Part shown: positions 1 through 64,000 of the stretch, one piece after another
Layout of the letters: the number at the start of each line of letters is the position of its first letter
Position numbering within the stretch: position 1 is the stretch's first letter
Made by a program: the position numbers and the translations under genes
The notes under the pieces: generated by a model
Database searches by the model: none
The model's input: only the letters and a program-made list of their open reading frames with translations
What the model was told of the DNA's origin: nothing
Assembly: GCF_945836005.1 (NCBI RefSeq)
Contig: NZ_OX241534.1
Coordinates: 1,536,275-1,600,274 of the forward strand
Origin: Candidatus Nitrosacidococcus sp. I8
Lineage (GTDB): Bacteria > Pseudomonadota > Gammaproteobacteria > Nitrosococcales > Nitrosococcaceae
DNA: 64,000 nucleotides
Reading direction: 5' to 3'

Positions 1-632
1 ATCAATCGATCATTAGGACCAAAAAAAATTGCCGTTGATTTTACCCCAATTCGTAAATCATCCTCCCGATCTACCATGGCATAAAAAGTGTCATATACAG
101 TGGTCCAAATGATTGCTGCTAGAAATAGCAACCAAGCTACGAATGGTATCGTATTTGTCTGTACTGCAAAAGCCATAGGTATTCCCCAGCTAAAGGCAGC
201 ACCTAAATACACTTGGGGTAGAGGCGTGTAGCGTTTCATAAAAGGATAAGTGGCTGCTAAAAATGCCCCAATAAAAGAAAGTTGAATAGTAAAGGTATTA
301 AGTAACAGTACTAAGCTAAAGGCAGTTAGAGATAATCCAATGAATAGTAAGATTGCTTCTTTAGGTGAGGCTATACCAATAGCTAAAGGCCTGCCTTGAG
401 TACGTGCAACATGGGGATCAAAGTTTCGATCGGCAAAATCATTAATCACACACCCAGCAGATCGCATTAAAGTAACTCCAATTAAAAATATAATCAGTAC
501 TTTTAAACTAGGCTGTCCTTGGCTTGCAATCCATAATGCCCACAAAGTAGGCCATAAGAGTAAATAGATTCCAATAGGTTTATCTAACCGCATTAATTTG
601 GCATAGACAATTAGTTGATTCATCATATTCAT
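1..632 (-). CDS. ubiA: 4-hydroxybenzoate octaprenyltransferase UbiA (3' end outside window)
   Basis: Integral membrane prenyltransferase that attaches the polyprenyl tail to 4-hydroxybenzoate in ubiquinone synthesis. The reading frame runs off the left edge, so about 210 N-terminal residues are visible. They begin [19 protein letters not shown] and continue with the family segment [11 protein letters not shown]. Both Asp-rich prenyl-diphosphate/Mg sites are visible: a first NDFADRNFD and a second YAMVDREDD. Several hydrophobic helices separate them. The ATG at 632 is followed by two more in-frame ATGs (626, 623), and no clear Shine-Dalgarno sequence decides between them. The gene starts 21 bp after the recG stop and is probably the last member of the gmk-rpoZ-spoT-ridA-recG run. 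Identification is strong; the exact start is open. Confidence 0.92.
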
Positions 633-653
633 TTAATATCGATTGAAACAATA

Positions 654-2789
654 CTATACATCCTTATAGCGACTCCCCTCTCCTAACCATCTATGGATGA
701 TTTTAGGAATATAGCAAGAATATTGAGTTATTAGTTTATCTGCTACTTGATCTACTTTTGCTAGTAAATCCTGATCACGGAGTAAATTAGCAATTCGATA
801 AGAAATTAATCCAGTTTGGCGGGTGCCTAATAACATCCCTGGGCCACGAAGCTCAAGATCAAGACGAGCAATTTCAAACCCATCCTGGGTAGTACGCAAA
901 CAATCCAATCGAGCTCTACTTAGCCTAGATAAAGGACCATGATACAGTAAAATGCAATAACTACGCTCGGTACTACGCCCAATCCGTCCCCGTAGTTGAT
1001 GCAATTGAGATAAACCTAATCGTTCTGCATTTTCTATCACCATTAAACTAGCATTAGGCACATCTATCCCTACTTCAATGACTGTGGTAGCTACTAACAA
1101 TTTTATATTTCCTACTCTGAAATTTACCATCACCGATTCTTTTTCTTGAGGCTTTAGCCGACCATGTACTAAGCCAATGTTCAATTCTGGTAATAGCTGG
1201 TTGAGATCTAAGGCTACTTTTTCTGCAGCTTGTGCTTGAAGAGTTTCCGATTCCTCTACCAAAGTACATACCCAATAAACCTGTTTTCCCTCCCTACATG
1301 CCTCTTGTATCTTTACAATCACTTCATTTCGACGAAAATCAGGAATAGCTACTGTCATAATGGGGGAGCGCCCTAGGGGGAGTTGATCGATGATTGAGGT
1401 ATGAAAATCTCCATAGGTAGCCATGGCTAAAGTGCGAGGAATAGGGGTTGCGGTCATAATCAGTTGGTGAGGACAGTAATTGTTATTTTGCCCTTTTTTT
1501 AGTAGGGCAAACCGCTGTGTTACCCCAAAGCGGTGCTGCTCATCTATAATAACTAGCCCTAGATTATGAAATATAACCTCTTCTTGAAATAGCACATGGG
1601 TACCAATAATTAAATGAATATCTCCTTGCTTTAGCCCCATTAAACACGCTTTCCGTGCTTTGGTATTGCCTTTTGAAGGGAGACGCTCAACCCTAATCTT
1701 AAGGGGAGAAATCCAGTGTTGAAAGACTGCTAAATGTTGCTCTGCTAATAGTTCAGTAGGCACCATCAATGCAGCTTGATAACCTGCTTCTACCGCTTGC
1801 AATATTCCAAAAGCTGCTACAATAGTTTTTCCTGATCCCACATCTCCTTGAAGGAGTCTTTGCATGGGGGTATTTTTTGCAATATCTCTTAAAATTTCTG
1901 CAGTGACTCGTTGCTGTGCTTCAGTTAAAGCAAAGGGAAGGATAGCTAAAAACTGCTTAATCAGCTTTCTGCTTGCTTGTAATACAGGTGCTCGTAATTG
2001 ATGAGAATGAAATTTTAATTGTTTTAAAGCAAGACGGTGTGCAAGCAGTTCATCAAAAGCTAACCGTTGTTGTGCTGGGTGCTTTCCTTCAGTAAGAAGA
2101 GCGATAGGAGCATCGGGAGGGGGTTGATGAAGATAGTAAATTGCTTGATAAAAACTAGGTAAGTAAATGAACTTAAGAAGTACGGTAGGTAAACTCTCCT
2201 CTATTTCTTTAATATTTAACTCATTGAGAATTCTTTGTATTAAACATCTCAAAGTAGTTTGACTTAACCCATTGGTTATAGGATAAATGGGAGTCAAATA
2301 AGAATCAATTAAACTATCTTTATCCTTCAATACTATCCACTCTGGATGGATAAACTCTAAGCTTTTTATTCCTTGGTGCACTTCTCCAAAACAACGTATA
2401 TGAGCGTTAGGAATAAGTAATTTTTTTTGCCAATAATTAAAATGAAAAAATCGAATAGAAACACTTCCAGTATCATCAGTTAAGCAACAGGATAGTAAAG
2501 GTCGACGACCTGGGTAAATATAACTAGAGGTGAGTTTTCCTTGAATAAGTGCTTCCGTATCTACCTGTAAATTACCGATAGGTGTAATTCGGGTTTTATC
2601 TTGATAGCGTTGAGGAAGATGAAAAAGCAAATCTTGGACTCTATAAAGCCCTAATTTTGCTAACTGCTTAATTGTACTTGGCTTAATTTCTTCTAGATCA
2701 GAAATTAAAGTCTCTAAGAATCTGCTCTCTTTATTTTTACTATCAAGGCAAGAGGTATATTTTTTACTAGGTAAGGTGGATGATGGCAT
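654..2789 (-). CDS. recG: ATP-dependent DNA helicase RecG
   Basis: Superfamily 2 helicase that regresses stalled replication forks and branch-migrates Holliday junctions and R-loops. The protein has 711 residues, close to the usual ~690-700. An N-terminal wedge/OB region includes LLFHLPQRYQDKTR. The helicase core follows, with Walker A GDVGSGKT, the RecG-specific DEQHRFG box in place of a plain DEAH box, motif III TATPIPRTLA, and motif VI QLRGRIGRS near the C-terminus. The start ATG at 2789 lies inside the end of ridA (23 bp overlap), with a GGAG about 15 nt upstream. Translation is therefore probably coupled to ridA. The usual neighbours of recG (spoT, rpoZ, gmk) are upstream. Confidence 0.96.
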   Translation of the reverse strand: MPSSTLPSKKYTSCLDSKNKESRFLETLISDLEEIKPSTIKQLAKLGLYRVQDLLFHLPQRYQDKTRITPIGNLQVDTEALIQGKLTSSYIYPGRRPLLSCCLTDDTGSVSIRFFHFNYWQKKLLIPNAHIRCFGEVHQGIKSLEFIHPEWIVLKDKDSLIDSYLTPIYPITNGLSQTTLRCLIQRILNELNIKEIEESLPTVLLKFIYLPSFYQAIYYLHQPPPDAPIALLTEGKHPAQQRLAFDELLAHRLALKQLKFHSHQLRAPVLQASRKLIKQFLAILPFALTEAQQRVTAEILRDIAKNTPMQRLLQGDVGSGKTIVAAFGILQAVEAGYQAALMVPTELLAEQHLAVFQHWISPLKIRVERLPSKGNTKARKACLMGLKQGDIHLIIGTHVLFQEEVIFHNLGLVIIDEQHRFGVTQRFALLKKGQNNNYCPHQLIMTATPIPRTLAMATYGDFHTSIIDQLPLGRSPIMTVAIPDFRRNEVIVKIQEACREGKQVYWVCTLVEESETLQAQAAEKVALDLNQLLPELNIGLVHGRLKPQEKESVMVNFRVGNIKLLVATTVIEVGIDVPNASLMVIENAERLGLSQLHQLRGRIGRSTERSYCILLYHGPLSRLSRARLDCLRTTQDGFEIARLDLELRGPGMLLGTRQTGLISYRIANLLRDQDLLAKVDQVADKLITQYSCYIPKIIHRWLGEGSRYKDV

Positions 2790-3150
2790 CCATTTCTATT
2801 GAAGCTCCTCTGGGAAGTGCTGCAACACCAAGTACTGCTCGTGCTGGGTAAGGAGCATTAAAATAATTTGCCATAATTTCACTTACTAAAGAAAAATTGG
2901 CTAAATCGGTTAGATATACATTTAACTTAACCACTTGATCTAGATTACTATCTGCAGCTTCTGCCACTGCCTTAAGATTATTAAATACCTGTCGAATTTG
3001 GGCTTGCATATCGCCTTCGACTAAGGTCATAGTTTCAGGAGCTAGAGGTATTTGCCCCGAAAGATAAATAATATCCCCTACTCTAACCGCTTGTGAATAA
3101 GTACCAATTGCGGTAGGTGCGTTTTTTGTTTGAATAATCTGGCGAGTCAT
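2767..3150 (-). CDS. ridA: RidA family reactive intermediate/imine deaminase
   Basis: Small trimeric YjgF/YER057c/UK114 enzyme that hydrolyses reactive enamine/imine intermediates released by PLP enzymes such as threonine dehydratase. The 127 residues cover the full family length. Signatures are AIGTYSQAV near the N-terminus, YLSGQIPL, and the C-terminal stretch PYPARAVLGVAALPRGA followed by IEMDAI, which carries the conserved substrate-binding Arg. A strong GAGGAG Shine-Dalgarno lies 5 nt before ATG 3150. The gene sits between spoT and recG and overlaps the recG start. An ilvA threonine deaminase, the classic source of the RidA substrate, is encoded at the far end of the window (60915-62444), but the two are not linked. 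Confidence 0.95.
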   Translation of the reverse strand: MTRQIIQTKNAPTAIGTYSQAVRVGDIIYLSGQIPLAPETMTLVEGDMQAQIRQVFNNLKAVAEAADSNLDQVVKLNVYLTDLANFSLVSEIMANYFNAPYPARAVLGVAALPRGASIEMDAIIHLT

Positions 3151-3167
3151 AATACTCCTCTACTTCT

Positions 3168-5357
3168 TTAGTGTTTTGTTCGTATGATACGGACTACCAT
3201 CTCTAATCTTCGCACACGTCTCATTACTTGGGCAAGTTGATGGCGATTTTGAACCTCAATAGTGAATAAAATACTGCAAATAAGCCCATTTCGGTCCTGA
3301 ATAATAACATTATCAATGTTAGCAGGAATAGCTGCTGCAACAGTAGCAAGAACACCTCGGCGATTTTCTACATCTACTCTAATTTCAACAGGGAACTCTG
3401 CTTGAATGTCTTTTGCCCACTGGACATCAGTCCATCGCTCGTGTTGGCCACGAAAACCAATCAGGTTTTTACATCGCTCTGCATGAATAACAATCCCTCG
3501 ACCTGCAGTAATAAACCCAAGAATAGAATCACCTGGAATAGGATGGCAACACTTAGCAAAGGTAACAACCATCCCTTCTGTACCCTTTATTTGCAAAGGA
3601 TGGCGAGAGTAATCTTTGCGACTTTCTTCATTAAATTCTTTCATTTCATCTGAAAGTAACCGGCGAGCAACAAGCAAAGCGGGATGATTACCTAACCCAA
3701 CAGATTCTAAAAGCTGCTGGATATTTTCTAGATTAAACTCCTTGAGTAAATGATTAACCTGATCTGTTGAAATATTCTCTAAAGAAAGAGAATAGCTATG
3801 TAAGTAGCGGTTAAGTAAGCGCTCTCCAAGTTTTATAGATTCTTCTTGTTTCAAATTTTTCAAGTAGTGGCGAATATTGGTTCTTGCTTTTCCAGTGACT
3901 ACAAAATTAAGCCAAGAAGGACTAGGTTGAGCCGTAGGTGCAGTAATTACTTGTACACTTTGACCATTTTTTAATGGGGTAGAGAGGGGAACTAAATTTC
4001 GATCAATTTTTGCTGCAATGCAGTGGTTACCTACATCCGTATGGACAGTATAAGCAAAATCTACAACGGTGGCTCCTTGAGGAAGAATCATAATTTCACC
4101 TTTAGGGGTAAATATATAAACTTCATCGGGAAATAAATCGATCTTAATATTTTCAAGGAATTCTAAAGAATCCCCAGTATTTTGCTGTATTTCTAATAAA
4201 TTCTTAAGCCATTCCCTTGCCCTTTGTTGTGCTCCTACGCTTTTATTTCCATGTTCTCCAGATTCTTTATACAACCAATGAGCAGCAATTCCAGTTTCTG
4301 CAATTTGCTTCATTTCTTGCGTGCGAATTTGTATTTCAATAGGCACACCATGGGGTCCAAACAAAACAGTATGTAAGGCTTGGTAACCATTTGCTTTAGG
4401 AATAGCAATATAGTCTTTAAATTTTCCAACAACAGGTTTGTATAAACTATGTACGGCACCTAATACTCGATAACAGGCATCTAAAGAATGTACGGTAATA
4501 CGAAATCCGTATAAATCCATAACCCCTGATAGAGAACAATGCTTTTGCAGCATTTTAAGATAGAGGCTATAGAGCATCTTTTCTCGACCCTCAACATTCC
4601 CTCCTAACCCTTCTTGAGATAAGCGATGCATAATTGCATTTTGAATAGTTGAAATTATTTCCCTGTTTTTACCTCGGTTTCGCTTTACTGCTGCCTCTAA
4701 TACTCGATATCGTAAAGGATAAAGTGCTCGAAACCCTAAATCTTGAAGCTCTCGACGAATATTATGAATACCAAGTCTATTAGCAATAGGGGCATAAATT
4801 TCCAAAGTTTCTTTGGCAATACGGTGCCGTCTTTCTCTAGAAAGAGATTCTAGGGTACGCATATTATGAAGCCGATCGGCAAGCTTTAGTAGAATAACTC
4901 GAATATCTCGAGTCACTGCAAGCAGCATTTTTCGTATGTTATCTGCCTGAGCATATTCCCGAGAAATTGTATTGATTTGTGCTAATTTACTTACCCCATC
5001 TACTAACTCTGCTACTTCTTCGCCAAAACAGCGGGCTAGATCTTGTTTAGAAGCCTCCGTATCTTCTAAAACATCATGTAGTAAGGCAGCCATAATACAC
5101 TGATGATCAGTGTGCATTTCTGCCATGATATTAGCAACAGCTAAAGGATGGGTAATATAAAGCTCGCCAGAACAACGCTTTTGCTTACCATGTGCCGCTG
5201 CGGCGAAATAATAAGCTTCTTTAATTCGATTTAAAGAATCAGAATCTAGATAGTTTCCTGCAGTAGTGCATAATTGGTTAAGCCCAGCAGGAATAGGCTT
5301 AGAATTGTAGTGAGTTACTACTAAGAAGGGGTTATTTGTATTTATCTGTGTATTCAG
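3168..5357 (-). CDS. spoT: Bifunctional (p)ppGpp synthetase/hydrolase SpoT, non-canonical start
   Basis: RelA/SpoT homologue controlling the stringent-response alarmone ppGpp. Visible parts are the HD hydrolase motif LLHDVLEDT, the synthetase segment DLYGFRITV with [16 protein letters not shown], a TGS domain ([19 protein letters not shown]), a zinc-finger-like CCHPIPGD, and a C-terminal ACT domain. The first in-frame ATG is at 5126. A protein starting there would lack the hydrolase residues Arg and His found upstream in [11 protein letters not shown]. The frame stays open to 5385 and upstream matches the SpoT N-terminus (AGLNQL...[13 protein letters not shown]), with no ATG, GTG or TTG. I placed the start at CTG 5357, which overlaps the rpoZ TGA stop as CTGA and follows AGGGGG by 4 nt (729 aa). 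ATT 5294 (708 aa, closest to the usual 702) is an alternative. Confidence 0.9.
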
Positions 5358-5614
5358 AATTCCCCCTGAACATGCTCCCTTTGCTCATAGGATCTCTCAA
5401 GTAGATTCGGAAGTGAGTCTTCATTAAGAATATCTGTATTGATATGACCTTCAGCAATCTCTCGTAAAGCAACCACAGTGGGTTTATCACCATCCAATGA
5501 TATAGTAGATTCTGCACCATTTGCGAGTTGGCGTGCTCGTTTTACAGCAACCAAAATTAACATAAAACGGTTATCAACATGCTTAATACAATCTTCAACA
5601 GTTAAACGTGCCAT
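5354..5614 (-). CDS. rpoZ: RNA polymerase omega subunit
   Basis: Small subunit that helps fold and assemble the beta' subunit of RNA polymerase. It is 86 residues long and starts [19 protein letters not shown], the canonical omega N-terminus, followed by [14 protein letters not shown] and the conserved [12 protein letters not shown]. The ATG at 5614 is the only sensible start, although no clear Shine-Dalgarno precedes it. Its TGA stop (5354-5356) overlaps the probable CTG start of spoT. The gmk-rpoZ-spoT order is the standard gammaproteobacterial arrangement. Confidence 0.97.
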
Positions 5615-5704
5615 ATAATAAATAATGTTTATGGTTTAATAATTAGCTTCCTTAGATCATTATAGAATGATTTTTCTTATAACGATAAATAATAAAGAAA
5701 AAGT

Positions 5705-6319
5705 TTAGCTTAACAGGTCAATCAGTAACATTTTTAATCGTTCCTCTTGTACTATAGATTCAAGTCTTTGGCTGATAACGATAGATTTAAATGCTTCTAA
5801 AGCAAGATCGAACTGATCGTTGACAATTAAGTAATCAAATTCTTTATAGTGGGAAAGCTCTGAGTGAGCAGCTTCCATTCGTTGTTTGATGACTACCTCT
5901 GAATCCTGCCCTCTTCCGTGTAATCTTTTATTCAATGCCTCCTTTGAAGGAGGAAGGATAAAAATACCAATCGTATCTGGAAATTTTGCTTGTACTTGCC
6001 GTGCCCCTTGCCAGTCAATCTCAAGCAGCACATCTTTGCCTTGGGTTAATTGGTCGTGAATACTTTTATAAGCAGTACCATAATTATGATTAAAGACTTG
6101 AGCATGCTCTAGAAAATCTCCCTCGTGTGCCATCTGTTGAAAAGTAGGTTCACTTACAAAATAATAATCCACCCCATCTTGCTCACTAGGACGTGGTGGG
6201 CGAGTGGTATGAGAAATAGACAGGCAAAGATTATCTATAGCAGAAGAAATAAGTCCTTTAACCAAGCTAGTTTTTCCTGCACCTGAAGGTGCAGAAATAA
6301 CAAATAATTTTCCTAGCAT
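5705..6319 (-). CDS. gmk: Guanylate kinase
   Basis: Phosphorylates GMP to GDP with ATP in the cytoplasm and supplies GTP/dGTP. It is 204 residues long, the usual size. The P-loop is SAPSGAGKTSLV near the N-terminus. The GMP-binding region contains SHTTRPPRPSEQDGVDYYFV, and the segment LEIDWQGARQV and the lid-like HGRGQDSEVVIKQRM follow. It is encoded 8 bp after yicC and 90 bp before rpoZ. The yicC-gmk-rpoZ-spoT cluster links nucleotide supply, RNA metabolism and ppGpp control. Confidence 0.97.
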   Translation of the reverse strand: MLGKLFVISAPSGAGKTSLVKGLISSAIDNLCLSISHTTRPPRPSEQDGVDYYFVSEPTFQQMAHEGDFLEHAQVFNHNYGTAYKSIHDQLTQGKDVLLEIDWQGARQVQAKFPDTIGIFILPPSKEALNKRLHGRGQDSEVVIKQRMEAAHSELSHYKEFDYLIVNDQFDLALEAFKSIVISQRLESIVQEERLKMLLIDLLS

Positions 6320-6326
6320 CTACAAT

Positions 6327-7190
6327 TTACTCAATATTTTGAATTTGTTCTCGCATCTGTTCGATCAATACTTTTAAATCTACTGCATGCTGGCTGGTTT
6401 CTGTATCTGCCGCTTTAGCCGCTAAGGTATTTGCTTCCCTATTTAATTCCTGCATTAAAAAATCTAAACGCCGTCCTACGGGTTTTTTCTGACCAAGAGT
6501 TTGTTTAATCTCAACTAAATGGGATTTAAGTCGATCAAGTTCTTCGGTAATATCTGATTTTTGAGCAAAAAGCACGATTTCCTGCTCTAGCCGACCTTGC
6601 TCTAAACTAGTTAAAATAGATTCTAATTTATTTTGTAGCCGTTCTTTAAATAAACGAACTACTTCGGGAAGGCGGGCATATATTTGTCCTATAATAGTTT
6701 CAATCTCCTCACAGCGTTGGAGAATAAATACTTGTAGTCTCTTTCCTTCACTTGCTCTGGCTACTAAGATTTCATCAAGTACTTTTTCTAACCCAGCTAA
6801 GGATTCTGATTTAAGAGCTTCGGTATCAATGGTAGGAGATTTTAGTACTCCTGGCCAACGTAAAACCTCTAGGCTATTAATAGGAGCAGAATTATATAAC
6901 AGGGTATTTACTTGGGCGCTTAGCTCAACTAAAGTTTTAGCTAAGGGTTTATCTAAAGAAAATTGACTTTGTTCTGTATTAAATAAAGTATAGCGAAAGG
7001 CACAATCTATCTTACCCCGGTTAAGTACTTGAGAAATCTGAGCCCGAATCTGAGCTTCAATCCCACGTAGCTCTTCTGGCAACCGAAGGCTAACTTCTAA
7101 ATATCGGTGATTAACTGATCTCATCTCCCACACAAAAGTGCCTAAAGTGCCTTGGGTCTCTTGACGAGCAAAAGCAGTCATACTGTACAT
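6327..7190 (-). CDS. yicC: YicC family endoribonuclease
   Basis: YicC/YloC-type protein, reported in other bacteria to be an endoribonuclease linked to small-RNA turnover. From ATG 7190 it has 287 residues and begins MYSMTAFARQE, matching the family start (M-x-S-M-T-A-[FY]-A-R). A longer frame from TTG 7208 adds six residues not found in the family. A GAGGAT element upstream of 7190 favours the shorter form. Other signatures are EMRSVNHRYLEVSLRLPE near residues 25-45 and the C-terminal domain GRRLDFLMQELNREANTLAAK, split here as GRRLDFLMQELNR and EANTLAAKA. It sits directly upstream of gmk, its usual partner. Confidence 0.93.
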   Translation of the reverse strand: MYSMTAFARQETQGTLGTFVWEMRSVNHRYLEVSLRLPEELRGIEAQIRAQISQVLNRGKIDCAFRYTLFNTEQSQFSLDKPLAKTLVELSAQVNTLLYNSAPINSLEVLRWPGVLKSPTIDTEALKSESLAGLEKVLDEILVARASEGKRLQVFILQRCEEIETIIGQIYARLPEVVRLFKERLQNKLESILTSLEQGRLEQEIVLFAQKSDITEELDRLKSHLVEIKQTLGQKKPVGRRLDFLMQELNREANTLAAKAADTETSQHAVDLKVLIEQMREQIQNIE

Positions 7191-7228
7191 AGGGCTGGCT
7201 ATCCTCAAAGTGACTAATATTTAAAAAA

Positions 7229-7906
7229 CTAATTACGCTTTAATAGTCGTTGCCACCAAGATTTTTTGGCTGGCTCTTGGGCTTTATTTTGAGATTCTAT
7301 TTCAGCACATTGTTTTATAAACGCTTCAAACCAAGGCTCTTTGCGAATATTATCCAAATCCCGATCCATTTTTAAGTGGACCACAGGAGGAAGCATATTA
7401 ATTTCCTTTGCTCTTTCTAAATATCTTTTACAGTTTAGTCCTTCATTTCGTAAACTATAAATACAGGCTAAATTATAAGTACCAATATCAAGGGTAATTG
7501 CTTCGGCAGCATTGATTTTCTCTTGTGCTGTGTGTAACAGAGTTGCTGCACTTTTATCTGAACTCTCTTTAGCCTGACCAATAAGGGCAGCAGCCCAATC
7601 ATTCATAATTTTGGCATTTTCTGGATCGAGTTTAAGGGCAGTTTCAAATTTATTGCCAGACGCTTTACATAAATCCTTTGCGGTTTTTCCATCTTTATAT
7701 TGAGAAGCTTGTTCATAGAGTACCGATCCCCAATAATGAAAGAGTTTTGGATTTTCTGGATCTAGCAGTGCTGCAGAAGATAAACGACGATATACTGCTT
7801 CAAATAGACCATCTACTTTATTATAATCTGCTTTTCTAACCCGATCTCCTTGATATCTTCCCAAATGGAATAAAGCACGAGCCAACCACTTTTTAAACTT
7901 CTTCAT
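7229..7906 (-). CDS. TPR-repeat protein of unknown function
   Basis: I cannot assign a specific function. The 225-residue protein has a basic N-terminus (MKKFKKWLARALFHLGRY) without a convincing signal peptide. It then carries several degenerate tetratricopeptide units. Examples are AALLDPENPKLFHYWGSVLY and ALKLDPENAKIMNDWAAALI, each with the LDPENxK turn, and a Cys-containing unit around YNLACIYSLRNEG. The C-terminus repeats the pattern DRDLDNIRKEPWFEAFI, often seen at the end of TPR proteins, followed by a basic tail rich in Trp and Lys. It is likely a cytoplasmic or membrane-associated scaffold. It lies upstream of yicC in the same direction (~40 bp gap) and is divergent from the MacA-like gene. 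Confidence 0.75.
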   Translation of the reverse strand: MKKFKKWLARALFHLGRYQGDRVRKADYNKVDGLFEAVYRRLSSAALLDPENPKLFHYWGSVLYEQASQYKDGKTAKDLCKASGNKFETALKLDPENAKIMNDWAAALIGQAKESSDKSAATLLHTAQEKINAAEAITLDIGTYNLACIYSLRNEGLNCKRYLERAKEINMLPPVVHLKMDRDLDNIRKEPWFEAFIKQCAEIESQNKAQEPAKKSWWQRLLKRN

Positions 7907-8060
7907 TACCTTCCTATCCCTTTAGCCATTAAATAATTGCTATTTTAGCGAATAATCCTAAATTCTGCCCTACTTCTAAGTAATCAAGGAAAAGAGTTAA
8001 AATACCCTTCAAAATCTAGCCTATTTTTAATATAAAACCTATTTTTGTCTATCCCATACT

Positions 8061-9407
8061 ATGGAATCTATTTCCTTGTCCTCACCTAGTACTAAAAAAT
8101 ATAATGGTATTAAATCTCATTTTTATCTTGAGAATTCCATAGATATAGATCAATTACTAACACAAGAGGTAGAGCTAGAAAAACAAAAGCGGAGGAAATT
8201 ATGGCTAAGTTTAATACTCCTATTGAGTATCGGAATCAGCTGGATGATATATAAGACTTACCATACTAGTACCTCACTTTCTTTTAAGACTTCATCTATC
8301 CAAACAGGTAATTTAACCATTGTAGTGACTGCTACGGGTACTTTACAACCAGTCAATCAAGTGGATGTAGGCAGTGAGCTCTCTGGAATTGTAGATTCAG
8401 TGTTAGTCGATTACAACGATCAGGTCACCAAAGGGCAAGTACTAGCTCAAGTAAATATCGATCGGTTAAAAACCCAAGAAATGCAAGCAAAAGCTTCCTT
8501 AAATGCAGCCAAGGCAAGTTTAAAAGAAGCCCAAGCTACCGTACTAGAAACCCAACTTAGATTTCAGCGTTGTGGTCAATTGGCAAAACGCCAACTCTGC
8601 TCCCAAGAAGAATTGGATACGGATCGAGCTGCCTATGTCCGAGCCCAAGCTTTAGAAATGAGTGCAAAAGCACAAATTGCTATGGCAGAGGCCACCCTGA
8701 GCACAGAGCAAACAGATATTGAGAAAAGTACTATTCGAGCACCTATTGATGGGATTATATTGACTCGATCGGTAGAACCGGGGCAAACGGTAGCTGCTTC
8801 CTTTGAAACCCCAGTACTTTTTACCTTAGCAGAAAATCTTAGCCAAATGACACTCTATGTTAATGTGGATGAAGCAGATATTGGTCAAATACAAGTAGGA
8901 CAAAAGGCTCATTTTACGGTAGATGCCTATCCAGATCGGCAGTTTCTCGCTCAAATTATCCAAGTCCGTTACGGCGCTTTAGAAGTAGACGGAGTGATTA
9001 CTTACGAAACCTTACTAAAAGTAGACAATCAGGATTTAGCCCTTCGACCAGGAATGACCGCTACTGCAGATATTATTGTCAATGAAATTGATCATGCCTT
9101 GTTGATTCCTAACAAGGCCTTACGATTTATACCTCCAGAAAAAAATAAAACGACTCAACCTACCCCCAAAAGAGGATTAGTTGGGATGTTGTTCCCAGGA
9201 CCTCGTCCTAGCCCACCTAAAAAATCTCCAGATCAAACTAAGAACAATAAAAAATCCCAACACATTTGGATACTTAAAGAGGGGCAACCTACCCCTGTTT
9301 CGATAGTTTTAGGAGCAAGCGATGGGGTTCATACCCAAATGTTAACAGGAGATTTGACTGCTGGAATGGAAGTCATTTTAGATACGGTAGAAAAAAACCC
9401 ATCCTAA
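8061..9407 (+). CDS. MacA/HlyD-type periplasmic adaptor subunit with N-terminal cytoplasmic extension
   Basis: Membrane fusion protein of a tripartite ABC efflux system. The 448 residues start with a hydrophilic stretch of about 45 residues. One transmembrane helix follows (LWLSLILLLSIGISWMIY, ~48-66), then the adaptor. The first lipoyl half holds GTLQPVNQVDVGSELSG, the coiled-coil hairpin is Ala/Gln-rich (~130-220), the second lipoyl half holds STIRAPIDGIILTRSVEPGQ, and a beta-barrel and membrane-proximal domain follow. A Pro/Lys-rich insert lies near residues 365-405. MacA-type proteins normally have only a few residues before the helix, so the extension is unusual. The next gene starts 1 bp after the stop and encodes the cognate ATPase. 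An outer-membrane TolC partner is not in the window. Confidence 0.9.
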   Translation: MESISLSSPSTKKYNGIKSHFYLENSIDIDQLLTQEVELEKQKRRKLWLSLILLLSIGISWMIYKTYHTSTSLSFKTSSIQTGNLTIVVTATGTLQPVNQVDVGSELSGIVDSVLVDYNDQVTKGQVLAQVNIDRLKTQEMQAKASLNAAKASLKEAQATVLETQLRFQRCGQLAKRQLCSQEELDTDRAAYVRAQALEMSAKAQIAMAEATLSTEQTDIEKSTIRAPIDGIILTRSVEPGQTVAASFETPVLFTLAENLSQMTLYVNVDEADIGQIQVGQKAHFTVDAYPDRQFLAQIIQVRYGALEVDGVITYETLLKVDNQDLALRPGMTATADIIVNEIDHALLIPNKALRFIPPEKNKTTQPTPKRGLVGMLFPGPRPSPPKKSPDQTKNNKKSQHIWILKEGQPTPVSIVLGASDGVHTQMLTGDLTAGMEVILDTVEKNPS

Positions 9408-9408
9408 G

Positions 9409-10104
9409 ATGGAAAATTTACCCATTATTGCCTTACAAAATATAAAAAAAATTTATGGTACAGGTAGTGCTGCCATGGAAGCTCTAAAGGGAATTAATGT
9501 GCACATTGCCTCCGGAGACTTTGTCGCCGTCATGGGTCATAGTGGTTCAGGTAAATCCACCTGCCTTAATATCTTAGGCTGTCTGGATACCCCAACATCA
9601 GGAAACTATCTTTTTAAAGGGGTCAATGTGGCTAACCTATCCCGCAATCAACGGGCATGGATTAGACGGCATTATTTAGGGTTTGTGTTCCAAGGATTTA
9701 ATTTACTCAATCGAACTTCTGCCTTAGAAAATGTAGAACTCCCCTTGATTTATCGAGGTTTTTCTGCCACCCAACGCCATCACCAAGGTAAAGCAGCGTT
9801 GGCAACCGTTGGTTTATCTGGTTGGGAAACCCATACGCCGGGAGCCCTCTCCGGAGGGCAACAACAACGGGTAGCTATTGCCAGAGCCATTGTCACCCAG
9901 CCTCAAGTATTATTTGCCGATGAACCCACGGGAAATTTAGACACGGCACGGAGCCATGAAATTATGGGGTTACTTACAGAATTAAACCAAACTCAAGGGA
10001 TTACCATTGTGATGGTGACCCATGAGGAAGAAACTGCTGCCTATGCCAAACGGATTATCCATTTTATTGATGGGCAAATCGCTCAAGATGAGCAGAAAAA
10101 ATAG
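9409..10104 (+). CDS. MacB/LolD-type ABC transporter ATPase
   Basis: Nucleotide-binding subunit that powers the adjacent permease. It has 231 residues, typical of a stand-alone LolD/MacB ATPase. Walker A is GHSGSGKST, the Q-loop is FVFQGFNLL, the signature is LSGGQQQRVAIARA, Walker B is VLFADEPTGNLD, and the H-loop is MVTHEEETA. In E. coli MacB the ATPase and permease are one polypeptide; here they are two genes separated by 10 bp. The gene is translationally tight against the upstream adaptor (1 bp). The substrate cannot be read from sequence; macrolides, lipopeptides and other exported peptides are all handled by this class. Confidence 0.93.
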   Translation: MENLPIIALQNIKKIYGTGSAAMEALKGINVHIASGDFVAVMGHSGSGKSTCLNILGCLDTPTSGNYLFKGVNVANLSRNQRAWIRRHYLGFVFQGFNLLNRTSALENVELPLIYRGFSATQRHHQGKAALATVGLSGWETHTPGALSGGQQQRVAIARAIVTQPQVLFADEPTGNLDTARSHEIMGLLTELNQTQGITIVMVTHEEETAAYAKRIIHFIDGQIAQDEQKK

Positions 10105-10114
10105 AATCTAAACC

Positions 10115-11320
10115 ATGTGGTTAAACGCACTATTGCTGGCTTGGCGAGAAATTCGCCGTAATTTAATGCGATCTTTTCTGACGATTTTAGGGATTATTAT
10201 TGGCGTGGCCTCTGTCATTACCATGGTGACCTTAGGGAGTGGTGCTACCTTAAAAATTACTAATCAAATTGCTAGCTTAGGGAGTAATTTATTAATTCTA
10301 CGCCCTGGGCAACGCCGTCATACCAGTAACGCCACGGTTGCCCCTGCCTTTAGCCTTCGAGATCAAGCAGCCCTAGCCAGAGAAATGGATTCTATCCGTG
10401 CCATGAGTGGATCTGCCTCCGATGCCATGATTGCTATTTACGGCAATCATAACTGGGCAACCACCATTAATGGGATAGATGAGACTTATTTTACGGTACG
10501 AAATTGGCACCTTATCTCTGGGCGTAATTTTTTGGAAAGCGAATTCCACGGCGGTAAGGGGGTCTGTATTTTAGGAGCAACTGTACAAAGTCAACTCTTT
10601 GACGATCAGGATTCCTTAGGGAAATATATTCGACTTAAAAAACTCTCTTGCCAAGTCATCGGCCTATTAGAGGCCAAGGGACAAACTATGATGGGCATGG
10701 ATCAAGATGACACCATTTTAATTCCTTTGCGTACTTTTCAACGGCGCATTATTGGCAATCAAGATATAGGAATCATTCAAATTTCCTTACAAAATGGAGC
10801 CTCAGAACAAAAAGCAAAGGATGAAATTACCCAAATCATGCGTAAACGCCGTCATATTTCCCCTTCGGATCGGGAAGATTTTTCCGTGCTAGACATGAAA
10901 GAGATTACCCAAATGCTCACTGGCACCACCCAAGTGATGACTACCCTACTCGGAGCAGTGGCCGCAGTGAGTTTGCTAGTAGGTGGGATTGGGATTATGA
11001 ATATCATGCTGGTTTCAGTGACAGAGCGTACCCGAGAAATTGGGATTAGACTGGCTATTGGCGCCCTAGAGCGGGAAGTACTACTTCAATTTCTAGTAGA
11101 AGCAGTGGTTCTTTCTTCTTTAGGGGGATTCATTGGGGTAGGACTGGCCTTGATCACTTCCCTAGGATTAAGCACCCTGTTACAAATTCCCTTTATTTTA
11201 AAGCCCGGGATTATACTCATTGCTTTTTTATTTTCCAGTGGGGTAGGCGTTGTATTTGGTTATTTCCCTGCTCGAAAAGCTGCCATGCTCGATCCCATGG
11301 AAGCCCTTCGCCATGAATAA
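10115..11320 (+). CDS. MacB-type ABC transporter permease
   Basis: FtsX/MacB-fold permease of 401 residues. It has one N-terminal transmembrane helix (TILGIIIGVASVITMVTLGSG), a large periplasmic MacB-PCD domain (~residues 45-265), and three C-terminal helices. The first of these carries LVGGIGIMNIMLVSVTERTR followed by EIGIRLAIGA, the hallmark of the family. The protein ends at LDPMEALRHE, the conserved MacB C-terminus. It acts with the preceding ATPase and periplasmic adaptor as an inner-membrane mechanotransmission exporter. It is the third gene of the operon, with an unknown protein 53 bp downstream. Confidence 0.93.
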   Translation: MWLNALLLAWREIRRNLMRSFLTILGIIIGVASVITMVTLGSGATLKITNQIASLGSNLLILRPGQRRHTSNATVAPAFSLRDQAALAREMDSIRAMSGSASDAMIAIYGNHNWATTINGIDETYFTVRNWHLISGRNFLESEFHGGKGVCILGATVQSQLFDDQDSLGKYIRLKKLSCQVIGLLEAKGQTMMGMDQDDTILIPLRTFQRRIIGNQDIGIIQISLQNGASEQKAKDEITQIMRKRRHISPSDREDFSVLDMKEITQMLTGTTQVMTTLLGAVAAVSLLVGGIGIMNIMLVSVTERTREIGIRLAIGALEREVLLQFLVEAVVLSSLGGFIGVGLALITSLGLSTLLQIPFILKPGIILIAFLFSSGVGVVFGYFPARKAAMLDPMEALRHE

Positions 11321-11373
11321 AATCTTGCTATACTGGTGGGTATTATGGTTTTTAACTTAAAACATAAACATCT

Positions 11374-11847
11374 ATGAACAGAAAAGCTATAAAATACCTA
11401 AAATACCTACTGATTTATCTCCCCTTGATTGCCTTATTTGGATATGAATTTAAATCCATCATTATTGATCGGGGTAAAGTGATTCTACCTGATGGCAGTA
11501 AAGTCCTTCCTGCCGAGTTAAAGACAGAAAAAGTCCTTCATGCTATTGCCGAGGAAATGAACAAAATGCTCCCTCGAGTGGTAGATCAGGACACCAAACT
11601 GACCTTGGTAGAAGCTAAAGAGGGGGAGCTGATTTATGATTACGATAAAATTAACAAAAATGCCGATGAATTTAATTCTCATGAATTTATTGACCTGATG
11701 AAGCCTAAAGCCATTGATCTAGCCTGCCACAGTTATGATCTAGAAGCCTATTTAGGTCACGGGGTTAATCTCCACTATATGTTTTATGGCAAAGATCATA
11801 AATTGATTGGGGGCGTGCTGGTTAGCCAATTAGATTGTAGTCTTTAA
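11374..11847 (+). CDS. Membrane-anchored protein of unknown function next to MacAB-like operon
   Basis: I do not recognise a named family. The protein has 157 residues with a basic start (MNRKAIKYLKYLL) and one hydrophobic segment (IYLPLIALFGYEF). This predicts an N-terminal anchor and a periplasmic domain of about 130 residues. Two Cys residues (DLACHSYDL and QLDCSL) lie near the C-terminus and could form a disulfide. A GVNLHYMFYGKDHKLIGGV segment resembles small periplasmic proteins with a repeated Gly-Val/Tyr beta pattern. It is encoded 53 bp after the permease in the same direction, so it may be an accessory of the exporter, but that is inference from position. It is convergent with yqaA (12 bp gap). 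Confidence 0.7.
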   Translation: MNRKAIKYLKYLLIYLPLIALFGYEFKSIIIDRGKVILPDGSKVLPAELKTEKVLHAIAEEMNKMLPRVVDQDTKLTLVEAKEGELIYDYDKINKNADEFNSHEFIDLMKPKAIDLACHSYDLEAYLGHGVNLHYMFYGKDHKLIGGVLVSQLDCSL

Positions 11848-11859
11848 ATTAACGCTAAA

Positions 11860-12270
11860 TCAGGCAAGGGCTTGCCAGAGAAAAACATAGCGAATCCCCT
11901 TCCCTAATGCCATGAAGAAAAACGCCGGCCAGGGGTTAATTTTTAACCAGCCGGCCACCAAACATAAAGGATCGCCTATCACTGGCAACCAAGCCCCTAG
12001 TAATGCCACTGATCCATAGCGTTGAATCCAAGCTATTGCCTTTTGATGTGCCGCTTGGGCAATTTGCCCTTGGGGGATTTTTTGCTCAAGCCACCAACCC
12101 ATGAGAAACGTCACCATACCCCCTAAAGTATTTCCCACAGTAGCCACCCCAATGAGCATTTGAGGAGAATAACTGGGATGGAGAATTAGCCAAGCAAAAA
12201 CCCCCTCCGATCCCCCGGGAAGTAAGGTAGCCCCTAAAAAACCACTTAAGAATAACCCCCACAGAGTCAT
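11860..12270 (-). CDS. yqaA: YqaA family inner-membrane protein (DedA/SNARE-associated type)
   Basis: Small polytopic protein of 136 residues. It begins with a re-entrant segment SGFLGATLLPGGSEGVFAW, the family E-containing loop. The middle carries VATVGNTLGGMVTF and the C-terminal half IQRYGSVALLGAWLPVIGDP followed by LCLVAGWLKI. This matches the YqaA branch of the DedA/VTT fold, whose other members are lipid scramblases or flippases; the role of YqaA itself is not established. The ATG at 12270 has no strong Shine-Dalgarno. It lies 33 bp after the last pilin gene in the same direction and may be read through from the pilin operon. Confidence 0.88.
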   Translation of the reverse strand: MTLWGLFLSGFLGATLLPGGSEGVFAWLILHPSYSPQMLIGVATVGNTLGGMVTFLMGWWLEQKIPQGQIAQAAHQKAIAWIQRYGSVALLGAWLPVIGDPLCLVAGWLKINPWPAFFFMALGKGIRYVFLWQALA

Positions 12271-12303
12271 GGCTGATGTAAATGAAAGAGCAAGAAGCGC
12301 TCC

Positions 12304-12768
12304 TTATCGTTGTGAAGGACTATTGAGGGTATTGCATCCTCTAGGGGTATATTTTGCATCTCCCATAAAGGCACAAGTCCAATTATTGTTTTGAGTTTTA
12401 TAGAGGGTGAGAATCTGATTGGTAAGGGCTGAGGCAGCATGGTTACCAAACTGGGCAGTAATAGATCCAGCCGCACTATTAACGTCAATCAAAGGTTTTC
12501 CTGCACCCCCTGACACTTGACCATTGGCATTAATATTAGCCAGCAAATCAGAGTTGCCTACCGGATTTTCGCAAGCATCTCCTAGTTGATTTCTCGCAAG
12601 ACATTCTGCCACTACTATTTTTAATCCACTGATCTGGCTAAAAATACTCATTACTTGAGCCTTAATCATATAATCCTGGTATTGGGGAAGTGCGACTGCG
12701 ATGAGTATCCCCACTATTCCCACGCCTATCATGATTTCAAGCAGGCTAAATCCTAAGCTAGGCTTCAT
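12304..12768 (-). CDS. Type IVa pilin, third full copy of a tandem cluster
   Basis: Prepilin subunit of a type IV pilus. It has 154 residues, with a short leader MKPSLG, cleavage before Phe, and the processed N-terminus FSLLEIMIGVGIVGILIAVA containing the conserved Glu5. A hydrophobic N-terminal alpha-helix carries PQYQDYM. The C-terminal part has two Cys (WTCAFMGDAKYTPRGC) forming the usual D-region disulfide loop; a second Cys pair lies near residues 55-67. It is a clear paralogue of the pilins at 12802-13287 and 13593-14060, with the same WTC...YTPxxC ending. The spacing to the preceding pilin gene is 33 bp, so it is probably in the same transcript. PilD-type peptidase and the PilB/C/T motor are not in the window. 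Confidence 0.9.
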   Translation of the reverse strand: MKPSLGFSLLEIMIGVGIVGILIAVALPQYQDYMIKAQVMSIFSQISGLKIVVAECLARNQLGDACENPVGNSDLLANINANGQVSGGAGKPLIDVNSAAGSITAQFGNHAASALTNQILTLYKTQNNNWTCAFMGDAKYTPRGCNTLNSPSQR

Positions 12769-12801
12769 ACTTATTTAGTTTAGGTAAGATAAATTTTATA
12801 C

Positions 12802-13287
12802 TTATTCCATTGCCGCAGCTGAGCAACTGATGGGGGCATATTGGGCATTTCCACTAAAAGTGCAGGTCCAGCGACCATTGCTATTTCGATCTAAGCTCAC
12901 CGCACTACTGTTTAATACTCCAGTAGCATTTCCCCCTAAGGTGGCACTAATATTAGCAGTGAAGTTAGAATTAATGGTGATGGTAGGAGCGCCTTCTCCA
13001 GCAGGTAAATCAGGAATCCCATTACCATTGCCCACTAGAATATTCGATCCTTGAAAGCTATTTTGGCACGCCGTACCTACCGCTACTGTGGTGTACTGAT
13101 GTTCAATGCACATCTCCACAATAGGGGTGAGGCTTTTGGCTTCGGTGACGGCACGAATTACTTCGCTCTGTGCCACATAGGTTTGATATTGGGGAATGGC
13201 AATCCCAGTGAGAATCCCCACAATCGCAACCCCCATCATAATTTCCATTAAGGAAAAGCCCGAGTTATGCTTTTGGATGGTCATCAT
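12802..13287 (-). CDS. Type IVa pilin, second full copy of a tandem cluster
   Basis: Prepilin of 161 residues. The leader MMTIQKHNSG is followed by processed FSLMEIMMGVAIVGILTGIA, with Glu5 kept, then PQYQTYVAQSEVIRAVTEAK. The C-terminal disulfide region is WTCSFSGNAQYAPISC-like (WTCTFSGNAQYAPISC). ATG codons at 13287 and 13284 are adjacent. No Shine-Dalgarno is visible. The 54-codon truncated pilin upstream stops only 5 nt before the start, so translation may depend on re-initiation from that ORF. It is intermediate in sequence between the other two pilins and looks like the product of local tandem duplication. Confidence 0.9.
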   Translation of the reverse strand: MMTIQKHNSGFSLMEIMMGVAIVGILTGIAIPQYQTYVAQSEVIRAVTEAKSLTPIVEMCIEHQYTTVAVGTACQNSFQGSNILVGNGNGIPDLPAGEGAPTITINSNFTANISATLGGNATGVLNSSAVSLDRNSNGRWTCTFSGNAQYAPISCSAAAME

Positions 13288-13292
13288 TATGG

Positions 13293-13457
13293 TTAATTTA
13301 GGTAATTATCATCGATAGGGATGGTTTGGAGATTTTTTATCCTATCTAGATAAGGCTGAAATTGAGGTACCGCAATGCCTGTGAGCACACCTACAATAGC
13401 AACTACCGTCATTAACTCAATTAAGGAAAAGCCTGAGTTAGTCTTTCTAATAGTCAT
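13293..13457 (-). pseudogene. Truncated 54-residue type IV pilin ORF
   Basis: The short frame from ATG 13457 to TAA 13293 encodes a perfect prepilin N-terminus. Leader MTIRKTNSG is followed by FSLIELMTVVAIVGVLTGIA with Glu5, and then PQFQPYLDRI. After about 44 residues the pilin homology ends, and ten unrelated residues lead to a stop. Globular domain and Cys residues are missing. The leader is nearly the same as that of the next pilin (M-T-I-x-K-x-N-S-G), so this is most simply a decayed tandem duplicate. It stops 5 nt before the next pilin start, so it could still act as a coupling leader or encode a small inner-membrane pilin-like peptide. Confidence 0.75.
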
Positions 13458-13512
13458 AATAAAGTAAAATAGATGGTTAAATATTTGTCATTCTATTAAG
13501 AGTTTAGAGATT

Positions 13513-13542
13513 CTCACCCTCACCTATACCAGTAAGGGTGAG
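13513..13542 (-). terminator. Hairpin between first pilin gene and downstream pilin copies
   Basis: CTCACCCT (13513-13520) and AGGGTGAG (13535-13542) form an 8-bp perfect stem with a 14-nt loop. It lies about 50 bp after the stop of the pilin at 13593-14060. There is no clean U-run on the minus strand after the stem (AATCTCTAAACTC). It may therefore be a partial terminator or a processing/stability hairpin that lets the first pilin be expressed above the others. A full intrinsic terminator is not supported. Confidence 0.4.
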
Positions 13543-13592
13543 TTGTGGTGTTTAAAAGTGAGTACTATAAGATTATAACCAGCGGCAGTTTA

Positions 13593-14060
13593 TTAACTAC
13601 TACCAGAACAGCTAGTGGGCGTATATTGGGCGGTAATTGTAGTACCATCAGGGGCACAAGTCCAGATTCCACTGATAGTTCTAGTCAGCTTGATAGAGCC
13701 TCCCGTAATAGCCGCTGATGCATGACTACCCAGTGTTGCGGTAATGGTTGCAGCTCCTCCCGTCTCGAGAGCTACTTGAGGAACACCTGTACTGCTAGGA
13801 AGGGTTATATTCGCATTTTGAGATGTTCCCGTTAGGATACCTGATCCTGTAGCGGTAGAATTTGCAATACACTCAGCATTTCCAATTCCATTGTTTACGC
13901 AATCCTCTACTAGCATCTTTAATGCACTGGCTTCGGAAATCGCACGGGTGACTTGTGCTTTGGCAATATAAATTTGATATTGAGGAATCGCTACTGCGGA
14001 GAGTATTCCTACGATAGCAACGGTGATCATTAGTTCAATTAAAGAAAAACCTTGATTCAT
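13593..14060 (-). CDS. Type IVa major pilin candidate, promoter-proximal copy
   Basis: Prepilin of 155 residues with a very short leader MNQG followed by FSLIELMITVAIVGILSAVA, keeping Glu5. PQYQIYIAKAQVTRAISEAS continues the helix. Two Cys pairs are visible: EDC...AEC near residues 53-64 and WTC...TSC near the C-terminus. A good Shine-Dalgarno (GGGAGAAA) lies about 7 nt before ATG 14060. It is the first gene after the sigma-54-type promoter at 14251-14266, with a leader of roughly 180 nt, so it is the best candidate for the major PilA-type subunit. The downstream copies could be alternative or minor subunits. Confidence 0.92.
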   Translation of the reverse strand: MNQGFSLIELMITVAIVGILSAVAIPQYQIYIAKAQVTRAISEASALKMLVEDCVNNGIGNAECIANSTATGSGILTGTSQNANITLPSSTGVPQVALETGGAATITATLGSHASAAITGGSIKLTRTISGIWTCAPDGTTITAQYTPTSCSGSS

Positions 14061-14250
14061 TATTCTTTTTCTCCCTAGTAAAAAAGTAAATGATAAGTTG
14101 TATGTTGATAATTTAGGTCACCTAATATTTTAAATGACTTTAAAAATAAAGGATATTTAATTTTATTTCTAAATTTATTAAAAAATAAATTTTTTTAAAA
14201 CAAAGAAATAAATATTATTGATATAGCAGTTTATCCTGTAGCTAGATAAA

Positions 14251-14266
14251 AGCAATTTATATGCCA
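14251..14266 (-). promoter_or_regulatory. Sigma-54 (-24/-12) promoter for the pilin operon
   Basis: On the minus strand the sequence reads TGGCATATAAATTGCT. This matches the sigma-54 consensus TGGCAYRNNNNTTGCW at every defined position, with the required spacing between GG and GC. The transcript would start near 14240, about 180 nt before the pilin ATG at 14060. Type IVa pilin genes in Pseudomonas and relatives are classic sigma-54/PilR targets, and pilR and pilS are encoded just upstream here. The site is read directly; transcription from it is inferred. Confidence 0.85.
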
Positions 14267-14365
14267 TATAAAGTCATATTTTTACTTTATATAGCTAATC
14301 AAAGGATTATATTAGTATACATAAGTGACAAAATTTATTAAATTCTATTTATCCTAAGTAGGATA

Positions 14366-14380
14366 TGACATTTTATGTCA
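14366..14380. promoter_or_regulatory. Palindrome TGACAT-TTT-ATGTCA, putative activator site 1
   Basis: A perfect 6-3-6 palindrome centred at 14373, about 130 bp upstream of the predicted sigma-54 start point. That is a normal distance for an enhancer-binding protein. The half-site TGTCA resembles the TGTC core reported for PilR upstream of Pseudomonas pilA. An extra lone TGACA lies at 14326-14330. Assignment to PilR is inference. Confidence 0.6.
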
Positions 14381-14533
14381 CTTATATGACCTAAATCATC
14401 ATAATTTTAATAAATTACCCCATCTTTAGAAAAAATTGGAATAAATCAGGTGGTTATTATTGAGATAATTCTCCATTAATTAGGGATAAACATAGTTAAT
14501 TTAAACTAAAAAATTAAGAGTATTTAATTAAAT

Positions 14534-14548
14534 TGACAAAAATTGTCA
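14534..14548. promoter_or_regulatory. Palindrome TGACAA-AAA-TTGTCA, putative activator site 2
   Basis: The same half-sites and 3-bp spacer as at 14366 and 14608, centred at 14541. It is 74 bp from the centre of site 3 (about seven helical turns) and 168 bp from site 1. Repetition of the same geometry in one intergenic region makes a chance palindrome unlikely and suggests a dimeric regulator, most economically PilR. Confidence 0.6.
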
Positions 14549-14596
14549 TTTTTAACAAAAATCTAATGCAATGATAGAAGGGTGCTGAAATATTTA

Positions 14597-14633
14597 TAGA
14601 GGTATAGTGACAATTTTTGTCACTATACCTCTA
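14597..14633. repeat. Perfect 17-bp inverted repeat with 3-bp loop after pilR
   Basis: The left arm TAGAGGTATAGTGACAA (14597-14613) and right arm TTGTCACTATACCTCTA (14617-14633) are exact reverse complements separated by TTT. As RNA it is a very stable hairpin 32 nt downstream of the pilR stop and probably ends or protects the pilSR transcript. Neither strand has a U-run after the stem, so it does not look like a standard intrinsic terminator. It also contains regulator-like site 3. Confidence 0.75.
14608..14622. promoter_or_regulatory. Palindrome TGACAA-TTT-TTGTCA, putative activator site 3
   Basis: Third copy of the TGACAW-N3-WTGTCA element, embedded at the centre of the longer inverted repeat 14597-14633. 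It lies 44 bp after the pilR stop codon. It could bind the same regulator as sites 1 and 2 and feed back on the pilS-pilR transcript end. Confidence 0.55.
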
Positions 14634-14665
14634 TGGGTGGATAGAAAAGTACTGTTGTAAGGAAA

Positions 14666-16000
14666 TTATTCTAGATTAAGTTTTTTGAGTCGATAGCGAA
14701 GGGCACGAAATGTAATTCCTAATAGCCTTGCCGCTGCCGTTTTGTTATAACCCGTTTGCTCTAATGCTCGTAAAATCGCTTGTTTTTCTAGATCTTCAAG
14801 GTGACGTTCTAGGGAAGCCTCCCCTAGAGAATGGAGTTTATCTGGCCAGTTGGTATCTTTAGGCAGGTGTAAATTTCTAGAATCGATAATTCCTCCTTCA
14901 TGGAGTACTAAAGCACGTTCTAGGATATTTTCCAGCTCTCGTACGTTACCGGGAAAGGGATAGCTTTGAAGTTTCTCAAGTGCACTGGGGGTAATTTGAG
15001 GGCACGCATGATTACCTCGCAAAGCAAGTTGGGTAAGAATATGCTTGGCTAAAATGGGAATATCCTTGGCCCGCTCTCTTAAAGGAGGCACTTGAAGCTC
15101 GACAATATTGAGCCGATAGAATAAATCTTGGCGAAATTTCCCTTCACCCACTAGTTGGGAGAGATCTTGATGGGTAGCACATAAAATCCGTACATCTACC
15201 GGCACCTCTCTTTGGCTACCAATGGGACGAACTGCCCGCTCTTGAATGGCACGAAGAAGTTTGACTTGCATTTGTAAGGGTAAATCTGCCACTTCATCTA
15301 AAAATAAAGTGCCTTCTTGAGCGGCTTGAAAAAGCCCTTCTTTATCTCGAGAGGCTCCGGTGAAACTTCCTTTTTCATGACCAAAGAATTCGCTTTCCAT
15401 TAGACTCTCTGGAATAGCACCACAATTGACGGGCACAAAAGGACCCGATGCTCTAGGTCCTTGGCGGTGAATCAAGCGAGCTACTAATTCTTTGCCGGTA
15501 CCCGATTCTCCACTGATATAGACAGGGGCTTGGCTACAGGCAAGCTTAGTAATTTTACTCCGTACTGCCTCCATGGTGGAGGATTCCCCAAGGAGCTGGT
15601 AACCGCCCTTCGCTTTTTGTAAGGGGGCAGAGGGCATTTTTAATGCCATTTTCACTAGACTGCGTAGAGATTTTACATCCAAAGGTTTAGAGATAAAATC
15701 AAAGGCACCTGATTTTAAAGCCTCTACCGCAGTCTCTACACTACCATAGGCAGTAATTACCGCTACAGGTATTTGGGGGTAGTCTTGATTAATGAGCTTA
15801 ACTAAATCTAATCCGCTACCATCGGGTAGACGCATATCGGTTAAGCATAGGTTAAAGGGGTTTGCCCTAAGTTGGTCACTGGCTTCAGTGAAATTTACTG
15901 CTTTCTGGCAATTAATCTTCATCCCCATTAAGGTTAAATCGAGAAGCTCCAAAATATCAGGTTCATCGTCAACAACGAGTACGACTGGTGATTTGTTCAT
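14666..16000 (-). CDS. pilR: Sigma-54-dependent response regulator PilR
   Basis: NtrC-class activator of pilin transcription. It has 444 residues. The receiver domain (1-120) has the acidic pair VVDDEPD, phospho-acceptor Asp55 in LTDMRLPDGSG, and Lys in SKPLD. The AAA+ domain (~135-360) has Walker A GESGTGKE (164-171), the sigma-54 contact loop GSFTGA (211-216, Ser where most have Ala), and Walker B TLFLDEV. A C-terminal Fis-type helix-turn-helix reads TGYNKTAAARLLGITFRALR. The start at 16000 is 1 bp after the pilS stop, so the pair is co-translated. The pilin promoter it should activate lies about 400 bp downstream. Confidence 0.95.
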   Translation of the reverse strand: MNKSPVVLVVDDEPDILELLDLTLMGMKINCQKAVNFTEASDQLRANPFNLCLTDMRLPDGSGLDLVKLINQDYPQIPVAVITAYGSVETAVEALKSGAFDFISKPLDVKSLRSLVKMALKMPSAPLQKAKGGYQLLGESSTMEAVRSKITKLACSQAPVYISGESGTGKELVARLIHRQGPRASGPFVPVNCGAIPESLMESEFFGHEKGSFTGASRDKEGLFQAAQEGTLFLDEVADLPLQMQVKLLRAIQERAVRPIGSQREVPVDVRILCATHQDLSQLVGEGKFRQDLFYRLNIVELQVPPLRERAKDIPILAKHILTQLALRGNHACPQITPSALEKLQSYPFPGNVRELENILERALVLHEGGIIDSRNLHLPKDTNWPDKLHSLGEASLERHLEDLEKQAILRALEQTGYNKTAAARLLGITFRALRYRLKKLNLE

Positions 16001-16001
16001 T

Positions 16002-18161
16002 TTATTTATTCTCTAATTTAGGTGCGGGAAAACAGATATGAAAGCAGGTACCACTTTCAGGAGGGTTTGGGCAATGCTCTAATATTGCACCATTGTTTTC
16101 TGCCAGCGCTCGAGCAAGATATAACCCCAATCCAGTACCATTAGTAGAGGTAAAGGGCTCAAAAAGATGATCCTTAATCTTTTTAGGAATACCGGGACCT
16201 GAATCAATAATTTCTACCATAACAGGATAAGGTCCTGTTTTCATGCACACAACAATTTTAAAATAAGGTGGTTGATCTATTTTTTTTCCATAATGCCACG
16301 CATTATCGCAAAGATTCCAAATGATTTGATGAAATTGAGAAGGATTAGCTTTGATAGCAATGGTATCGGATTCGATTTCTAGGCAGACGTGAGTCTCATC
16401 AGTTTGTTTGCTAATATAAAATTCCTCTAAAAAACGAGTAAACCAAGGTTTTAGGGTAATTTTTTCTACAATCCCTGGATCCTTACGGCTGAGTTGTAGT
16501 ACATTTTTAACAATTTCATTGATTCGGTTACTGTTAGTCAGAATGATATCTAATAGTCTTTGATTGCCTTTATCTAACTCAAGGGTTTCTTCAAGCAATT
16601 GACCTGCATGGCTAATGGCACCTAAGGGATTTCGAATTTCATGGGCAATACTTGCGGTGAGTCGCCCTAGAGACGCTAGCTTTAATTGTTGGGCTTGTTG
16701 GCGTAAGTAGGAATAATTTTCTAGAAAAATAAGGGTACTTTCCGTGCCCATTAAACGGGTAAATTTAGGCTGTAACTCAGGTAATTCTGGGGTAATATAC
16801 AGTATGTCTCGGCAAGCGCTAGCAGGGTTATTTTGCCAATTTTCCACGGCTTGAGCCAGTACAGGTATGGTCCGGATATTTAATGTATTCTGGTTGTTTT
16901 GGCTAAGCCCTAAAAAATCTCTGCCTTTTTGATTGATTATCTGGATTTTACCATTGTCTCCAACCACAAGCGCCCCATCTTGTAGGTGCTGAAAAATATA
17001 GTCTTTGAGTTGATTTAATTGCTCTAAATCCTGTCCTCTACGAGCAGCTAAAAGCTCACTGGAGCGTACTCGTGCGGTGAGTACTTGCGCCAGTAGTGCC
17101 GTGGTAAATAGAGAAATACCTAACAACCCTACTTGGGTATAGCTACCTACCTCAAGATCATCTTCAAAAAAATAGACATAGGAGTGTTCTAACAATAGAG
17201 CTAGCACAGCCAATGCTGCAAGCCCACTTGCAGTGGTACTTAAAGTCATGATACCCCCTGCGGCTACCGCTACAATGAGCAGCATACCTAAGCCACTGTT
17301 AATTCCCCCGCTGGTATGCATCAAAAGCACAATTATATTAATATCTATACTTAACTGTAGCCAAGTTTGGGTATTGAATTTTCCTATTTTAGTTAGGGTA
17401 GTCCCAATAAAAACGACACTTAAGAGGCAATAGGTAGCACTTATGATTGAGAAAAGATAGGGGTCATGATCCCCTAGAAGATTAGGGTGGGCTCCTGTAA
17501 ATGCGATTCCTACCAGAAGGGTAGCGAGCATGAGTCGATAAATGCCAAATACCGTCAGTGGTCCCCAAGCTTGATGGTTCTCGCTTTTACTCGATATATA
17601 TTTTGGGGAGGCTAGCTCTTGGCTCATTCGAATATGTTGGGCAAGTACTTGAGAAAGTAAAGCAGTAGAAAATAGGGCAATACCCAGTAAACCTGCTTGA
17701 GTATAGGTACCTTGAAATGACTGTTCAGATAAAAAACCATAGGAATGTTCAAATAGTAATGCTAATACAGCAAAAGCTGCTAATCCGCTAGAATGACGAC
17801 CTAGGGTTAAAATACCTCCAGCAGCTACAATAACCACCAAAAGTACTCCTAACCCACTGCCAATTCCCCCACTAGCATAAGTAAATAGAGAAACAACAAC
17901 AATGTCTGTACCTAGCTGTAACCAAACTTGATTATTAAAATCACCAAATTTAAATAGGGTTGCTAAAATAAAAATGATTGCACTACATTCATAGGCAATA
18001 CTGGCTCGCAAAAATAATATGGGATAATTTTGTCCTAAAGATCCAATGCCTATTAGTGCTACCCCTAACATAAGAGAGGCAACAATAAGGCGGTAAATGC
18101 TGAATACAGAGAGTAGATCCCAAGGATTTTTGCCAAAGATTTCGCTTTGTATCTCTTTCAT
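16002..18161 (-). CDS. pilS: Sensor histidine kinase PilS with duplicated six-helix membrane module
   Basis: Membrane histidine kinase for PilR. It has 719 residues, compared with about 530 for PilS of Pseudomonas. The excess is explained by a tandem duplication of the six-helix sensor module, residues ~14-184 and ~199-372. Matching landmarks are VFSIYRL/VFGIYRL, VWLQLGTDI/TWLQLSIDI, SGGIGSGLG/SGGINSGLG, VAAGGILTL/VAAGGIMTL, LALLFEHSY/LALLLEHSY and YTQAGLLGIALFSTALL/YTQVGLLGISLFTTALL. A PAS-like region (~383-480), the H-box SIAHEIRNPLGAISHAGQLL with His507, the N-box NLCDNAWHYG and the G-boxes DSGPGIP and GTGLGLYLA follow, so the kinase looks active. In Pseudomonas the PilS membrane segment senses PilA itself; a doubled module could read more than one of the nearby pilins, which is inference. 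Confidence 0.95.
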   Translation of the reverse strand: MKEIQSEIFGKNPWDLLSVFSIYRLIVASLMLGVALIGIGSLGQNYPILFLRASIAYECSAIIFILATLFKFGDFNNQVWLQLGTDIVVVSLFTYASGGIGSGLGVLLVVIVAAGGILTLGRHSSGLAAFAVLALLFEHSYGFLSEQSFQGTYTQAGLLGIALFSTALLSQVLAQHIRMSQELASPKYISSKSENHQAWGPLTVFGIYRLMLATLLVGIAFTGAHPNLLGDHDPYLFSIISATYCLLSVVFIGTTLTKIGKFNTQTWLQLSIDINIIVLLMHTSGGINSGLGMLLIVAVAAGGIMTLSTTASGLAALAVLALLLEHSYVYFFEDDLEVGSYTQVGLLGISLFTTALLAQVLTARVRSSELLAARRGQDLEQLNQLKDYIFQHLQDGALVVGDNGKIQIINQKGRDFLGLSQNNQNTLNIRTIPVLAQAVENWQNNPASACRDILYITPELPELQPKFTRLMGTESTLIFLENYSYLRQQAQQLKLASLGRLTASIAHEIRNPLGAISHAGQLLEETLELDKGNQRLLDIILTNSNRINEIVKNVLQLSRKDPGIVEKITLKPWFTRFLEEFYISKQTDETHVCLEIESDTIAIKANPSQFHQIIWNLCDNAWHYGKKIDQPPYFKIVVCMKTGPYPVMVEIIDSGPGIPKKIKDHLFEPFTSTNGTGLGLYLARALAENNGAILEHCPNPPESGTCFHICFPAPKLENK

Positions 18162-18209
18162 AGTGGTGATGTACTAAAGTGATAAGATAGTTAAAAAACA
18201 TTTTTATTA

Positions 18210-18443
18210 TTAATTTATTATAGAATCCTGATGTGCTTTGGAGCAAAAATAGCGACCATTGGCTTTAATCGCTTCTTGCTCTGGTAAAAATACATGGCAA
18301 TAAGCACAGCGCACCATAGCGTGCTCCGAGCTTTTTTTCTTTTTCTGATCCTGTTTTTTGGGGCTCCTTGATACGCCAGATAAATAATTTCTAGTAGCTA
18401 AGTAAACTAAAATAAAGAGTATACTAAATAATAACAAACGCAT
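18210..18443 (-). CDS. PP0621 family zinc-ribbon-like membrane protein
   Basis: Small protein of 77 residues. One N-terminal transmembrane helix (LLLFSILFILVYLATRNYL) is followed by a Lys-rich linker and a C-terminal motif MVRCAYCHVFLPEQEAI then GRYFCSKAH. The CxxC...C...H arrangement suggests a small metal-binding knuckle on the cytoplasmic or periplasmic face. Family members are commonly encoded next to pilS/pilR-type genes in gammaproteobacteria, as here (48 bp before pilS). The function is unknown. It also follows typA closely (6 bp), so the transcript may run typA-this gene-pilS-pilR. Confidence 0.85.
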   Translation of the reverse strand: MRLLLFSILFILVYLATRNYLSGVSRSPKKQDQKKKKSSEHAMVRCAYCHVFLPEQEAIKANGRYFCSKAHQDSIIN

Positions 18444-18449
18444 TATTTA

Positions 18450-20279
18450 TTATAGTTCTGCTGCTACTTTTGTTCTAGAAGCACGTTTTCTTTCATGCTC
18501 TAACAGTAGTTTTTTACGTAACCGAATATGCTCTGGTGTCACTTCGACTAACTCATCATCATCAATAAACTCAAGGGCTTGTTCTAAACTAAAGCATATA
18601 GGCGGTGTAAGCAGGATATTTTCATCGCTACCGGCTGCTCGAATGTTGGTGAGTTGTTTCGCTTTCAATGGATTGACTACTAAGTCATTTTCCCGGCTAT
18701 GAATTCCAATAACCATCCCTTCGTAAACTTCAGTGCCTGGGTTAATAAAGAGCCTGCCCCGCTCTTGTAATTTAAATAAGGCATAACCTAGGGCTTTACC
18801 CATACCGGTGGCAATGAGTACTCCGTTATTACGAGTCGTGATTTCTCCGGGTTTAATGGGTCCATAATGATCAAACACATGGTACATTAACCCAGTGCCT
18901 GAAGTGGCAGTCATAAATTCAGTTTGAAACCCAATTAATCCTCGAGAAGGGATCATATACTCTAGGCGTACCCGTCCTTTACCATCGGGGGTCATATTAG
19001 TAAGATCGCCTTTTCTGGTACCTAACTTTTCCATAATAGTACCTTGGTCTTCTGCTTCTACATCTGCAGTGAATTGCTCATAGGGTTCACAAAGCACGTC
19101 ATCTATTTCTTTGATGATTACCTCTGGTCGAGAAACACCGAGTTCATAGCCCTCTCGGCGCATATTTTCAATGAGGATGGATAAGTGTAGTTCGCCTCTT
19201 CCTGAGACTTTAAATTTATCCGGATCCTCTCCCTCCTCTACCCGTAAAGCTACATTATGGATTAGTTCTCGCTCTAGGCGCTCTTTAATTTGACGGCTCG
19301 TAATATATTTTCCTTCCCGACCGGCAAAAGGAGAGTTATTGACTTGAAAGGTCATACTGACAGTAGGTTCATCTACTGTTAAGGGAGGTAAAGCCTCTAC
19401 TTGACTAGGATCACAAAGAGTATCGGAAATTCTAATCTGATCAATGCCAGAGATAGCGATAATATCCCCAGCATTTGCTTCAGGAACTTCGGTACGTTTT
19501 AATCCAGTAAATCCCATGACTTGAAGAATTCGTCCTTTTCGACGGTTACCTTCCCGATCTACAATTTCTATCGGAAAATTAGTACGCACAGTTCCTCGTT
19601 GAATCCTACCTACCCCAATAGCCCCCACATAAGAGCTATAATCTAGGCTACTAATTTGCATCTGAAAAGGTCCTTCAAGACTCACATCTGGAGGAGGTAC
19701 TCGAGCAATAACTTCTTCAAATAGGGGATCCATAGTACCAGAGCGTGCACTAGAATCATGGCTAGCGTAACCATTTAAGGCTGAAGTATAAATCACTGGA
19801 AAATCTAGTTGTTTGTCTGTAGCACCTAGTCGATCAAATAAATCAAAGGTTTGATCCAGCACCCAATCTGGACGGCTACCCAACCGATCAATTTTATTGA
19901 TAACCACGATGGGGTTTAATCCCATATTAAAAGCTTTTTGAGTCACAAAACGAGTTTGCGGCATGGGACCATCCACCGCATCTACTAAAAGCAGTACTGA
20001 ATCTACCATGGACAGTACCCGCTCTACTTCTCCACCAAAATCGGCATGACCAGGGGTATCTACAATGTTAATTCGATAATTATTCCATTCAATAGCGGTA
20101 TTTTTAGCAAGAATGGTAATTCCACGTTCTCGCTCGAGATCATTGGAGTCCATAACCCGCTCACCCACACTTTCCCATGAATCGAAAGTGCCAGATTGTT
20201 TTAGGAGCTGATCAACTAGTGTGGTTTTACCATGATCAACGTGGGCAATAATCGCAATATTACGGAGCTTATTTAGCAT
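18450..20279 (-). CDS. typA: Translational GTPase TypA/BipA
   Basis: Ribosome-binding GTPase of the EF-G-like family, needed for 50S assembly and stress or cold adaptation. It has 609 residues, normal length. G1 is [10 protein letters not shown]2/G3 are RGITILAKN and [11 protein letters not shown], and G4 is NKIDR. The EF-G-like domains follow, and the TypA-specific C-terminal domain includes [20 protein letters not shown] and a tail [12 protein letters not shown]. An ATG at 20279 is the only sensible start. It is upstream of the PP0621-type gene and pilS, in the same direction. Confidence 0.97.
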
Positions 20280-20360
20280 AGATGATAGGAGGCGTTGATA
20301 TAAATTAAAGTAATTATCTGTTATTTTTAAACAAGTATTATATATACACTTTAACTAGAA

Positions 20361-21155
20361 TTATTCAAGTAAAGGATAGATAATTTGATAAATTTCTTTC
20401 TGAACAGATGGGGTACCTGCAATAACACTACCTGTAGTAAAACAGTCATGGCCTCCTGTAAAATCAGTGACAAAACCACCTGCCTCCCGGATAAGTAAAA
20501 TGCCAGCGGCAATGTCCCAAGGTGCTAGATCCATTTCCCAAAAGCCATCGAGCCTACCTGATGCTACATAAGCTAGATCAAGTGCAGCTGAGCCGGGTCT
20601 ACGAATATCACTTACATAGGGAAATAAAGCTTTAAAGGTGGCAAGATAAGTATCTAAGTAATGTTGTTTTTTAAAGGGGAATCCTGTGCCTAGTAATGCA
20701 CCTTCTAATCCTTGTTGCTTACTTACTCGAACTCGCCGATCATTTAGGAAAGCACCACTACCTTTTGAGGCGGTAAAAATTTCTTGCCGTAGGGGATCAT
20801 AAACTAATCCATGCTGTAACTGATCTTGATAGGTGATCCCAATAGAAACCGAAAACTGGGGAAATCCATGAAGGAAGTTAGTAGTACCATCTAAAGGATC
20901 AATAATCCAGGTCACTTCTTCTTTATTATTATGCCCTGTTAGTTCCCCCCCTTCTTCAGCTAGAATATTATGATGAGGGTAAGCCTTATGGATTGTTTTA
21001 ATAATTTCTTGCTCGGCAAATCGATCCACATCGCTGACAAAATCATTACGGCCTTTTTCAGTAATTTCCAGATAATTTACTCGATCTAAGGATCGTACAA
21101 TAATATTACCTGCATTACGGGCTGCCTGAGTAGCGATATTTAAAAGAGGATGCAT
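20361..21155 (-). CDS. suhB: Inositol monophosphatase family protein SuhB
   Basis: Mg-dependent phosphatase that in E. coli also acts as a structural partner of the rRNA antitermination complex. It has 264 residues. The metal-site motifs are AEEGGELTG, the signature WIIDPLDGTTNFLHGFPQFS, and the C-terminal PWDIAAGILLIREAGG. The N-terminus MHPLLNIATQAARNAGNIIVR matches SuhB. It is upstream of typA with an 81-bp gap and divergent from bamD. Substrate in this organism cannot be read from the sequence. Confidence 0.93.
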   Translation of the reverse strand: MHPLLNIATQAARNAGNIIVRSLDRVNYLEITEKGRNDFVSDVDRFAEQEIIKTIHKAYPHHNILAEEGGELTGHNNKEEVTWIIDPLDGTTNFLHGFPQFSVSIGITYQDQLQHGLVYDPLRQEIFTASKGSGAFLNDRRVRVSKQQGLEGALLGTGFPFKKQHYLDTYLATFKALFPYVSDIRRPGSAALDLAYVASGRLDGFWEMDLAPWDIAAGILLIREAGGFVTDFTGGHDCFTTGSVIAGTPSVQKEIYQIIYPLLE

Positions 21156-21299
21156 AAATTATTAGAATAAATAACTTTTTAAAATTAGACTTAAATAGAG
21201 ATTTTTATAGATGAATTTCTCAATTATACCTGATTTACATACGCAATATTGTGCCTCTATTTTAGCTTACGGCTATTTTATTTATTTTATAATTAAATC

Positions 21300-22157
21300 G
21301 TGCGAGTCTTTAAGATATTTATTTTATTAATTTTTTTTCTTTCCTTGGGAGGGTGCTCTGCGTTAAAGAATCTTAAAAAAAATGCAGATAAGGAAAAAGA
21401 AAAAAAAGAGGAGCAAGGTCGTAGTGAATGGACAGTAGATCGCTACTACGCTGAGGCAAAGTCCAAACTTGAGTCCGAAGAGTATAAAGATGCGGCGAAA
21501 CTCTATGAGCAGCTAGAATCTCGCTACCCTTTTGGGGAATATGCCCAACAATCTCTGTTAGAATCTGCCTATGCCTATTATAAAACTAATCAAGACGAAT
21601 CAGCCATTGCCTCCATTAACCGATTTATTCAACTCTACCCGCTAAATAAAAATCTGGATTATGCTTACTACCTAAAAGGGCTGGTAAATTTTAATCGGGG
21701 TGTGGGGATCATTCAAAAATATGTCCCTTACGATGAAACCCAGAGAGATCCTGCCTCTGCTGAGGAATCTTTAAAAGATTTTAAATCTGTAGTACAAAGA
21801 TTTCCTAACAGTCAATATGCTAAAGATGCCGGTCAACGAATTGTTTACCTACGCAACCGGCTGGCTCAACATGAACTTAATGTAGCCCACTATTATATGA
21901 GGCGAAACGCTTATGTTGGTGCTATTAACCGTGCCCAATATGTAGTGGAAAACTATCAGCGTACCCCAGCTGTGCCGGAAGCTTTAACGATTATGGTGCG
22001 AGGTTACAAAATTTTAGGGTTAGATGATTTAGCTAAAAATAATTTTGAAATTCTTGAACGTAACTACCCAGGATATTTTGGGGTATCTCGAGCTAAAGAA
22101 CTTAAAATTATTAAAGAAAAACAAGGAGAAATCACTGGCACTACCACTAAAAAATAG
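21300..22157 (+). CDS. bamD: Outer-membrane protein assembly factor BamD
   Basis: Essential lipoprotein of the BAM complex that inserts beta-barrel proteins. It has 285 residues with a lipoprotein signal MRVFKIFILLIFFLSLGGCS (lipobox LGGC). Tetratricopeptide-like repeats follow, including YEQLESRYPFGEYAQQSLLE, FIQLYPLNKNLDYAYYLKG and FKSVVQRFPNSQYAKDA. The start is GTG 21300 with no clear Shine-Dalgarno; no better start gives the signal peptide. A charged KEKEKKEEQ linker after the lipid-anchored Cys is normal for the family. It stops 1 bp before the convergent sucD stop. Confidence 0.93.
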   Translation: MRVFKIFILLIFFLSLGGCSALKNLKKNADKEKEKKEEQGRSEWTVDRYYAEAKSKLESEEYKDAAKLYEQLESRYPFGEYAQQSLLESAYAYYKTNQDESAIASINRFIQLYPLNKNLDYAYYLKGLVNFNRGVGIIQKYVPYDETQRDPASAEESLKDFKSVVQRFPNSQYAKDAGQRIVYLRNRLAQHELNVAHYYMRRNAYVGAINRAQYVVENYQRTPAVPEALTIMVRGYKILGLDDLAKNNFEILERNYPGYFGVSRAKELKIIKEKQGEITGTTTKK

Positions 22158-22158
22158 C

Positions 22159-23028
22159 TTAAGAAATCTGCTCTGCCATTCTGATTCCCATATCTGCTGG
22201 AGAGTGGGCGATAGTGATACCGGCATTTTGTAGTGCATTAATTTTATCTTCTGCTTTTCCTTGGCTACCACTAATAATTGCCCCAGCATGACCCATCCGC
22301 TTTCCTTTAGGGGCCGTGATTCCTGCAATGTAGGCAACCACAGGCTTGGTAATATGTTCTTGAATATAGCGAGCAGCCTCTTCTTCAGCGCTACCCCCAA
22401 TTTCTCCAACTAAAATAATACCTTCCGTTTGGGGATCTTCTTGAAAGAGTTTAAGACAATCAATAAAATTCATGCCTTGGATAGGATCGCCCCCAATCCC
22501 AATACAGGTACTTTGACCTAATCCTTGCTGGGTGGTTTGATGCACTGCCTCATAGGTTAAAGTACCAGATCTAGAAATAATACCTACCTTTCCAGGTTGA
22601 TGGATATTGCCAGGCATAATGCCAATTTTACAAGCACCCGGAGTAATAATCCCAGGACAATTTGGACCAATTAAATAAGATGAACTACCTATAAGTGCTC
22701 TTTTCACTTTAAGCATATCAAGAATAGGAATTCCTTCAGTAATGCAGACAATAATTTCTATTCCTGAATCGGCTGCTTCCAAAATTGCATCAGCAGCAAG
22801 GGCAGCGGGTACGTAGATCATGGTGGCATTAGCTCCCGTAGCTTTGACTGCCTCTGCTACCGTATTAAATACAGGACGAGCTAAATGGGTTTGACCACCT
22901 TTACTTGGCGTAACACCGCCTACCAGTTGTGTACCATATTTTATTGCTTGCTCTGAGTGAAAAGTCCCTTGTTTACCAGTAAATCCTTGGCAAATAACTC
23001 GAGTATGGTGACTAATTAATATGCTCAT
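22159..23028 (-). CDS. sucD: Succinyl-CoA ligase alpha subunit
   Basis: TCA-cycle enzyme subunit that binds CoA and carries the phosphorylated His. It has 289 residues. Visible features are [16 protein letters not shown] (CoA-binding Rossmann segment), [20 protein letters not shown], and the active-site region GHAGAIISG with the phospho-His. The partner beta subunit is encoded 13 bp upstream. Together they convert succinyl-CoA to succinate with nucleotide-triphosphate formation. Confidence 0.97.
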
Positions 23029-23041
23029 TTTCTAATTTAAT

Positions 23042-24199
23042 TTAAGGTTGGGCAGCGAGAACCGCCTTATGGGCAGCATCAGTAAGATCATTGGCTGATA
23101 TTAAATTTAGCCCGCTTTTAGCAAGTAAATTTCTACCCTGATCTGCATTGGTTCCTGCTAAGCGCACCACAACAGGAAGCTGTAAATTTACTTCTTTCAC
23201 TGCTTGAATAATCCCTTCTGCAATAAGATCGCAGCGGACAATTCCACCAAAAATGTTAATTAAAATAGATTTGACTGTACCATCAGCTAAAATGAGCTTA
23301 AATGCCTCTGCAACCCGTTCAGCAGTAGCAGTACCGCCTACATCTAAGAAATTAGCCGGATTACCTCCATGGAGTTTAATTAAATCCATAGTTGCCATGG
23401 CTAATCCTGCTCCATTGACCATACAGGCGATATCCCCCTCTAGAGCTACATAATTTAACCCATAGGATCTTGCTTTAACTTCTCTTTGATCTTCTTGGGT
23501 AGTATCCCTTAGAGTATCCCAATAGGGGTGGCGAAAACTGGCATTATCATCTAAAACAATTTTTGCATCTAATGCAACTAAAGTACCCTGATCAGTAATT
23601 GCTAAGGGATTTATCTCTACTAAACTCGCATCGTGATCGATAAACAGTTGATATATTTGCTCCATAATGTGTTTTAACTGTTTATGCTGATCAGGATTTA
23701 ACTTAAGGGCAAACCCGATTTGGCGACATTGATAAGACATTAACCCCATTACTGGATGAATACCTAGCTGAAGTATTTCATCAGAATGAGTGTGCGCCAC
23801 TTGTTCAATATCTATTCCCCCGTGCTCCGAGGCGACAATAGTAATTTGATTAAGTTGGCGGTTAATTGTAAAAGCAAGATAGCACTCTTGAATAATAGTA
23901 GAGGCTTCTTCAATTAAAATATGATATACAGGTAGCCCCCGTACTGAAGTTTGATTAGTAGCTAAGCGGTCCCCTAAAAGCTGATTGCAAAAATCTAAGA
24001 TCTTATTTGGGTTATCACTGACTAAAACCCCACCTGCTTTACCTCGTCCTCCTGCATGAATTTGAGCTTTAGCTACCCAGCGGTGATTAGAGCTAAATAG
24101 CTCAGTGATTTTAGTATTAGAGTCTATTACTTTTCCCTTAGGGATAGGGATTTTATATTGAGTAAATAACTCTTTTGCCTGAAATTCATGCAAGATCAT
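23042..24199 (-). CDS. sucC: Succinyl-CoA ligase beta subunit (ADP-forming)
   Basis: Nucleotide-binding subunit with an ATP-grasp fold, 385 residues. It starts MILHEFQAKELFTQYKIPIP, the standard SucC N-terminus. KAQIHAGGRGKAGGV is the phosphate-binding loop, LVEINPLAI the Mg site, and FLDVGGTATAERV together with NIFGGIVRCD the C-terminal domain. It is the first gene of sucCD here. The gene downstream of the pair is the convergent bamD, and a broken short-chain dehydrogenase lies upstream. Confidence 0.97.
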   Translation of the reverse strand: MILHEFQAKELFTQYKIPIPKGKVIDSNTKITELFSSNHRWVAKAQIHAGGRGKAGGVLVSDNPNKILDFCNQLLGDRLATNQTSVRGLPVYHILIEEASTIIQECYLAFTINRQLNQITIVASEHGGIDIEQVAHTHSDEILQLGIHPVMGLMSYQCRQIGFALKLNPDQHKQLKHIMEQIYQLFIDHDASLVEINPLAITDQGTLVALDAKIVLDDNASFRHPYWDTLRDTTQEDQREVKARSYGLNYVALEGDIACMVNGAGLAMATMDLIKLHGGNPANFLDVGGTATAERVAEAFKLILADGTVKSILINIFGGIVRCDLIAEGIIQAVKEVNLQLPVVVRLAGTNADQGRNLLAKSGLNLISANDLTDAAHKAVLAAQP

Positions 24200-24228
24200 A
24201 GATTAAAATTTAATAAGGTTATTTATAT

Positions 24229-25002
24229 TTATTTAGTGGTATAGCCACCATTAATCAAAATAGTTTGACCAGTAACCCACCAGCCATCACTTACTAGATG
24301 GCGAACAAATGGGATGACATTTTCAATATCGGTTAATCCAGTTTTACTAAAAGGAGAAAGAGCCGCTGCAGTTTTATGATAAGCAACTGCCTCTGGACCT
24401 TCAGCGGGATAGAAAAATGGCGTATCCATTGGACCCGGACCTACTGCGGTCACTGAAATACCTCGTGCTCCAAATTCTTTAGCAGCCGCTCGAGTAAAAT
24501 GCTCAACTGCTACTTTAGTGCCTGCATAAGTTGCATAAAATGGGGTAAACGCACCTAATAAGGAAGTGACTAAGGTGAGGATTTTTCCATTGTCATTGGC
24601 ATGTTTTCCAGCCTCCTTAAGGAAGAAAAACGCAGTCTTACTATTAATTGCAGCCATTTTATCATACTCAGCTTCGCTTATTTCTACTAGGGGTTTTTTC
24701 AATACCTTACCTACCGTATTGATTGGAATATCAGGTCAACCTATTGCGGCAATGGCATCTGAGAACAATTTTTCCATAGCACTTGCCGTAGTTAAATCTG
24801 CTTGTAAGGCGATTGCTTTGGTACCTGTTTTTTCAATTTTGGCAACAACAGAATCAGCTTCTGCTTTATTTGCTAGACTATGATAATGGATTGCTATTGC
24901 TTTAGCTCCCTGTGCAGCAAGATCTTTTGCAGTCAATCCACCTAGATTTTTTGCTCCTCCTGTAATTAAAACGACTTTACCCTTAATACTATGGTGAGAC
25001 AT
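24229..25002 (-). pseudogene. Short-chain dehydrogenase/reductase interrupted by an in-frame TGA
   Basis: One reading frame encodes a complete ~257-residue SDR except for a TGA at 24736-24738. The upstream part (from ATG 25002, GGAG Shine-Dalgarno) has the cofactor motif TGGAKNLGG and D in LQADLTT. The downstream part resumes in the same frame with [14 protein letters not shown], the catalytic Ser region LVTSLLGAF, and YAGTK (Tyr-x-x-x-Lys). It ends in WVTGQTILINGGYT. The stop replaces the variable residue after Gly in the GxxDxxIN motif, where Lys or Arg is common; a single C-to-T change from CGA would create it. No other damage is seen, so the mutation is recent, a sequencing error, or read through. 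TTG 24702 could restart the C-terminal part, but without a Rossmann fold. Confidence 0.8.
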
Positions 25003-25051
25003 GGTAGAAAACTCCTAGAGATATATCTATTTCAAATAAGTATAATTAATT

Positions 25052-26050
25052 TTAAGCGAGATCTATAGGGAAAGTAAGCACCTCTTTGATATGCTGGCTA
25101 CCTAGCTGTAGCATCAATAAACGATCGATGCCAAGTGCTACCCCAGCACAGTTTGGTAAGCCATGAGCAAGTGCTGCTAAAAGTCTTTTATCCATAGAGA
25201 TACCTGCTAATCCATGTTCCTTTCGATAGGTTAAATTTTCCTTAAATCGTTGGAGTTGCTCTTCGTAATTGGCTAGTTCATAGTAGCCATTGGCTAGTTC
25301 GACTCCTTGATAATATACTTCAAACCGTTCTGCTATTTGGGTTGAATCGGTAGTTGAAATAGGACGAGTACGAGCAAGTTGTGCCTCAGAGGCAGGATAG
25401 TGATAAATAAAATAAGGACATTCATGACCTAAATTAGGTTCTATCACTGTTGATAAAAGGAAGTCTAAATAGGTTTGCCGGGGCAGTATATCATCTACTT
25501 TAGCATGATAGAATCCATAATCTATAGCAAGCTGCGCTAGATCTTTATCAGAGACAGTGAATACATCTACTTTAAAATAATGATCGAACAATTCTTGGTA
25601 GGTTATTTTAGTATGGGTAGATGTTCTTAAAATCCGTGATAGTAGAGAATCTACCTCATCCATAAGATCAAAATGATCAAAATCTACTCGATACCATTCT
25701 AGTAAACTAAATTCAGGATTGTGATAACGCCCTACTTCTCCGCTACGAAATGCTTTAGTAATCTGATAAATAGATCCTATGCCATTTGCAAGTAAGCGCT
25801 TCATGGCATATTCAGGGGAAGTTTGTAAAAATAATGGCTGGGATTTTGAAGAGGCTGTAGTCTGACAAGAAGCTACTATATTTTCGAGGTGAGGAGCTAT
25901 TGTACCTGATTGGGAGAGTATGGGTGTTTCTACTTCTAATACATCTCGCTGGGCAAAAAAAGATCTAATATTGGTCAGCAATTGTGCACGGGCAACTAAA
26001 GCTGCTTTAGTTGCCGTAGGTTGCCATTGAACTCCCTGTTCTGCTTCCAT
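25052..26050 (-). CDS. epmA: EF-P-(R)-beta-lysine ligase EpmA
   Basis: Class II lysyl-tRNA-synthetase paralogue that attaches (R)-beta-lysine to Lys34 of EF-P rather than to tRNA. It has 332 residues and lacks the N-terminal anticodon-binding domain of LysS, as expected. Class II motif 2 is FRSGEVGRYHNPEFSLLEWY and motif 3 includes GVALGIDRLLML. TSPEYAMKRLLANG is also a family mark. It lies 6 bp after efp, in the same direction, and epmB is divergent on the other side of efp, so the complete modification set is together. Confidence 0.95.
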   Translation of the reverse strand: MEAEQGVQWQPTATKAALVARAQLLTNIRSFFAQRDVLEVETPILSQSGTIAPHLENIVASCQTTASSKSQPLFLQTSPEYAMKRLLANGIGSIYQITKAFRSGEVGRYHNPEFSLLEWYRVDFDHFDLMDEVDSLLSRILRTSTHTKITYQELFDHYFKVDVFTVSDKDLAQLAIDYGFYHAKVDDILPRQTYLDFLLSTVIEPNLGHECPYFIYHYPASEAQLARTRPISTTDSTQIAERFEVYYQGVELANGYYELANYEEQLQRFKENLTYRKEHGLAGISMDKRLLAALAHGLPNCAGVALGIDRLLMLQLGSQHIKEVLTFPIDLA

Positions 26051-26056
26051 GTAAAT

Positions 26057-26626
26057 TTATTCTTTTGCCCGTTCTACATAACTTCCAGTACGGGTATCTA
26101 TTTTTAACACATCATCAACATTAACAAATAAAGGTACTCTGACTACTGCCCCTGTTTCTAAGGTAGCTGGTTTACTTCCACCTCCAGAGGTATCTCCACG
26201 TAATCCAGGATCGGTTTCAGTTACCTTTAGAATAACAAAATTAGGTGGCTCAACAGATAAAGGTACCCCATCCCATAAAGTCACAGTGCATTCATCCTGT
26301 TCTTTAAGCCACTTTGTTGAATCTCCAACAATTTGAGCATCTGCTGTGTATTGTTCAAAACTTGAAGGGGACATGAAGTGCCAAAGTTCTCCATCATTGT
26401 AAAGATATTGAAGTTGGGTTTCTAAAACATCCGCACCTTCTAGAGTATCCCCAGATTTAAAGGTGCGATCAATAACTCGTCCTGTTTTTAAATTACGTAA
26501 TTTTACCCGATTAAAAGCTTGGCCCTTGCCCGGTTTTACAAATTCATTTTCTAAGACATTATAAGGATCTCCATCCATCATCACCTTAAGTCCAGATTTA
26601 AATTCACTTGTGCTATAAATTGCCAT
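26057..26626 (-). CDS. efp: Translation elongation factor P
   Basis: Rescues ribosomes stalled at polyproline. From ATG 26626 it has 189 residues and begins [19 protein letters not shown]. The modified lysine falls exactly at position 34 in [15 protein letters not shown] Shine-Dalgarno precedes this ATG by a few nt; the longer frame from TTG 26638 starts inside it and is rejected. KOW/OB domains are represented by [14 protein letters not shown] and [14 protein letters not shown]. Its modifying enzymes EpmA (downstream) and EpmB (divergent) flank it, so it is almost certainly beta-lysylated. Confidence 0.96.
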
Positions 26627-26688
26627 AAGGTTCTCCAAAAAATAACAAGGTTAAAAACTAAATCCCTATCTGGGTTACACTGCCCATT

Positions 26689-27687
26689 ATGATAAAGCAA
26701 TTTTTAGATTCTCCGCAGTCTTGGCAAACAGAGCTTGCTAATGCTATCCATGATCCAAAGGAATTATTAACTTTAATGGAATTGGATCACTATCCTCAAG
26801 AAATAAGCAAATCCATTGAGCATAGATTTCCCTTAAGAGTGCCCCATAGCTATGTTGCTCGAATGAAAAAAGGAGATCCTAATGATCCTTTATTTCTTCA
26901 AGTGTTTCCCTTAGCTATAGAAGATGAAATAGATCCTAATTTTAGTTTAGATCCAGTGGGAGATTTAGCAGCTACCACTGTATCCGGTGTTCTGCAAAAA
27001 TATATAGGCAGAGTACTCTTAATCACTACAGGTGCTTGTGCCATTAATTGCCGCTACTGCTTTCGTCGCCACTTCCCTTATGCTGAGCATCATGCAGTAA
27101 AAAATCATTGGAAGGAGGCACTTCAATATATTGCTCAAGATTCTACCATTAAAGAGGTTATTCTAAGTGGGGGTGATCCTTTAGTACTCTCTGATAATCG
27201 TTTAGCTAATTTAGTACAAAAACTAGAAGAGATCCCTCATGTAAAGCGACTTAGAATTCATACTCGATTGCCTATTGTTCTTCCTGAGCGAATCAATGAA
27301 TCGCTACTTTATTGGTTAGGTAACACCTCTTTACAAAAAATTATGGTGATTCATACCAACCATGCCAATGAAATTGATCAGAATATAGCCTCAGTACTTA
27401 GAAAGCTTTCAGATATAGGATGTTATCTATTTAACCAAACTGTATTGCTACGAAAGATTAATGATGAAGTAGATATTTTAGCGAACTTAAGTGAACGGTT
27501 ATTTGAGGTAGGTGTAATCCCTTATTATCTTCACATGTTAGATAAAGTCCAAGGAGCAGCCCATTTTAAAGTGGATTTAATAAAAGCTCAGAGCTTATAT
27601 AAGAAGCTGCGTACTCAGTTGCCCGGATATTTAGTTCCTTTACTAGTACAGGAGAAAGCGGGTGCACCTAATAAACTACCCTTATAG
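26689..27687 (+). CDS. epmB: EF-P beta-lysylation protein EpmB (lysine 2,3-aminomutase family)
   Basis: Radical-SAM, PLP-dependent enzyme that makes (R)-beta-lysine for EF-P. It has 332 residues. The iron-sulfur Cys cluster is C117-x3-C121-x2-C124 in ACAINCRYCFRRHFPY. The glycine-rich ILSGGDPL follows, and a PLP-binding Lys lies near the C-terminus (QEKAGAPNK). The length and missing C-terminal oligomerisation part separate EpmB from true lysine 2,3-aminomutases. It is divergent from efp with a 62-bp shared promoter region and convergent with the citrate synthase gene. Confidence 0.95.
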   Translation: MIKQFLDSPQSWQTELANAIHDPKELLTLMELDHYPQEISKSIEHRFPLRVPHSYVARMKKGDPNDPLFLQVFPLAIEDEIDPNFSLDPVGDLAATTVSGVLQKYIGRVLLITTGACAINCRYCFRRHFPYAEHHAVKNHWKEALQYIAQDSTIKEVILSGGDPLVLSDNRLANLVQKLEEIPHVKRLRIHTRLPIVLPERINESLLYWLGNTSLQKIMVIHTNHANEIDQNIASVLRKLSDIGCYLFNQTVLLRKINDEVDILANLSERLFEVGVIPYYLHMLDKVQGAAHFKVDLIKAQSLYKKLRTQLPGYLVPLLVQEKAGAPNKLPL

Positions 27688-27697
27688 TAGGCAGTAG

Positions 27698-28855
27698 TTA
27701 GCGCTTATCTAAGGGAGTATAAGATTGTAAAGAGTTGCCAATATAAATTTGGGTAGGGCGGAAAATTCGATTATCAGATCGTTGTTCTAGCCAGTGAGCT
27801 AACCAACCTGCAGATCGAGCAATAGCAAATAAGGGGGTAAATTGAGTAGTAGGAATTCCTAATTCTGTATATAAAATCCCTGAGTAAAAATCTACATTTG
27901 GATAAATATTTTTATGACCCATACGATCAGCCATTTCCTGCTCTAGGGTAAAAGCAATTTCTAAAATTTGGCTTACTTTATCTTCTTTCTGATCAATAAG
28001 TTGTGCGATAAGATCCTGTAGGATCTTAGCTCGAGGGTCTTTAACTTTATAAATTCGGTGACCAAATCCCCAAATTTTCTGCTTTTTTTGTAGCTGCGTA
28101 TCAAGCCATGGAGTCACATTTTTAGGGCTACCAATTTCAGTTAGCATCTTGATAACCTGTTCATTAGCCCCCCCATGAAGTGGGCCTGATAGGGTGCCAA
28201 TCGCTGCAGAAATCACGCTATAGGGATTTGCCAGGGTAGATCCGGTTACTAAAGTAGCGAAGGTAGATGCATTAATCGTATGTTCTGCATGGAGTATGAG
28301 GCAGATATCTAGTATTTTACTAATATGTGAATCAGGCACTTTACCATGAAGCATATAAAGAAAATTCTGAGCAACAGAGAGATCAGATCGAGGAGGGGTA
28401 AAGTCTTGCCCTCTAGTGGCTCGATCCCATAGAGCAGCTATAGTAGGTATCGATCCTATAATCTTAATAGCTATTTCAAAAGCTTCATTATATTGGAGAT
28501 CGTATACACTGTAGTTATTAGAAGATACGCCTAAAGAAGAAACTCCCGTTTGTAAGGCTGCCATAGAAGATCCGCTTTTAGGTAACCCCTCCATAACTTG
28601 CTGTACATAGTAGGGTATAAAATAACTTTTTTTTATTTTAGTTATGAAGCTAGTTAGATTTTTCGCTGTAGGTAATTCTCCGCTTAATAATAAAAAAATT
28701 ACCTCTTCAAAAGTACTATAGCGAGCAAGTTCTTCAATAGGATAACCACGATAGAATAAGGCACCTTGCTTACCATCCATATTTGAAATACTAGATTGAG
28801 TTGCAGGAATCCCTTCCAACCCTGGAGAATAGTTATCCTTTATATCCAATAACAA
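27698..28855 (-). CDS. gltA: Citrate synthase (short type I form)
   Basis: Condenses acetyl-CoA and oxaloacetate. It has 385 residues, the short hexamer-independent type seen in Gram-positives, cyanobacteria and archaea, rather than the ~430-residue NADH-regulated E. coli enzyme. Catalytic landmarks are the first His in LSGPLHGGANEQV, GFGHRIYK, the CoA/citrate-binding DPRA and the catalytic Asp in NVDFYSGIL. The HAEHTINASTFA segment is shared with 2-methylcitrate synthases, so a dual or methylcitrate role cannot be excluded. No prp genes are nearby. The start at 28855 gives MLLDIKDNYSPGLEGIPATQ, a typical N-terminus. Confidence 0.88.
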   Translation of the reverse strand: MLLDIKDNYSPGLEGIPATQSSISNMDGKQGALFYRGYPIEELARYSTFEEVIFLLLSGELPTAKNLTSFITKIKKSYFIPYYVQQVMEGLPKSGSSMAALQTGVSSLGVSSNNYSVYDLQYNEAFEIAIKIIGSIPTIAALWDRATRGQDFTPPRSDLSVAQNFLYMLHGKVPDSHISKILDICLILHAEHTINASTFATLVTGSTLANPYSVISAAIGTLSGPLHGGANEQVIKMLTEIGSPKNVTPWLDTQLQKKQKIWGFGHRIYKVKDPRAKILQDLIAQLIDQKEDKVSQILEIAFTLEQEMADRMGHKNIYPNVDFYSGILYTELGIPTTQFTPLFAIARSAGWLAHWLEQRSDNRIFRPTQIYIGNSLQSYTPLDKR

Positions 28856-28924
28856 GCACTCCCATTTTTAAATGATTAAAAATAGCTAAAATTTATAAAA
28901 AGTTTGATTAAACCTTAGTTACAG

Positions 28925-29893
28925 TTACTTAACTGTTTCCCCTGCTGCTTGCATATCTGCATGATAAGAGGAGCGTACCATAGGACCACTTGCTACTCGA
29001 CTAAATCCCATTGCTCTGGCTTTCTTCCCTAGCTCATGGAATTCTTCTGGTGTGACAAATCGTTGTACAGCTAAGTGATAACGGCTGGGTTGTAAGTATT
29101 GGCCTATAGTGATCATATCACACTGATGATCCCTTAAATCCTTCATTACTTGTACTACTTCCTCTAAATCTTCCCCTAATCCAAGCATGATTCCAGATTT
29201 TGTTGGAATATTAGGGTGGGCTTCCTTGAAACGTGCAAGCAATTGCAAGGACCATAAATAATCTGCCCCTGGCCGCACTGCTTTATAAAGCCGAGGAATA
29301 GTTTCTAAATTATGGTTAAAAATATCGGGAGGATCTGGAATTAGAGCAGCAAGAGCTTTATCCATACGCCCCCTAAAATCGGGTACTAAGGTTTCAATCA
29401 GGGTATTAGGGGTGTAAGTGCGTAGCGCACGAATACATGCGGCAAAATGAGCTCCCCCACCATCTCGCAAGTCATCCCGATCTACCGAGGTCACTACCAC
29501 ATGACGCAATTTCATTGCCTGCACTGCTTTAGCTAAGTGTTCAGGCTCTTCAACATCTAAGGGATCAGGTCGACCGTGGGCAACATCACAAAAAGGGCAG
29601 CGACGAGTACAAATATCCCCCATAATGAGGAACGTAGCTGTTCCGTGACCAAAACATTCTCCTAAATTAGGACATGAGGCTTCTTCACATACCGTGTGTA
29701 ATTGGTGCTCCCGAAGTAATTTCTTTATTCTAGTTACTTCTGGACTAATAGGTGCTTTAGCCCTAATCCAACTGGGTTTAGGCTGTCGCTGTGTTGTAGG
29801 TTCAATTTTAATGGGGATACGTGCAACTTTAGAAGCACCTTTTAAACTCTGTATATCCCGTATTGTTTCTTCTGAAGGAGAATGATTACTCAT
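28925..29893 (-). CDS. lipA: Lipoyl synthase
   Basis: Radical-SAM enzyme that inserts two sulfurs into protein-bound octanoate. It has 322 residues. The auxiliary cluster Cys are in [13 protein letters not shown], and the radical-SAM cluster is in [10 protein letters not shown]. The C-terminal Arg-Ser-Ser-Tyr motif that donates the serine ligand to the auxiliary cluster is visible as [22 protein letters not shown] is another hallmark. It is encoded 9 bp after lipB in the same direction; octanoate transferred by LipB is its substrate. Confidence 0.97.
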
Positions 29894-29902
29894 TTGAAAA
29901 CT

Positions 29903-30532
29903 CTATTTACTTTCTAGCTGTTTGGCTAAGTTTTTAGCGAGATCTAACCCAACTTCTTCTGGATTTAAATTTACGCTCAAACTTTTTAAGTCCGTAACTT
30001 CCAATCCAGGGTAGCCACAAGGATCGATATAGGAAAATGGTGAAAGATCCATGGCTACATTCATACTTAACCCATGGTAGGCATACCCTTTTCGTACCCG
30101 TAACCCAAGGGAGGCAATTTTTTTATTATCTACATAGACTCCAGGTGCGTTTATTTTAGGTTCTCCATAAAGATCAACTGATTGTAATAAACTAATTACC
30201 GACTGTTCTAGCATCTTTACTAATACTTTGATTCCTAGCTCTCTTCGTTTTAAATCGAGCAGGGTATAGAGGATGATTTGTCCAGGACCATGGTAGGTGA
30301 CTTGACCTCCCCGATCACAATGAACCACTGGAATACCTCTTGTATCTCGTATATAAAGAATTTTACCATTAAGTCCTAAAGTAAATATAGGCGGATGCTC
30401 TACTATCCATAACTCATCAGGGGTGTCTATAGTTCTAGACTTGGTAAAATTCTGCATTGCGTGCCATATTTGAGTGTATTCTTGGCAACCTAATGTTTTT
30501 ATTTTTATGCTACGGGATTGACTGATTATCAA
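29903..30532 (-). CDS. lipB: Octanoyl-ACP:protein N-octanoyltransferase
   Basis: Transfers octanoate from acyl carrier protein to lipoyl domains. It has 209 residues. Family motifs are DRGGQVTYHGPGQIILYTLL, GVYVDNKKIASLGLRVRKG, YHGLSMNV, and the catalytic Cys in DPCGYPGLEVTDL. It precedes lipA by 9 bp and follows the D-amino acid transaminase gene by 2 bp, so a tight operon is likely. In many relatives a ybeD gene occupies this slot upstream of lipB; here it is replaced. Confidence 0.96.
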   Translation of the reverse strand: MIISQSRSIKIKTLGCQEYTQIWHAMQNFTKSRTIDTPDELWIVEHPPIFTLGLNGKILYIRDTRGIPVVHCDRGGQVTYHGPGQIILYTLLDLKRRELGIKVLVKMLEQSVISLLQSVDLYGEPKINAPGVYVDNKKIASLGLRVRKGYAYHGLSMNVAMDLSPFSYIDPCGYPGLEVTDLKSLSVNLNPEEVGLDLAKNLAKQLESK

Positions 30533-30534
30533 CG

Positions 30535-31401
30535 CTAGCTCTGATACATTCCTAGACGTATTTTTTCTTTATAGGCTTGATAATGATGATTAAGTTGTTG
30601 CCACTTAATTCCGGGTTTTCCAGTACCTACTGGAGCTCCATTTAATGTAGTCACTGGTAAAATCTCTCGGGTTGAGCTAGTCAGCCAAATTTCATCTGCA
30701 TGGTGTAAATCATGAGTAGAAATTTTAGCCTCTTCACAAGAAATATTTGCCTCTCTTGCGAGTTCCAGCACCAAATCCCGAGTAATACCGGAGAGTAATT
30801 CAGAGCTTACCGGTGGTGTTCTTAGTTGCTCGTCTGTGACAATAAATACATTACTTGCTGCTCCTTCAGTAACTTGATCATCTTTTAATAAAATCGCTTC
30901 CTGCATTCCAGTAGCTACTGCTTCTTGGCGTAACAATACATTAGCTAATAATGCGATAGATTTAATATGGCACCATTGCCAGCGAATATCTTCTAAAGTA
31001 ATTGTACTGATACCCTTCTGTAGCCAATGCTCTGGAACAGATTTAATGGGGTTACTCATGGCAAACACAGTAGGTTGAATGTCCTTAGGAAAAGCGTGAT
31101 CCCGTGGTGCAACACCTCGAGTAATTTGCAAATAAACTGCTTGATCTAGTCCTTCATTTTGTAAAATAAGTTGCTGTAAAATAGATTGCCATTGATCTAA
31201 GGACATAGGATTTTCTAAATGAATACCTTGTAAGCTATGCTCAAGCCGATCTAAATGAGCGTGCAGTCGAAAAAAATGTTTTCCATAAGCTGGAATAACC
31301 TCATAAATTCCATCAGCAAGTAAAAATCCTCGATCCAATACAGAAACTTTAGCCTCTGTTAAAGGCAGGAATGCTCCATTAAGATAGACAATCGGCATCA
31401 A
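30535..31401 (-). CDS. dat: D-amino acid aminotransferase (class IV PLP enzyme)
   Basis: PLP-dependent transaminase of the BcaT/Dat fold, 288 residues. It begins YLNGAFLPLTEAKVSVLDRG, and the PLP Lys is in WCHIKSIALLANVLLRQEA. EGAASNVFIV and LSGITRDLVLELA are the cofactor-phosphate motifs. The absence of branched-chain-specific features and the DRGFLLADGIYEVI pattern favour D-alanine/D-glutamate transamination. It lies between dacA (4-bp overlap with its end) and lipB, among peptidoglycan genes, which fits a D-amino acid role. 4-amino-4-deoxychorismate lyase is the main alternative in this fold. Confidence 0.83.
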   Translation of the reverse strand: MMPIVYLNGAFLPLTEAKVSVLDRGFLLADGIYEVIPAYGKHFFRLHAHLDRLEHSLQGIHLENPMSLDQWQSILQQLILQNEGLDQAVYLQITRGVAPRDHAFPKDIQPTVFAMSNPIKSVPEHWLQKGISTITLEDIRWQWCHIKSIALLANVLLRQEAVATGMQEAILLKDDQVTEGAASNVFIVTDEQLRTPPVSSELLSGITRDLVLELAREANISCEEAKISTHDLHHADEIWLTSSTREILPVTTLNGAPVGTGKPGIKWQQLNHHYQAYKEKIRLGMYQS

Positions 31402-32567
31402 GGTGTTTCTTTAGAAAAGAGAGACGAAACCCAGTCAGACATTTTTTGCCATCGATTTCCTTCTGGGATAGCGGTTAATGCTATTAAAGGTTTTTCAAGA
31501 ATTGGGTCGCCTTTAAATTTAACAGTAATTGCTCCTAGCTCTTCTCCTTTTTTTATAGGTGCAATAATAGGGTTTGTCACTTGAATCGCTGAGGATAATT
31601 TTTTCCATTGTCCCCGGGGAAGTACTACTGCTAAATCATGAGCAACCCCTAATGATATTTCCTTTTCAGCACCTCTACGTACTGAGGTGTTAGTAATAGG
31701 CTCTAGAGCACTATAAATATTATTAGTTTCATAGAAACGAAATCCATAATTTAATAGGGCAAGTGCCTCATTGGCACGTGATTGTGGGCTTTTCGATCTC
31801 ATAATTACAGAAATTAATCGCATATCTTCTCTCTTTGCTGAGGAGACCAAGCAATAGCCTGCTGCCTTAGTGTATCCTGTTTTAAGACCATCCACGCTAG
31901 GATCTCTTTTTAAAAGAGTATCTCGATTATATTGAGCAATACCATTATAGGTAAAACTCTCTTGAGAGAACCAACCATAGTATTCAGGAAAATCCTGAAT
32001 AATGGCTCGTGCTAGAGTAGAGATATCTCGTGCAGTCGCATAATGATTATCACTAGGCAATCCTGTACTGTTCATAAAGTGAGATCCAGTCATACCTAGT
32101 TTTTGTGCTTGTTGATTCATTATGGCAGCAAATACTTCTTCTGTACCTGCAATATGCTCTGCTAGGGCAACACTAGCATCATTACCTGATTGAATCACCA
32201 TGCCTTTAATCAATATTTCTACAGGTATCTGGGTATTAACTTCGATAAAAGTACGCGATCCCCCCGTTCTCCAAGCATGTTCGCTAATAAGTACTTGATC
32301 TTCTAAGTGGAGGTTACCCCGTTTAAGTTCACTAAATACTATATAAGCGGTCATTAGCTTTGTGATACTAGCAGGAGCAACTCTCTGATCTGCTTGAGAT
32401 TCTGCAATAATTTGCCCCGTTTTAAAATCCTCTAAGACATAGGATCTAGCACTTATAGAGGGAGGATCTGGAACAGGTATTATCGTCTCTCCAAAAGCAA
32501 TTGTATTTGCAAAGAGCAAGAAAAAAACATGCCAAATAAAGAAGTGGTGTAATTTCATCTTTACCAA
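31398..32567 (-). CDS. dacA: D-alanyl-D-alanine carboxypeptidase (PBP5/6 family)
   Basis: Periplasmic low-molecular-mass penicillin-binding protein that trims pentapeptides. It has 389 residues with a signal peptide ending near FANTIAFGE. The three active-site motifs are SITK in APASITKLMTAY, SGN in VIQSGNDASVALA, and KTG in VDGLKTGYTKAAGYC. A C-terminal beta-rich domain ends in an amphipathic tail (NRWQKMSDWVSSLFSK), the membrane anchor of PBP5-type enzymes. It is part of the mltB-rlpA-rlpA-dacA run. Confidence 0.95.
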   Translation of the reverse strand: MVKMKLHHFFIWHVFFLLFANTIAFGETIIPVPDPPSISARSYVLEDFKTGQIIAESQADQRVAPASITKLMTAYIVFSELKRGNLHLEDQVLISEHAWRTGGSRTFIEVNTQIPVEILIKGMVIQSGNDASVALAEHIAGTEEVFAAIMNQQAQKLGMTGSHFMNSTGLPSDNHYATARDISTLARAIIQDFPEYYGWFSQESFTYNGIAQYNRDTLLKRDPSVDGLKTGYTKAAGYCLVSSAKREDMRLISVIMRSKSPQSRANEALALLNYGFRFYETNNIYSALEPITNTSVRRGAEKEISLGVAHDLAVVLPRGQWKKLSSAIQVTNPIIAPIKKGEELGAITVKFKGDPILEKPLIALTAIPEGNRWQKMSDWVSSLFSKETP

Positions 32568-32645
32568 TCAAGTCACCAATTAAATTTTGAAACCAATACT
32601 ATATAGGTAACACAAAATACGAGAATTTAACAAATAAATACTTAA

Positions 32646-33044
32646 TTATTTTAGGTTGATAGATTCTACTTTAACCGGATCTAATCCAGATTTATTTAAA
32701 CCAATTTTTTCGGCTGCAGCACGGGAGAGATCGATAATTCGTTCTCCATGGAATCCTCCCCGATCATTGATTTTAACAATGACCTGCTGATCGTTTTTTA
32801 AATTAGTGACTAACACATAGCATCCAAAAGGCAGGGTGCGATGAGCTGCAGTCATCTGATTTTCATCAAAAATCTCTCCGCTTGCAGTAGGGCGACCTTG
32901 AAATTTACCGCCATACCAAGAAGCTACTCCCTTCTCTTGATACCCTAGACATTTTTGCTTAGGTGATTCTTTTTTACCAAAAGCAGTATTAGTTGCTATC
33001 AACAATAGCCCGCAATATATTAAAAATAAACGATGTAATTTCAT
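32646..33044 (-). CDS. Second, short RlpA-like protein (double-psi beta-barrel only)
   Basis: 132 residues: a cleavable signal peptide (ending near TNTAFGK) followed by only the RlpA double-psi beta-barrel. The conserved elements are present: GVASWYGGKFQGRPTASGE, MTAAHRTLPFGCYVLVTNL and VKINDRGGFHGERIIDLS. There is no lipobox and no SPOR domain, unlike the full RlpA encoded just upstream (33051-33851, 6 bp). It looks like a duplicate reduced to the catalytic-type domain. It may be a soluble denuded-glycan transglycosylase or an inactive accessory; the key Glu (TASGE), His (AAH) and Asp (NDRG) are all kept, so activity is plausible. Confidence 0.85.
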   Translation of the reverse strand: MKLHRLFLIYCGLLLIATNTAFGKKESPKQKCLGYQEKGVASWYGGKFQGRPTASGEIFDENQMTAAHRTLPFGCYVLVTNLKNDQQVIVKINDRGGFHGERIIDLSRAAAEKIGLNKSGLDPVKVESINLK

Positions 33045-33050
33045 TCTTAC

Positions 33051-33851
33051 TTATTGAATAATGACATAGTCAGAAAAACCCATACTCGGGAGTTCTTGAA
33101 TTAAATTGTGAAATATTTTCTCGTCAGAGATGGGGCCAATCCGCACTTGATGGAGCAGTGCTTGCTGCTGTAGAGCAGAATTAATTTCTACCGGAAATTG
33201 AATAGTAGTCTGTACTTTTTTTTGTAACTCAGTAGCAGCACTTCGATTTTGAAAAGATCCCACTTGAATATAAAAATTTTTAGAAGCTGGCTTTTTCTTA
33301 TCTACAGTTTCGAGTGTTATTGCTCGCACTTCAACTGGGCCAGTTCCAGGATTTACTAAATCAAGCTTTAAAGCTGCGGTATAGGAGAGATCAATAACAC
33401 GATTATTGTAAAAAGGGCCTCGATCATTAATTTTTACGACAACCTGGCGACCATTATTTAAGTTTGTAACTAGCACGTAACATTCAAAAGGCAAACTACG
33501 ATGAGCTGCCGTCATACCATACATATTATAGGTTTCTCCATTAGCTGTGGTACGACCATGAAATGTACCACCATACCAAGAAGCAGTACCTGCTTCCTCA
33601 AATCCTAAGCAATTTTTAAATGTATAGTAGCGGTGCCCATCTATCTCATAAGAGGAAGCAATCTCTTTATCAAACTTTACTTTTGACTTAGGAGGATGAA
33701 TCAATTCAGAATTATTATCTTCGTTATAAGCAGGTCTGTAAGGGGGAATATATTTTCTATTATATTGATTAATTAGATTAGGATTGCTACAGGAAACCAC
33801 TGAGAGGATAGATAGAAATAATGAAAAAATAACAAGCGTACTATATTTCAT
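33051..33851 (-). CDS. rlpA: Septal ring lytic transglycosylase RlpA (lipoprotein with SPOR domain)
   Basis: Outer-membrane lipoprotein of 266 residues. A signal with lipobox VVSC (SILSVVSCSNPN) is followed by a spacer. The double-psi beta-barrel comes next (GTASWYGGTFHGRTTANGE, MTAAHRSLPFECYVLVTNLN, VKINDRGPFYNNRVIDLSY). A C-terminal SPOR domain (NFYIQVGSFQNRSAATELQ) binds peptidoglycan strands without stem peptides at the division septum. Neighbours are mltB upstream (21 bp) and the short RlpA copy and dacA downstream, a peptidoglycan-remodelling operon. Confidence 0.94.
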   Translation of the reverse strand: MKYSTLVIFSLFLSILSVVSCSNPNLINQYNRKYIPPYRPAYNEDNNSELIHPPKSKVKFDKEIASSYEIDGHRYYTFKNCLGFEEAGTASWYGGTFHGRTTANGETYNMYGMTAAHRSLPFECYVLVTNLNNGRQVVVKINDRGPFYNNRVIDLSYTAALKLDLVNPGTGPVEVRAITLETVDKKKPASKNFYIQVGSFQNRSAATELQKKVQTTIQFPVEINSALQQQALLHQVRIGPISDEKIFHNLIQELPSMGFSDYVIIQ

Positions 33852-33872
33852 ACACTAATAAAAAAATAGTGT

Positions 33873-34862
33873 TTATTCCTGCTGTACTTGTTGCTTTATC
33901 TCCTCTGCAAGTTGATAAACGGCAGTAGCGTAAAAAAGACTTGGATTATATCGGGTAATCGCATAAAAATTATAAAATCCTAGGAGGACCTGAGTTTGTT
34001 TTAGCCCCTCAAGTTCAAATACAGCAACTAATTTATCTTTAAAAGTAGGTTGTAGTCCTGGAATTTTAATCCCTTGTCTTATTAGATCCTGTAGAGGAAT
34101 AGAAGGCTTCAACCCTTGATGTAGCCATGGCTGATAATCCACGTTGCCTGGATTTATCATTTGCGCAATAGGAGTCCCAGCCTGCCATCCTCCCTTTTGT
34201 TTTAAAAAATTAGCTACACTACCAATAGCATCGGTTGAATTTCCCCAAATATCCCTTCTACCATCCTGATCAAAATCTACTGCATAACTCCGAAAACTAT
34301 CTGGCATAAACTGAATGTACCCCATAGCGCCCGCATAAGATCCCATAAACCAATAAGGATCTCTTTTTTCCTCTCGAGTTAATAATAAAAACTCTTCCAA
34401 CTGCTGGCGAAAAAATTTACCCCTTGAAGGGTAGTGAAACCCTAGCGTAAATAGAGAATCAAAAACATGATATTTACCTGCGTTGCTTCCATAACTACTC
34501 TCTATACCGATAATTGCAGTAATAATTTCTGCAGGAACGCCAAATTTTTGCTGTGCTCTGGATAGAATATCTCGATTCATTCTCCAAAAACTTATACCAT
34601 CCTTAATACGCTTAGGAGTCACTAAAATACTACGATACTCGCTCCAAGGCTTACTTTTTTCTGCTGGCTTTGAGATAAGTCGTAATATATTTTCATTAAT
34701 TTTTGCCTTTTCAAATAATTGATCTAATTCAGATTCGTCAAACTGATATCGCTTTACCATATGATGAATGAATTGAGTTACCTCAACTGAGCTATTCTCA
34801 GCAGTAACTGTAGTCGTAATGAATAAGGCAAAAAATAAAACAAAAAAAATATATTTATTCAT
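33873..34862 (-). CDS. mltB: Membrane-bound lytic murein transglycosylase B
   Basis: Cleaves glycan strands with 1,6-anhydro product. It has 329 residues with a signal peptide (FVLFFALFITTTVTA). The catalytic Glu sits in ITAIIGIESSYGSNAGKYHV, and the family motifs SYAGAMGYIQFMPDSF, DFDQDGRRDIWGN and VANFLKQKGGW follow. I see no lipobox Cys, so it may be periplasmic rather than lipid-anchored. It is the first gene of the peptidoglycan-lipoate run and is divergent from gatC across 257 bp. Confidence 0.94.
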   Translation of the reverse strand: MNKYIFFVLFFALFITTTVTAENSSVEVTQFIHHMVKRYQFDESELDQLFEKAKINENILRLISKPAEKSKPWSEYRSILVTPKRIKDGISFWRMNRDILSRAQQKFGVPAEIITAIIGIESSYGSNAGKYHVFDSLFTLGFHYPSRGKFFRQQLEEFLLLTREEKRDPYWFMGSYAGAMGYIQFMPDSFRSYAVDFDQDGRRDIWGNSTDAIGSVANFLKQKGGWQAGTPIAQMINPGNVDYQPWLHQGLKPSIPLQDLIRQGIKIPGLQPTFKDKLVAVFELEGLKQTQVLLGFYNFYAITRYNPSLFYATAVYQLAEEIKQQVQQE

Positions 34863-34956
34863 TAAAAAATTAATGTAGTAATTTTAGATATTGTATTAGT
34901 AGTTCTATATTCTAGACGAATAATAGTACTTTTACTTAGTTATAACCGTTAACTTA

Positions 34957-34977
34957 GATTTTAGCTTAATGCTAAAA
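34957..34977. repeat. 8-bp inverted repeat in the mltB-gatC divergent region
   Basis: ATTTTAGC (34957-34964) and GCTAAAAT (34970-34977) form a perfect palindrome with a 5-bp centre TTAAT. It lies about 95 bp upstream of the mltB ATG and 145 bp upstream of gatC. It could be an operator or a leader hairpin. The region is very AT-rich, so chance cannot be excluded. Confidence 0.3.
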
Positions 34978-35119
34978 TAATATACTATTTAGAGTAGTTT
35001 AAACTTTTGTGTAATTCATGCTCTAGAAAACGTAAAGACACTTGTTTTTTACCTTTAGTTCTAAGTTATATTTACTTTAAGAAGTGATTTGCTAATTCAA
35101 ATTTGAAATTAAGAAAGTC

Positions 35120-35407
35120 ATGACACTAAAACCCTCTGATGTTGAGCGTATCGCATACTTAGCACGGCTTGACATTAACACTAAAGATATTCCAGCTTAC
35201 ACTGAAAATTTGAGCCATATTCTTGAGTTTGTTGCACAAATGGATCAAGTAGATGTCTCAGGTATAACACCTATTTCCCATCCCTTAGGTGCTCATCAAC
35301 GACTACGTTCTGATGAAGTGACAGAGACAGATAAGCGAGAAGTATTTCAAATAAATGCTCCTAGCGTTGAAGCTGGTGTTTATCTTGTCCCTAAGGTTAT
35401 TGAATAA
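35120..35407 (+). CDS. gatC: Asp/Glu-tRNA amidotransferase subunit C
   Basis: Small scaffold subunit of GatCAB, which converts Asp-tRNA(Asn) and Glu-tRNA(Gln) to the amide forms. It has 95 residues and starts [20 protein letters not shown], the standard GatC N-terminus. The conserved belt region [20 protein letters not shown] and the C-terminal [16 protein letters not shown] are both present. It is 23 bp before gatA. The third subunit, gatB, is not in the window. Confidence 0.96.
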
Positions 35408-35430
35408 TTAAATTTTTTGGAAACCAGTTC

Positions 35431-36882
35431 ATGCATAATAAATCCTTAGTTCAGCTGGCTAAAGCTCTTAGAGCGGGTGAGTTCACCAGCCAAGAGTTGA
35501 CTCAGCACTACCTTGATCGGATTGAACAATTTGATAAGGATTTAAATAGCTTTATCACTATAGCTTCTGATTCTGCAATTACACAGGCGAAAGTTGCTGA
35601 TACGTTACTACAAAGAAATAAGGGTGGACCGTTGACAGGTATCCCTATTGCCCATAAAGATATTTTTTGCACTGCAGGGGTCAAGACAAGCTGTGGCTCT
35701 AAAATGCTAGATAATTTTATTGCACCCTATGATGCTACTGTAGTAACTCAGCTTAAAGCGGCGGGTGTTGTGTTACTAGGTAAGACAAATATGGATGAGT
35801 TTGCTATGGGCTCTAGTAATGAGACAAGTTTCTATGGCTCGGTAAAAAATCCTTGGGATCATAATAGGGTGCCTGGTGGCTCCTCTGGTGGTTCTGCAGC
35901 AGCAGTAGCTGCAAGATTAACACCTATGGCTACAGGGACGGATACAGGAGGATCGATTCGTCAACCTGCTTCTTTATGCGGTATTACTGGCTTAAAGCCT
36001 ACTTACGGTCGGGTATCTCGCTATGGGATGATTGCATTTGCCTCAAGTCTTGATCAAGGCGGCCCTATGACGCGTACTGCTGAGGATGCTGCTTTATTAT
36101 TAAGTAGTATGGCAGGGTTTGATAAAAAAGATTCTACATCTCTCAATGAACCAGTACCCTCCTATCTTGATTTTCTTGAAAATAGCCTTAAAGACGTGAA
36201 AATTGGAATTCCTAAAGAATATTTTGGTGAAGCATTATCCGCAGATGTGGGTGCGGTTATTGAGAGCGGAATTAAGGAATTTGAAAAATTAGGTGCTCAA
36301 ATTAAAGAAATTAGCTTACCTAATAGCCAACTGGTAGCACCTACTTATTATGTAGTAGCTCCTGCAGAGTGTTCTTCAAACCTTTCTCGATATGATGGGG
36401 TTCGCTTTGGTCATCGTTGTGGCGATCCTAAAGATTTGCTTGATCTCTATTGTCGATCTCGAGGAGAGGGATTTGGTGCTGAAGTTAAACGTCGTATTTT
36501 AATAGGTACGTATGTACTCTCTGCGGGCTATTATGATGCTTATTATCTTAAAGCACAAAAGTTACGCCATCTTATTAGCAATGATTTTAAGGAAGCATTT
36601 AACCAAGTAGATGTAATTATTAGTCCGACCTCGCCTTCTCCTGCTTTTAAGCTTGGAGAGAAGGTGGCTGATCCAGTTGCAATGTATTTAGCTGATATTT
36701 ACACCATTGGGGCAAATTTAGCAGGGCTACCGGCAATTTCAATTCCGGCTGGAATAAGCCATGAATTACCGGTAGGATTACAAATTATAGGTAATTATTT
36801 TGAGGAATCCAAATTGCTTAATATGGCACATCGCTATCAGCAAAACACTGACTGGCATCTAAAAACTCCGAAAGGATATTAA
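35431..36882 (+). CDS. gatA: Asp/Glu-tRNA amidotransferase subunit A
   Basis: Amidase-signature subunit that releases ammonia from glutamine or asparagine. It has 483 residues. The catalytic triad is visible as Lys in [14 protein letters not shown], the cis-Ser in [16 protein letters not shown], and the nucleophile-region glycine/serine run [31 protein letters not shown] is a typical GatA segment. It should work with GatC (adjacent) and GatB, but the gene after gatA is a nucleotide-sugar dehydrogenase, so the usual gatCAB operon is broken here. Confidence 0.97.
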
Positions 36883-36917
36883 AATTTTTCAATGGTTTTT
36901 TTAAGAAAAAATAAAAT

Positions 36918-38195
36918 ATGCAAACACTTACTCAAGTACATATTGGTATTATTGGTTTAGGTTATGTAGGGTTACCTTTAGCTGTAGAGTTTGGTAAAAA
37001 ATTTCCTACCCTAGGATTTGATATTAACTCTAAACGTATCTCTGAGCTAAAATCAGGGTTGGATCGTACCCTAGAAGTAGAACCTGAACTATTAGCTCAA
37101 GCTCACCAGCTTCAATACACAGATACGATACAAGATCTCGCTGTCTGTAATGTATATATCGTCACTGTGCCTACTCCCATTGATGAGCATAAGCGCCCAG
37201 ATTTTAAGCCTTTAGAATCAGCGAGCCGCACTGTAGGAAAGGTATTAAAAAAAGGAGATACAGTTGTTTTTGAATCTACTGTTTATCCTGGAGCCACTGA
37301 AGAAGTATGCGTTCCTATTTTAGAAAAAGAATCTGGACTCATTTATAATCAAGATTTTTTTGCAGGTTATAGTCCAGAGCGGATTAATCCAGGGGATAAA
37401 GAACACCGAGTAACTTCTATTCTTAAAGTTACTTCAGGATCAACACCAGAGGTGTCAGAATTTGTAAATAATCTTTATGCTAGCATAATCACTGCAGGTA
37501 CTCATAAGGCAAGTAGTATTCGTGTTGCAGAGGCAGCAAAGGTTATTGAAAATACTCAAAGAGATGTCAATATTGCTTTAATCAATGAACTGGCTATGCT
37601 GTTTTATCGCTTAGGAATTGATACTCAAGAAGTGCTCGCAGCAGCAGGAACGAAATGGAATTTTCTTCCCTTTCGTCCCGGTCTTGTAGGAGGGCATTGC
37701 ATTGGGATTGATCCTTACTATCTTACCCATAAAGCACAGGCAGTAGGCTATCAGCCTGAAATGATTTTAGCAGGCCGCCGAATTAATGATAGTATGGGTG
37801 GCTATGTAGCTAATCAGGTCGTCAAACTCATGACCCAAAATCGTCTCCATGTAGTTGATAGCAGGATTCTTATTTTAGGTCTTACTTTTAAAGAAGATTG
37901 TCCTGACTTGAGAAATACGAGAGTCATTGACATTATTGCTGATCTGGAAAGTTATCATGCTCAAGTTGATGTATATGATCCTTGGGTGGATGCTAAAGAG
38001 GCACAAGATGAATATGGACTTGCCATAGTCACTGATTTACGTCAAAACTACTATGATGGAATTATTCTAGCTGTTGCTCACCATCAATTTAAAGAAATGG
38101 GGATTGAACGTATACGAGCATTAGGAAAGTCTAAAAGTATTCTCTACGATGTAAAACATCTTTTACCTAAAGAAGGCGTTGATGGTCGACTTTAA
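36918..38195 (+). CDS. Nucleotide-sugar dehydrogenase (TviB/WbpO-like, UDP-GlcNAc type)
   Basis: NAD-dependent UDP-sugar 6-dehydrogenase, 425 residues. An N-terminal Rossmann motif [18 protein letters not shown] and [14 protein letters not shown] come first. The [13 protein letters not shown] loop, [11 protein letters not shown], and the catalytic Cys in [19 protein letters not shown] follow. The [20 protein letters not shown] segment resembles UDP-N-acetylglucosamine dehydrogenases of Vi antigen/O-antigen pathways more than UDP-glucose dehydrogenase; this is by eye. The next gene encodes an epimerase that would act on the resulting uronic acid. No glycosyltransferase or polymerase gene is adjacent. 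Confidence 0.88.
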
Positions 38196-38233
38196 AGGCC
38201 ATTTACCAAAATTCACCTTGTAAGTAAATAACC

Positions 38234-39244
38234 ATGACAAAAACTGTAGTTACTGGCAGTGCTGGTTTTATTGGATCAGCGTTGACTAAAAAATTACTTG
38301 ATAGGGGCGATGAAGTTATCGGGATTGATAACATCAATAACTATTATGATGTAAATTTGAAACTCGCTCGTCTTGCTCACTTTCAATCCCATCCTGCTTT
38401 TACTGAAGCCCGTATTCACTTAGAGGATCGAGCTGCAATAGATTCTTTATTTGCTCAACATAAACCTCAACGAGTTGTTAACTTAGCAGCTCAGGCAGGC
38501 GTTCGTTATTCCTTAGAAAATCCTTATTCCTATGTGGATAGTAATTTACAGGGATTTATTAATATCTTAGAAAATTGTCGTCACCATGAAATTGAACATC
38601 TTGTATTTGCTTCTAGTAGTTCTGTTTATGGGGCAAATACAAAAATGCCCTATTCTACCCATGATAATGTAGATCATCCTTTGAGTCTTTATGCGGCTAC
38701 TAAAAAAGCCAATGAACTCATGGCTCATAGCTATAGCCATCTTTATCGTCTACCTACTACGGGGTTACGTTTTTTTACCGTATATGGTCCTTGGGGACGA
38801 CCAGATATGGCACTTTTTAAATTTACCCGTAATATTCTTAAAAATAAACCTATTGATATTTATAACTATGGAAATCACCAGCGAGATTTTACCTACATTG
38901 ATGATATCGTTGAGGGTGTCATTCGTACCCTAGATCATATTCCAAGTCCTGATTCTAGCTGGAATGGAAATCACCCAAACTCCAGCTCAAGTACTGCACC
39001 CTATCGTTTATATAACATTGGTAATCATCAGCCAGTAGAGCTTTTAGAGTTTATTCGAACTTTAGAGGAATGTTTAGGGCGTACCGCAGAAAAGAATATG
39101 CTACCAATGCAGGCAGGGGATGTACCAGCAACTTATGCAGATGTAGATGATTTAATGAAAGATGTAGGGTTTTGTCCTGCTACCTCTATTCAAGATGGGA
39201 TAACTAATTTTGTTGCTTGGTATAAGGATTATTTTAAAATCTAA
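38234..39244 (+). CDS. NAD-dependent UDP-uronate 4-epimerase family protein
   Basis: Extended short-chain dehydrogenase of 336 residues. The cofactor motif is VTGSAGFIGSALTKKLL, and DNINNYYDVNLKLARL is typical of UDP-glucuronate 4-epimerases. The catalytic Ser region is FASSSSVYGANTKMPYS, and Tyr-x-x-x-Lys is YAATKKANELMAHSYS. RFFTVYGPWGRPDMALFKF matches the CapI/LpsL group closely. The nucleotide-sugar dehydrogenase 38 bp upstream would supply its substrate. Together they likely make an activated galacturonic-type sugar for capsule or lipopolysaccharide. Confidence 0.88.
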   Translation: MTKTVVTGSAGFIGSALTKKLLDRGDEVIGIDNINNYYDVNLKLARLAHFQSHPAFTEARIHLEDRAAIDSLFAQHKPQRVVNLAAQAGVRYSLENPYSYVDSNLQGFINILENCRHHEIEHLVFASSSSVYGANTKMPYSTHDNVDHPLSLYAATKKANELMAHSYSHLYRLPTTGLRFFTVYGPWGRPDMALFKFTRNILKNKPIDIYNYGNHQRDFTYIDDIVEGVIRTLDHIPSPDSSWNGNHPNSSSSTAPYRLYNIGNHQPVELLEFIRTLEECLGRTAEKNMLPMQAGDVPATYADVDDLMKDVGFCPATSIQDGITNFVAWYKDYFKI

Positions 39245-39287
39245 GATATAGTATTTCTTTTTATAAAGTATCACCTATTGTTTTAGG

Positions 39288-39668
39288 GTGAGAAAACAAT
39301 ATCATCTCCGTAATAGTGCTGATGGAATCTTAGCTTGGGATATTCATAAGTTAATTATTCTTACCTCTACTCTGAGAGTAGAATCTATACCCATCAATAC
39401 TATATCTGAATTAGATGAATCTTATTGGTATAGTAATAACGATGAAATACCATCCTGTAGATCAATTGCCAATCATATGCGTTTGGTACAAGAAGCAAAT
39501 CTTATCTATCCGATTATTTTATGCCCTAATAGGCGAGTGATGGATGGTATGCATCGAGTTGTAAAAGCTTTATTAGAAGATCATACTCATATCTATGGGT
39601 ATTTCTTACCAATACTACCAGATCCAGATTATGTAATTACTGATCCTAAAGACTTACCTTATCTATAA
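39288..39668 (+). CDS. ParB/Srx-fold small protein of unknown function
   Basis: 126 residues from GTG 39288; the frame is open only seven codons further upstream and has no better start. The N-terminus (RKQYHLRNSADGILAWDIHKLI) and the core YPIILCPNRRVMDGMHRVVKAL stand out. The latter matches the ParB-like/sulfiredoxin nucleotide-binding motif (ILCxxxRVxDGxHR). It lacks a helix-turn-helix domain, so it is not a plasmid-partition ParB. It may be a single-domain kinase/CTPase-like switch; no function is assigned. It lies between the sugar genes and rpmB without clear operon links. Confidence 0.72.
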   Translation: MRKQYHLRNSADGILAWDIHKLIILTSTLRVESIPINTISELDESYWYSNNDEIPSCRSIANHMRLVQEANLIYPIILCPNRRVMDGMHRVVKALLEDHTHIYGYFLPILPDPDYVITDPKDLPYL

Positions 39669-39926
39669 ATACTATAAGGTATACAACTATCCTCTCTTAT
39701 GAGAACTAGGATTGTTTTATTAGAATTAAATAGAAAAAATTGGAATAAGAAAGAAGACTCGTTTAGAATTAGGGAAATATACTACTTACTCTGGTAGTTT
39801 AGCTAAAATCTATTAAATTAATATTTCGAATACTTTCCGCTGCTGGATATTAATAGGTTTTAGATAAGAATTAATAAAACTAAGGGGATAACCCTACTTT
39901 TTGAATATAGCTAGGAATAATTAAAA

Positions 39927-40163
39927 ATGTCAAAGGTATGTCAGGTAACAGGGAAACGCCCTATGAGTGGTAATAATGTTTCCCACGCTAATAATAAAAC
40001 AAGGCGTCGTTTTTTACCTAATCTTCACCATCATAAATTATGGGTAGAAAGTGAAAAGCGCTGGGTAAGATTAAGGATAAGCAGTAAAGGGCTTCGTATT
40101 ATTGATAAACTAGGGATTGATCACGTTTTATCTGATATACGTGCTCGTGGAGAAAGGGTATAA
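39927..40163 (+). CDS. rpmB: 50S ribosomal protein L28
   Basis: Structural protein of the large ribosomal subunit, 78 residues. It begins [20 protein letters not shown], followed by [20 protein letters not shown], the typical zinc-free L28 sequence. The start ATG 39927 agrees with the family. It is 12 bp before rpmG, the invariant partner. The preceding 258 bp hold no gene; they should contain the rpmBG promoter, but I cannot pick one with confidence. Confidence 0.97.
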
Positions 40164-40175
40164 GAGGTAATTTTT

Positions 40176-40331
40176 ATGCGAGATAAAATTAAATTAGTTT
40201 CTAGTGCAGGCACTGGTCACTACTATACGACTACTAAAAATAAACGCACCACTCCAGAGAAGTTAGAGATGAAAAAATACGATCCTGTAGTGCGCAAACA
40301 TGTGCTTTATAAAGAGGCAAAAATTAAGTAA
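40176..40331 (+). CDS. rpmG: 50S ribosomal protein L33
   Basis: 51-residue ribosomal protein. It starts [20 protein letters not shown] and continues with [20 protein letters not shown], ending [10 protein letters not shown]. There is no CxxC pair, so this is the zinc-independent form. AAGAGG lies upstream of ATG 40176 as a Shine-Dalgarno. It is the second gene of rpmBG and is followed by a strong terminator. Confidence 0.97.
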
Positions 40332-40363
40332 ATTATTTTTGTTTCTTAATTTTTCGCTTAAGG

Positions 40364-40393
40364 AAAAAACCCGCTAATATAGCGGGTTTTTTT
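40364..40393. terminator. Bidirectional intrinsic terminator after rpmG
   Basis: AAAAAACCCGCTA (40364-40376) and TAGCGGGTTTTTT pair perfectly around a 3-nt loop. There is a T-run on the plus strand (40387-40393) and an A-run on the other side, which becomes a T-run on the minus strand. It separates rpmBG from the convergent desaturase gene and should end transcription in both directions. Confidence 0.9.
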
Positions 40394-40418
40394 AGGGAGC
40401 TGCTTTGCAAGTTTATTT

Positions 40419-41588
40419 TTATGCTTGCTGTAGAGAATATCCTTTAAGAGAAAAGGCAAAATCCTCAAGAGCTTTAATCCCAGATTGTTCTGCTTGACGG
40501 CACCATTCTTGAAGGGCTTGTAGGAGAGCTTCTTGGTTTGACCAAGCTTGGGTCCAAATTCCCTGCAATTGTTGACGGAAGCGATAAACCGTTTCTAATT
40601 TTTGGTTCTGCTGGATCATGTTAGCCAGTTTTGCTTGATCTTTAGAATCTACCAAGACGCTATTACGGATGAGCCAGTTCTTAGCTTGCTGATATAACTG
40701 CTTACCTGAGAAGTGATTAGCCTCTTCCTTAAGTACAGGGATAATCACTTTCTTACCATAAGTGGTAATCAAGTGAAACCGATGAGCAATGACCGCACGC
40801 ACGGTATCCTGATCAACATCCCGTTTATCAAACCGAACACGTAATTTAGGGGCAACTTTCTTTACTTTAATTAAACCTAATGCTTTAAACAGACGGATAT
40901 ACATCCAGCCAATATCAAACTCATACCATTTTGAAGAAAGCTTCGCTGAGCTGCCATAAGCATGATGGTTGTTATGTAATTCTTCTCCACCAATCAAAAT
41001 TCCCCAAGGAATAAGATTAGTAGAAGCGTCTACCACTTCATAACTACGATATCCCCAATAGTGACCCAAGCCATTAATCACACCTGCTGCAAAGAAAGGA
41101 ATCCAAATCATTTGAACTACCCACACTAAAACTCCAGACACACCAAATAGTACTAAGTCCAATAGTAACATAAGGACAATGCCTGAATTACCATGCTTTG
41201 CATAGAGATGATTTTCCATCCAGTCATCTGGGGTACCATGACCGTACTGGTCATTTGTTTTTTGATCTTTGGCTGATATCCGGTATACATCAGCACCTTG
41301 CCAAAGTACTCTATTAATTCCTAAAATTTGTGGACTATGAGGATCGTCTTGGCTTTCGCATTTGGCATGATGTTTACGATGTACTGCTACCCATTGTTTT
41401 GTAATAATACCCGTGGTTAGCCAAAGCCAGAATCTAAAAAAATGAGCAAGCCACGGATGAAGGTCTAAGGCACGATGAGCTTGATGTCGATGAAGGTAAA
41501 TCGTTACACTAATAATTGTTATATGGGTTAATAGTAGTGCAACTGCTACATATCCCCAAAAGGATAAATTGAGTAGACCAAAAAACAT
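40419..41588 (-). CDS. Acyl-lipid/acyl-CoA delta-9 fatty acid desaturase with C-terminal extension
   Basis: Membrane di-iron desaturase, 389 residues. The three histidine boxes are HRHQAH (near residue 34), HRKHHAKCESQDDPH and ELHNNHHAYGS, with hydrophobic segments between. From about residue 245 a roughly 140-residue tail is present. It is hydrophilic and helical, and ends LQEWCRQAEQSGIKALEDFA-like (WCRQAEQSGIKALEDFAFSL). To my eye it resembles the C-terminus of ISL3-type transposases, a feature I recall being annotated on related gammaproteobacterial DesA proteins. It makes unsaturated membrane lipids aerobically. It is divergent from the ABC operon across 178 bp. Confidence 0.9.
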   Translation of the reverse strand: MFFGLLNLSFWGYVAVALLLTHITIISVTIYLHRHQAHRALDLHPWLAHFFRFWLWLTTGIITKQWVAVHRKHHAKCESQDDPHSPQILGINRVLWQGADVYRISAKDQKTNDQYGHGTPDDWMENHLYAKHGNSGIVLMLLLDLVLFGVSGVLVWVVQMIWIPFFAAGVINGLGHYWGYRSYEVVDASTNLIPWGILIGGEELHNNHHAYGSSAKLSSKWYEFDIGWMYIRLFKALGLIKVKKVAPKLRVRFDKRDVDQDTVRAVIAHRFHLITTYGKKVIIPVLKEEANHFSGKQLYQQAKNWLIRNSVLVDSKDQAKLANMIQQNQKLETVYRFRQQLQGIWTQAWSNQEALLQALQEWCRQAEQSGIKALEDFAFSLKGYSLQQA

Positions 41589-41766
41589 AAGTTTAATCTC
41601 CGCTTTTTGTTTTTTTTTAATAATTATTTCAAATAATGTACTTAGAATACTATAATAGTAAGATCTTGGGCTACTGTTCTTAGTAATTTTTTATTTTATT
41701 CAAACATTTTAAGCCCGTATTATTAATAAACATTAATCGGAAATAATACAAATAGATACTATTTTT

Positions 41767-42720
41767 ATGGATCAAGATACACTTATACGTGCAGAACAGC
41801 TCTATCGGTACTACGGTGGTTATTGTGCTGTTAAGGAAGTTAGTTTTGATGTTCGTAGAGGTGAAGTGCTGGGTTTTCTAGGCCCTAATGGGGCTGGAAA
41901 ATCCACCACAATGCAAATGCTTACTGGAAATCTAGCTCCTAGTGCTGGGCAAATTTGGATTAATGGGGTTGATTTGCTTGATCAACCTAAAAAGGCAAAA
42001 AAAAGCTTAGGCTACCTCCCCGAAGATCCTCCTCTCTACCGAGATTTAACAGTTAAAGAATACCTTTCATTTTGTGCACGTATTAATCGCATACCAGATA
42101 ATCAGCAAGCAAAAGCGGTCATGACTGCTGTTGATCGGTGTGGCTTAAACAATGTCTATGAAAGACTTATTGGCAATCTATCTAAAGGGTATCAGCAACG
42201 GGTAGGTATTGCCCAAGCTATTATCCACTCTCCGCCTGTGATTATTTTAGATGAACCTACAGTGGGTTTAGACCCAATTCAAATCCGTGAAATTAGAGAT
42301 CTGATTCGACAATTAGCACAAGAACACAGCGTAATTATCTCTACCCACATTTTGCCAGAAGTTCAGACTATTTGTGATCGAGTACAGATTATTAACCAAG
42401 GTGAACTCGTATTAACAGATACTATTGAAGGACTAAGTCATCGGATGGATTCTTCTAGTATTTTTGTACGGTTTAACCAGCCTCCACAAAAAGAAATCCT
42501 GATGTCTCTTAAAGGGGTGAATCAAGTTACCACTGAAGAAGATGGTCAAATTCGCATCAGTTATAACCCTGAACAAGATCCTATTGATGAATTGGTAGCT
42601 CGTGCAGCTAATGAAGGTTGGTGTTTACGAGAACTTACCCCAGAGCGACATAGTTTAGAGGAAATATTTGTTGCTATCACACAGCAGAACCAAACGCAAC
42701 AGGAGGCTATTTCAGGATGA
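41767..42720 (+). CDS. ABC transporter ATPase (GldA/NatA-like)
   Basis: ATP-binding subunit of 317 residues. Walker A is GPNGAGKSTT, the Q-loop region is LGYLPEDPPLYRDLTV, the signature is LSKGYQQRVGIAQA, Walker B is VIILDEPTVGLD and the H-loop is ISTHILPE. The ~80-residue C-terminal region after the ATPase core is typical of this exporter class. Its stop overlaps the permease start by 4 bp. The four-gene set (ATPase, permease, GldG-like, DUF4340) resembles the GldA-GldF-GldG set of Bacteroidetes, but in gammaproteobacteria its substrate is unknown; gliding is not implied. Confidence 0.92.
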   Translation: MDQDTLIRAEQLYRYYGGYCAVKEVSFDVRRGEVLGFLGPNGAGKSTTMQMLTGNLAPSAGQIWINGVDLLDQPKKAKKSLGYLPEDPPLYRDLTVKEYLSFCARINRIPDNQQAKAVMTAVDRCGLNNVYERLIGNLSKGYQQRVGIAQAIIHSPPVIILDEPTVGLDPIQIREIRDLIRQLAQEHSVIISTHILPEVQTICDRVQIINQGELVLTDTIEGLSHRMDSSSIFVRFNQPPQKEILMSLKGVNQVTTEEDGQIRISYNPEQDPIDELVARAANEGWCLRELTPERHSLEEIFVAITQQNQTQQEAISG

Positions 42721-43472
42721 TTTTAACGATTGCTTTGCATGAATTACGTCGCCTTTTTCTTTCCCCTTTAGCTTGGGTCACCCTTGCAGTTACCCAAATC
42801 CTTTTAGGGTATATGTTTTTAGCTCAAGTATCTTACTTTAAGCAGCTTCAACCCCAACTTATGGGAATGCCAGAGGCTCCTGGAGTCACTGAAGTAGTGG
42901 CTATGCCCATGTTTCAAAATGCAGCAGTGATAATGCTACTCATTGCCCCTTTAATGACAATGCGTTTAATTGCTGATGAAAGACATAGCCGTACCCTTGC
43001 TTTATTGTTTTCAGCCCCTTTATCCATGACTGAAATCGTGTTAGGAAAATACTTAGGCACACTTATTTTTTTTGCTATTATGGCATTACTACTCCTGTTA
43101 ATGCCTTTATCTCTTTTATTTGGTGGACCTCTTGATTTAGGACTTTTGGCTTCAGGAGCACTTGGGCTAGGCTTGTTACTCGCTAGCTTTGCTGCAATTG
43201 GTTTATTTTTATCTTCGCTTACGCAACAAGCTATCGTTGCGGCTACAGGTTCTTTTGGTGTGCTTCTCCTACTCTGGATTATTGATTGGATAGGCAGTAG
43301 TGGCGTTTTAGAGAGAGGAAGCGAAATATTTACCTACCTGTCCTTACTCCATCACTATCAAGCTCTAGTCGAAGGTCAATTTAATAGTAGCGATATTATT
43401 TATTATCTGCTCATCGTCACTACCTTTTTAGTGCTTAGTATTCGCCGGCTTGATTCAGATCGGCTCTATTGA
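42717..43472 (+). CDS. ABC transporter permease (GldF-like ABC-2 type)
   Basis: Six-helix ABC-2 permease of 251 residues. It starts MILTIALHELRRLFLSPLAW and contains ADERHSRTLALLFSAPLSMT followed by EIVLGKYLGT, the standard cytoplasmic coupling region of this family. Hydrophobic helices follow through IVAATGSFGVLLLLWIIDWI. It overlaps the ATPase gene by 4 bp (ATGA). It is followed by the GldG-like gene 29 bp later. Confidence 0.92.
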   Translation: MILTIALHELRRLFLSPLAWVTLAVTQILLGYMFLAQVSYFKQLQPQLMGMPEAPGVTEVVAMPMFQNAAVIMLLIAPLMTMRLIADERHSRTLALLFSAPLSMTEIVLGKYLGTLIFFAIMALLLLLMPLSLLFGGPLDLGLLASGALGLGLLLASFAAIGLFLSSLTQQAIVAATGSFGVLLLLWIIDWIGSSGVLERGSEIFTYLSLLHHYQALVEGQFNSSDIIYYLLIVTTFLVLSIRRLDSDRLY

Positions 43473-43501
43473 TTAACAGTAAAAATTCATACTAAAAGCA
43501 T

Positions 43502-45181
43502 ATGCGCGTCACTCAAAAAACCCATAGGCATATTAAGTTACAAAATCACTCTTTTATCCTTTTATTTCTAGCAATTGTTGGTTTTATTGCAGCACTAAGT
43601 GCTCGCTACAATTATGAATCTGATTGGACTGCTAGCGGTCGTAATTCCTTAACTGAGTCAAGCCAAAAACTTTTAAAGCAAATTGAAGGACCAGTTACTA
43701 TTCTGAGCTTTGCTCAGAAACCAGGGGTTAAGCAAGAAATAACTAAATTAGTTAATCGTTACCAGCGATATAAGCCTGATTTGAATCTTGAGTATGTTAA
43801 TCCCGAACTTTCTCCAGAAAAAGTACGTGAGCTAGGCGTTAGATTCGAAAATGAATTAGTGATTGAAAAAAATGGTCGACAAGAAAAAGTAGAAGATCTT
43901 ACTGAAAAAAGCTTAACTAATGCCCTAAATAAAGTAGCACGCAGCAATGAAGAAGTAGAGATTATCTTTATTGAAGGTCATGGGGAGCGAGATCCCAATG
44001 GGAGTGCTAAGTTTGCATTAGGAAATTTCAGCCAGCAGCTAGAATCAAAAGGATTTCATATTCAAACTTTAAACTTATCTGTTGATCCTAAAATTTCCGA
44101 TAACCCTAATCAGATTATCGTTATTGCAAGTCCACAAACCAATTTTCTTCCTGGAGAAGTTAATTTAATTAAGGATTATGTTGAAACTGGTGGGCATTTA
44201 CTATGGCTTGCAGAGCCCGGATCCTTACATGGACTAGACTCTTTAGCTGAAAGCCTAGATATTAAAGTGCTTTCAGGTACAGTTATTGATCCAAATGCTC
44301 AGCTTCTATTCGGCAGTGCTGCTCTCGCTTTAATTAGCAAATATGATAATCATCCTGTTACTGAAGAACTTTCTTCAGTGAGTATATTTCCTCAAGCAGC
44401 AGCTCTAGAGGCTTTAAAAAGTAATACATGGCAACAGCAGCCTATATTAACTACCCTATCGCAGGCTTGGGTAGAAACTTCAAGACTTGATAGAAAAGTA
44501 CAGTATGATGAAGGCAAGGATATATTAGGTCCTTTAACCATCGGATATGTACTAACTAGAGAATTGGAATCTTCTGATTTTAAAACAGATTCTGTTGAAG
44601 AAGAGGAAGAAGAAGTAGAAACTAGCACACCAGCACTTAAGTTTGAGGAAGTATCTCCTGCTGAAGATGAAGAAATAGTAGAGGAAGAAAAAATTGCTGA
44701 AGATAAACAGGAATTGGAATCTACTAAATCCTCTGTAGAGGATAGTCAAGAGATTTCAAATGAAGACGTACAAGAATCTATAGAAGCCACAGTGATTCAA
44801 AATGATTCCGAAAATTCAGAACAAATTACTAAAGAATATGTAGAAGAAAATCAGAGCGAGTTAGATAGTGCTAAAGTTAAAGATAGTGATCAAGAATTTA
44901 TAAGAAGCGGACAGCAGAGAATAGCAATTATTGGTGATGGAGATTTTATCTCCAATGCTTATCTGGGTAATGGATCGAATTTAGATCTAGCACTAAATTT
45001 AGTAAATTGGCTTGCTCATGAAGATAAGCTAATCTCTGTGCCTGCGAGAACAAGAGTAGATAGTACTCTTGAGATATCCCCCATGACTTCATGGCTTATG
45101 GGGTTAGGGTTTCTATTTTTATTGCCTGTTATGTTATTAGTATCTGGATTACTTATTTGGTGGCGCCGTCGTCAATATTAA
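43502..45181 (+). CDS. GldG-like ABC-associated membrane protein with acidic insertion
   Basis: 559 residues. One N-terminal transmembrane helix (~17-37), an extracytoplasmic IFT52/GldG-type domain, and one C-terminal helix (LMGLGFLFLLPVMLLVSGLL). The extracytoplasmic domain has SLTESSQKLLKQIEGPVTIL, EVEIIFIEGHGERDP, LPGEVNLIKDYVETGGHLLW and IAIIGDGDFISNAYLGNG. Between about residues 360 and 465 it contains a long low-complexity acidic stretch (many Glu, Asp, Ser) that interrupts the domain just before GDGDFISN. This is unusual for the family. The gene belongs to the ATPase-permease operon and is followed by a DUF4340 gene. Confidence 0.88.
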   Translation: MRVTQKTHRHIKLQNHSFILLFLAIVGFIAALSARYNYESDWTASGRNSLTESSQKLLKQIEGPVTILSFAQKPGVKQEITKLVNRYQRYKPDLNLEYVNPELSPEKVRELGVRFENELVIEKNGRQEKVEDLTEKSLTNALNKVARSNEEVEIIFIEGHGERDPNGSAKFALGNFSQQLESKGFHIQTLNLSVDPKISDNPNQIIVIASPQTNFLPGEVNLIKDYVETGGHLLWLAEPGSLHGLDSLAESLDIKVLSGTVIDPNAQLLFGSAALALISKYDNHPVTEELSSVSIFPQAAALEALKSNTWQQQPILTTLSQAWVETSRLDRKVQYDEGKDILGPLTIGYVLTRELESSDFKTDSVEEEEEEVETSTPALKFEEVSPAEDEEIVEEEKIAEDKQELESTKSSVEDSQEISNEDVQESIEATVIQNDSENSEQITKEYVEENQSELDSAKVKDSDQEFIRSGQQRIAIIGDGDFISNAYLGNGSNLDLALNLVNWLAHEDKLISVPARTRVDSTLEISPMTSWLMGLGFLFLLPVMLLVSGLLIWWRRRQY

Positions 45182-45199
45182 GTAATATTTATAAGTCTT

Positions 45200-46144
45200 A
45201 TGAACACACGTACATTACTTAATCTCGGTTTATCTGCAGTTGTTGTTATTCTGGCACTGATATTCTTTTATGGACCGGATAAAAGTGAGGATAAAGTGGA
45301 GACTTCCCCACTAACCTCAATCAATGCAGATAAAATTAATACAATTAAAATTGCTCAAACCCAATCTCAAAACGAGATTCGGTTTGAAAGAAAAGAAAAG
45401 GGGATCTGGGAGATTGCTACGCCCATTCAGGCTCCTGCAAATATTGTGAAGGTGGAAACCTTATTAAGCATATTAAAAACTTCAAGTTATAGCCATTATT
45501 CAGTTGAAAATTTAAACTTAGGGGAGTTAAAGCTAAGCTCACCTGAAATAAATTTATACCTTAATGATATAAAATTTAGTTTTGGTGCTACTGAACCTAT
45601 CAATCATCGGCGATATGTATTGTTAAAAGATACGGTACATTTAGTTGATGATATTGTCTTTCCGTCCATTAGTGGAAATTCAGCTAAATTTGTTGATCCT
45701 GCTCTATTACCTGGAAATAAGGAAATTACTGAAATACATCTTCCTTTAATTACAACTAGTGGTGGTAACCCAAATGTAGATGTGAAACATACAATTATTT
45801 TAAAGCAAGAAAAAGGACACTGGGCAGCTGAAGGTACTACTAATCATAAATTCTCCACTGGATCGATCGTAAAGCTAATACAGGCATGGCAGGATCAAAC
45901 CACTAGACAAGTAGATCTTAGGGGTAATAAAGCAGTGCTTGCTACTATTGAAGTTATTCAAGGAGAAGGTACTAATCCTATTCGATTTGAACTACTCTCT
46001 GATCTACCTCAGTTAATATTAGCGCGCCCAGACTTTGGAGTTCAGTATAATCTTCCAGCGCTTGCTTGGAAAAATTTATTCCAACTTATGCAAGAAGAAA
46101 AACAAGTATCACCAGAACTAACAGATGATAATCAAGGAGATTAA
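45200..46144 (+). CDS. DUF4340 domain protein associated with the Gld-like ABC operon
   Basis: 314 residues with an N-terminal transmembrane helix (LLNLGLSAVVVILALIFFYG) and an extracytoplasmic region. The latter has the DUF4340 pattern of repeated beta-rich halves: INTIKIAQTQSQNEIRFERK, WEIATPIQAPANIVKVETLL, and LYLNDIKFSFGATEPINHRR followed by YVLLKDTVHLVDD. Function is unknown. It routinely accompanies GldG-like proteins, and here it is 18 bp after that gene. It probably works with it on the periplasmic face. Confidence 0.87.
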   Translation: MNTRTLLNLGLSAVVVILALIFFYGPDKSEDKVETSPLTSINADKINTIKIAQTQSQNEIRFERKEKGIWEIATPIQAPANIVKVETLLSILKTSSYSHYSVENLNLGELKLSSPEINLYLNDIKFSFGATEPINHRRYVLLKDTVHLVDDIVFPSISGNSAKFVDPALLPGNKEITEIHLPLITTSGGNPNVDVKHTIILKQEKGHWAAEGTTNHKFSTGSIVKLIQAWQDQTTRQVDLRGNKAVLATIEVIQGEGTNPIRFELLSDLPQLILARPDFGVQYNLPALAWKNLFQLMQEEKQVSPELTDDNQGD

Positions 46145-46177
46145 AAAGCAGAGTAACGAAACAGTATGAAAATATAG

Positions 46178-47005
46178 ATGCCAGAGTTACCTGAAGTTGA
46201 AACGGTACGACAAGGTATAGAGCTATATTTAGTCAACCAGAAAATAACATCTGTTATTATTCGTCAACCTAATCTTCGTTGGCCAGTTCCTTTATCTCTA
46301 TCTACGGAGTTAACAGATCAGATTGTTTTTGCGGTTCAAAGAAGAGGTAAGTATCTTCTATTAGCTTGTACTAAAGGCACTGTTATTATCCATTTAGGTA
46401 TGTCCGGTACGCTGCGGGTTTTACCTGTTAATAAGCCCCCTGAAAAACACGATCATATTGATATTATTTTAAGTAGTAATTATTGCTTGCGTTACCGGGA
46501 TCCTAGACGATTTGGTACTATCCTATGGACTACAGAAGATCCGCTATTCCATCTTTTATTAAAGAATTTAGGTGTAGAACCTCTGGCTTCCAAATTTAAT
46601 GGGGCTTACCTCTTTCAAAAATCAAGAGTTAGAAAAACTATAGTTAAGAATTTCTTAATGAATAACCAGATAGTCGTCGGCATTGGAAATATTTATGCTA
46701 ATGAAATTCTATTTCAAACAGGTATACACCCCCGAATGCCTGCTAGAAAAATCTCCTTATCTTACTATGAAAAACTCGTTAAAAATAGCAAAATAATATT
46801 ATCTAATGCGATTAAAGCAGGCGGTACTACCTTAAAGGATTTTCATACTATTGATGGTAGTCTCGGCTATTTTACCCAACAACTTAAAGTATATGGGCGT
46901 AAAGAGCAACCTTGCTTAGTATGTAGTAGTAGTATTATGTATGAGCGTATTCATCAAAGAGCGAGTTACTACTGTGATAAGTGCCAATCTATGAGTAATA
47001 TTTAA
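46178..47005 (+). CDS. mutM: Formamidopyrimidine-DNA glycosylase
   Basis: Base-excision repair enzyme removing 8-oxoguanine and formamidopyrimidines. It has 275 residues and starts MPELPEVETVRQGIELYLVN, with catalytic Pro2 and Glu3. Other landmarks are the catalytic Lys in VQRRGKYLLL, HLGMSGTLRVLP, VGIGNIYANEILF, GGTTLKDF and the C-terminal zinc finger CLVCSSSIMYERIHQ with CDKC. It follows the DUF4340 gene by 33 bp and precedes a tiny membrane ORF. Confidence 0.97.
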   Translation: MPELPEVETVRQGIELYLVNQKITSVIIRQPNLRWPVPLSLSTELTDQIVFAVQRRGKYLLLACTKGTVIIHLGMSGTLRVLPVNKPPEKHDHIDIILSSNYCLRYRDPRRFGTILWTTEDPLFHLLLKNLGVEPLASKFNGAYLFQKSRVRKTIVKNFLMNNQIVVGIGNIYANEILFQTGIHPRMPARKISLSYYEKLVKNSKIILSNAIKAGGTTLKDFHTIDGSLGYFTQQLKVYGRKEQPCLVCSSSIMYERIHQRASYYCDKCQSMSNI

Positions 47006-47030
47006 TTATTTAACAGAGTGAAAATAAATT

Positions 47031-47180
47031 ATGAATAATTTAGTACCTAAAATTCTTATTGCTATGGTTCTGCTATTCTTACTGATTAATTTTATCGGAT
47101 GGTTTACTAAACCTGAAGGATACAAATCCCCCTCTAGATATGGTTCCTTACTCAAAGAATCTCCTATTTACTATCTTTAA
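47031..47180 (+). CDS. Putative 49-residue single-helix membrane protein
   Basis: ATG 47031 to TAA 47180 encodes a peptide with one hydrophobic helix (ILIAMVLLFLLINFIGWF) and a polar C-terminus containing YKSPSRYGSLLKESPIYYL. It starts 25 bp after mutM. The helix-plus-polar-tail design and the lack of a shadow gene on the other strand support a real small protein. I have no family match; the upstream AGAG is only a weak Shine-Dalgarno. Confidence 0.5.
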   Translation: MNNLVPKILIAMVLLFLLINFIGWFTKPEGYKSPSRYGSLLKESPIYYL

Positions 47181-47240
47181 GTAATTAAACATATAAAGAA
47201 AACAGGTAATGCTATTAGAGAAATTCTACTACCTGTTGTA

Positions 47241-47855
47241 TTAAGGTGCTCTTGGCGCCATAGGAGCCATTGGTGCCATAGGAGCTCGTTGCACTCCATC
47301 TCCTTGGCTGTGGAATAATATAGACATACGATGAATGTAAACAGTAATAATTTGCGATTGAGCAATTAATTCTTGTGAAGAATTAAATAATTGTGCTTGA
47401 AGCATATGTGCACCACGGCTAATATTAGTCAGCATGTATCTAATTACGTTATCCGCTTTGCCCATACCCACAACTTGGTTATCCATTATAATTTGAAACA
47501 TATATTGCTCATCTGCTTCAATCTCAGGATTAATTTGTAACACCACTTCCATTTGACCACCATCATTCTGGATACTAGCCCCATCTGGTGGGGCTATAAT
47601 GCCTATTTGATAAGTTATTTCTTTCTTCTCTTGTGGAGATTGATTTTTACCCTCTAATTCTTCGGGAGCATAAGAAGTTTCTCGAATAGGAGGTGTATAG
47701 GGTCGAAGTAGTATTACTTTAATTTCCTTCCCACCTTTTTTTAATTGATCAGAATATTCAATAGAACCATCAGAATCAGTATATTCATAAACTTTACTTT
47801 GGGTGGCAAGTGGTATAAAAAAAAGTAGAATATAAAAATAAATGAACCATTTCAT
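47241..47855 (-). CDS. DUF4124 periplasmic protein with Ala-Pro-Met repeat tail
   Basis: From ATG 47855 it has 204 residues; the TTG 47867 alternative adds four residues before the signal peptide. The signal peptide MKWFIYFYILLFFIPLATQS is followed by the DUF4124 motif KVYEYTDSDGSIEYSDQ. A Ig-like beta region follows (GASIQNDGGQMEVVLQINPE), then a low-complexity end APMAPMAPMAPRAP, encoded by imperfect 9-bp repeats. Related DUF4124 genes sit beside glnA in other gammaproteobacteria, as here (directly downstream of glnA). The role is unknown. Confidence 0.82.
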   Translation of the reverse strand: MKWFIYFYILLFFIPLATQSKVYEYTDSDGSIEYSDQLKKGGKEIKVILLRPYTPPIRETSYAPEELEGKNQSPQEKKEITYQIGIIAPPDGASIQNDGGQMEVVLQINPEIEADEQYMFQIIMDNQVVGMGKADNVIRYMLTNISRGAHMLQAQLFNSSQELIAQSQIITVYIHRMSILFHSQGDGVQRAPMAPMAPMAPRAP

Positions 47856-47908
47856 TTCTATTGGCAAGAAAGGTAATAAAAATACTTAGTATAATAAAAA
47901 TGGAACCC

Positions 47909-47927
47909 TAGGCAGCACAATTGCCTA
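47909..47927 (-). terminator. Possible terminator hairpin after glnA
   Basis: TAGGCA (47909-47914) and TGCCTA (47922-47927) form a 6-bp stem with a 7-nt loop, about 19 bp after the glnA stop. On the minus strand it is followed after a few bases by a TTTTT run. The short stem makes this a weak or partial terminator. Confidence 0.4.
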
Positions 47928-47945
47928 TATCTGTTCTTTCTTATA

Positions 47946-49355
47946 CTAAAGGCTATAATACATATCAAACTCAATAGGATGAGTAGTCATTCGAAGGCGA
48001 GTCACATCTTCCATTTTAAGTGCAATAAAAGCATCAATAACATTATCGGTAAATACTCCCCCTCCTTTTAGAAACTCTCTGTCTTTATCCAAAGATTCTA
48101 AAGCTTGCTCTAAAGATAGGCATACAGTTGGAATATTTTTTGTTTCTTCTGGAGGTAAATTATATAAGTTTTTATCCATAGGATCACCGGGATAGATCTG
48201 ATTTTGGATACCATCTAATCCTGCCATGAGCATTGCAGAAAAGGCAAGATAAGGATTAGCCATTGGATCAGGGAATCTTACCTCAATACGTCTAGCTTTA
48301 GGGTTAGTGACATGGGGTACTCGAATAGAGGCAGATCGGTTTCGAGCAGAGTAAGCTAATAATACTGGCGCTTCAAATCCAGGGATTAGTCGTTTATAAG
48401 AATTGGTAGAAGGATTAGTAAAAGCATTAAGTGCTTTAGCATGCTTGATAATTCCCCCTATATAATAAAGTGCAGTTTCTGAAAGACCACCGTATTTACT
48501 GCCAGAGAAAAGATTTTTACCATTCTTTTCTAAGGATTGATGTACATGCATACCACTACCATTGTCCCCAACTAAGGGTTTTGGCATAAAAGTCGCTGTT
48601 TTTCCAAAAGTATGGGCTACATTGAGTACTACATATTTAAGCACTTGCAGTTCATCTGCTCTACGTACTAAGGTATTGAATTGAGTACCAATCTCACATT
48701 GCCCAGCGGTAGCTGATTCATGATGGTGTACTTCTACAGGTACACCTAGCTGCTCTAGGATAAGACACATAGTAGAGCGAATATCTTGTAAAGAATCCAC
48801 AGGAGGTACAGGGAAATACCCACCTTTGACTGAAGGACGATGGCCTATATTACCTTTTTCATACACCCGCTCAGAATTCCAATGGGATTCTTGGGCATCA
48901 ATTTTATAAAATGATCCAGATATTCCAGAACCCCAACGTACATCGTCTAATATAAAAAATTCAGGCTCAGGTCCAAAATAAGCTGTATCAGCAACTCCAG
49001 TGGATTTAAGATATATTTCAGCCCGTTTTGCAATGGATCTAGGATCTCTATCATACCCTTGGAGTGTAGCCGGCTCCATAATATCACAGCGTAGAATTAA
49101 GGTTTTATCTTCCATAAAAGGATCAATTATTGCTCCTTCCGATTCAGGCATTAAAATCATGTCTGAGTCGTGGATAGAGCGCCAACCTGCAATTGACGAA
49201 CCATCAAACATTTTTCCTTCTTGGAACACCTCCTCGTCAAGCCGATAGGCAGGTATTGAAAGATGCTGTTCCTTTCCTCTAGTATCTGTAAAGCGAAAAT
49301 CGATAAATTTTATCTCCTCCTCTTTTACGATTTTTAGTACGTCCTGAATAGACAT
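47946..49355 (-). CDS. glnA: Glutamine synthetase type I
   Basis: Ammonia-assimilating enzyme forming glutamine, 469 residues. Active-site motifs are FDGSSIAGW, the Mg-binding [37 protein letters not shown], and [13 protein letters not shown]. The adenylylation site Tyr is in [10 protein letters not shown] near residue 397, so control by GlnE is expected. A strong GGAGG Shine-Dalgarno precedes ATG 49355. I found no sigma-54 or NtrC-type site in the 71 bp upstream, so it may be read from the tusA-like gene or a simple promoter. Confidence 0.97.
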
Positions 49356-49426
49356 TATATTTTTCCTCCAGATTCTAGAGCTAAATGGTTAAAGAAATAG
49401 TTTGGTATTATGAAGAAGTGTTGTTT

Positions 49427-49660
49427 TTACGTATTATTACCTACCTCTATATGTACTCTTATTTCATTATCTTTTTCCGTAATACTACGGACATGATGAC
49501 CATGAATTCGGCACCATGCGGGAATATCATAACGTACTCCTGGATCAGTACAAACTACTTCTAAGAGATCTTTTGGGGTAAGGTTAGCTATTTTCTGCTG
49601 GGTTCTAATGACAGGTAAAGGGCATAATAGATTACGTGCATCTAATATATAAATACTCAT
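49427..49660 (-). CDS. TusA family sulfurtransferase
   Basis: Small persulfide carrier of 77 residues. The signature is LLCPLPVIRTQQKIANL with the sulfur-carrying Cys in CPLP, and the C-terminal beta strand region is DIPAWCRIHGHHVRSI. It lies 12 bp after a PP-loop thiouridylase-like gene and upstream of glnA. TusA proteins feed persulfide sulfur to tRNA 2-thiolation or to sulfur metabolism; the neighbour suggests tRNA modification. It could also be a SirA-like paralogue, so I give no firm symbol. Confidence 0.88.
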   Translation of the reverse strand: MSIYILDARNLLCPLPVIRTQQKIANLTPKDLLEVVCTDPGVRYDIPAWCRIHGHHVRSITEKDNEIRVHIEVGNNT

Positions 49661-49672
49661 AAAATTCCTTTG

Positions 49673-50716
49673 CTATACATACCATGCCTTAGGTATTTCT
49701 TCACTGGTTATAGGGACAACTGATAATGTTTTTGTGTCTCCACTAGGATGAGTAATTTCAACTTCTACATTTAAGCTATCTCTACCTTGGCTAAAACGGG
49801 CAACTAATTGGCTAGCTAGGGTAAAATCCTCTGTTCTTAATTCTCCATCCACTAAGACTAAAGGACCTCTATGGCTAGTAATACGTACATGAGTATATTC
49901 TTTTGTATACCCTTCTAAGTAATTACTTTCCCCCTCATCTCGGGCAATAATAAGCTTGAAATGTGGTTTAGGACGTAAATGACGACCTACTTTAAGTAGC
50001 ATAATATCGTCTAATTCATAATCCCTAGCTTGCCGTGCTTGCCATAAATCACTTAATTTAGATGAATAGCTTGAGTCTGTAAGGAAGCAACATCCTCCAG
50101 CAGGCTGTGCATAACCCTCAAATCCGAAAGATTCAGCTAGTGTTATTTGCGGTTTACGAGATCGGCCACTAAAATCATGAAGCTGATCCCGGTCTACCCA
50201 CCCTTGCTGCTCAGGCAAAGTAGGAGGTAAATTTTTAGCACATAAAGGGCGTAATAATAAATCATGAGCACCAGATTCTCTAGCTACAATAGGCATAGCA
50301 TAAGCTTTTTGTGATTTTGGACGCTGTCCTATGACCTCACCCGTAATAATAAAATCAAATTTATGCTCCTTCATCCACTTTAATGCTTTAGCTACCATGA
50401 AGCTTTTACAGTCTAAGCAAGGATTAAGATGTGCCCCATAGCCGTGCCTCGGATTTAAAACTACCTCTTTATATTCTTCAATTACATCAATAATATGTAG
50501 TTTAATCCCAAGCTGCTCAGCAACCCACAGGGCATTATTACGTTTAGCACTATTTTTGTCTTTATTACGAATGGCATGAGTGTGCCCCTCTACACAGAAG
50601 CCAGTGAAAAAATTTATCCCTTCCACATGAATACCTTGGGCTTGAATCACTTTTACTGCCAGCATTGAATCAAGCCCTCCTGAAATAAGGGCAACTGCTT
50701 TATATTTTTTTTCCAT
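49673..50716 (-). CDS. MnmA-like PP-loop ATPase/tRNA sulfurtransferase paralogue
   Basis: 347 residues with an adenylating PP-loop ALISGGLDSMLAVKVIQAQG. Two Cys motifs follow: NPCLDCKSFMVAKAL (CxxC) and QPAGGCCFLTDSSY. An ATP-pyrophosphatase core comes first, then a C-terminal region KVGRHLRPKPHFKLIIARDE whose wording recalls RNA-binding NFACT-R domains. It is shorter than, and distinct from, MnmA. Proteins of this sort are usually annotated as tRNA thiouridylase-like. The TusA-like gene 12 bp downstream could supply the sulfur. Substrate is unknown. Confidence 0.8.
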   Translation of the reverse strand: MEKKYKAVALISGGLDSMLAVKVIQAQGIHVEGINFFTGFCVEGHTHAIRNKDKNSAKRNNALWVAEQLGIKLHIIDVIEEYKEVVLNPRHGYGAHLNPCLDCKSFMVAKALKWMKEHKFDFIITGEVIGQRPKSQKAYAMPIVARESGAHDLLLRPLCAKNLPPTLPEQQGWVDRDQLHDFSGRSRKPQITLAESFGFEGYAQPAGGCCFLTDSSYSSKLSDLWQARQARDYELDDIMLLKVGRHLRPKPHFKLIIARDEGESNYLEGYTKEYTHVRITSHRGPLVLVDGELRTEDFTLASQLVARFSQGRDSLNVEVEITHPSGDTKTLSVVPITSEEIPKAWYV

Positions 50717-50740
50717 AAAAGGAATAAATACTACTGTTGA

Positions 50741-51580
50741 TTAAGTAGGGTATTTAGGTGCTAATTTACAATCAATTCGTCGATGGTTAATCGTTGGAAA
50801 ATTACGACGAGTGCTATTTAATCGTTCTGGATCTAATTCTGCAGTGATCACACCAGCACCTCTTGGAAGACGTGTTAGGATAGTGCCCCATGGGTCCACA
50901 ATCATACTATCTCCATGAGTTGTTCTTCCGCTAGTATGAAATCCTCCTTGACCTGCAGCAATTACATAGCATAAATTTTCTATTGCCCTTGCTCTTAATA
51001 GGGACTCCCAATGTGCTTTACCTGTAATAGCAGTAAATGCAGAAGGTAATACCAAAACCTCCATACCTTCATCAACTAAGCAACGAAAAAGCTCTGGAAA
51101 TCTAAGATCATAACAAACAGCTAGCCCTAACCGACCAATAGGTGTATCTACTACAACTGTCTTTTCCCCAGACTCTATTGCAGAAGATTCACAATATTTT
51201 TCGTTTCCACTAGGAAGAGAAACATCAAATAAGTGTAACTTATCATATCGAGCAATACATTGACCCTCATCATTAAATAGCAAAGAGGCAGCCCTAATTT
51301 TTTTAGGGTTACTAGATTTTAACGGAATAGTTCCACCTACAATCCACAATTTATGTTTTACTGCTTGCTGGGACAAAAATTTTTGAAGAGGTCCTGAATT
51401 ATAGTCCTCAGCAATATTTAATAAAGCATGATCTTCTTTATCAATTAAAGCAAAATTTTCTGGAAGTACAATTAAATTTGCTTTCTCTGCGGCTGCTTGA
51501 GTAATTAGACGCTCTGCTTCTAATAGATTAGCAGCTACATTTGATCCAGACGCCATTTGAATAGCTGCAACTTTTTTCAC
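50741..51580 (-). CDS. Carbon-nitrogen hydrolase of the Nit1/Nit2 branch
   Basis: Nitrilase-superfamily amidase of 279 residues. The Glu-Lys-Cys triad is visible in LIVLPENFAL, RYDKLHLFDV and LAVCYDLRFPELFRCL. GGFHTSGRTTHGDSMIVDPW and NHRRIDCKL mark the Nit/deaminated-glutathione-amidase group. It probably repairs deaminated glutathione made by side reactions of transaminases; that is family inference. In other gammaproteobacteria it neighbours rng; here rng is 1 kb away with a GNAT between. Confidence 0.88.
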   Translation of the reverse strand: MKKVAAIQMASGSNVAANLLEAERLITQAAAEKANLIVLPENFALIDKEDHALLNIAEDYNSGPLQKFLSQQAVKHKLWIVGGTIPLKSSNPKKIRAASLLFNDEGQCIARYDKLHLFDVSLPSGNEKYCESSAIESGEKTVVVDTPIGRLGLAVCYDLRFPELFRCLVDEGMEVLVLPSAFTAITGKAHWESLLRARAIENLCYVIAAGQGGFHTSGRTTHGDSMIVDPWGTILTRLPRGAGVITAELDPERLNSTRRNFPTINHRRIDCKLAPKYPT

Positions 51581-52069
51581 ATGTATACTCCTATTTCAGA
51601 TTGAGTTAGCCAAAAAACCTAAGGTTTCGAAAAATTAAAACAGTACTTTTTGTGGCACCGCTAGTATAGCTAAAAATATCTACGCATTGAGAAATTTTTG
51701 CTCATGCTTTTTTATTTTACAGAATATTTTTTTAAATAATTTACTTTCGAAGGACTAAGAAAACATGATCTATTTTTATAAAAAAAGCTCATACTTCAGC
51801 TCTGAATCACTTGTTATATCAAAAATAATATAAACTTAATGATAGATAAAAATTAACCTTGAAAATCAAGGTAGAATTGACTAATTAATTTTTTAAAAAA
51901 TATAAGTATGTTCTTCTATGTAGCGATTTGACCATAATAAACTACGTAACTGACACCATAAATCTATATCCTCTGATTTAAAACTAGTATTTTAGCTTTG
52001 TTCATCAACTATAATAATAGTATCTATTTCTGTTTGTAAGTTTATGAACTCTGGCTTAAAAAAATAGCA
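51581..52069. other. 490-bp AT-rich intergenic region, no gene seen
   Basis: No supported frame, RNA gene or insertion element is visible. The single structured element is ACCTTGA-AAA-TCAAGGT (51856-51872), a perfect 7-3-7 palindrome. The region separates the divergent Nit and GNAT genes and probably holds both promoters. Confidence 0.6.
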
Positions 52070-52546
52070 ATGGGTAGCTGCTTTATAATAAGAAAAGGGC
52101 AACAAAGCGATTTGATTGAATTAAGGAAGCTATGTATAGAAACTATAACAACAACATGTAGCAAAGATTACAATGAACAACAAATTAAAGCGTGGATATC
52201 TAATATTAGAGATAGACAGCGTTGGATCCAACTTTTAGAGAAACAATTCATTTTAGTTGCTCAACATACAAATAAAATTACTGGCTTTATAACCCTTGGT
52301 AATAGAAATTATATTGATCTTTTGTATGTTTATGAAAATTATCAACGGCAGAGAGTTGCAACCAAATTACTTACAAATATTGAGATTGAAGCAAAGCAAC
52401 TAGAGCAATCGTATCTAACTTCTAATGTGAGTAAAACTGCAAGATCGTTCTTTGAACATAATGGCTTTAAAGTTCAGACAGAACAAACGGTAAATATTAG
52501 AGGTATAAATTTGATAAATTATAAAATGGTAAAACCTTTAAGTTAA
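52070..52546 (+). CDS. GNAT family N-acetyltransferase
   Basis: Acetyltransferase of 158 residues. The N-terminal IRKGQQSDLIELRKLCIETI, the acceptor region FITLGNRNYIDLLYVYENYQ, the acetyl-CoA loop RQRVATKLLTNIE (Q/RxxGxG/A-type), and a C-terminal FEHNGFKVQTEQTVN are the standard four GNAT motifs. Substrate is unknown. It is convergent with rng: its TAA and the rng TAA share TTAA (52543-52546). The gene is more AT-rich in wording than its neighbours, so it may be an acquired gene. Confidence 0.85.
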   Translation: MGSCFIIRKGQQSDLIELRKLCIETITTTCSKDYNEQQIKAWISNIRDRQRWIQLLEKQFILVAQHTNKITGFITLGNRNYIDLLYVYENYQRQRVATKLLTNIEIEAKQLEQSYLTSNVSKTARSFFEHNGFKVQTEQTVNIRGINLINYKMVKPLS

Positions 52547-54024
52547 ATCATGACTACATCAAATTGCTCTCGTATATAGAGCAATTCTGGATGAAATTTT
52601 ATAGGTTTTCCAATAAAGGCTTCCAATTCTGCCACATTTGTTGATTCTTCATCCATAAGACGATCTACAATCTCTTGAGCAGCAATAACTAAATATTGGT
52701 TTGCTTCAAATTGCCTAAATTCTCTAAGCACTTCACGAAAAATTTCATAACATATAGTTTCAACAGTTTTTACTGTACCTCGTCCATTACAAGTAGGACA
52801 GGATTCACATAGGGTTTGCTCTAAGCTCTCCCGAGTGCGCTTTCTTGTCATTTCCACTAATCCTAAGGAGGAGACTTCGCTAATATGGGTTTTTACATGA
52901 TCTTTTTCTAATCCCTTTCCTAAAGCACGCAATACCTGCTGTTTATGCTCTTCTTCTTTCATGTCAATAAAATCGACAATAATAATTCCACCAAGATTAC
53001 GTAACCTAAGCTGGCGACAAATAGCTTGAGTTGCTTCTAAATTAGTTTTAAAAATAGTTTCTTCTAAGTTACGATGACCTACAAATGCCCCTGTATTCAC
53101 ATCAATGGTAGTCATGGCCTCTGTTTGATCAATAATTAAGTAACCTCCAGATTTAAGCTGTACTTTACGGCTTAAGGATTTTTGGATCTCCTCCTCAATA
53201 TTGTATAAATCAAAGATAGGTCGCTCTCCTTGATAGTATTCAATTGTGGCTAGAAAATTAGGAATAAATCGCTCAGCAAAATCAGTAATTTTGAAATAAG
53301 TCTCTCTTGAATCTACTCGTACTCGTTCGATTCTCTCATGAACTAAATCTCGCATGGTTCTCATCACCAAAGGGAGATCTTCATGAACCACACAGCCTGA
53401 TTGCGTTACTTTGGATTTTTCCTCTATGATATTCCAGAGCTTATGAAGAAATTTTACATCAGCATGAATAGCTGCTTCACTAGAAGTTTCCGCTACGGTT
53501 CGGATTATATACCCACCCTCAACTTGTTCATCATTAAAACTAAGTAATATATTTTTAAGCCGTTGACGTTCTTCCTCATTATCTATTTTTAAGGATACGC
53601 CAATCCCTGACATCTCTGGAATATATACTAAATAGCGAGAAGCAATAGAGAGTTGAGTAGTGAGTCTTGCGCCTTTACTTCCTATAGGATCTTTAATGAC
53701 TTGTACTAGAATCTCTTGCCCTTCTGAGAGTATGGAGGTAATAGGCGGTATCTCTATACTTCCTGCTCCATTCTCTAAGTTACTTAGTCGGTCGGTAGGA
53801 ATTTTAATGTCTGAAGCGTGGAGAAAAGCTGCTCTTTCTAAACCTATATCTACGAACGCAGCTTGCATTCCGGGAAGAATTCTATGTACTTTACCTTTAT
53901 AGATATTACCTACCCAACCACGGCGACTACCTCGTTCAATATATAACTCTTGAGCGATGCCATTTTCTACTACTGCGACACGGGTCTCATTAGGGGTTAC
54001 ATTGACTAAAATTTCTTCACTCAC
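52543..54024 (-). CDS. rng: Ribonuclease G
   Basis: Endoribonuclease that matures 16S rRNA 5' ends and degrades some mRNAs. It has 493 residues. The S1-like N-terminal domain is visible in RRGWVGNIYKGKVHRILPGM. Catalytic-domain motifs are IDQTEAMTTIDVNTGAF and LRNLGGIIIVDFIDM (Asp pair binding Mg), and the Zn-link is CPTCNGRG. The absence of a long C-terminal degradosome scaffold separates it from RNase E. It is followed upstream by rlmH (6-bp gap). The maf gene that often lies between them is absent. Confidence 0.96.
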   Translation of the reverse strand: MSEEILVNVTPNETRVAVVENGIAQELYIERGSRRGWVGNIYKGKVHRILPGMQAAFVDIGLERAAFLHASDIKIPTDRLSNLENGAGSIEIPPITSILSEGQEILVQVIKDPIGSKGARLTTQLSIASRYLVYIPEMSGIGVSLKIDNEEERQRLKNILLSFNDEQVEGGYIIRTVAETSSEAAIHADVKFLHKLWNIIEEKSKVTQSGCVVHEDLPLVMRTMRDLVHERIERVRVDSRETYFKITDFAERFIPNFLATIEYYQGERPIFDLYNIEEEIQKSLSRKVQLKSGGYLIIDQTEAMTTIDVNTGAFVGHRNLEETIFKTNLEATQAICRQLRLRNLGGIIIVDFIDMKEEEHKQQVLRALGKGLEKDHVKTHISEVSSLGLVEMTRKRTRESLEQTLCESCPTCNGRGTVKTVETICYEIFREVLREFRQFEANQYLVIAAQEIVDRLMDEESTNVAELEAFIGKPIKFHPELLYIREQFDVVMI

Positions 54025-54029
54025 AATAA

Positions 54030-54503
54030 TTACCCTCTATGATAAGGATGACCACTGAGTAAAGTAGAGACTCGGTAAATTTGTTCAGCTAACACAATAC
54101 GAACTAAGCCATGAGGTAGTGTTAAAGGTGATAAAGACCACTGGTAATTTGCTCGGTTTAAGCAGGCGGGAGCTAATCCATCTGGACCACCAATAAAAAT
54201 AGCAATGCTTTTACCCTCATTCATCCACTCTTGCATACAGCTTGCCACTTTTTCTGTAGACCAAGCAATACCACATATATCGCAAGCAATAACTACGCTG
54301 TTTATAGGAATTGCTGCTAATAGTCGCTCGGATTCTTCCTGATGCCATTTAGTGACATTACTATTTTTAGTTCGCCTTGCTGCAGGAACTTCAATCAAAC
54401 GAAGGGAAATAAACTTATTAGATAGTCGTTTAACATAGTAGTTATATCCTTCAGAGATCCACTGCGGCATTCGTTGACCTACAGCTAGGATATGAATATG
54501 CAT
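54030..54503 (-). CDS. rlmH: 23S rRNA pseudouridine-1915 N3-methyltransferase
   Basis: SPOUT methyltransferase acting on the assembled ribosome, 157 residues. It begins MHIHILAVGQRMPQWISEGY. The SAM-binding knot is FIGGPDGLAPACLNRANYQW and the C-terminal SLSPLTLPHGLVRIVLAEQI ends in SGHPYHRG, the RlmH hallmark. It is 3 bp after rsfS, its usual partner. Confidence 0.97.
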   Translation of the reverse strand: MHIHILAVGQRMPQWISEGYNYYVKRLSNKFISLRLIEVPAARRTKNSNVTKWHQEESERLLAAIPINSVVIACDICGIAWSTEKVASCMQEWMNEGKSIAIFIGGPDGLAPACLNRANYQWSLSPLTLPHGLVRIVLAEQIYRVSTLLSGHPYHRG

Positions 54504-54505
54504 TA

Positions 54506-54856
54506 TTAGCTTATATTCTCTGCTTCAGTAGGCAAGGAATTATCCCAAAGTTTTTCTAAACAATAAAAATCTCGTACTTCGGGCAACATAATATGAGTAA
54601 TGATCGCTCCTGTATCTACCAATACCCATTCTCCATGTTGTTCTCCCTCAACACTAACAAATGAACACCCTGCAGCTTTACATTTTTCAACAATTTCATT
54701 TGCCAAAGCCCTAACCTGCCGATGAGAGGTACCGCTAGAAATGATCATGTAATCTGCAATGTCTGTTTGATTTGTTACATCTAAAATTTTAATATTTTGA
54801 CCTTTTATTTCTTCTAAGGCAGCAATAACAATCTCTTTAAGGTAATTAACTTGCAC
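54506..54856 (-). CDS. rsfS: Ribosomal silencing factor RsfS
   Basis: Binds uL14 and stops 30S-50S joining when nutrients are short. It has 116 residues. Core motifs are DIADYMIISSGTSHRQVRAL, EGEQHGEWVLVDTGAIITHI, and YCLEKLWDN. It is between nadD and rlmH in the conserved leuS-lptE-holA-proA-nadD-rsfS-rlmH run. Confidence 0.96.
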   Translation of the reverse strand: MQVNYLKEIVIAALEEIKGQNIKILDVTNQTDIADYMIISSGTSHRQVRALANEIVEKCKAAGCSFVSVEGEQHGEWVLVDTGAIITHIMLPEVRDFYCLEKLWDNSLPTEAENIS

Positions 54857-54878
54857 TTTTTCTCCCTACTTGCTCTTC

Positions 54879-55541
54879 TTATGAAGAGTATAATTTCCTT
54901 TGCTGAATATATTCCCAAACTGAGTTTGGTAGTAAGTAGCGGGGATTTTTCCCCTTCTTTATTAAATCTCTAATTTGACTAGCTGATATATCTAACTGAG
55001 TTAATTCGGTAAATAAAATACATCCTATGGGTTTTTCCATAAGTTGAATTGGATCATTAATAGTTTTTTCTGCTACAAGATATTTTAACTCACTTTCTAA
55101 ATAAAGATTTTCTTTAGGACGCCTTACTACAATAAAATGGGTTAAATTAATTAATTCCTTCCATCGGTACCACTTTGATAGCCCTTGGAACGCATCGGTC
55201 CCTAAAATAAGACATAAAGGTGTTCTTTCCCCAATTTCCTCTCTTAAGGAAATTAAAGTATCAAACGTATAGGAAGGATCAGATCGATTAAATTCACGAG
55301 AGTCTATGATAAATCTATTCTCCGTGATTATTGCTAGTTCCAACATAGCTAGCCGTGTCTCTGGGCTAGCTATAGGTATTTGTCGGTGCGGTGGATAAGG
55401 GCAGGGAATAAAGCGAATTTCTGCTAGAGGCGTTTGTTCTAATAATTCTAAGGCAATTCTAAGATGACCGAAATGAATTGGATCAAAAGTGCCACCAAAA
55501 ATACCAATGGGAGCTTTTAGATCCCTATTTTTTAGAGACAC
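54879..55541 (-). CDS. nadD: Nicotinate-nucleotide adenylyltransferase
   Basis: Makes deamido-NAD from nicotinate mononucleotide and ATP. It has 220 residues. The nucleotidylyltransferase motif GIFGGTFDPIHFGHLRIALE is at the N-terminus, and ISASQIRDLIKKGKNPRYLL at the C-terminus is the ISxTxxR-type ATP site. Between them are IPCPYPPHR and LILGTDAFQGLSKW. It sits 9 bp after proA. Confidence 0.95.
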   Translation of the reverse strand: MSLKNRDLKAPIGIFGGTFDPIHFGHLRIALELLEQTPLAEIRFIPCPYPPHRQIPIASPETRLAMLELAIITENRFIIDSREFNRSDPSYTFDTLISLREEIGERTPLCLILGTDAFQGLSKWYRWKELINLTHFIVVRRPKENLYLESELKYLVAEKTINDPIQLMEKPIGCILFTELTQLDISASQIRDLIKKGKNPRYLLPNSVWEYIQQRKLYSS

Positions 55542-55550
55542 AAGATCCTA

Positions 55551-56804
55551 CTATCTAATATGGCCATTCCCCAATACGATCCATTTTTGGGAAGTTAACC
55601 CTTCAAGTCCTACTGGCCCTCGGGCATGGAGTTTATCTGTAGAAATACCAATTTCTGCTCCTAGCCCATACTCAAAACCATCAGCAAAGCGAGTAGAAGC
55701 ATTGATCATCACTGAGCTAGAATCCACCTCAGTTAAAAACTGTCTTGCTCGAGTGAAATTTTCAGTCACAATAGCATCTGTATGATGGGAACCATAATGG
55801 TTAATATGCCAAATAGCTTCATCTAACCCTGTTACAATTTTAATTGCTAGAATAGGGGCTAAATACTCCTCATACCAATCTTCTTCAGTGGCTAATTTAA
55901 TAGTTGGCAATATATTTTTAGTCTCTAAACAACCTCGCAGCTCAACCCCATGTTCTTGATAGTGCTTTGCTAGTTGAGGAAGAATATTCTCTGCAATATC
56001 CTTGGCAATAAGTAGGGTTTCCATGGCATTACATACCCCATAGCGTTGACATTTTGCATTAACTGCAACCTTAATAGCTTTCTCAAAATCTATTTGATCA
56101 TCAAGATACACATGGCAAATACCATCTAAATGCTTAATTACTGGTAGTTTAGATTCTCGGCTAATTCGCTCAATGAGTCCTTTTCCACCACGAGGAATAA
56201 TCACGTCTACGTATTTTTCTTGAGTAATTAACTCCCCTACTGAAGCCCGATCCGTAACTTCAATCATTTGTACTGATTCTTTAGGTAATCCAGCCTGCTC
56301 AAGGCCTAAATGAATGCAATGAGCAATAGCTTGATTAGAGCGAATTGCTTCTGATCCTCCACGAAGAATTACTCCATTACCAGATTTTATACATAGACCT
56401 GCAGCATCTACCGTTACATTTGGGCGTGATTCATAAATAATGCCGATAACACCAAGGGGAACTCGCATTTGTCCTACTTGAATTCCTGAAGGCTGATAAT
56501 TAAGATTACTTATTACTCCAATGGGATCGGGTAGTGTTACTATCTGCCGTAACCCATCTGCCATTGCTTTAATTCTTGATTTAGTAAGTTCTAGCCGATC
56601 TAAAGCTGCATCAGGCAATCCTTTAGCCCGACCTTCTAGTAAGTCTTTTAAATTAGCATTAACCAGTGCTTGCTGTTCTTGCTCAAGAGTATTCGCTGCT
56701 ATTTCTAGTGCTCTATTCCTTTCATGGGTGCTGCTTTTAGCTAATGTCCTAGATGACTGTTGTGCCTTATGAGATAAATCTTCTATATAATTCTTTATAT
56801 TCAT
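55551..56804 (-). CDS. proA: Glutamate-5-semialdehyde dehydrogenase (gamma-glutamyl phosphate reductase)
   Basis: Second step of proline synthesis, NADPH-dependent. It has 417 residues. The aldehyde-dehydrogenase-type fold includes [50 protein letters not shown], and the catalytic Cys in [17 protein letters not shown]. The C-terminal [20 protein letters not shown] is a ProA hallmark. proB is not adjacent. Confidence 0.97.
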
Positions 56805-56819
56805 AAAATAGCTTGTAAC

Positions 56820-57890
56820 CTAATTTATAACCTTATGGGATGCTCCAGGAAAAATTAAACTCTGCTCTTGACAAGGAAATAATTGAGTACCTGCAATCGC
56901 TAAACATAGTTGTAGTAATTCATCCCATATGTTACCTAACGCTGCCCCTTTTATCATAAGATCAATTCTACTTAATTGCTGTAGAAACAGCAGCCAATTA
57001 TGGAGAGAATGGCGATTTAATGCTTGCTTCATGAATAACTTTTGCTGCACCCATACTTTTTCAGTATTTAGTGCCTGCTCTAAAGAAACCCCTTGATGGT
57101 TAATTGCTTGACTTATTTTAACCAATCGTCGTAATTCCCAAGCAAAAGCACCTAAAATAATGAGAGGATCTACCCCTTCGACCTGTAATCCTCCTAATAT
57201 TGAGTTAATTTCATCTATTTTTCCCGCAAACGTCCCGTGTATTAAGCGAAAAGCATGGTAACGAGCATTACTTGTAGCTACCTTCTCTATCTCTTTAATA
57301 TCAATTTTTTCTTTTGGATAAAACAATGCTAATCGCTCAATTTCCTGAGCACAAGCGAGCAAATTTCCCTCAAAAAGGAATGAAAGCATTTGCACTGCCC
57401 CAGAGGTGGGATACAATCCTCTAGTATTCATTCTTTGTTCAATCCATTGAGGTAGTAAATGAACATCAATTTTAGGGATTTGAACAATAGTACTTAATCG
57501 CTCAAATTCCAAGAACCATTTATTTTTTTGAATAGCACTTCCCAAACTTTGACCCATAATCAGTAATAAAATATCAGGATGGGTATTTTTACTATAAGCT
57601 TGTAATAGTTTAGCTCCCTGCTGGCTAATGCTTGTTCCGGAGATTCGTAATTCAACAAGCCTATCGGTCGTAAATAAGGAAAAACTGTTTAGAGTTTGAG
57701 ATAACTGATCCCAATCATTATTATGCTCAATATATATAATAGTACGCTCACTAAATCCCTTAATTTTCCCGTAGTCACGAATTGTTGTTGCTGCCTCTTC
57801 TATTAATAAAAGTTCTTCACCTACTATGAAATATATAGATGCTAACCCTTTTTGAAGATAAGGGGTTAATTGTCCCAGCTTTATCTTCAT
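56820..57890 (-). CDS. holA: DNA polymerase III delta subunit
   Basis: Opens the beta clamp within the clamp loader. It has 356 residues. The first residues MKIKLGQLTPYLQKGLASIY followed by FIVGEELLLIEEAATTIR match the HolA N-terminus, with no functional P-loop. DRLVELRISGTSISQQGAKL and AFAWELRRLVKISQAI are further family segments. It overlaps lptE by 4 bp. Confidence 0.93.
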   Translation of the reverse strand: MKIKLGQLTPYLQKGLASIYFIVGEELLLIEEAATTIRDYGKIKGFSERTIIYIEHNNDWDQLSQTLNSFSLFTTDRLVELRISGTSISQQGAKLLQAYSKNTHPDILLLIMGQSLGSAIQKNKWFLEFERLSTIVQIPKIDVHLLPQWIEQRMNTRGLYPTSGAVQMLSFLFEGNLLACAQEIERLALFYPKEKIDIKEIEKVATSNARYHAFRLIHGTFAGKIDEINSILGGLQVEGVDPLIILGAFAWELRRLVKISQAINHQGVSLEQALNTEKVWVQQKLFMKQALNRHSLHNWLLFLQQLSRIDLMIKGAALGNIWDELLQLCLAIAGTQLFPCQEQSLIFPGASHKVIN

Positions 57891-58399
57891 TTTTTATTAG
57901 AAGGAGTAGATAAAGATTCCATACGCCAAATAATTTGTTGTATTGCATCTTCTTCCATAGTCTCTTGAAGTAAAACCTCTTGATCCCCTGCTGAAAGCGG
58001 GTTCAGGGGATCGAATCGATATTGTCTAGAGAGAACAATTTCTTGTAATGGTAATAGTATATTTCCATTTGCATCAAGGAGATTAAATACTAATACATAC
58101 TTTAGAATATACTCCTGTACTTTAGCTGTTCCCCCACCTACAGAGAGCACTTCGCGCTCTAAGTGATTGGAGCCTATATTTAAAATAGCAGTCGCATTTT
58201 TAATTTTTTTAGGCTCAGTAATGACCTCTACCCCATTTCCTTCAAGGTTTCGTTGCAATTTCGATCCAATATGACTGTAGGGAAGTACCCCTTGTAAATA
58301 AGTTTTCTTAAGCACAGGAGGGAAGTTGGCACTGCCATGTTGGCGAAAGCCACAACTCATAAGCAATGGAAAAATAAGATAAACAAGCCATTTTTTCAT
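57887..58399 (-). CDS. lptE: LPS-assembly lipoprotein LptE
   Basis: Plug lipoprotein of the LptD/E translocon, 170 residues. A signal with lipobox LLMSCGFRQHG is followed by the LptE beta/alpha domain. The lipid-anchored Cys is at the MSC position. The position between leuS and holA is conserved in gammaproteobacteria and supports the call as strongly as the sequence does, since LptE diverges quickly. Confidence 0.9.
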   Translation of the reverse strand: MKKWLVYLIFPLLMSCGFRQHGSANFPPVLKKTYLQGVLPYSHIGSKLQRNLEGNGVEVITEPKKIKNATAILNIGSNHLEREVLSVGGGTAKVQEYILKYVLVFNLLDANGNILLPLQEIVLSRQYRFDPLNPLSAGDQEVLLQETMEEDAIQQIIWRMESLSTPSNKK

Positions 58400-58407
58400 A
58401 GTAAAAA

Positions 58408-60870
58408 TTATCGAATTACTAAATTGACAAGGCGATGAGGCACAATAATAGTTTTTATTATTTGTTTGTCTTGAATAAATCTCTGTACATTGGGTTCATT
58501 TAGAGTTTCAGTTTTGATGCTTTCCTCAGTTGCATTAACAGGCACAGTTATTTGCCCACGGCGCTTCCCATTAATTTGAATAATCAGCTCGATTTCTTCT
58601 TTAATAAGTGCTACTGGATCAGATTTGGGCCAAGGGGCATCCACAATAGGTTCTGAATGACCTAATACCTGCCATAGTTTGTGACAAATATGAGGCACAA
58701 TGGGTGAAAGTAATAACACTACAGATTCTAGGGCTTCTTGATAAATACCCTGACCTTGAGGAGAAGTATCTTCAAATTTTCCCAAAATATTCATTAATTC
58801 CATTACTGCTGCAATAGCAGTGTTAAAGGTATAGCGTCGACCTATATCATCAGTTACTTTAGCGATAGTTTCATGAACTCTAGTACGGATTTCTTTTTGC
58901 TCTACTGTAAGTAACTGTTTATCAAAAACAGAAATAATGTCCTTGTTTTGAATAAGATGACTAGCTACCATCCGCCAAAGGCGATTAAGGAATCGGTAAG
59001 CACCTTCTACCCCACTATCTGACCATTCTAAAGATTGTTCGGGAGGAGCAGTAAACATAATAAATAGACGAGCAGTGTCTGCGCCATAGGTATCTATTAA
59101 GGCTTGTGGATCTACCGTATTACCCTTAGATTTAGACATCTTTGCTCCATCTTTAAGCACCATACCCTGAGTAAGTAGCTGGGTAAAAGGTTCATTACCT
59201 TTAGCTAAGCCTAAATCTCTCATGAGTTTGAAGAAGAAGCGAGCATATAGAAGGTGTAGTACTGCATGCTCAATCCCACCAATATATTGATCTACAGGAA
59301 GCCAATAATCTCCTCTTTGATCTATCATGGAAGAATTACTATCTGGGCAACAGTAGCGAGCATAATACCAAGAAGACTCAAAAAAAGTATCAAAGGTATC
59401 TGTCTCTCGTTCTGCTGGTTGCTGGCATTGAGGACAGGTAGTTTGATAGAACTTTAGCATTTGTTTTAAAGGAGATTTAACTCCATCCACTTGGGTATTT
59501 TCAGGAAGAACAACGGGTAAGTCTTCCTCTCTAACTGGTACTGAGCCACAATTATGACAATTAATCATAGGAATGGGTGTACCCCAGTAGCGTTGGCGAG
59601 AAACTCCCCAATCTCGTAAGCGGTAATTAACTACTCGTTTACCTTTTTCTGATTCCTCTAAGTGTTCGGCAATAGCGACAAATGCTTGATCAAAATTAAG
59701 CCCAGTAAATTTAGCAGAGTTAACTAATACTCCTTTTTCGGTAAATGCCTGCTGAGATAAGTTACAGATTTGGTTATCTTGAGCAGGGGTAATAACTTGT
59801 TTTATAGGTAAATGATAAGTTTTCGCAAACTCATAATCCCGCTGATCATGGGCCGGAACTGCCATAACTGCTCCTGTACCATAGCCCATGAGTACAAAAT
59901 TCCCAATCCAGATAGGTACTGATTCACCAGTAATAGGATGAATACCTCTATAGCCAGTATCCATTCCCTTTTTTTCTAAGGTTTCAAGAACTGCTTCTGA
60001 GGTAGCTATTTGTTGGCATTGCTCAATGAATTGCTTAACTTCTGGCTGTTTTTCTCCCGCTAATTTTGCAAGTGGGTGTTCTGCAGAAATGGAAATAAAC
60101 GTAACCCCCATTAAGGTATCAGGGCGAGTAGTAAATACGGAAAGAGACTCATATTCCTCCTCTACCAGAAATTGAATTTCAACTCCTTCAGAGCGACCAA
60201 TCCAGTTACGTTGCATGGTACGTACTTGATCTGGCCATCCGGTAAGGTTATCTAGATCGCTAAGTAATTCTTCGCTATAAGCAGTAATTTTAAGAAACCA
60301 TTGAGGAATTTCACGGCGTTCCACTAATGCCCCTGATCTCCAACCTCGACCATCAATTACTTGCTCATTAGCTAATACGGTTTGATCTACTGGATCCCAG
60401 TTAACCGCAGCTGTTTTTTTATAAACTAACCCTTTCTCGAAAAGTTTAATAAATAACCATTGCTCCCAACGATAATATTCTGGGCGACAGGTGGCCAATT
60501 CCCGAGACCAATCGTAACCAAACCCTAGCTGCTTAAGTTGACCTCTCATATAGTCAATATTTTGATAGGTCCACTGACTTGGGGGCACTTGGTTTTTAAT
60601 TGCTGCGTTTTCTGCAGGCAATCCAAAAGCATCCCACCCCATGGGTTGAAGTACATTTTTACCATTCATTCGTTGATAACGAGTAATCACATCCCCAATG
60701 GTATAGTTACGCACATGACCCATGTGAAGCCGTCCACTTGGGTAAGGAAACATAGAGAGGCAATAAAATTTTTCTCGACTGAAATCCTCAGTCACTTGAA
60801 AACTTTGATACTGCTCCCAATAGGATTGAGCTTCTGATTCTATTTTTTTAGGCTGATAGCGATCGTCCAT
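58408..60870 (-). CDS. leuS: Leucyl-tRNA synthetase
   Basis: Class Ia synthetase of 820 residues, close to the usual 860. The HIGH box is [10 protein letters not shown], the editing domain includes [12 protein letters not shown] and [13 protein letters not shown], and the KMSKS box is [15 protein letters not shown] zinc-type knuckle CHNCG...CPQC is visible. It heads the conserved leuS-lptE-holA-proA-nadD-rsfS-rlmH-rng gene order on the minus strand and probably its operon. Confidence 0.97.
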
Positions 60871-60914
60871 GGATAAATCGTTTTAAAAAATAATATAAAT
60901 ATTCTATATTTTAC

Positions 60915-62444
60915 TTAAGTGAGCGATGTACTTAAAAAGAGCTGATATGCTGGGTTATTGCTTTCATTTTGATAAGCATATTTTAGGTTATCTAGAAATT
61001 GCTGAAAATTTTCTCTCTCTGTTTTTGGTACTTGAATTCCTACTAAAACGTGACCATAAATATCTCCTTGATTCCGGTAATGAAATAAACTGATATTCCA
61101 TCTACTGCCCATATTAATAAGAAAATCTAATAGTGCTTTTGGGCGTTCTGGAAATTCAAATTGGTAGAGTAACTCGTTCTCTAAAGTAGTTACTTTACCT
61201 CCTATCATATAGCGAATGTGGAGCTTTGCAATTTCGTTCCCTGTCATATCCATAACCATATAACCATGTGCTTGAAGGGCTAGGGTTAGCTGGCTTTTAA
61301 CTTGAAGATCATTGCTCATTTGGATGCCTACAAATATACAGGCGTTTCTAGTATTTAGTGTATAGCGATAGCTAAACTCTGTAATGCTTCGATCGCCAAT
61401 AGTATTGCAAAATTTAAGAAAACTGCCTTTTTCCTCTGGGATAGTCACACAAAACAGGGCTTCCTGTCGCTCACCTAGTTTAGCTCGCTCCGCTACATAC
61501 CTTAAGCGATCAAAGTTAATATTGGCACCGCTATTAATAGCAGCCAGATGTTGATCTGAAATATTCTCTCGCTCTATATAGTATTTTAGTCCAGCAATAG
61601 CAAGTGCTCCTGCAGGTTCTGCAATAGATCGAGTATCTTCAAAAATATCCATAATGGCAGCACAAATAGCATCACTATCCACTAAAATCACTTCATCCAC
61701 TGTGTTTTGAAGGATACGAAAAGGTTCAGCACCAATTTGCCGTACGGCTACCCCATCAGCAAAGATCCCCACTTGATCTAGTACCACTCTTTTTTTCGCT
61801 TTTAATGCTTGATAAAGCGTAGGGGTATCTTCAGGTTCTACCCCTATAATTTTAGTTTCTGGAAAAATAGATTTAACATAGGCAGCTATTCCAGCAATCA
61901 AGCCTCCCCCTCCTACAGGTACAAATAAAGCATGTAGAGATTCAGGATATTGGCGTAAAATCTCCATAGCAATAGTTCCTTGGCCTGCAATCACGTCAGG
62001 GTCATCGTAAGGGTGAATAAAAATTTTATTTTCAATTTCAGCTAAATTTCGGGCATAAGCATAAGCTTCATCGTAAGTATCCCCTACTAAGATAGTTCTA
62101 GCACCTAAACTTTGAACCGCTTGGGTTTTAATTGAGGGGGTAGTGGTAGGCATAACAATTTGAGCTTGAATGCCTAGTTTTCGTGCAGATAGAGCTACTC
62201 CCTGGGCATGATTACCCGCAGAGGCTGCAATAACTCCTTTTTGTCTTGCTGATTCTGGAAGATGAATTAATTTATTATGAGCACCTCGCAGCTTAAATGA
62301 AAATACGGATTGGAGATCTTCTCGCTTTAATAAAATATTATTCTTAAATCGCTGAGAAAGACGAAGCATGGGATCTAAGGGGGTTTCCCTAACAAGATCA
62401 TAAATGCGTGCTTTTAAAATCTGCTCTACATAGTCATGTAACAT
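60915..62444 (-). CDS. ilvA: Threonine dehydratase, biosynthetic
   Basis: PLP enzyme converting threonine to 2-oxobutanoate for isoleucine synthesis. It has 509 residues. The PLP Lys is in SVFSFKLRGAHNK and the cofactor-phosphate loop is VGGGGLIAGIA. Two C-terminal ACT-like regulatory domains (~residues 325-505, e.g. VTIPEEKGSFLKFCNTIGDR and FEFPERPKALLDFLINMGSR) show it is the isoleucine-inhibited form. It is divergent from rpiA across 78 bp. Confidence 0.96.
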   Translation of the reverse strand: MLHDYVEQILKARIYDLVRETPLDPMLRLSQRFKNNILLKREDLQSVFSFKLRGAHNKLIHLPESARQKGVIAASAGNHAQGVALSARKLGIQAQIVMPTTTPSIKTQAVQSLGARTILVGDTYDEAYAYARNLAEIENKIFIHPYDDPDVIAGQGTIAMEILRQYPESLHALFVPVGGGGLIAGIAAYVKSIFPETKIIGVEPEDTPTLYQALKAKKRVVLDQVGIFADGVAVRQIGAEPFRILQNTVDEVILVDSDAICAAIMDIFEDTRSIAEPAGALAIAGLKYYIERENISDQHLAAINSGANINFDRLRYVAERAKLGERQEALFCVTIPEEKGSFLKFCNTIGDRSITEFSYRYTLNTRNACIFVGIQMSNDLQVKSQLTLALQAHGYMVMDMTGNEIAKLHIRYMIGGKVTTLENELLYQFEFPERPKALLDFLINMGSRWNISLFHYRNQGDIYGHVLVGIQVPKTERENFQQFLDNLKYAYQNESNNPAYQLFLSTSLT

Positions 62445-62522
62445 ATAAGTTTAGATATATTATGAGTAATTTCCCTATTCACCTATAATCTATAGCTAAT
62501 ATAGTTTTAAGGAGCAGTATTA

Positions 62523-63185
62523 ATGAATCCAGATGAAATGAAAAAAATAGCTGCTAAAGCAGCCCTTGAATACGTGGAATCGGGTACAGTCGTCGGTGTG
62601 GGTACCGGATCCACTATTAATCATTTTATTGATTTTTTAGGCACAATAAAAGGTAAAATTGAAGGTGCTGTTTCTAGCTCTGAATCTTCTACAGCACGAT
62701 TAAAAGCACTGGGTATCCCCGTGTATGATTTAAATACGGTCAGTGATCTCCCTGTTTATATAGATGGAGCAGATGAATCTAATCATTATTTACAGCTCAT
62801 TAAGGGAGGTGGTGGTGCACTCACCCGGGAGAAAATTATTACTGCAGTCAGTAAAAAATTTGTTTGTATTGCAGATCAATCTAAACTGCTGGATATACTC
62901 GGCAGATTTCCCCTGCCCGTAGAGGTAATTCCTATGGCACGTAGCTATGTAGCTCGAGAGATTGTTAAAATGGGTGGAGAGCCTGTTTACCGAGAGAATT
63001 TTATTACGGATAATGGCAATCAAATCCTCGATATTCACGGGCTTGAAATTATGGAGCCGGCTAAGTTAGAAGCTCAACTCAATAATATCACTGGCGTAGT
63101 GACCAACGGTCTTTTTGCCATGAAGCCAGCGAATGTACTTATTTTAGGTACGCCTGAAGGTGCTAAAACTATTTATCCAAAATAA
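62523..63185 (+). CDS. rpiA: Ribose-5-phosphate isomerase A
   Basis: Interconverts ribose-5-phosphate and ribulose-5-phosphate. It has 220 residues. [14 protein letters not shown] and the catalytic region [20 protein letters not shown], followed by ALTREK, are family signatures. The Shine-Dalgarno AAGGAG lies 8 nt before ATG 62523. The rpiA-ilvA divergent pair is common in gammaproteobacteria. Confidence 0.97.
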
Positions 63186-63215
63186 AAATAAAGTAGTCTT
63201 TCAATATAAATAGCT

Positions 63216-64000
63216 ATGTTTAAACCCTTATCTTGCTATATAGGTCTGCGTTATACTCGGGCTGAGAAACATAATAATTTTATTTCTTTTATTTCTTTAA
63301 CTTCTGTATTAGGCGTTGCATTAGGAGTTGCTGCATTGATTGTAGTACTTTCGGTGATGAATGGTTTTGAAGAAGAATTACGCAGCCGTATGCTTGATAT
63401 GGTGGCTCACATTACTATCACAGGACCTGACGGTACTCTTAAGGATTGGGAAAAATTAGAAGACAAAATAAAAGCCGATCCTAAAGTGATAGGTATTGCC
63501 CCTTTTGTGGAGGGCCAAGCCATGCTTAGCCACAGCAGTAAGGTACAAGGAGCTTTAATTCGAGGTATTGATTTAAATCGAGAATCTCAAGCCGATGACA
63601 TCCATAGCAAAATAAAGGTTGGTAGTATAGAGAAACTTCAGCCGGGGAGCTACGAAATTATTTTAGGAGCAGATTTAGCCCATAACTTAGGGGTTTTTCT
63701 TCATGATAAATTGATTTTAGTCACACCTCAGGCAACAACTACTCCAGTAGGGATTATTCCTAGGATTAAACAGGTGACTGTAGGTGGAATTTTTCAAGTA
63801 GGTATGTACGAATATGATAGTGCTCTAGCTATTATGAACATAGTAGATGCAGCTACTCTTTTTCGTATTCCTGGCAAAATCAGTGGATTAAGGCTAAAAC
63901 TCAATGACTTATTCGCTGCACCTTACATGGCACAGAAACTGCAAAAATCCTTATCTGGTAATTATTGGATCTCCGATTGGGCTTATCAGCATGCGAATTT
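63216..64000 (+). CDS. Lipoprotein-releasing ABC permease LolC/LolE (3' end outside window)
   Basis: N-terminal ~261 residues of a LolC/LolE-type permease. It starts MFKPLSCYIGLRYTRAEKHN and has the first transmembrane helix region FISFISLTSVLGVALGVAAL followed by IVVLSVMNGFEEELRSRMLD, the family motif. A periplasmic MacB-type domain follows (MVAHITITGPDG...). It extracts lipoproteins from the inner membrane with LolD and LolE. The partner lolD should lie just outside the window. LolC and LolE cannot be told apart from this fragment. Confidence 0.93.
   Translation, partial: MFKPLSCYIGLRYTRAEKHNNFISFISLTSVLGVALGVAALIVVLSVMNGFEEELRSRMLDMVAHITITGPDGTLKDWEKLEDKIKADPKVIGIAPFVEGQAMLSHSSKVQGALIRGIDLNRESQADDIHSKIKVGSIEKLQPGSYEIILGADLAHNLGVFLHDKLILVTPQATTTPVGIIPRIKQVTVGGIFQVGMYEYDSALAIMNIVDAATLFRIPGKISGLRLKLNDLFAAPYMAQKLQKSLSGNYWISDWAYQHAN

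Follow-up and report, generated by a model that had tools for sequence, protein, structure and literature searches.

The pilS locus and its doubled sensor

The stretch of Candidatus Nitrosacidococcus sp. I8 DNA that was analysed (64,000 nucleotides, hereafter the window) carries on its minus strand a gene for an unusually built PilS sensor kinase, with pilR starting 1 bp after it. The features of these two genes, with the evidence for each, are the following:

16002..18161, minus strand: pilS, encoding a 719-aa sensor histidine kinase with tandem 6TM sensor modules (open reading frame; PF25323 twice, HisKA, HATPase_c; synteny with the single-module pilS of relatives)
17610..18125, minus strand: module 1, residues 13-184, a six-helix PilS sensor bundle without the cytoplasmic signalling helix (PF25323, 99.1 bits; AlphaFold2)
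17568..17609, minus strand: linker, residues 185-198, in place of the PilS N-terminal leader (alignment with single-module PilS leaders)
17046..17567, minus strand: module 2, residues 199-372, the canonical PilS sensor bundle adjoining the kinase (PF25323, 106.8 bits; the order's single-module homologues all align here)
16983..17069, minus strand: signalling helix, residues 365-393, extending TM6 of module 2 and present in one copy only (AlphaFold2 model)
16722..17024, minus strand: weak PAS-like stretch, about residues 380-480 (sub-threshold PAS and sensor matches in Pfam)
16473..16670, minus strand: HisKA dimerisation/phosphoacceptor domain, with phospho-histidine H507 in AHEIRNP
16020..16346, minus strand: HATPase_c domain, with the N box NLCDNAW, DSGPGI, FEPF and GTGLGL all present
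14666..16000, minus strand: pilR, a sigma-54-dependent response regulator (Response_reg, Sigma54_activat, HTH_8; GSFTGA motif)

The pilS frame runs from 18161 down to 16002, and the plus strand of the same interval contains stops throughout (ORF check). The kinase is intact, HisKA and HATPase_c together providing the H, N, G1, F and G2 boxes, and the Pfam domains of PilR (receiver, sigma-54 interaction and Fis-type DNA binding) are intact as well. Both matches to PF25323 (6TM_PilS) exceed the 27-bit cut-off and lie adjacent to each other within one protein, where the usual, though not strictly defining, PilS architecture has one six-helix module. Residues 14-187 and 199-375 aligned from end to end with 93 of 177 positions identical (53%; BLASTP E 5e-50), and their Smith-Waterman score was 431, whereas 500 shuffled sequences averaged 40 and never exceeded 76. 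The duplicated unit consists of the leader plus six helices, to about residue 187, and the linker before W199 occupies the place usually taken by the leader. A preliminary description of this DNA had called the gene PilS and its sensor module tandemly duplicated; the PF25323 matches, kinase domains and locus order agree with the first claim, and the landmarks VFxIYRL, WLQL, SGGIxSGLG, VAAGGIxTL, LALLxEHSY and YTQxGLLGIxLF, found in both copies, bear out the second. Judged from its sequence, the gene is an orthologous PilS at a conserved locus with the sensor doubled. Because the kinase, the locus and module 2 are all orthologous, we regard the two-module protein as a variation inside the PilS family rather than as something excluded from it.

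Origin and distribution of the tandem

Members of the family share the locus order sucC-sucD-bamD-suhB-typA-pilS-pilR, and their pilS has one module; a single-module orthologue occupied the same locus in five of five family members. The f2 genomes inspected also had one there and retained the suhB-typA-pilS-pilR core and bamD. No second two-module PilS was found in the order: in a sample of 63 genomes, all 55 with a PilS match besides strain I8 aligned to module 2 and the kinase only (one of these matches being a small fragment and one being broken by a stop). A further 238 genomes with matches came from the class sample and 48 from the phylum sample, with some overlap, and each of the matches listed covered approximately one module. 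Nine genomes of the class sample that gave two matches to the tandem query, together with four others, showed among the matches listed no frame in which two modules adjoin, and 80 public contigs with PilS modules had one module each and no tandem. Long PilS open frames elsewhere (up to 820 aa) were considered as possible tandems, and all 14 inspected proved to be single-module, the frame extending upstream of the likely start. A literature search likewise found no report of a duplicated sensor in PilS. Since all surveyed relatives are single-module, the tandem form is rare and so far unique to one genome among those examined, the genus being represented by that genome. In one relative (G005; L136, 6979-9939) pilS and pilR are both split by frame breaks, which suggests loss of PilSR there.

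A maximum-likelihood tree of 35 modules placed modules 1 and 2 as sisters (bootstrap 98, SH-aLRT 92) and both within the family of strain I8 (98/89), and the same sisterhood was recovered in a quick tree of 125 modules (SH-aLRT 95). Therefore, the duplication occurred in this lineage, after its split from the sister genera. The module trees thus show, at the level of sequence, an internal tandem duplication of the PilS sensor after the genus separated from the known family members, both copies having been kept. Fusion with a separate PilS-like gene was considered as the origin and was not supported, because a profile search of the genome, a closed single sequence of 1,848,551 bp, detected one PF25323 gene in all of it and no second. 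The branch leading to module 1 is 1.08 long and that to module 2 is 0.52, so module 1 has evolved about twice as fast.

Constraint on the modules and their predicted structure

Codon positions 1, 2 and 3 are 57%, 78% and 44% identical between the modules. With roughly every second residue different and only 44% of third positions matching, the copies cannot be a collapsed or doubled repeat of the assembly; the codon pattern is that of old copies under protein-level constraint. When bundle positions were binned by their conservation in other PilS proteins, each module carried the family consensus at 24 of the 24 positions conserved at 90% or more, as opposed to only about 30% of the variable positions, a difference indicating site-specific purifying selection. 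Near-invariant residues kept in module 1 include D86, R24, Y23, Y57 and the SGG/SGLG loop. The view that both copies are old and apparently maintained, also put forward in the preliminary description, is well supported by the retention of all 24 positions in each. That description had further held that lack of a tandem in any relative, combined with disabling changes in copy 2, would point to artefact or decay: none of the relatives examined has a tandem, but neither copy is disabled. The tandem PilS is a real, maintained and apparently unique domain architecture within the known family.

The modules have also diverged in particular places. In module 1 the end of helix 3 is altered from ITLLMH to VSLFTY, and several residues conserved at 80-86% are lost nearby; in module 2 the GR of the helix 4-5 loop has become ST. 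Because a conserved helix end has changed and its branch is twice as long as that of module 2, module 1 may no longer bind pilin.

An AlphaFold2 model of the tandem, predicted as a monomer from a 52-sequence alignment, has 12 transmembrane helices with a mean pLDDT of 76 and a pTM of 0.60, module 2 lying mostly above 90 and module 1 at about 50-75. The last helix of module 2 runs on as one long output helix (340-393); that of module 1 spans 152-183. Modelled alone, module 1 formed a six-helix bundle (pLDDT 85.7, pTM 0.77) with helices at 13-37, 47-69, 75-96, 105-118, 124-144 and 153-184. When the tandem model was compared with PDB chains by VIA-align, human AC9, AC8 and AC5 gave Z scores of 18-21 over 348-374 of 400 residues, bacterial Cya gave 10.3, and unrelated chains gave at most 8.6. 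For module 1 alone the best matches were AC9 (Z 13.2), Pseudomonas ImcA (13.0) and Cya (9.9), the next chain reaching 6.8. Foldseek returned no match with E < 0.001 for either model, the cyclase match thus resting on VIA-align re-alignment; for this reason, and as a Z of about 13 possibly reflects a common helical-bundle arrangement, the single-module match taken alone is suggestive. The match of the whole tandem (Z of about 20) is stronger, with the caveats that a monomer prediction could satisfy module 2-module 2 homodimer contacts in cis via module 1 and that adenylyl cyclase structures may belong to the AlphaFold2 training set. The modules are thus predicted, from the model only, to form a pseudo-dimer like the 12-helix membrane domain of adenylyl cyclases.

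The likeness to mammalian AC9, AC8 and AC5 and to mycobacterial Cya/Rv1625c lies in the predicted hexahelical bundle fold. Membrane adenylyl cyclases are pseudo-heterodimers that arose by duplication and fusion from bacterial ancestors with one bundle (PMC9552081), and the dimer face of Cya is formed by helices 4-6 (PMC9433096). The mammalian enzymes and the tandem PilS share two bundles per chain arranged as a pseudo-dimer (predicted in PilS, where the model alone places two bundles of the cyclase-anchor fold in one chain) and descent from a single-bundle ancestor that became duplicated (PMC9552081, PMC9433096). In contrast to the cyclases, the tandem PilS has no class III cyclase domain after either bundle, Pfam giving only HisKA and HATPase_c; its two bundles lie next to each other, and just one of them connects to an output domain. 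Identity between PilS and the adenylyl cyclases is about 9%, and the comparison shows no sequence homology. A cyclase anchor can be functionally replaced by a 6TM histidine-kinase receptor (PMC4821796), and the quorum-sensing kinases CqsS and LqsS also place a six-helix membrane receptor on a histidine kinase, a design called the same as that of cyclase anchors (PMC4821796); these kinases, set beside PilS here by description only, differ from the tandem in having a single bundle and a small-molecule ligand. Closest is the PilS of Pseudomonas and other gammaproteobacteria, which has the same sensor module family, signalling helix, PAS-like stretch and kinase, and the same adjacent pilR and pilin in a conserved locus order, but which has one 6TM_PilS module in about 530 aa instead of two modules and 12 transmembrane helices in 719. 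Literature searches found neither a relation between PilS and adenylyl cyclases nor a solved PilS membrane structure.

The pilin genes and a proposed role of module 1

Downstream of pilR lie the following features:

14366-14380, 14534-14548 and 14608-14622, strand-neutral: three perfect TGACA-N5-TGTCA palindromes, candidate PilR enhancer sites
14251..14266, minus strand: sigma-54-like promoter TGGCATATAAATTGCT, 206 bp before pilin 1 (score reached by none of 500 shuffles)
13593..14060, minus strand: pilin 1, likely the major pilin and the PilSR target (PF00114; 54% identical to the first pilin of the sister genus G001)
12802..13287, minus strand: pilin 2 (PF00114)
12304..12768, minus strand: pilin 3 (PF00114)

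A sigma-54 activator adjoins pilS, sigma-54 (rpoN) is encoded in the genome, and a sigma-54 site precedes a pilin gene, the setting of a cognate PilR; G001 has a similar sigma-54-like site. The palindrome occurs three times in the window, where 0.03 would be expected, and five times genome-wide, and by position these copies are candidate PilR sites. The two other genomic copies, near an amino-acid kinase/PabB-like pair and near predicted secreted proteins, are at the level of a reversed-pattern control and were set aside. The palindromes at 14366-14622, with a half-site, are absent from the matching region of G001, even though its sigma-54-like site is retained there. Upstream of pilins 2 and 3 there is neither a sigma-54 site nor a palindrome. 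The count of PF00114 pilins increases along the family, from a single one per g3 genome to two in G001 and three here, and in some g3 genomes the pilin lies away from pilSR.

In P. aeruginosa, as summarised in a review (PMC6058289), PilS and PilA interact directly within the membrane, and PilR becomes active when pilin is lost. We propose, giving the explanation as a whole an even chance, that in the duplicated PilS module 2 is the pilin-inventory sensor and module 1 a constrained partner without output that shifts the level at which the switch operates; the tandem is known from one genome, and the proposal draws on its sequence and on predicted models. Because the number of duplicated helices is even, topology is unchanged and the kinase is still cytoplasmic. 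Module 2, the only one of the two that runs on into the signalling helix, PAS-like stretch and kinase, would act as the canonical sensor, free pilin in the inner membrane lowering kinase output to PilR. Module 1 is predicted to pack on a module 2 by the face that helices 4-6 form, like the hexahelical halves of cyclases, and, either by binding pilin or as a stand-in for the partner bundle, would shift the pilin level for the kinase/phosphatase switch of PilS. A changed sensing threshold from two bundles is thus possible, and module 1 more likely tunes module 2 than reads a second pilin. More tentatively, and with considerable doubt, we suggest that a histidine kinase has independently evolved a covalent 12-helix pseudo-heterodimer receptor like that of animal cyclases, with one kinase-coupled bundle and a second, uncoupled one that acts as a partner setting the pilin set-point. 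If so, a single hexahelical intramembrane receptor fold would be common to PilS modules and cyclase anchors.

Rather unlikely, although the first alternative to be weighed, is that module 1 has a structural or targeting role or is a locked-in neutral addition, its fold being kept for membrane stability with no reading of pilin. The missing signalling helix, the roughly twofold faster evolution and the losses near the end of helix 3 would all fit such a role, and the membrane region of Pseudomonas PilS is also required for polar targeting (Ethier and Boyd 2000, as cited in PMC6058289); on the other hand, all 24 near-invariant bundle positions are kept, and these are not obviously needed for fold stability alone.

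We consider it improbable that each module senses a different pilin, pilin 1 as against pilins 2 and 3, with one kinase integrating two pools. Three pilins adjoin pilS here, as against one or two elsewhere in the family, and the divergence of the modules is complementary, module 2 having lost the GR of the helix 4-5 loop and module 1 the helix 3 end. However, in G001 a single-module PilS occurs with two pilin genes next to the same locus, and the N-terminal membrane helices of the three local pilins are very similar, all with Glu5; these two observations make the reading less likely, and only pilin 1 has the sigma-54 site and palindromes. The link between two modules and several pilins drawn in the preliminary description finds little support in the same evidence. 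In Legionella pneumophila a single pilS-pilR pair coexists with two related pilins (PMC13170364), a comparison of gene number and not of module number.

It is very unlikely that the gene yields two products, the full tandem PilS and a single-module PilS started at M179, twenty codons before W199, for although this ATG sits at the expected start of a PilS leader, no ribosome-binding site could be found upstream of it, or upstream of the main start, and M179 falls inside the conserved post-TM6 helix, where a chance ATG is possible. Least probable of all is an artefact or a decaying duplication, to which the single known genome and the long module 1 branch might point but which is opposed by the single closed contig, the diverged copies, the open frame, the kept invariant positions and third codon positions that are saturated against second positions 78% identical.

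How a nearly loopless six-helix sensor gauges the abundance of a membrane protein is not understood. Two diverged copies, one of them wired to the kinase, separate ligand binding from signal output, and the tandem permits asymmetric mutants, which a homodimer does not. If the likeness to cyclase anchors holds, PilS, whose ligand is pilin, would be a model for a fold whose animal ligands are mostly unknown.

Two small features lie between pilins 1 and 2. A 54-codon mini-pilin frame (13293-13457, minus strand) encodes a leader and N-terminal helix only (MTIRKTNSGFSLIELMTVVAIVGVLTGIAVPQFQ...) before its stop, five bases ahead of pilin 2; it is probably the remnant of a fourth pilin, but its product would amount to a lone membrane helix, the sort of feature that PilS is believed to detect. 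Between pilin 1 and this frame, a hairpin-like repeat seen by eye (13470-13560, minus strand; CTCACCCT ... AGGGTGAG) could separate transcription of pilin 1 from that of pilins 2 and 3.
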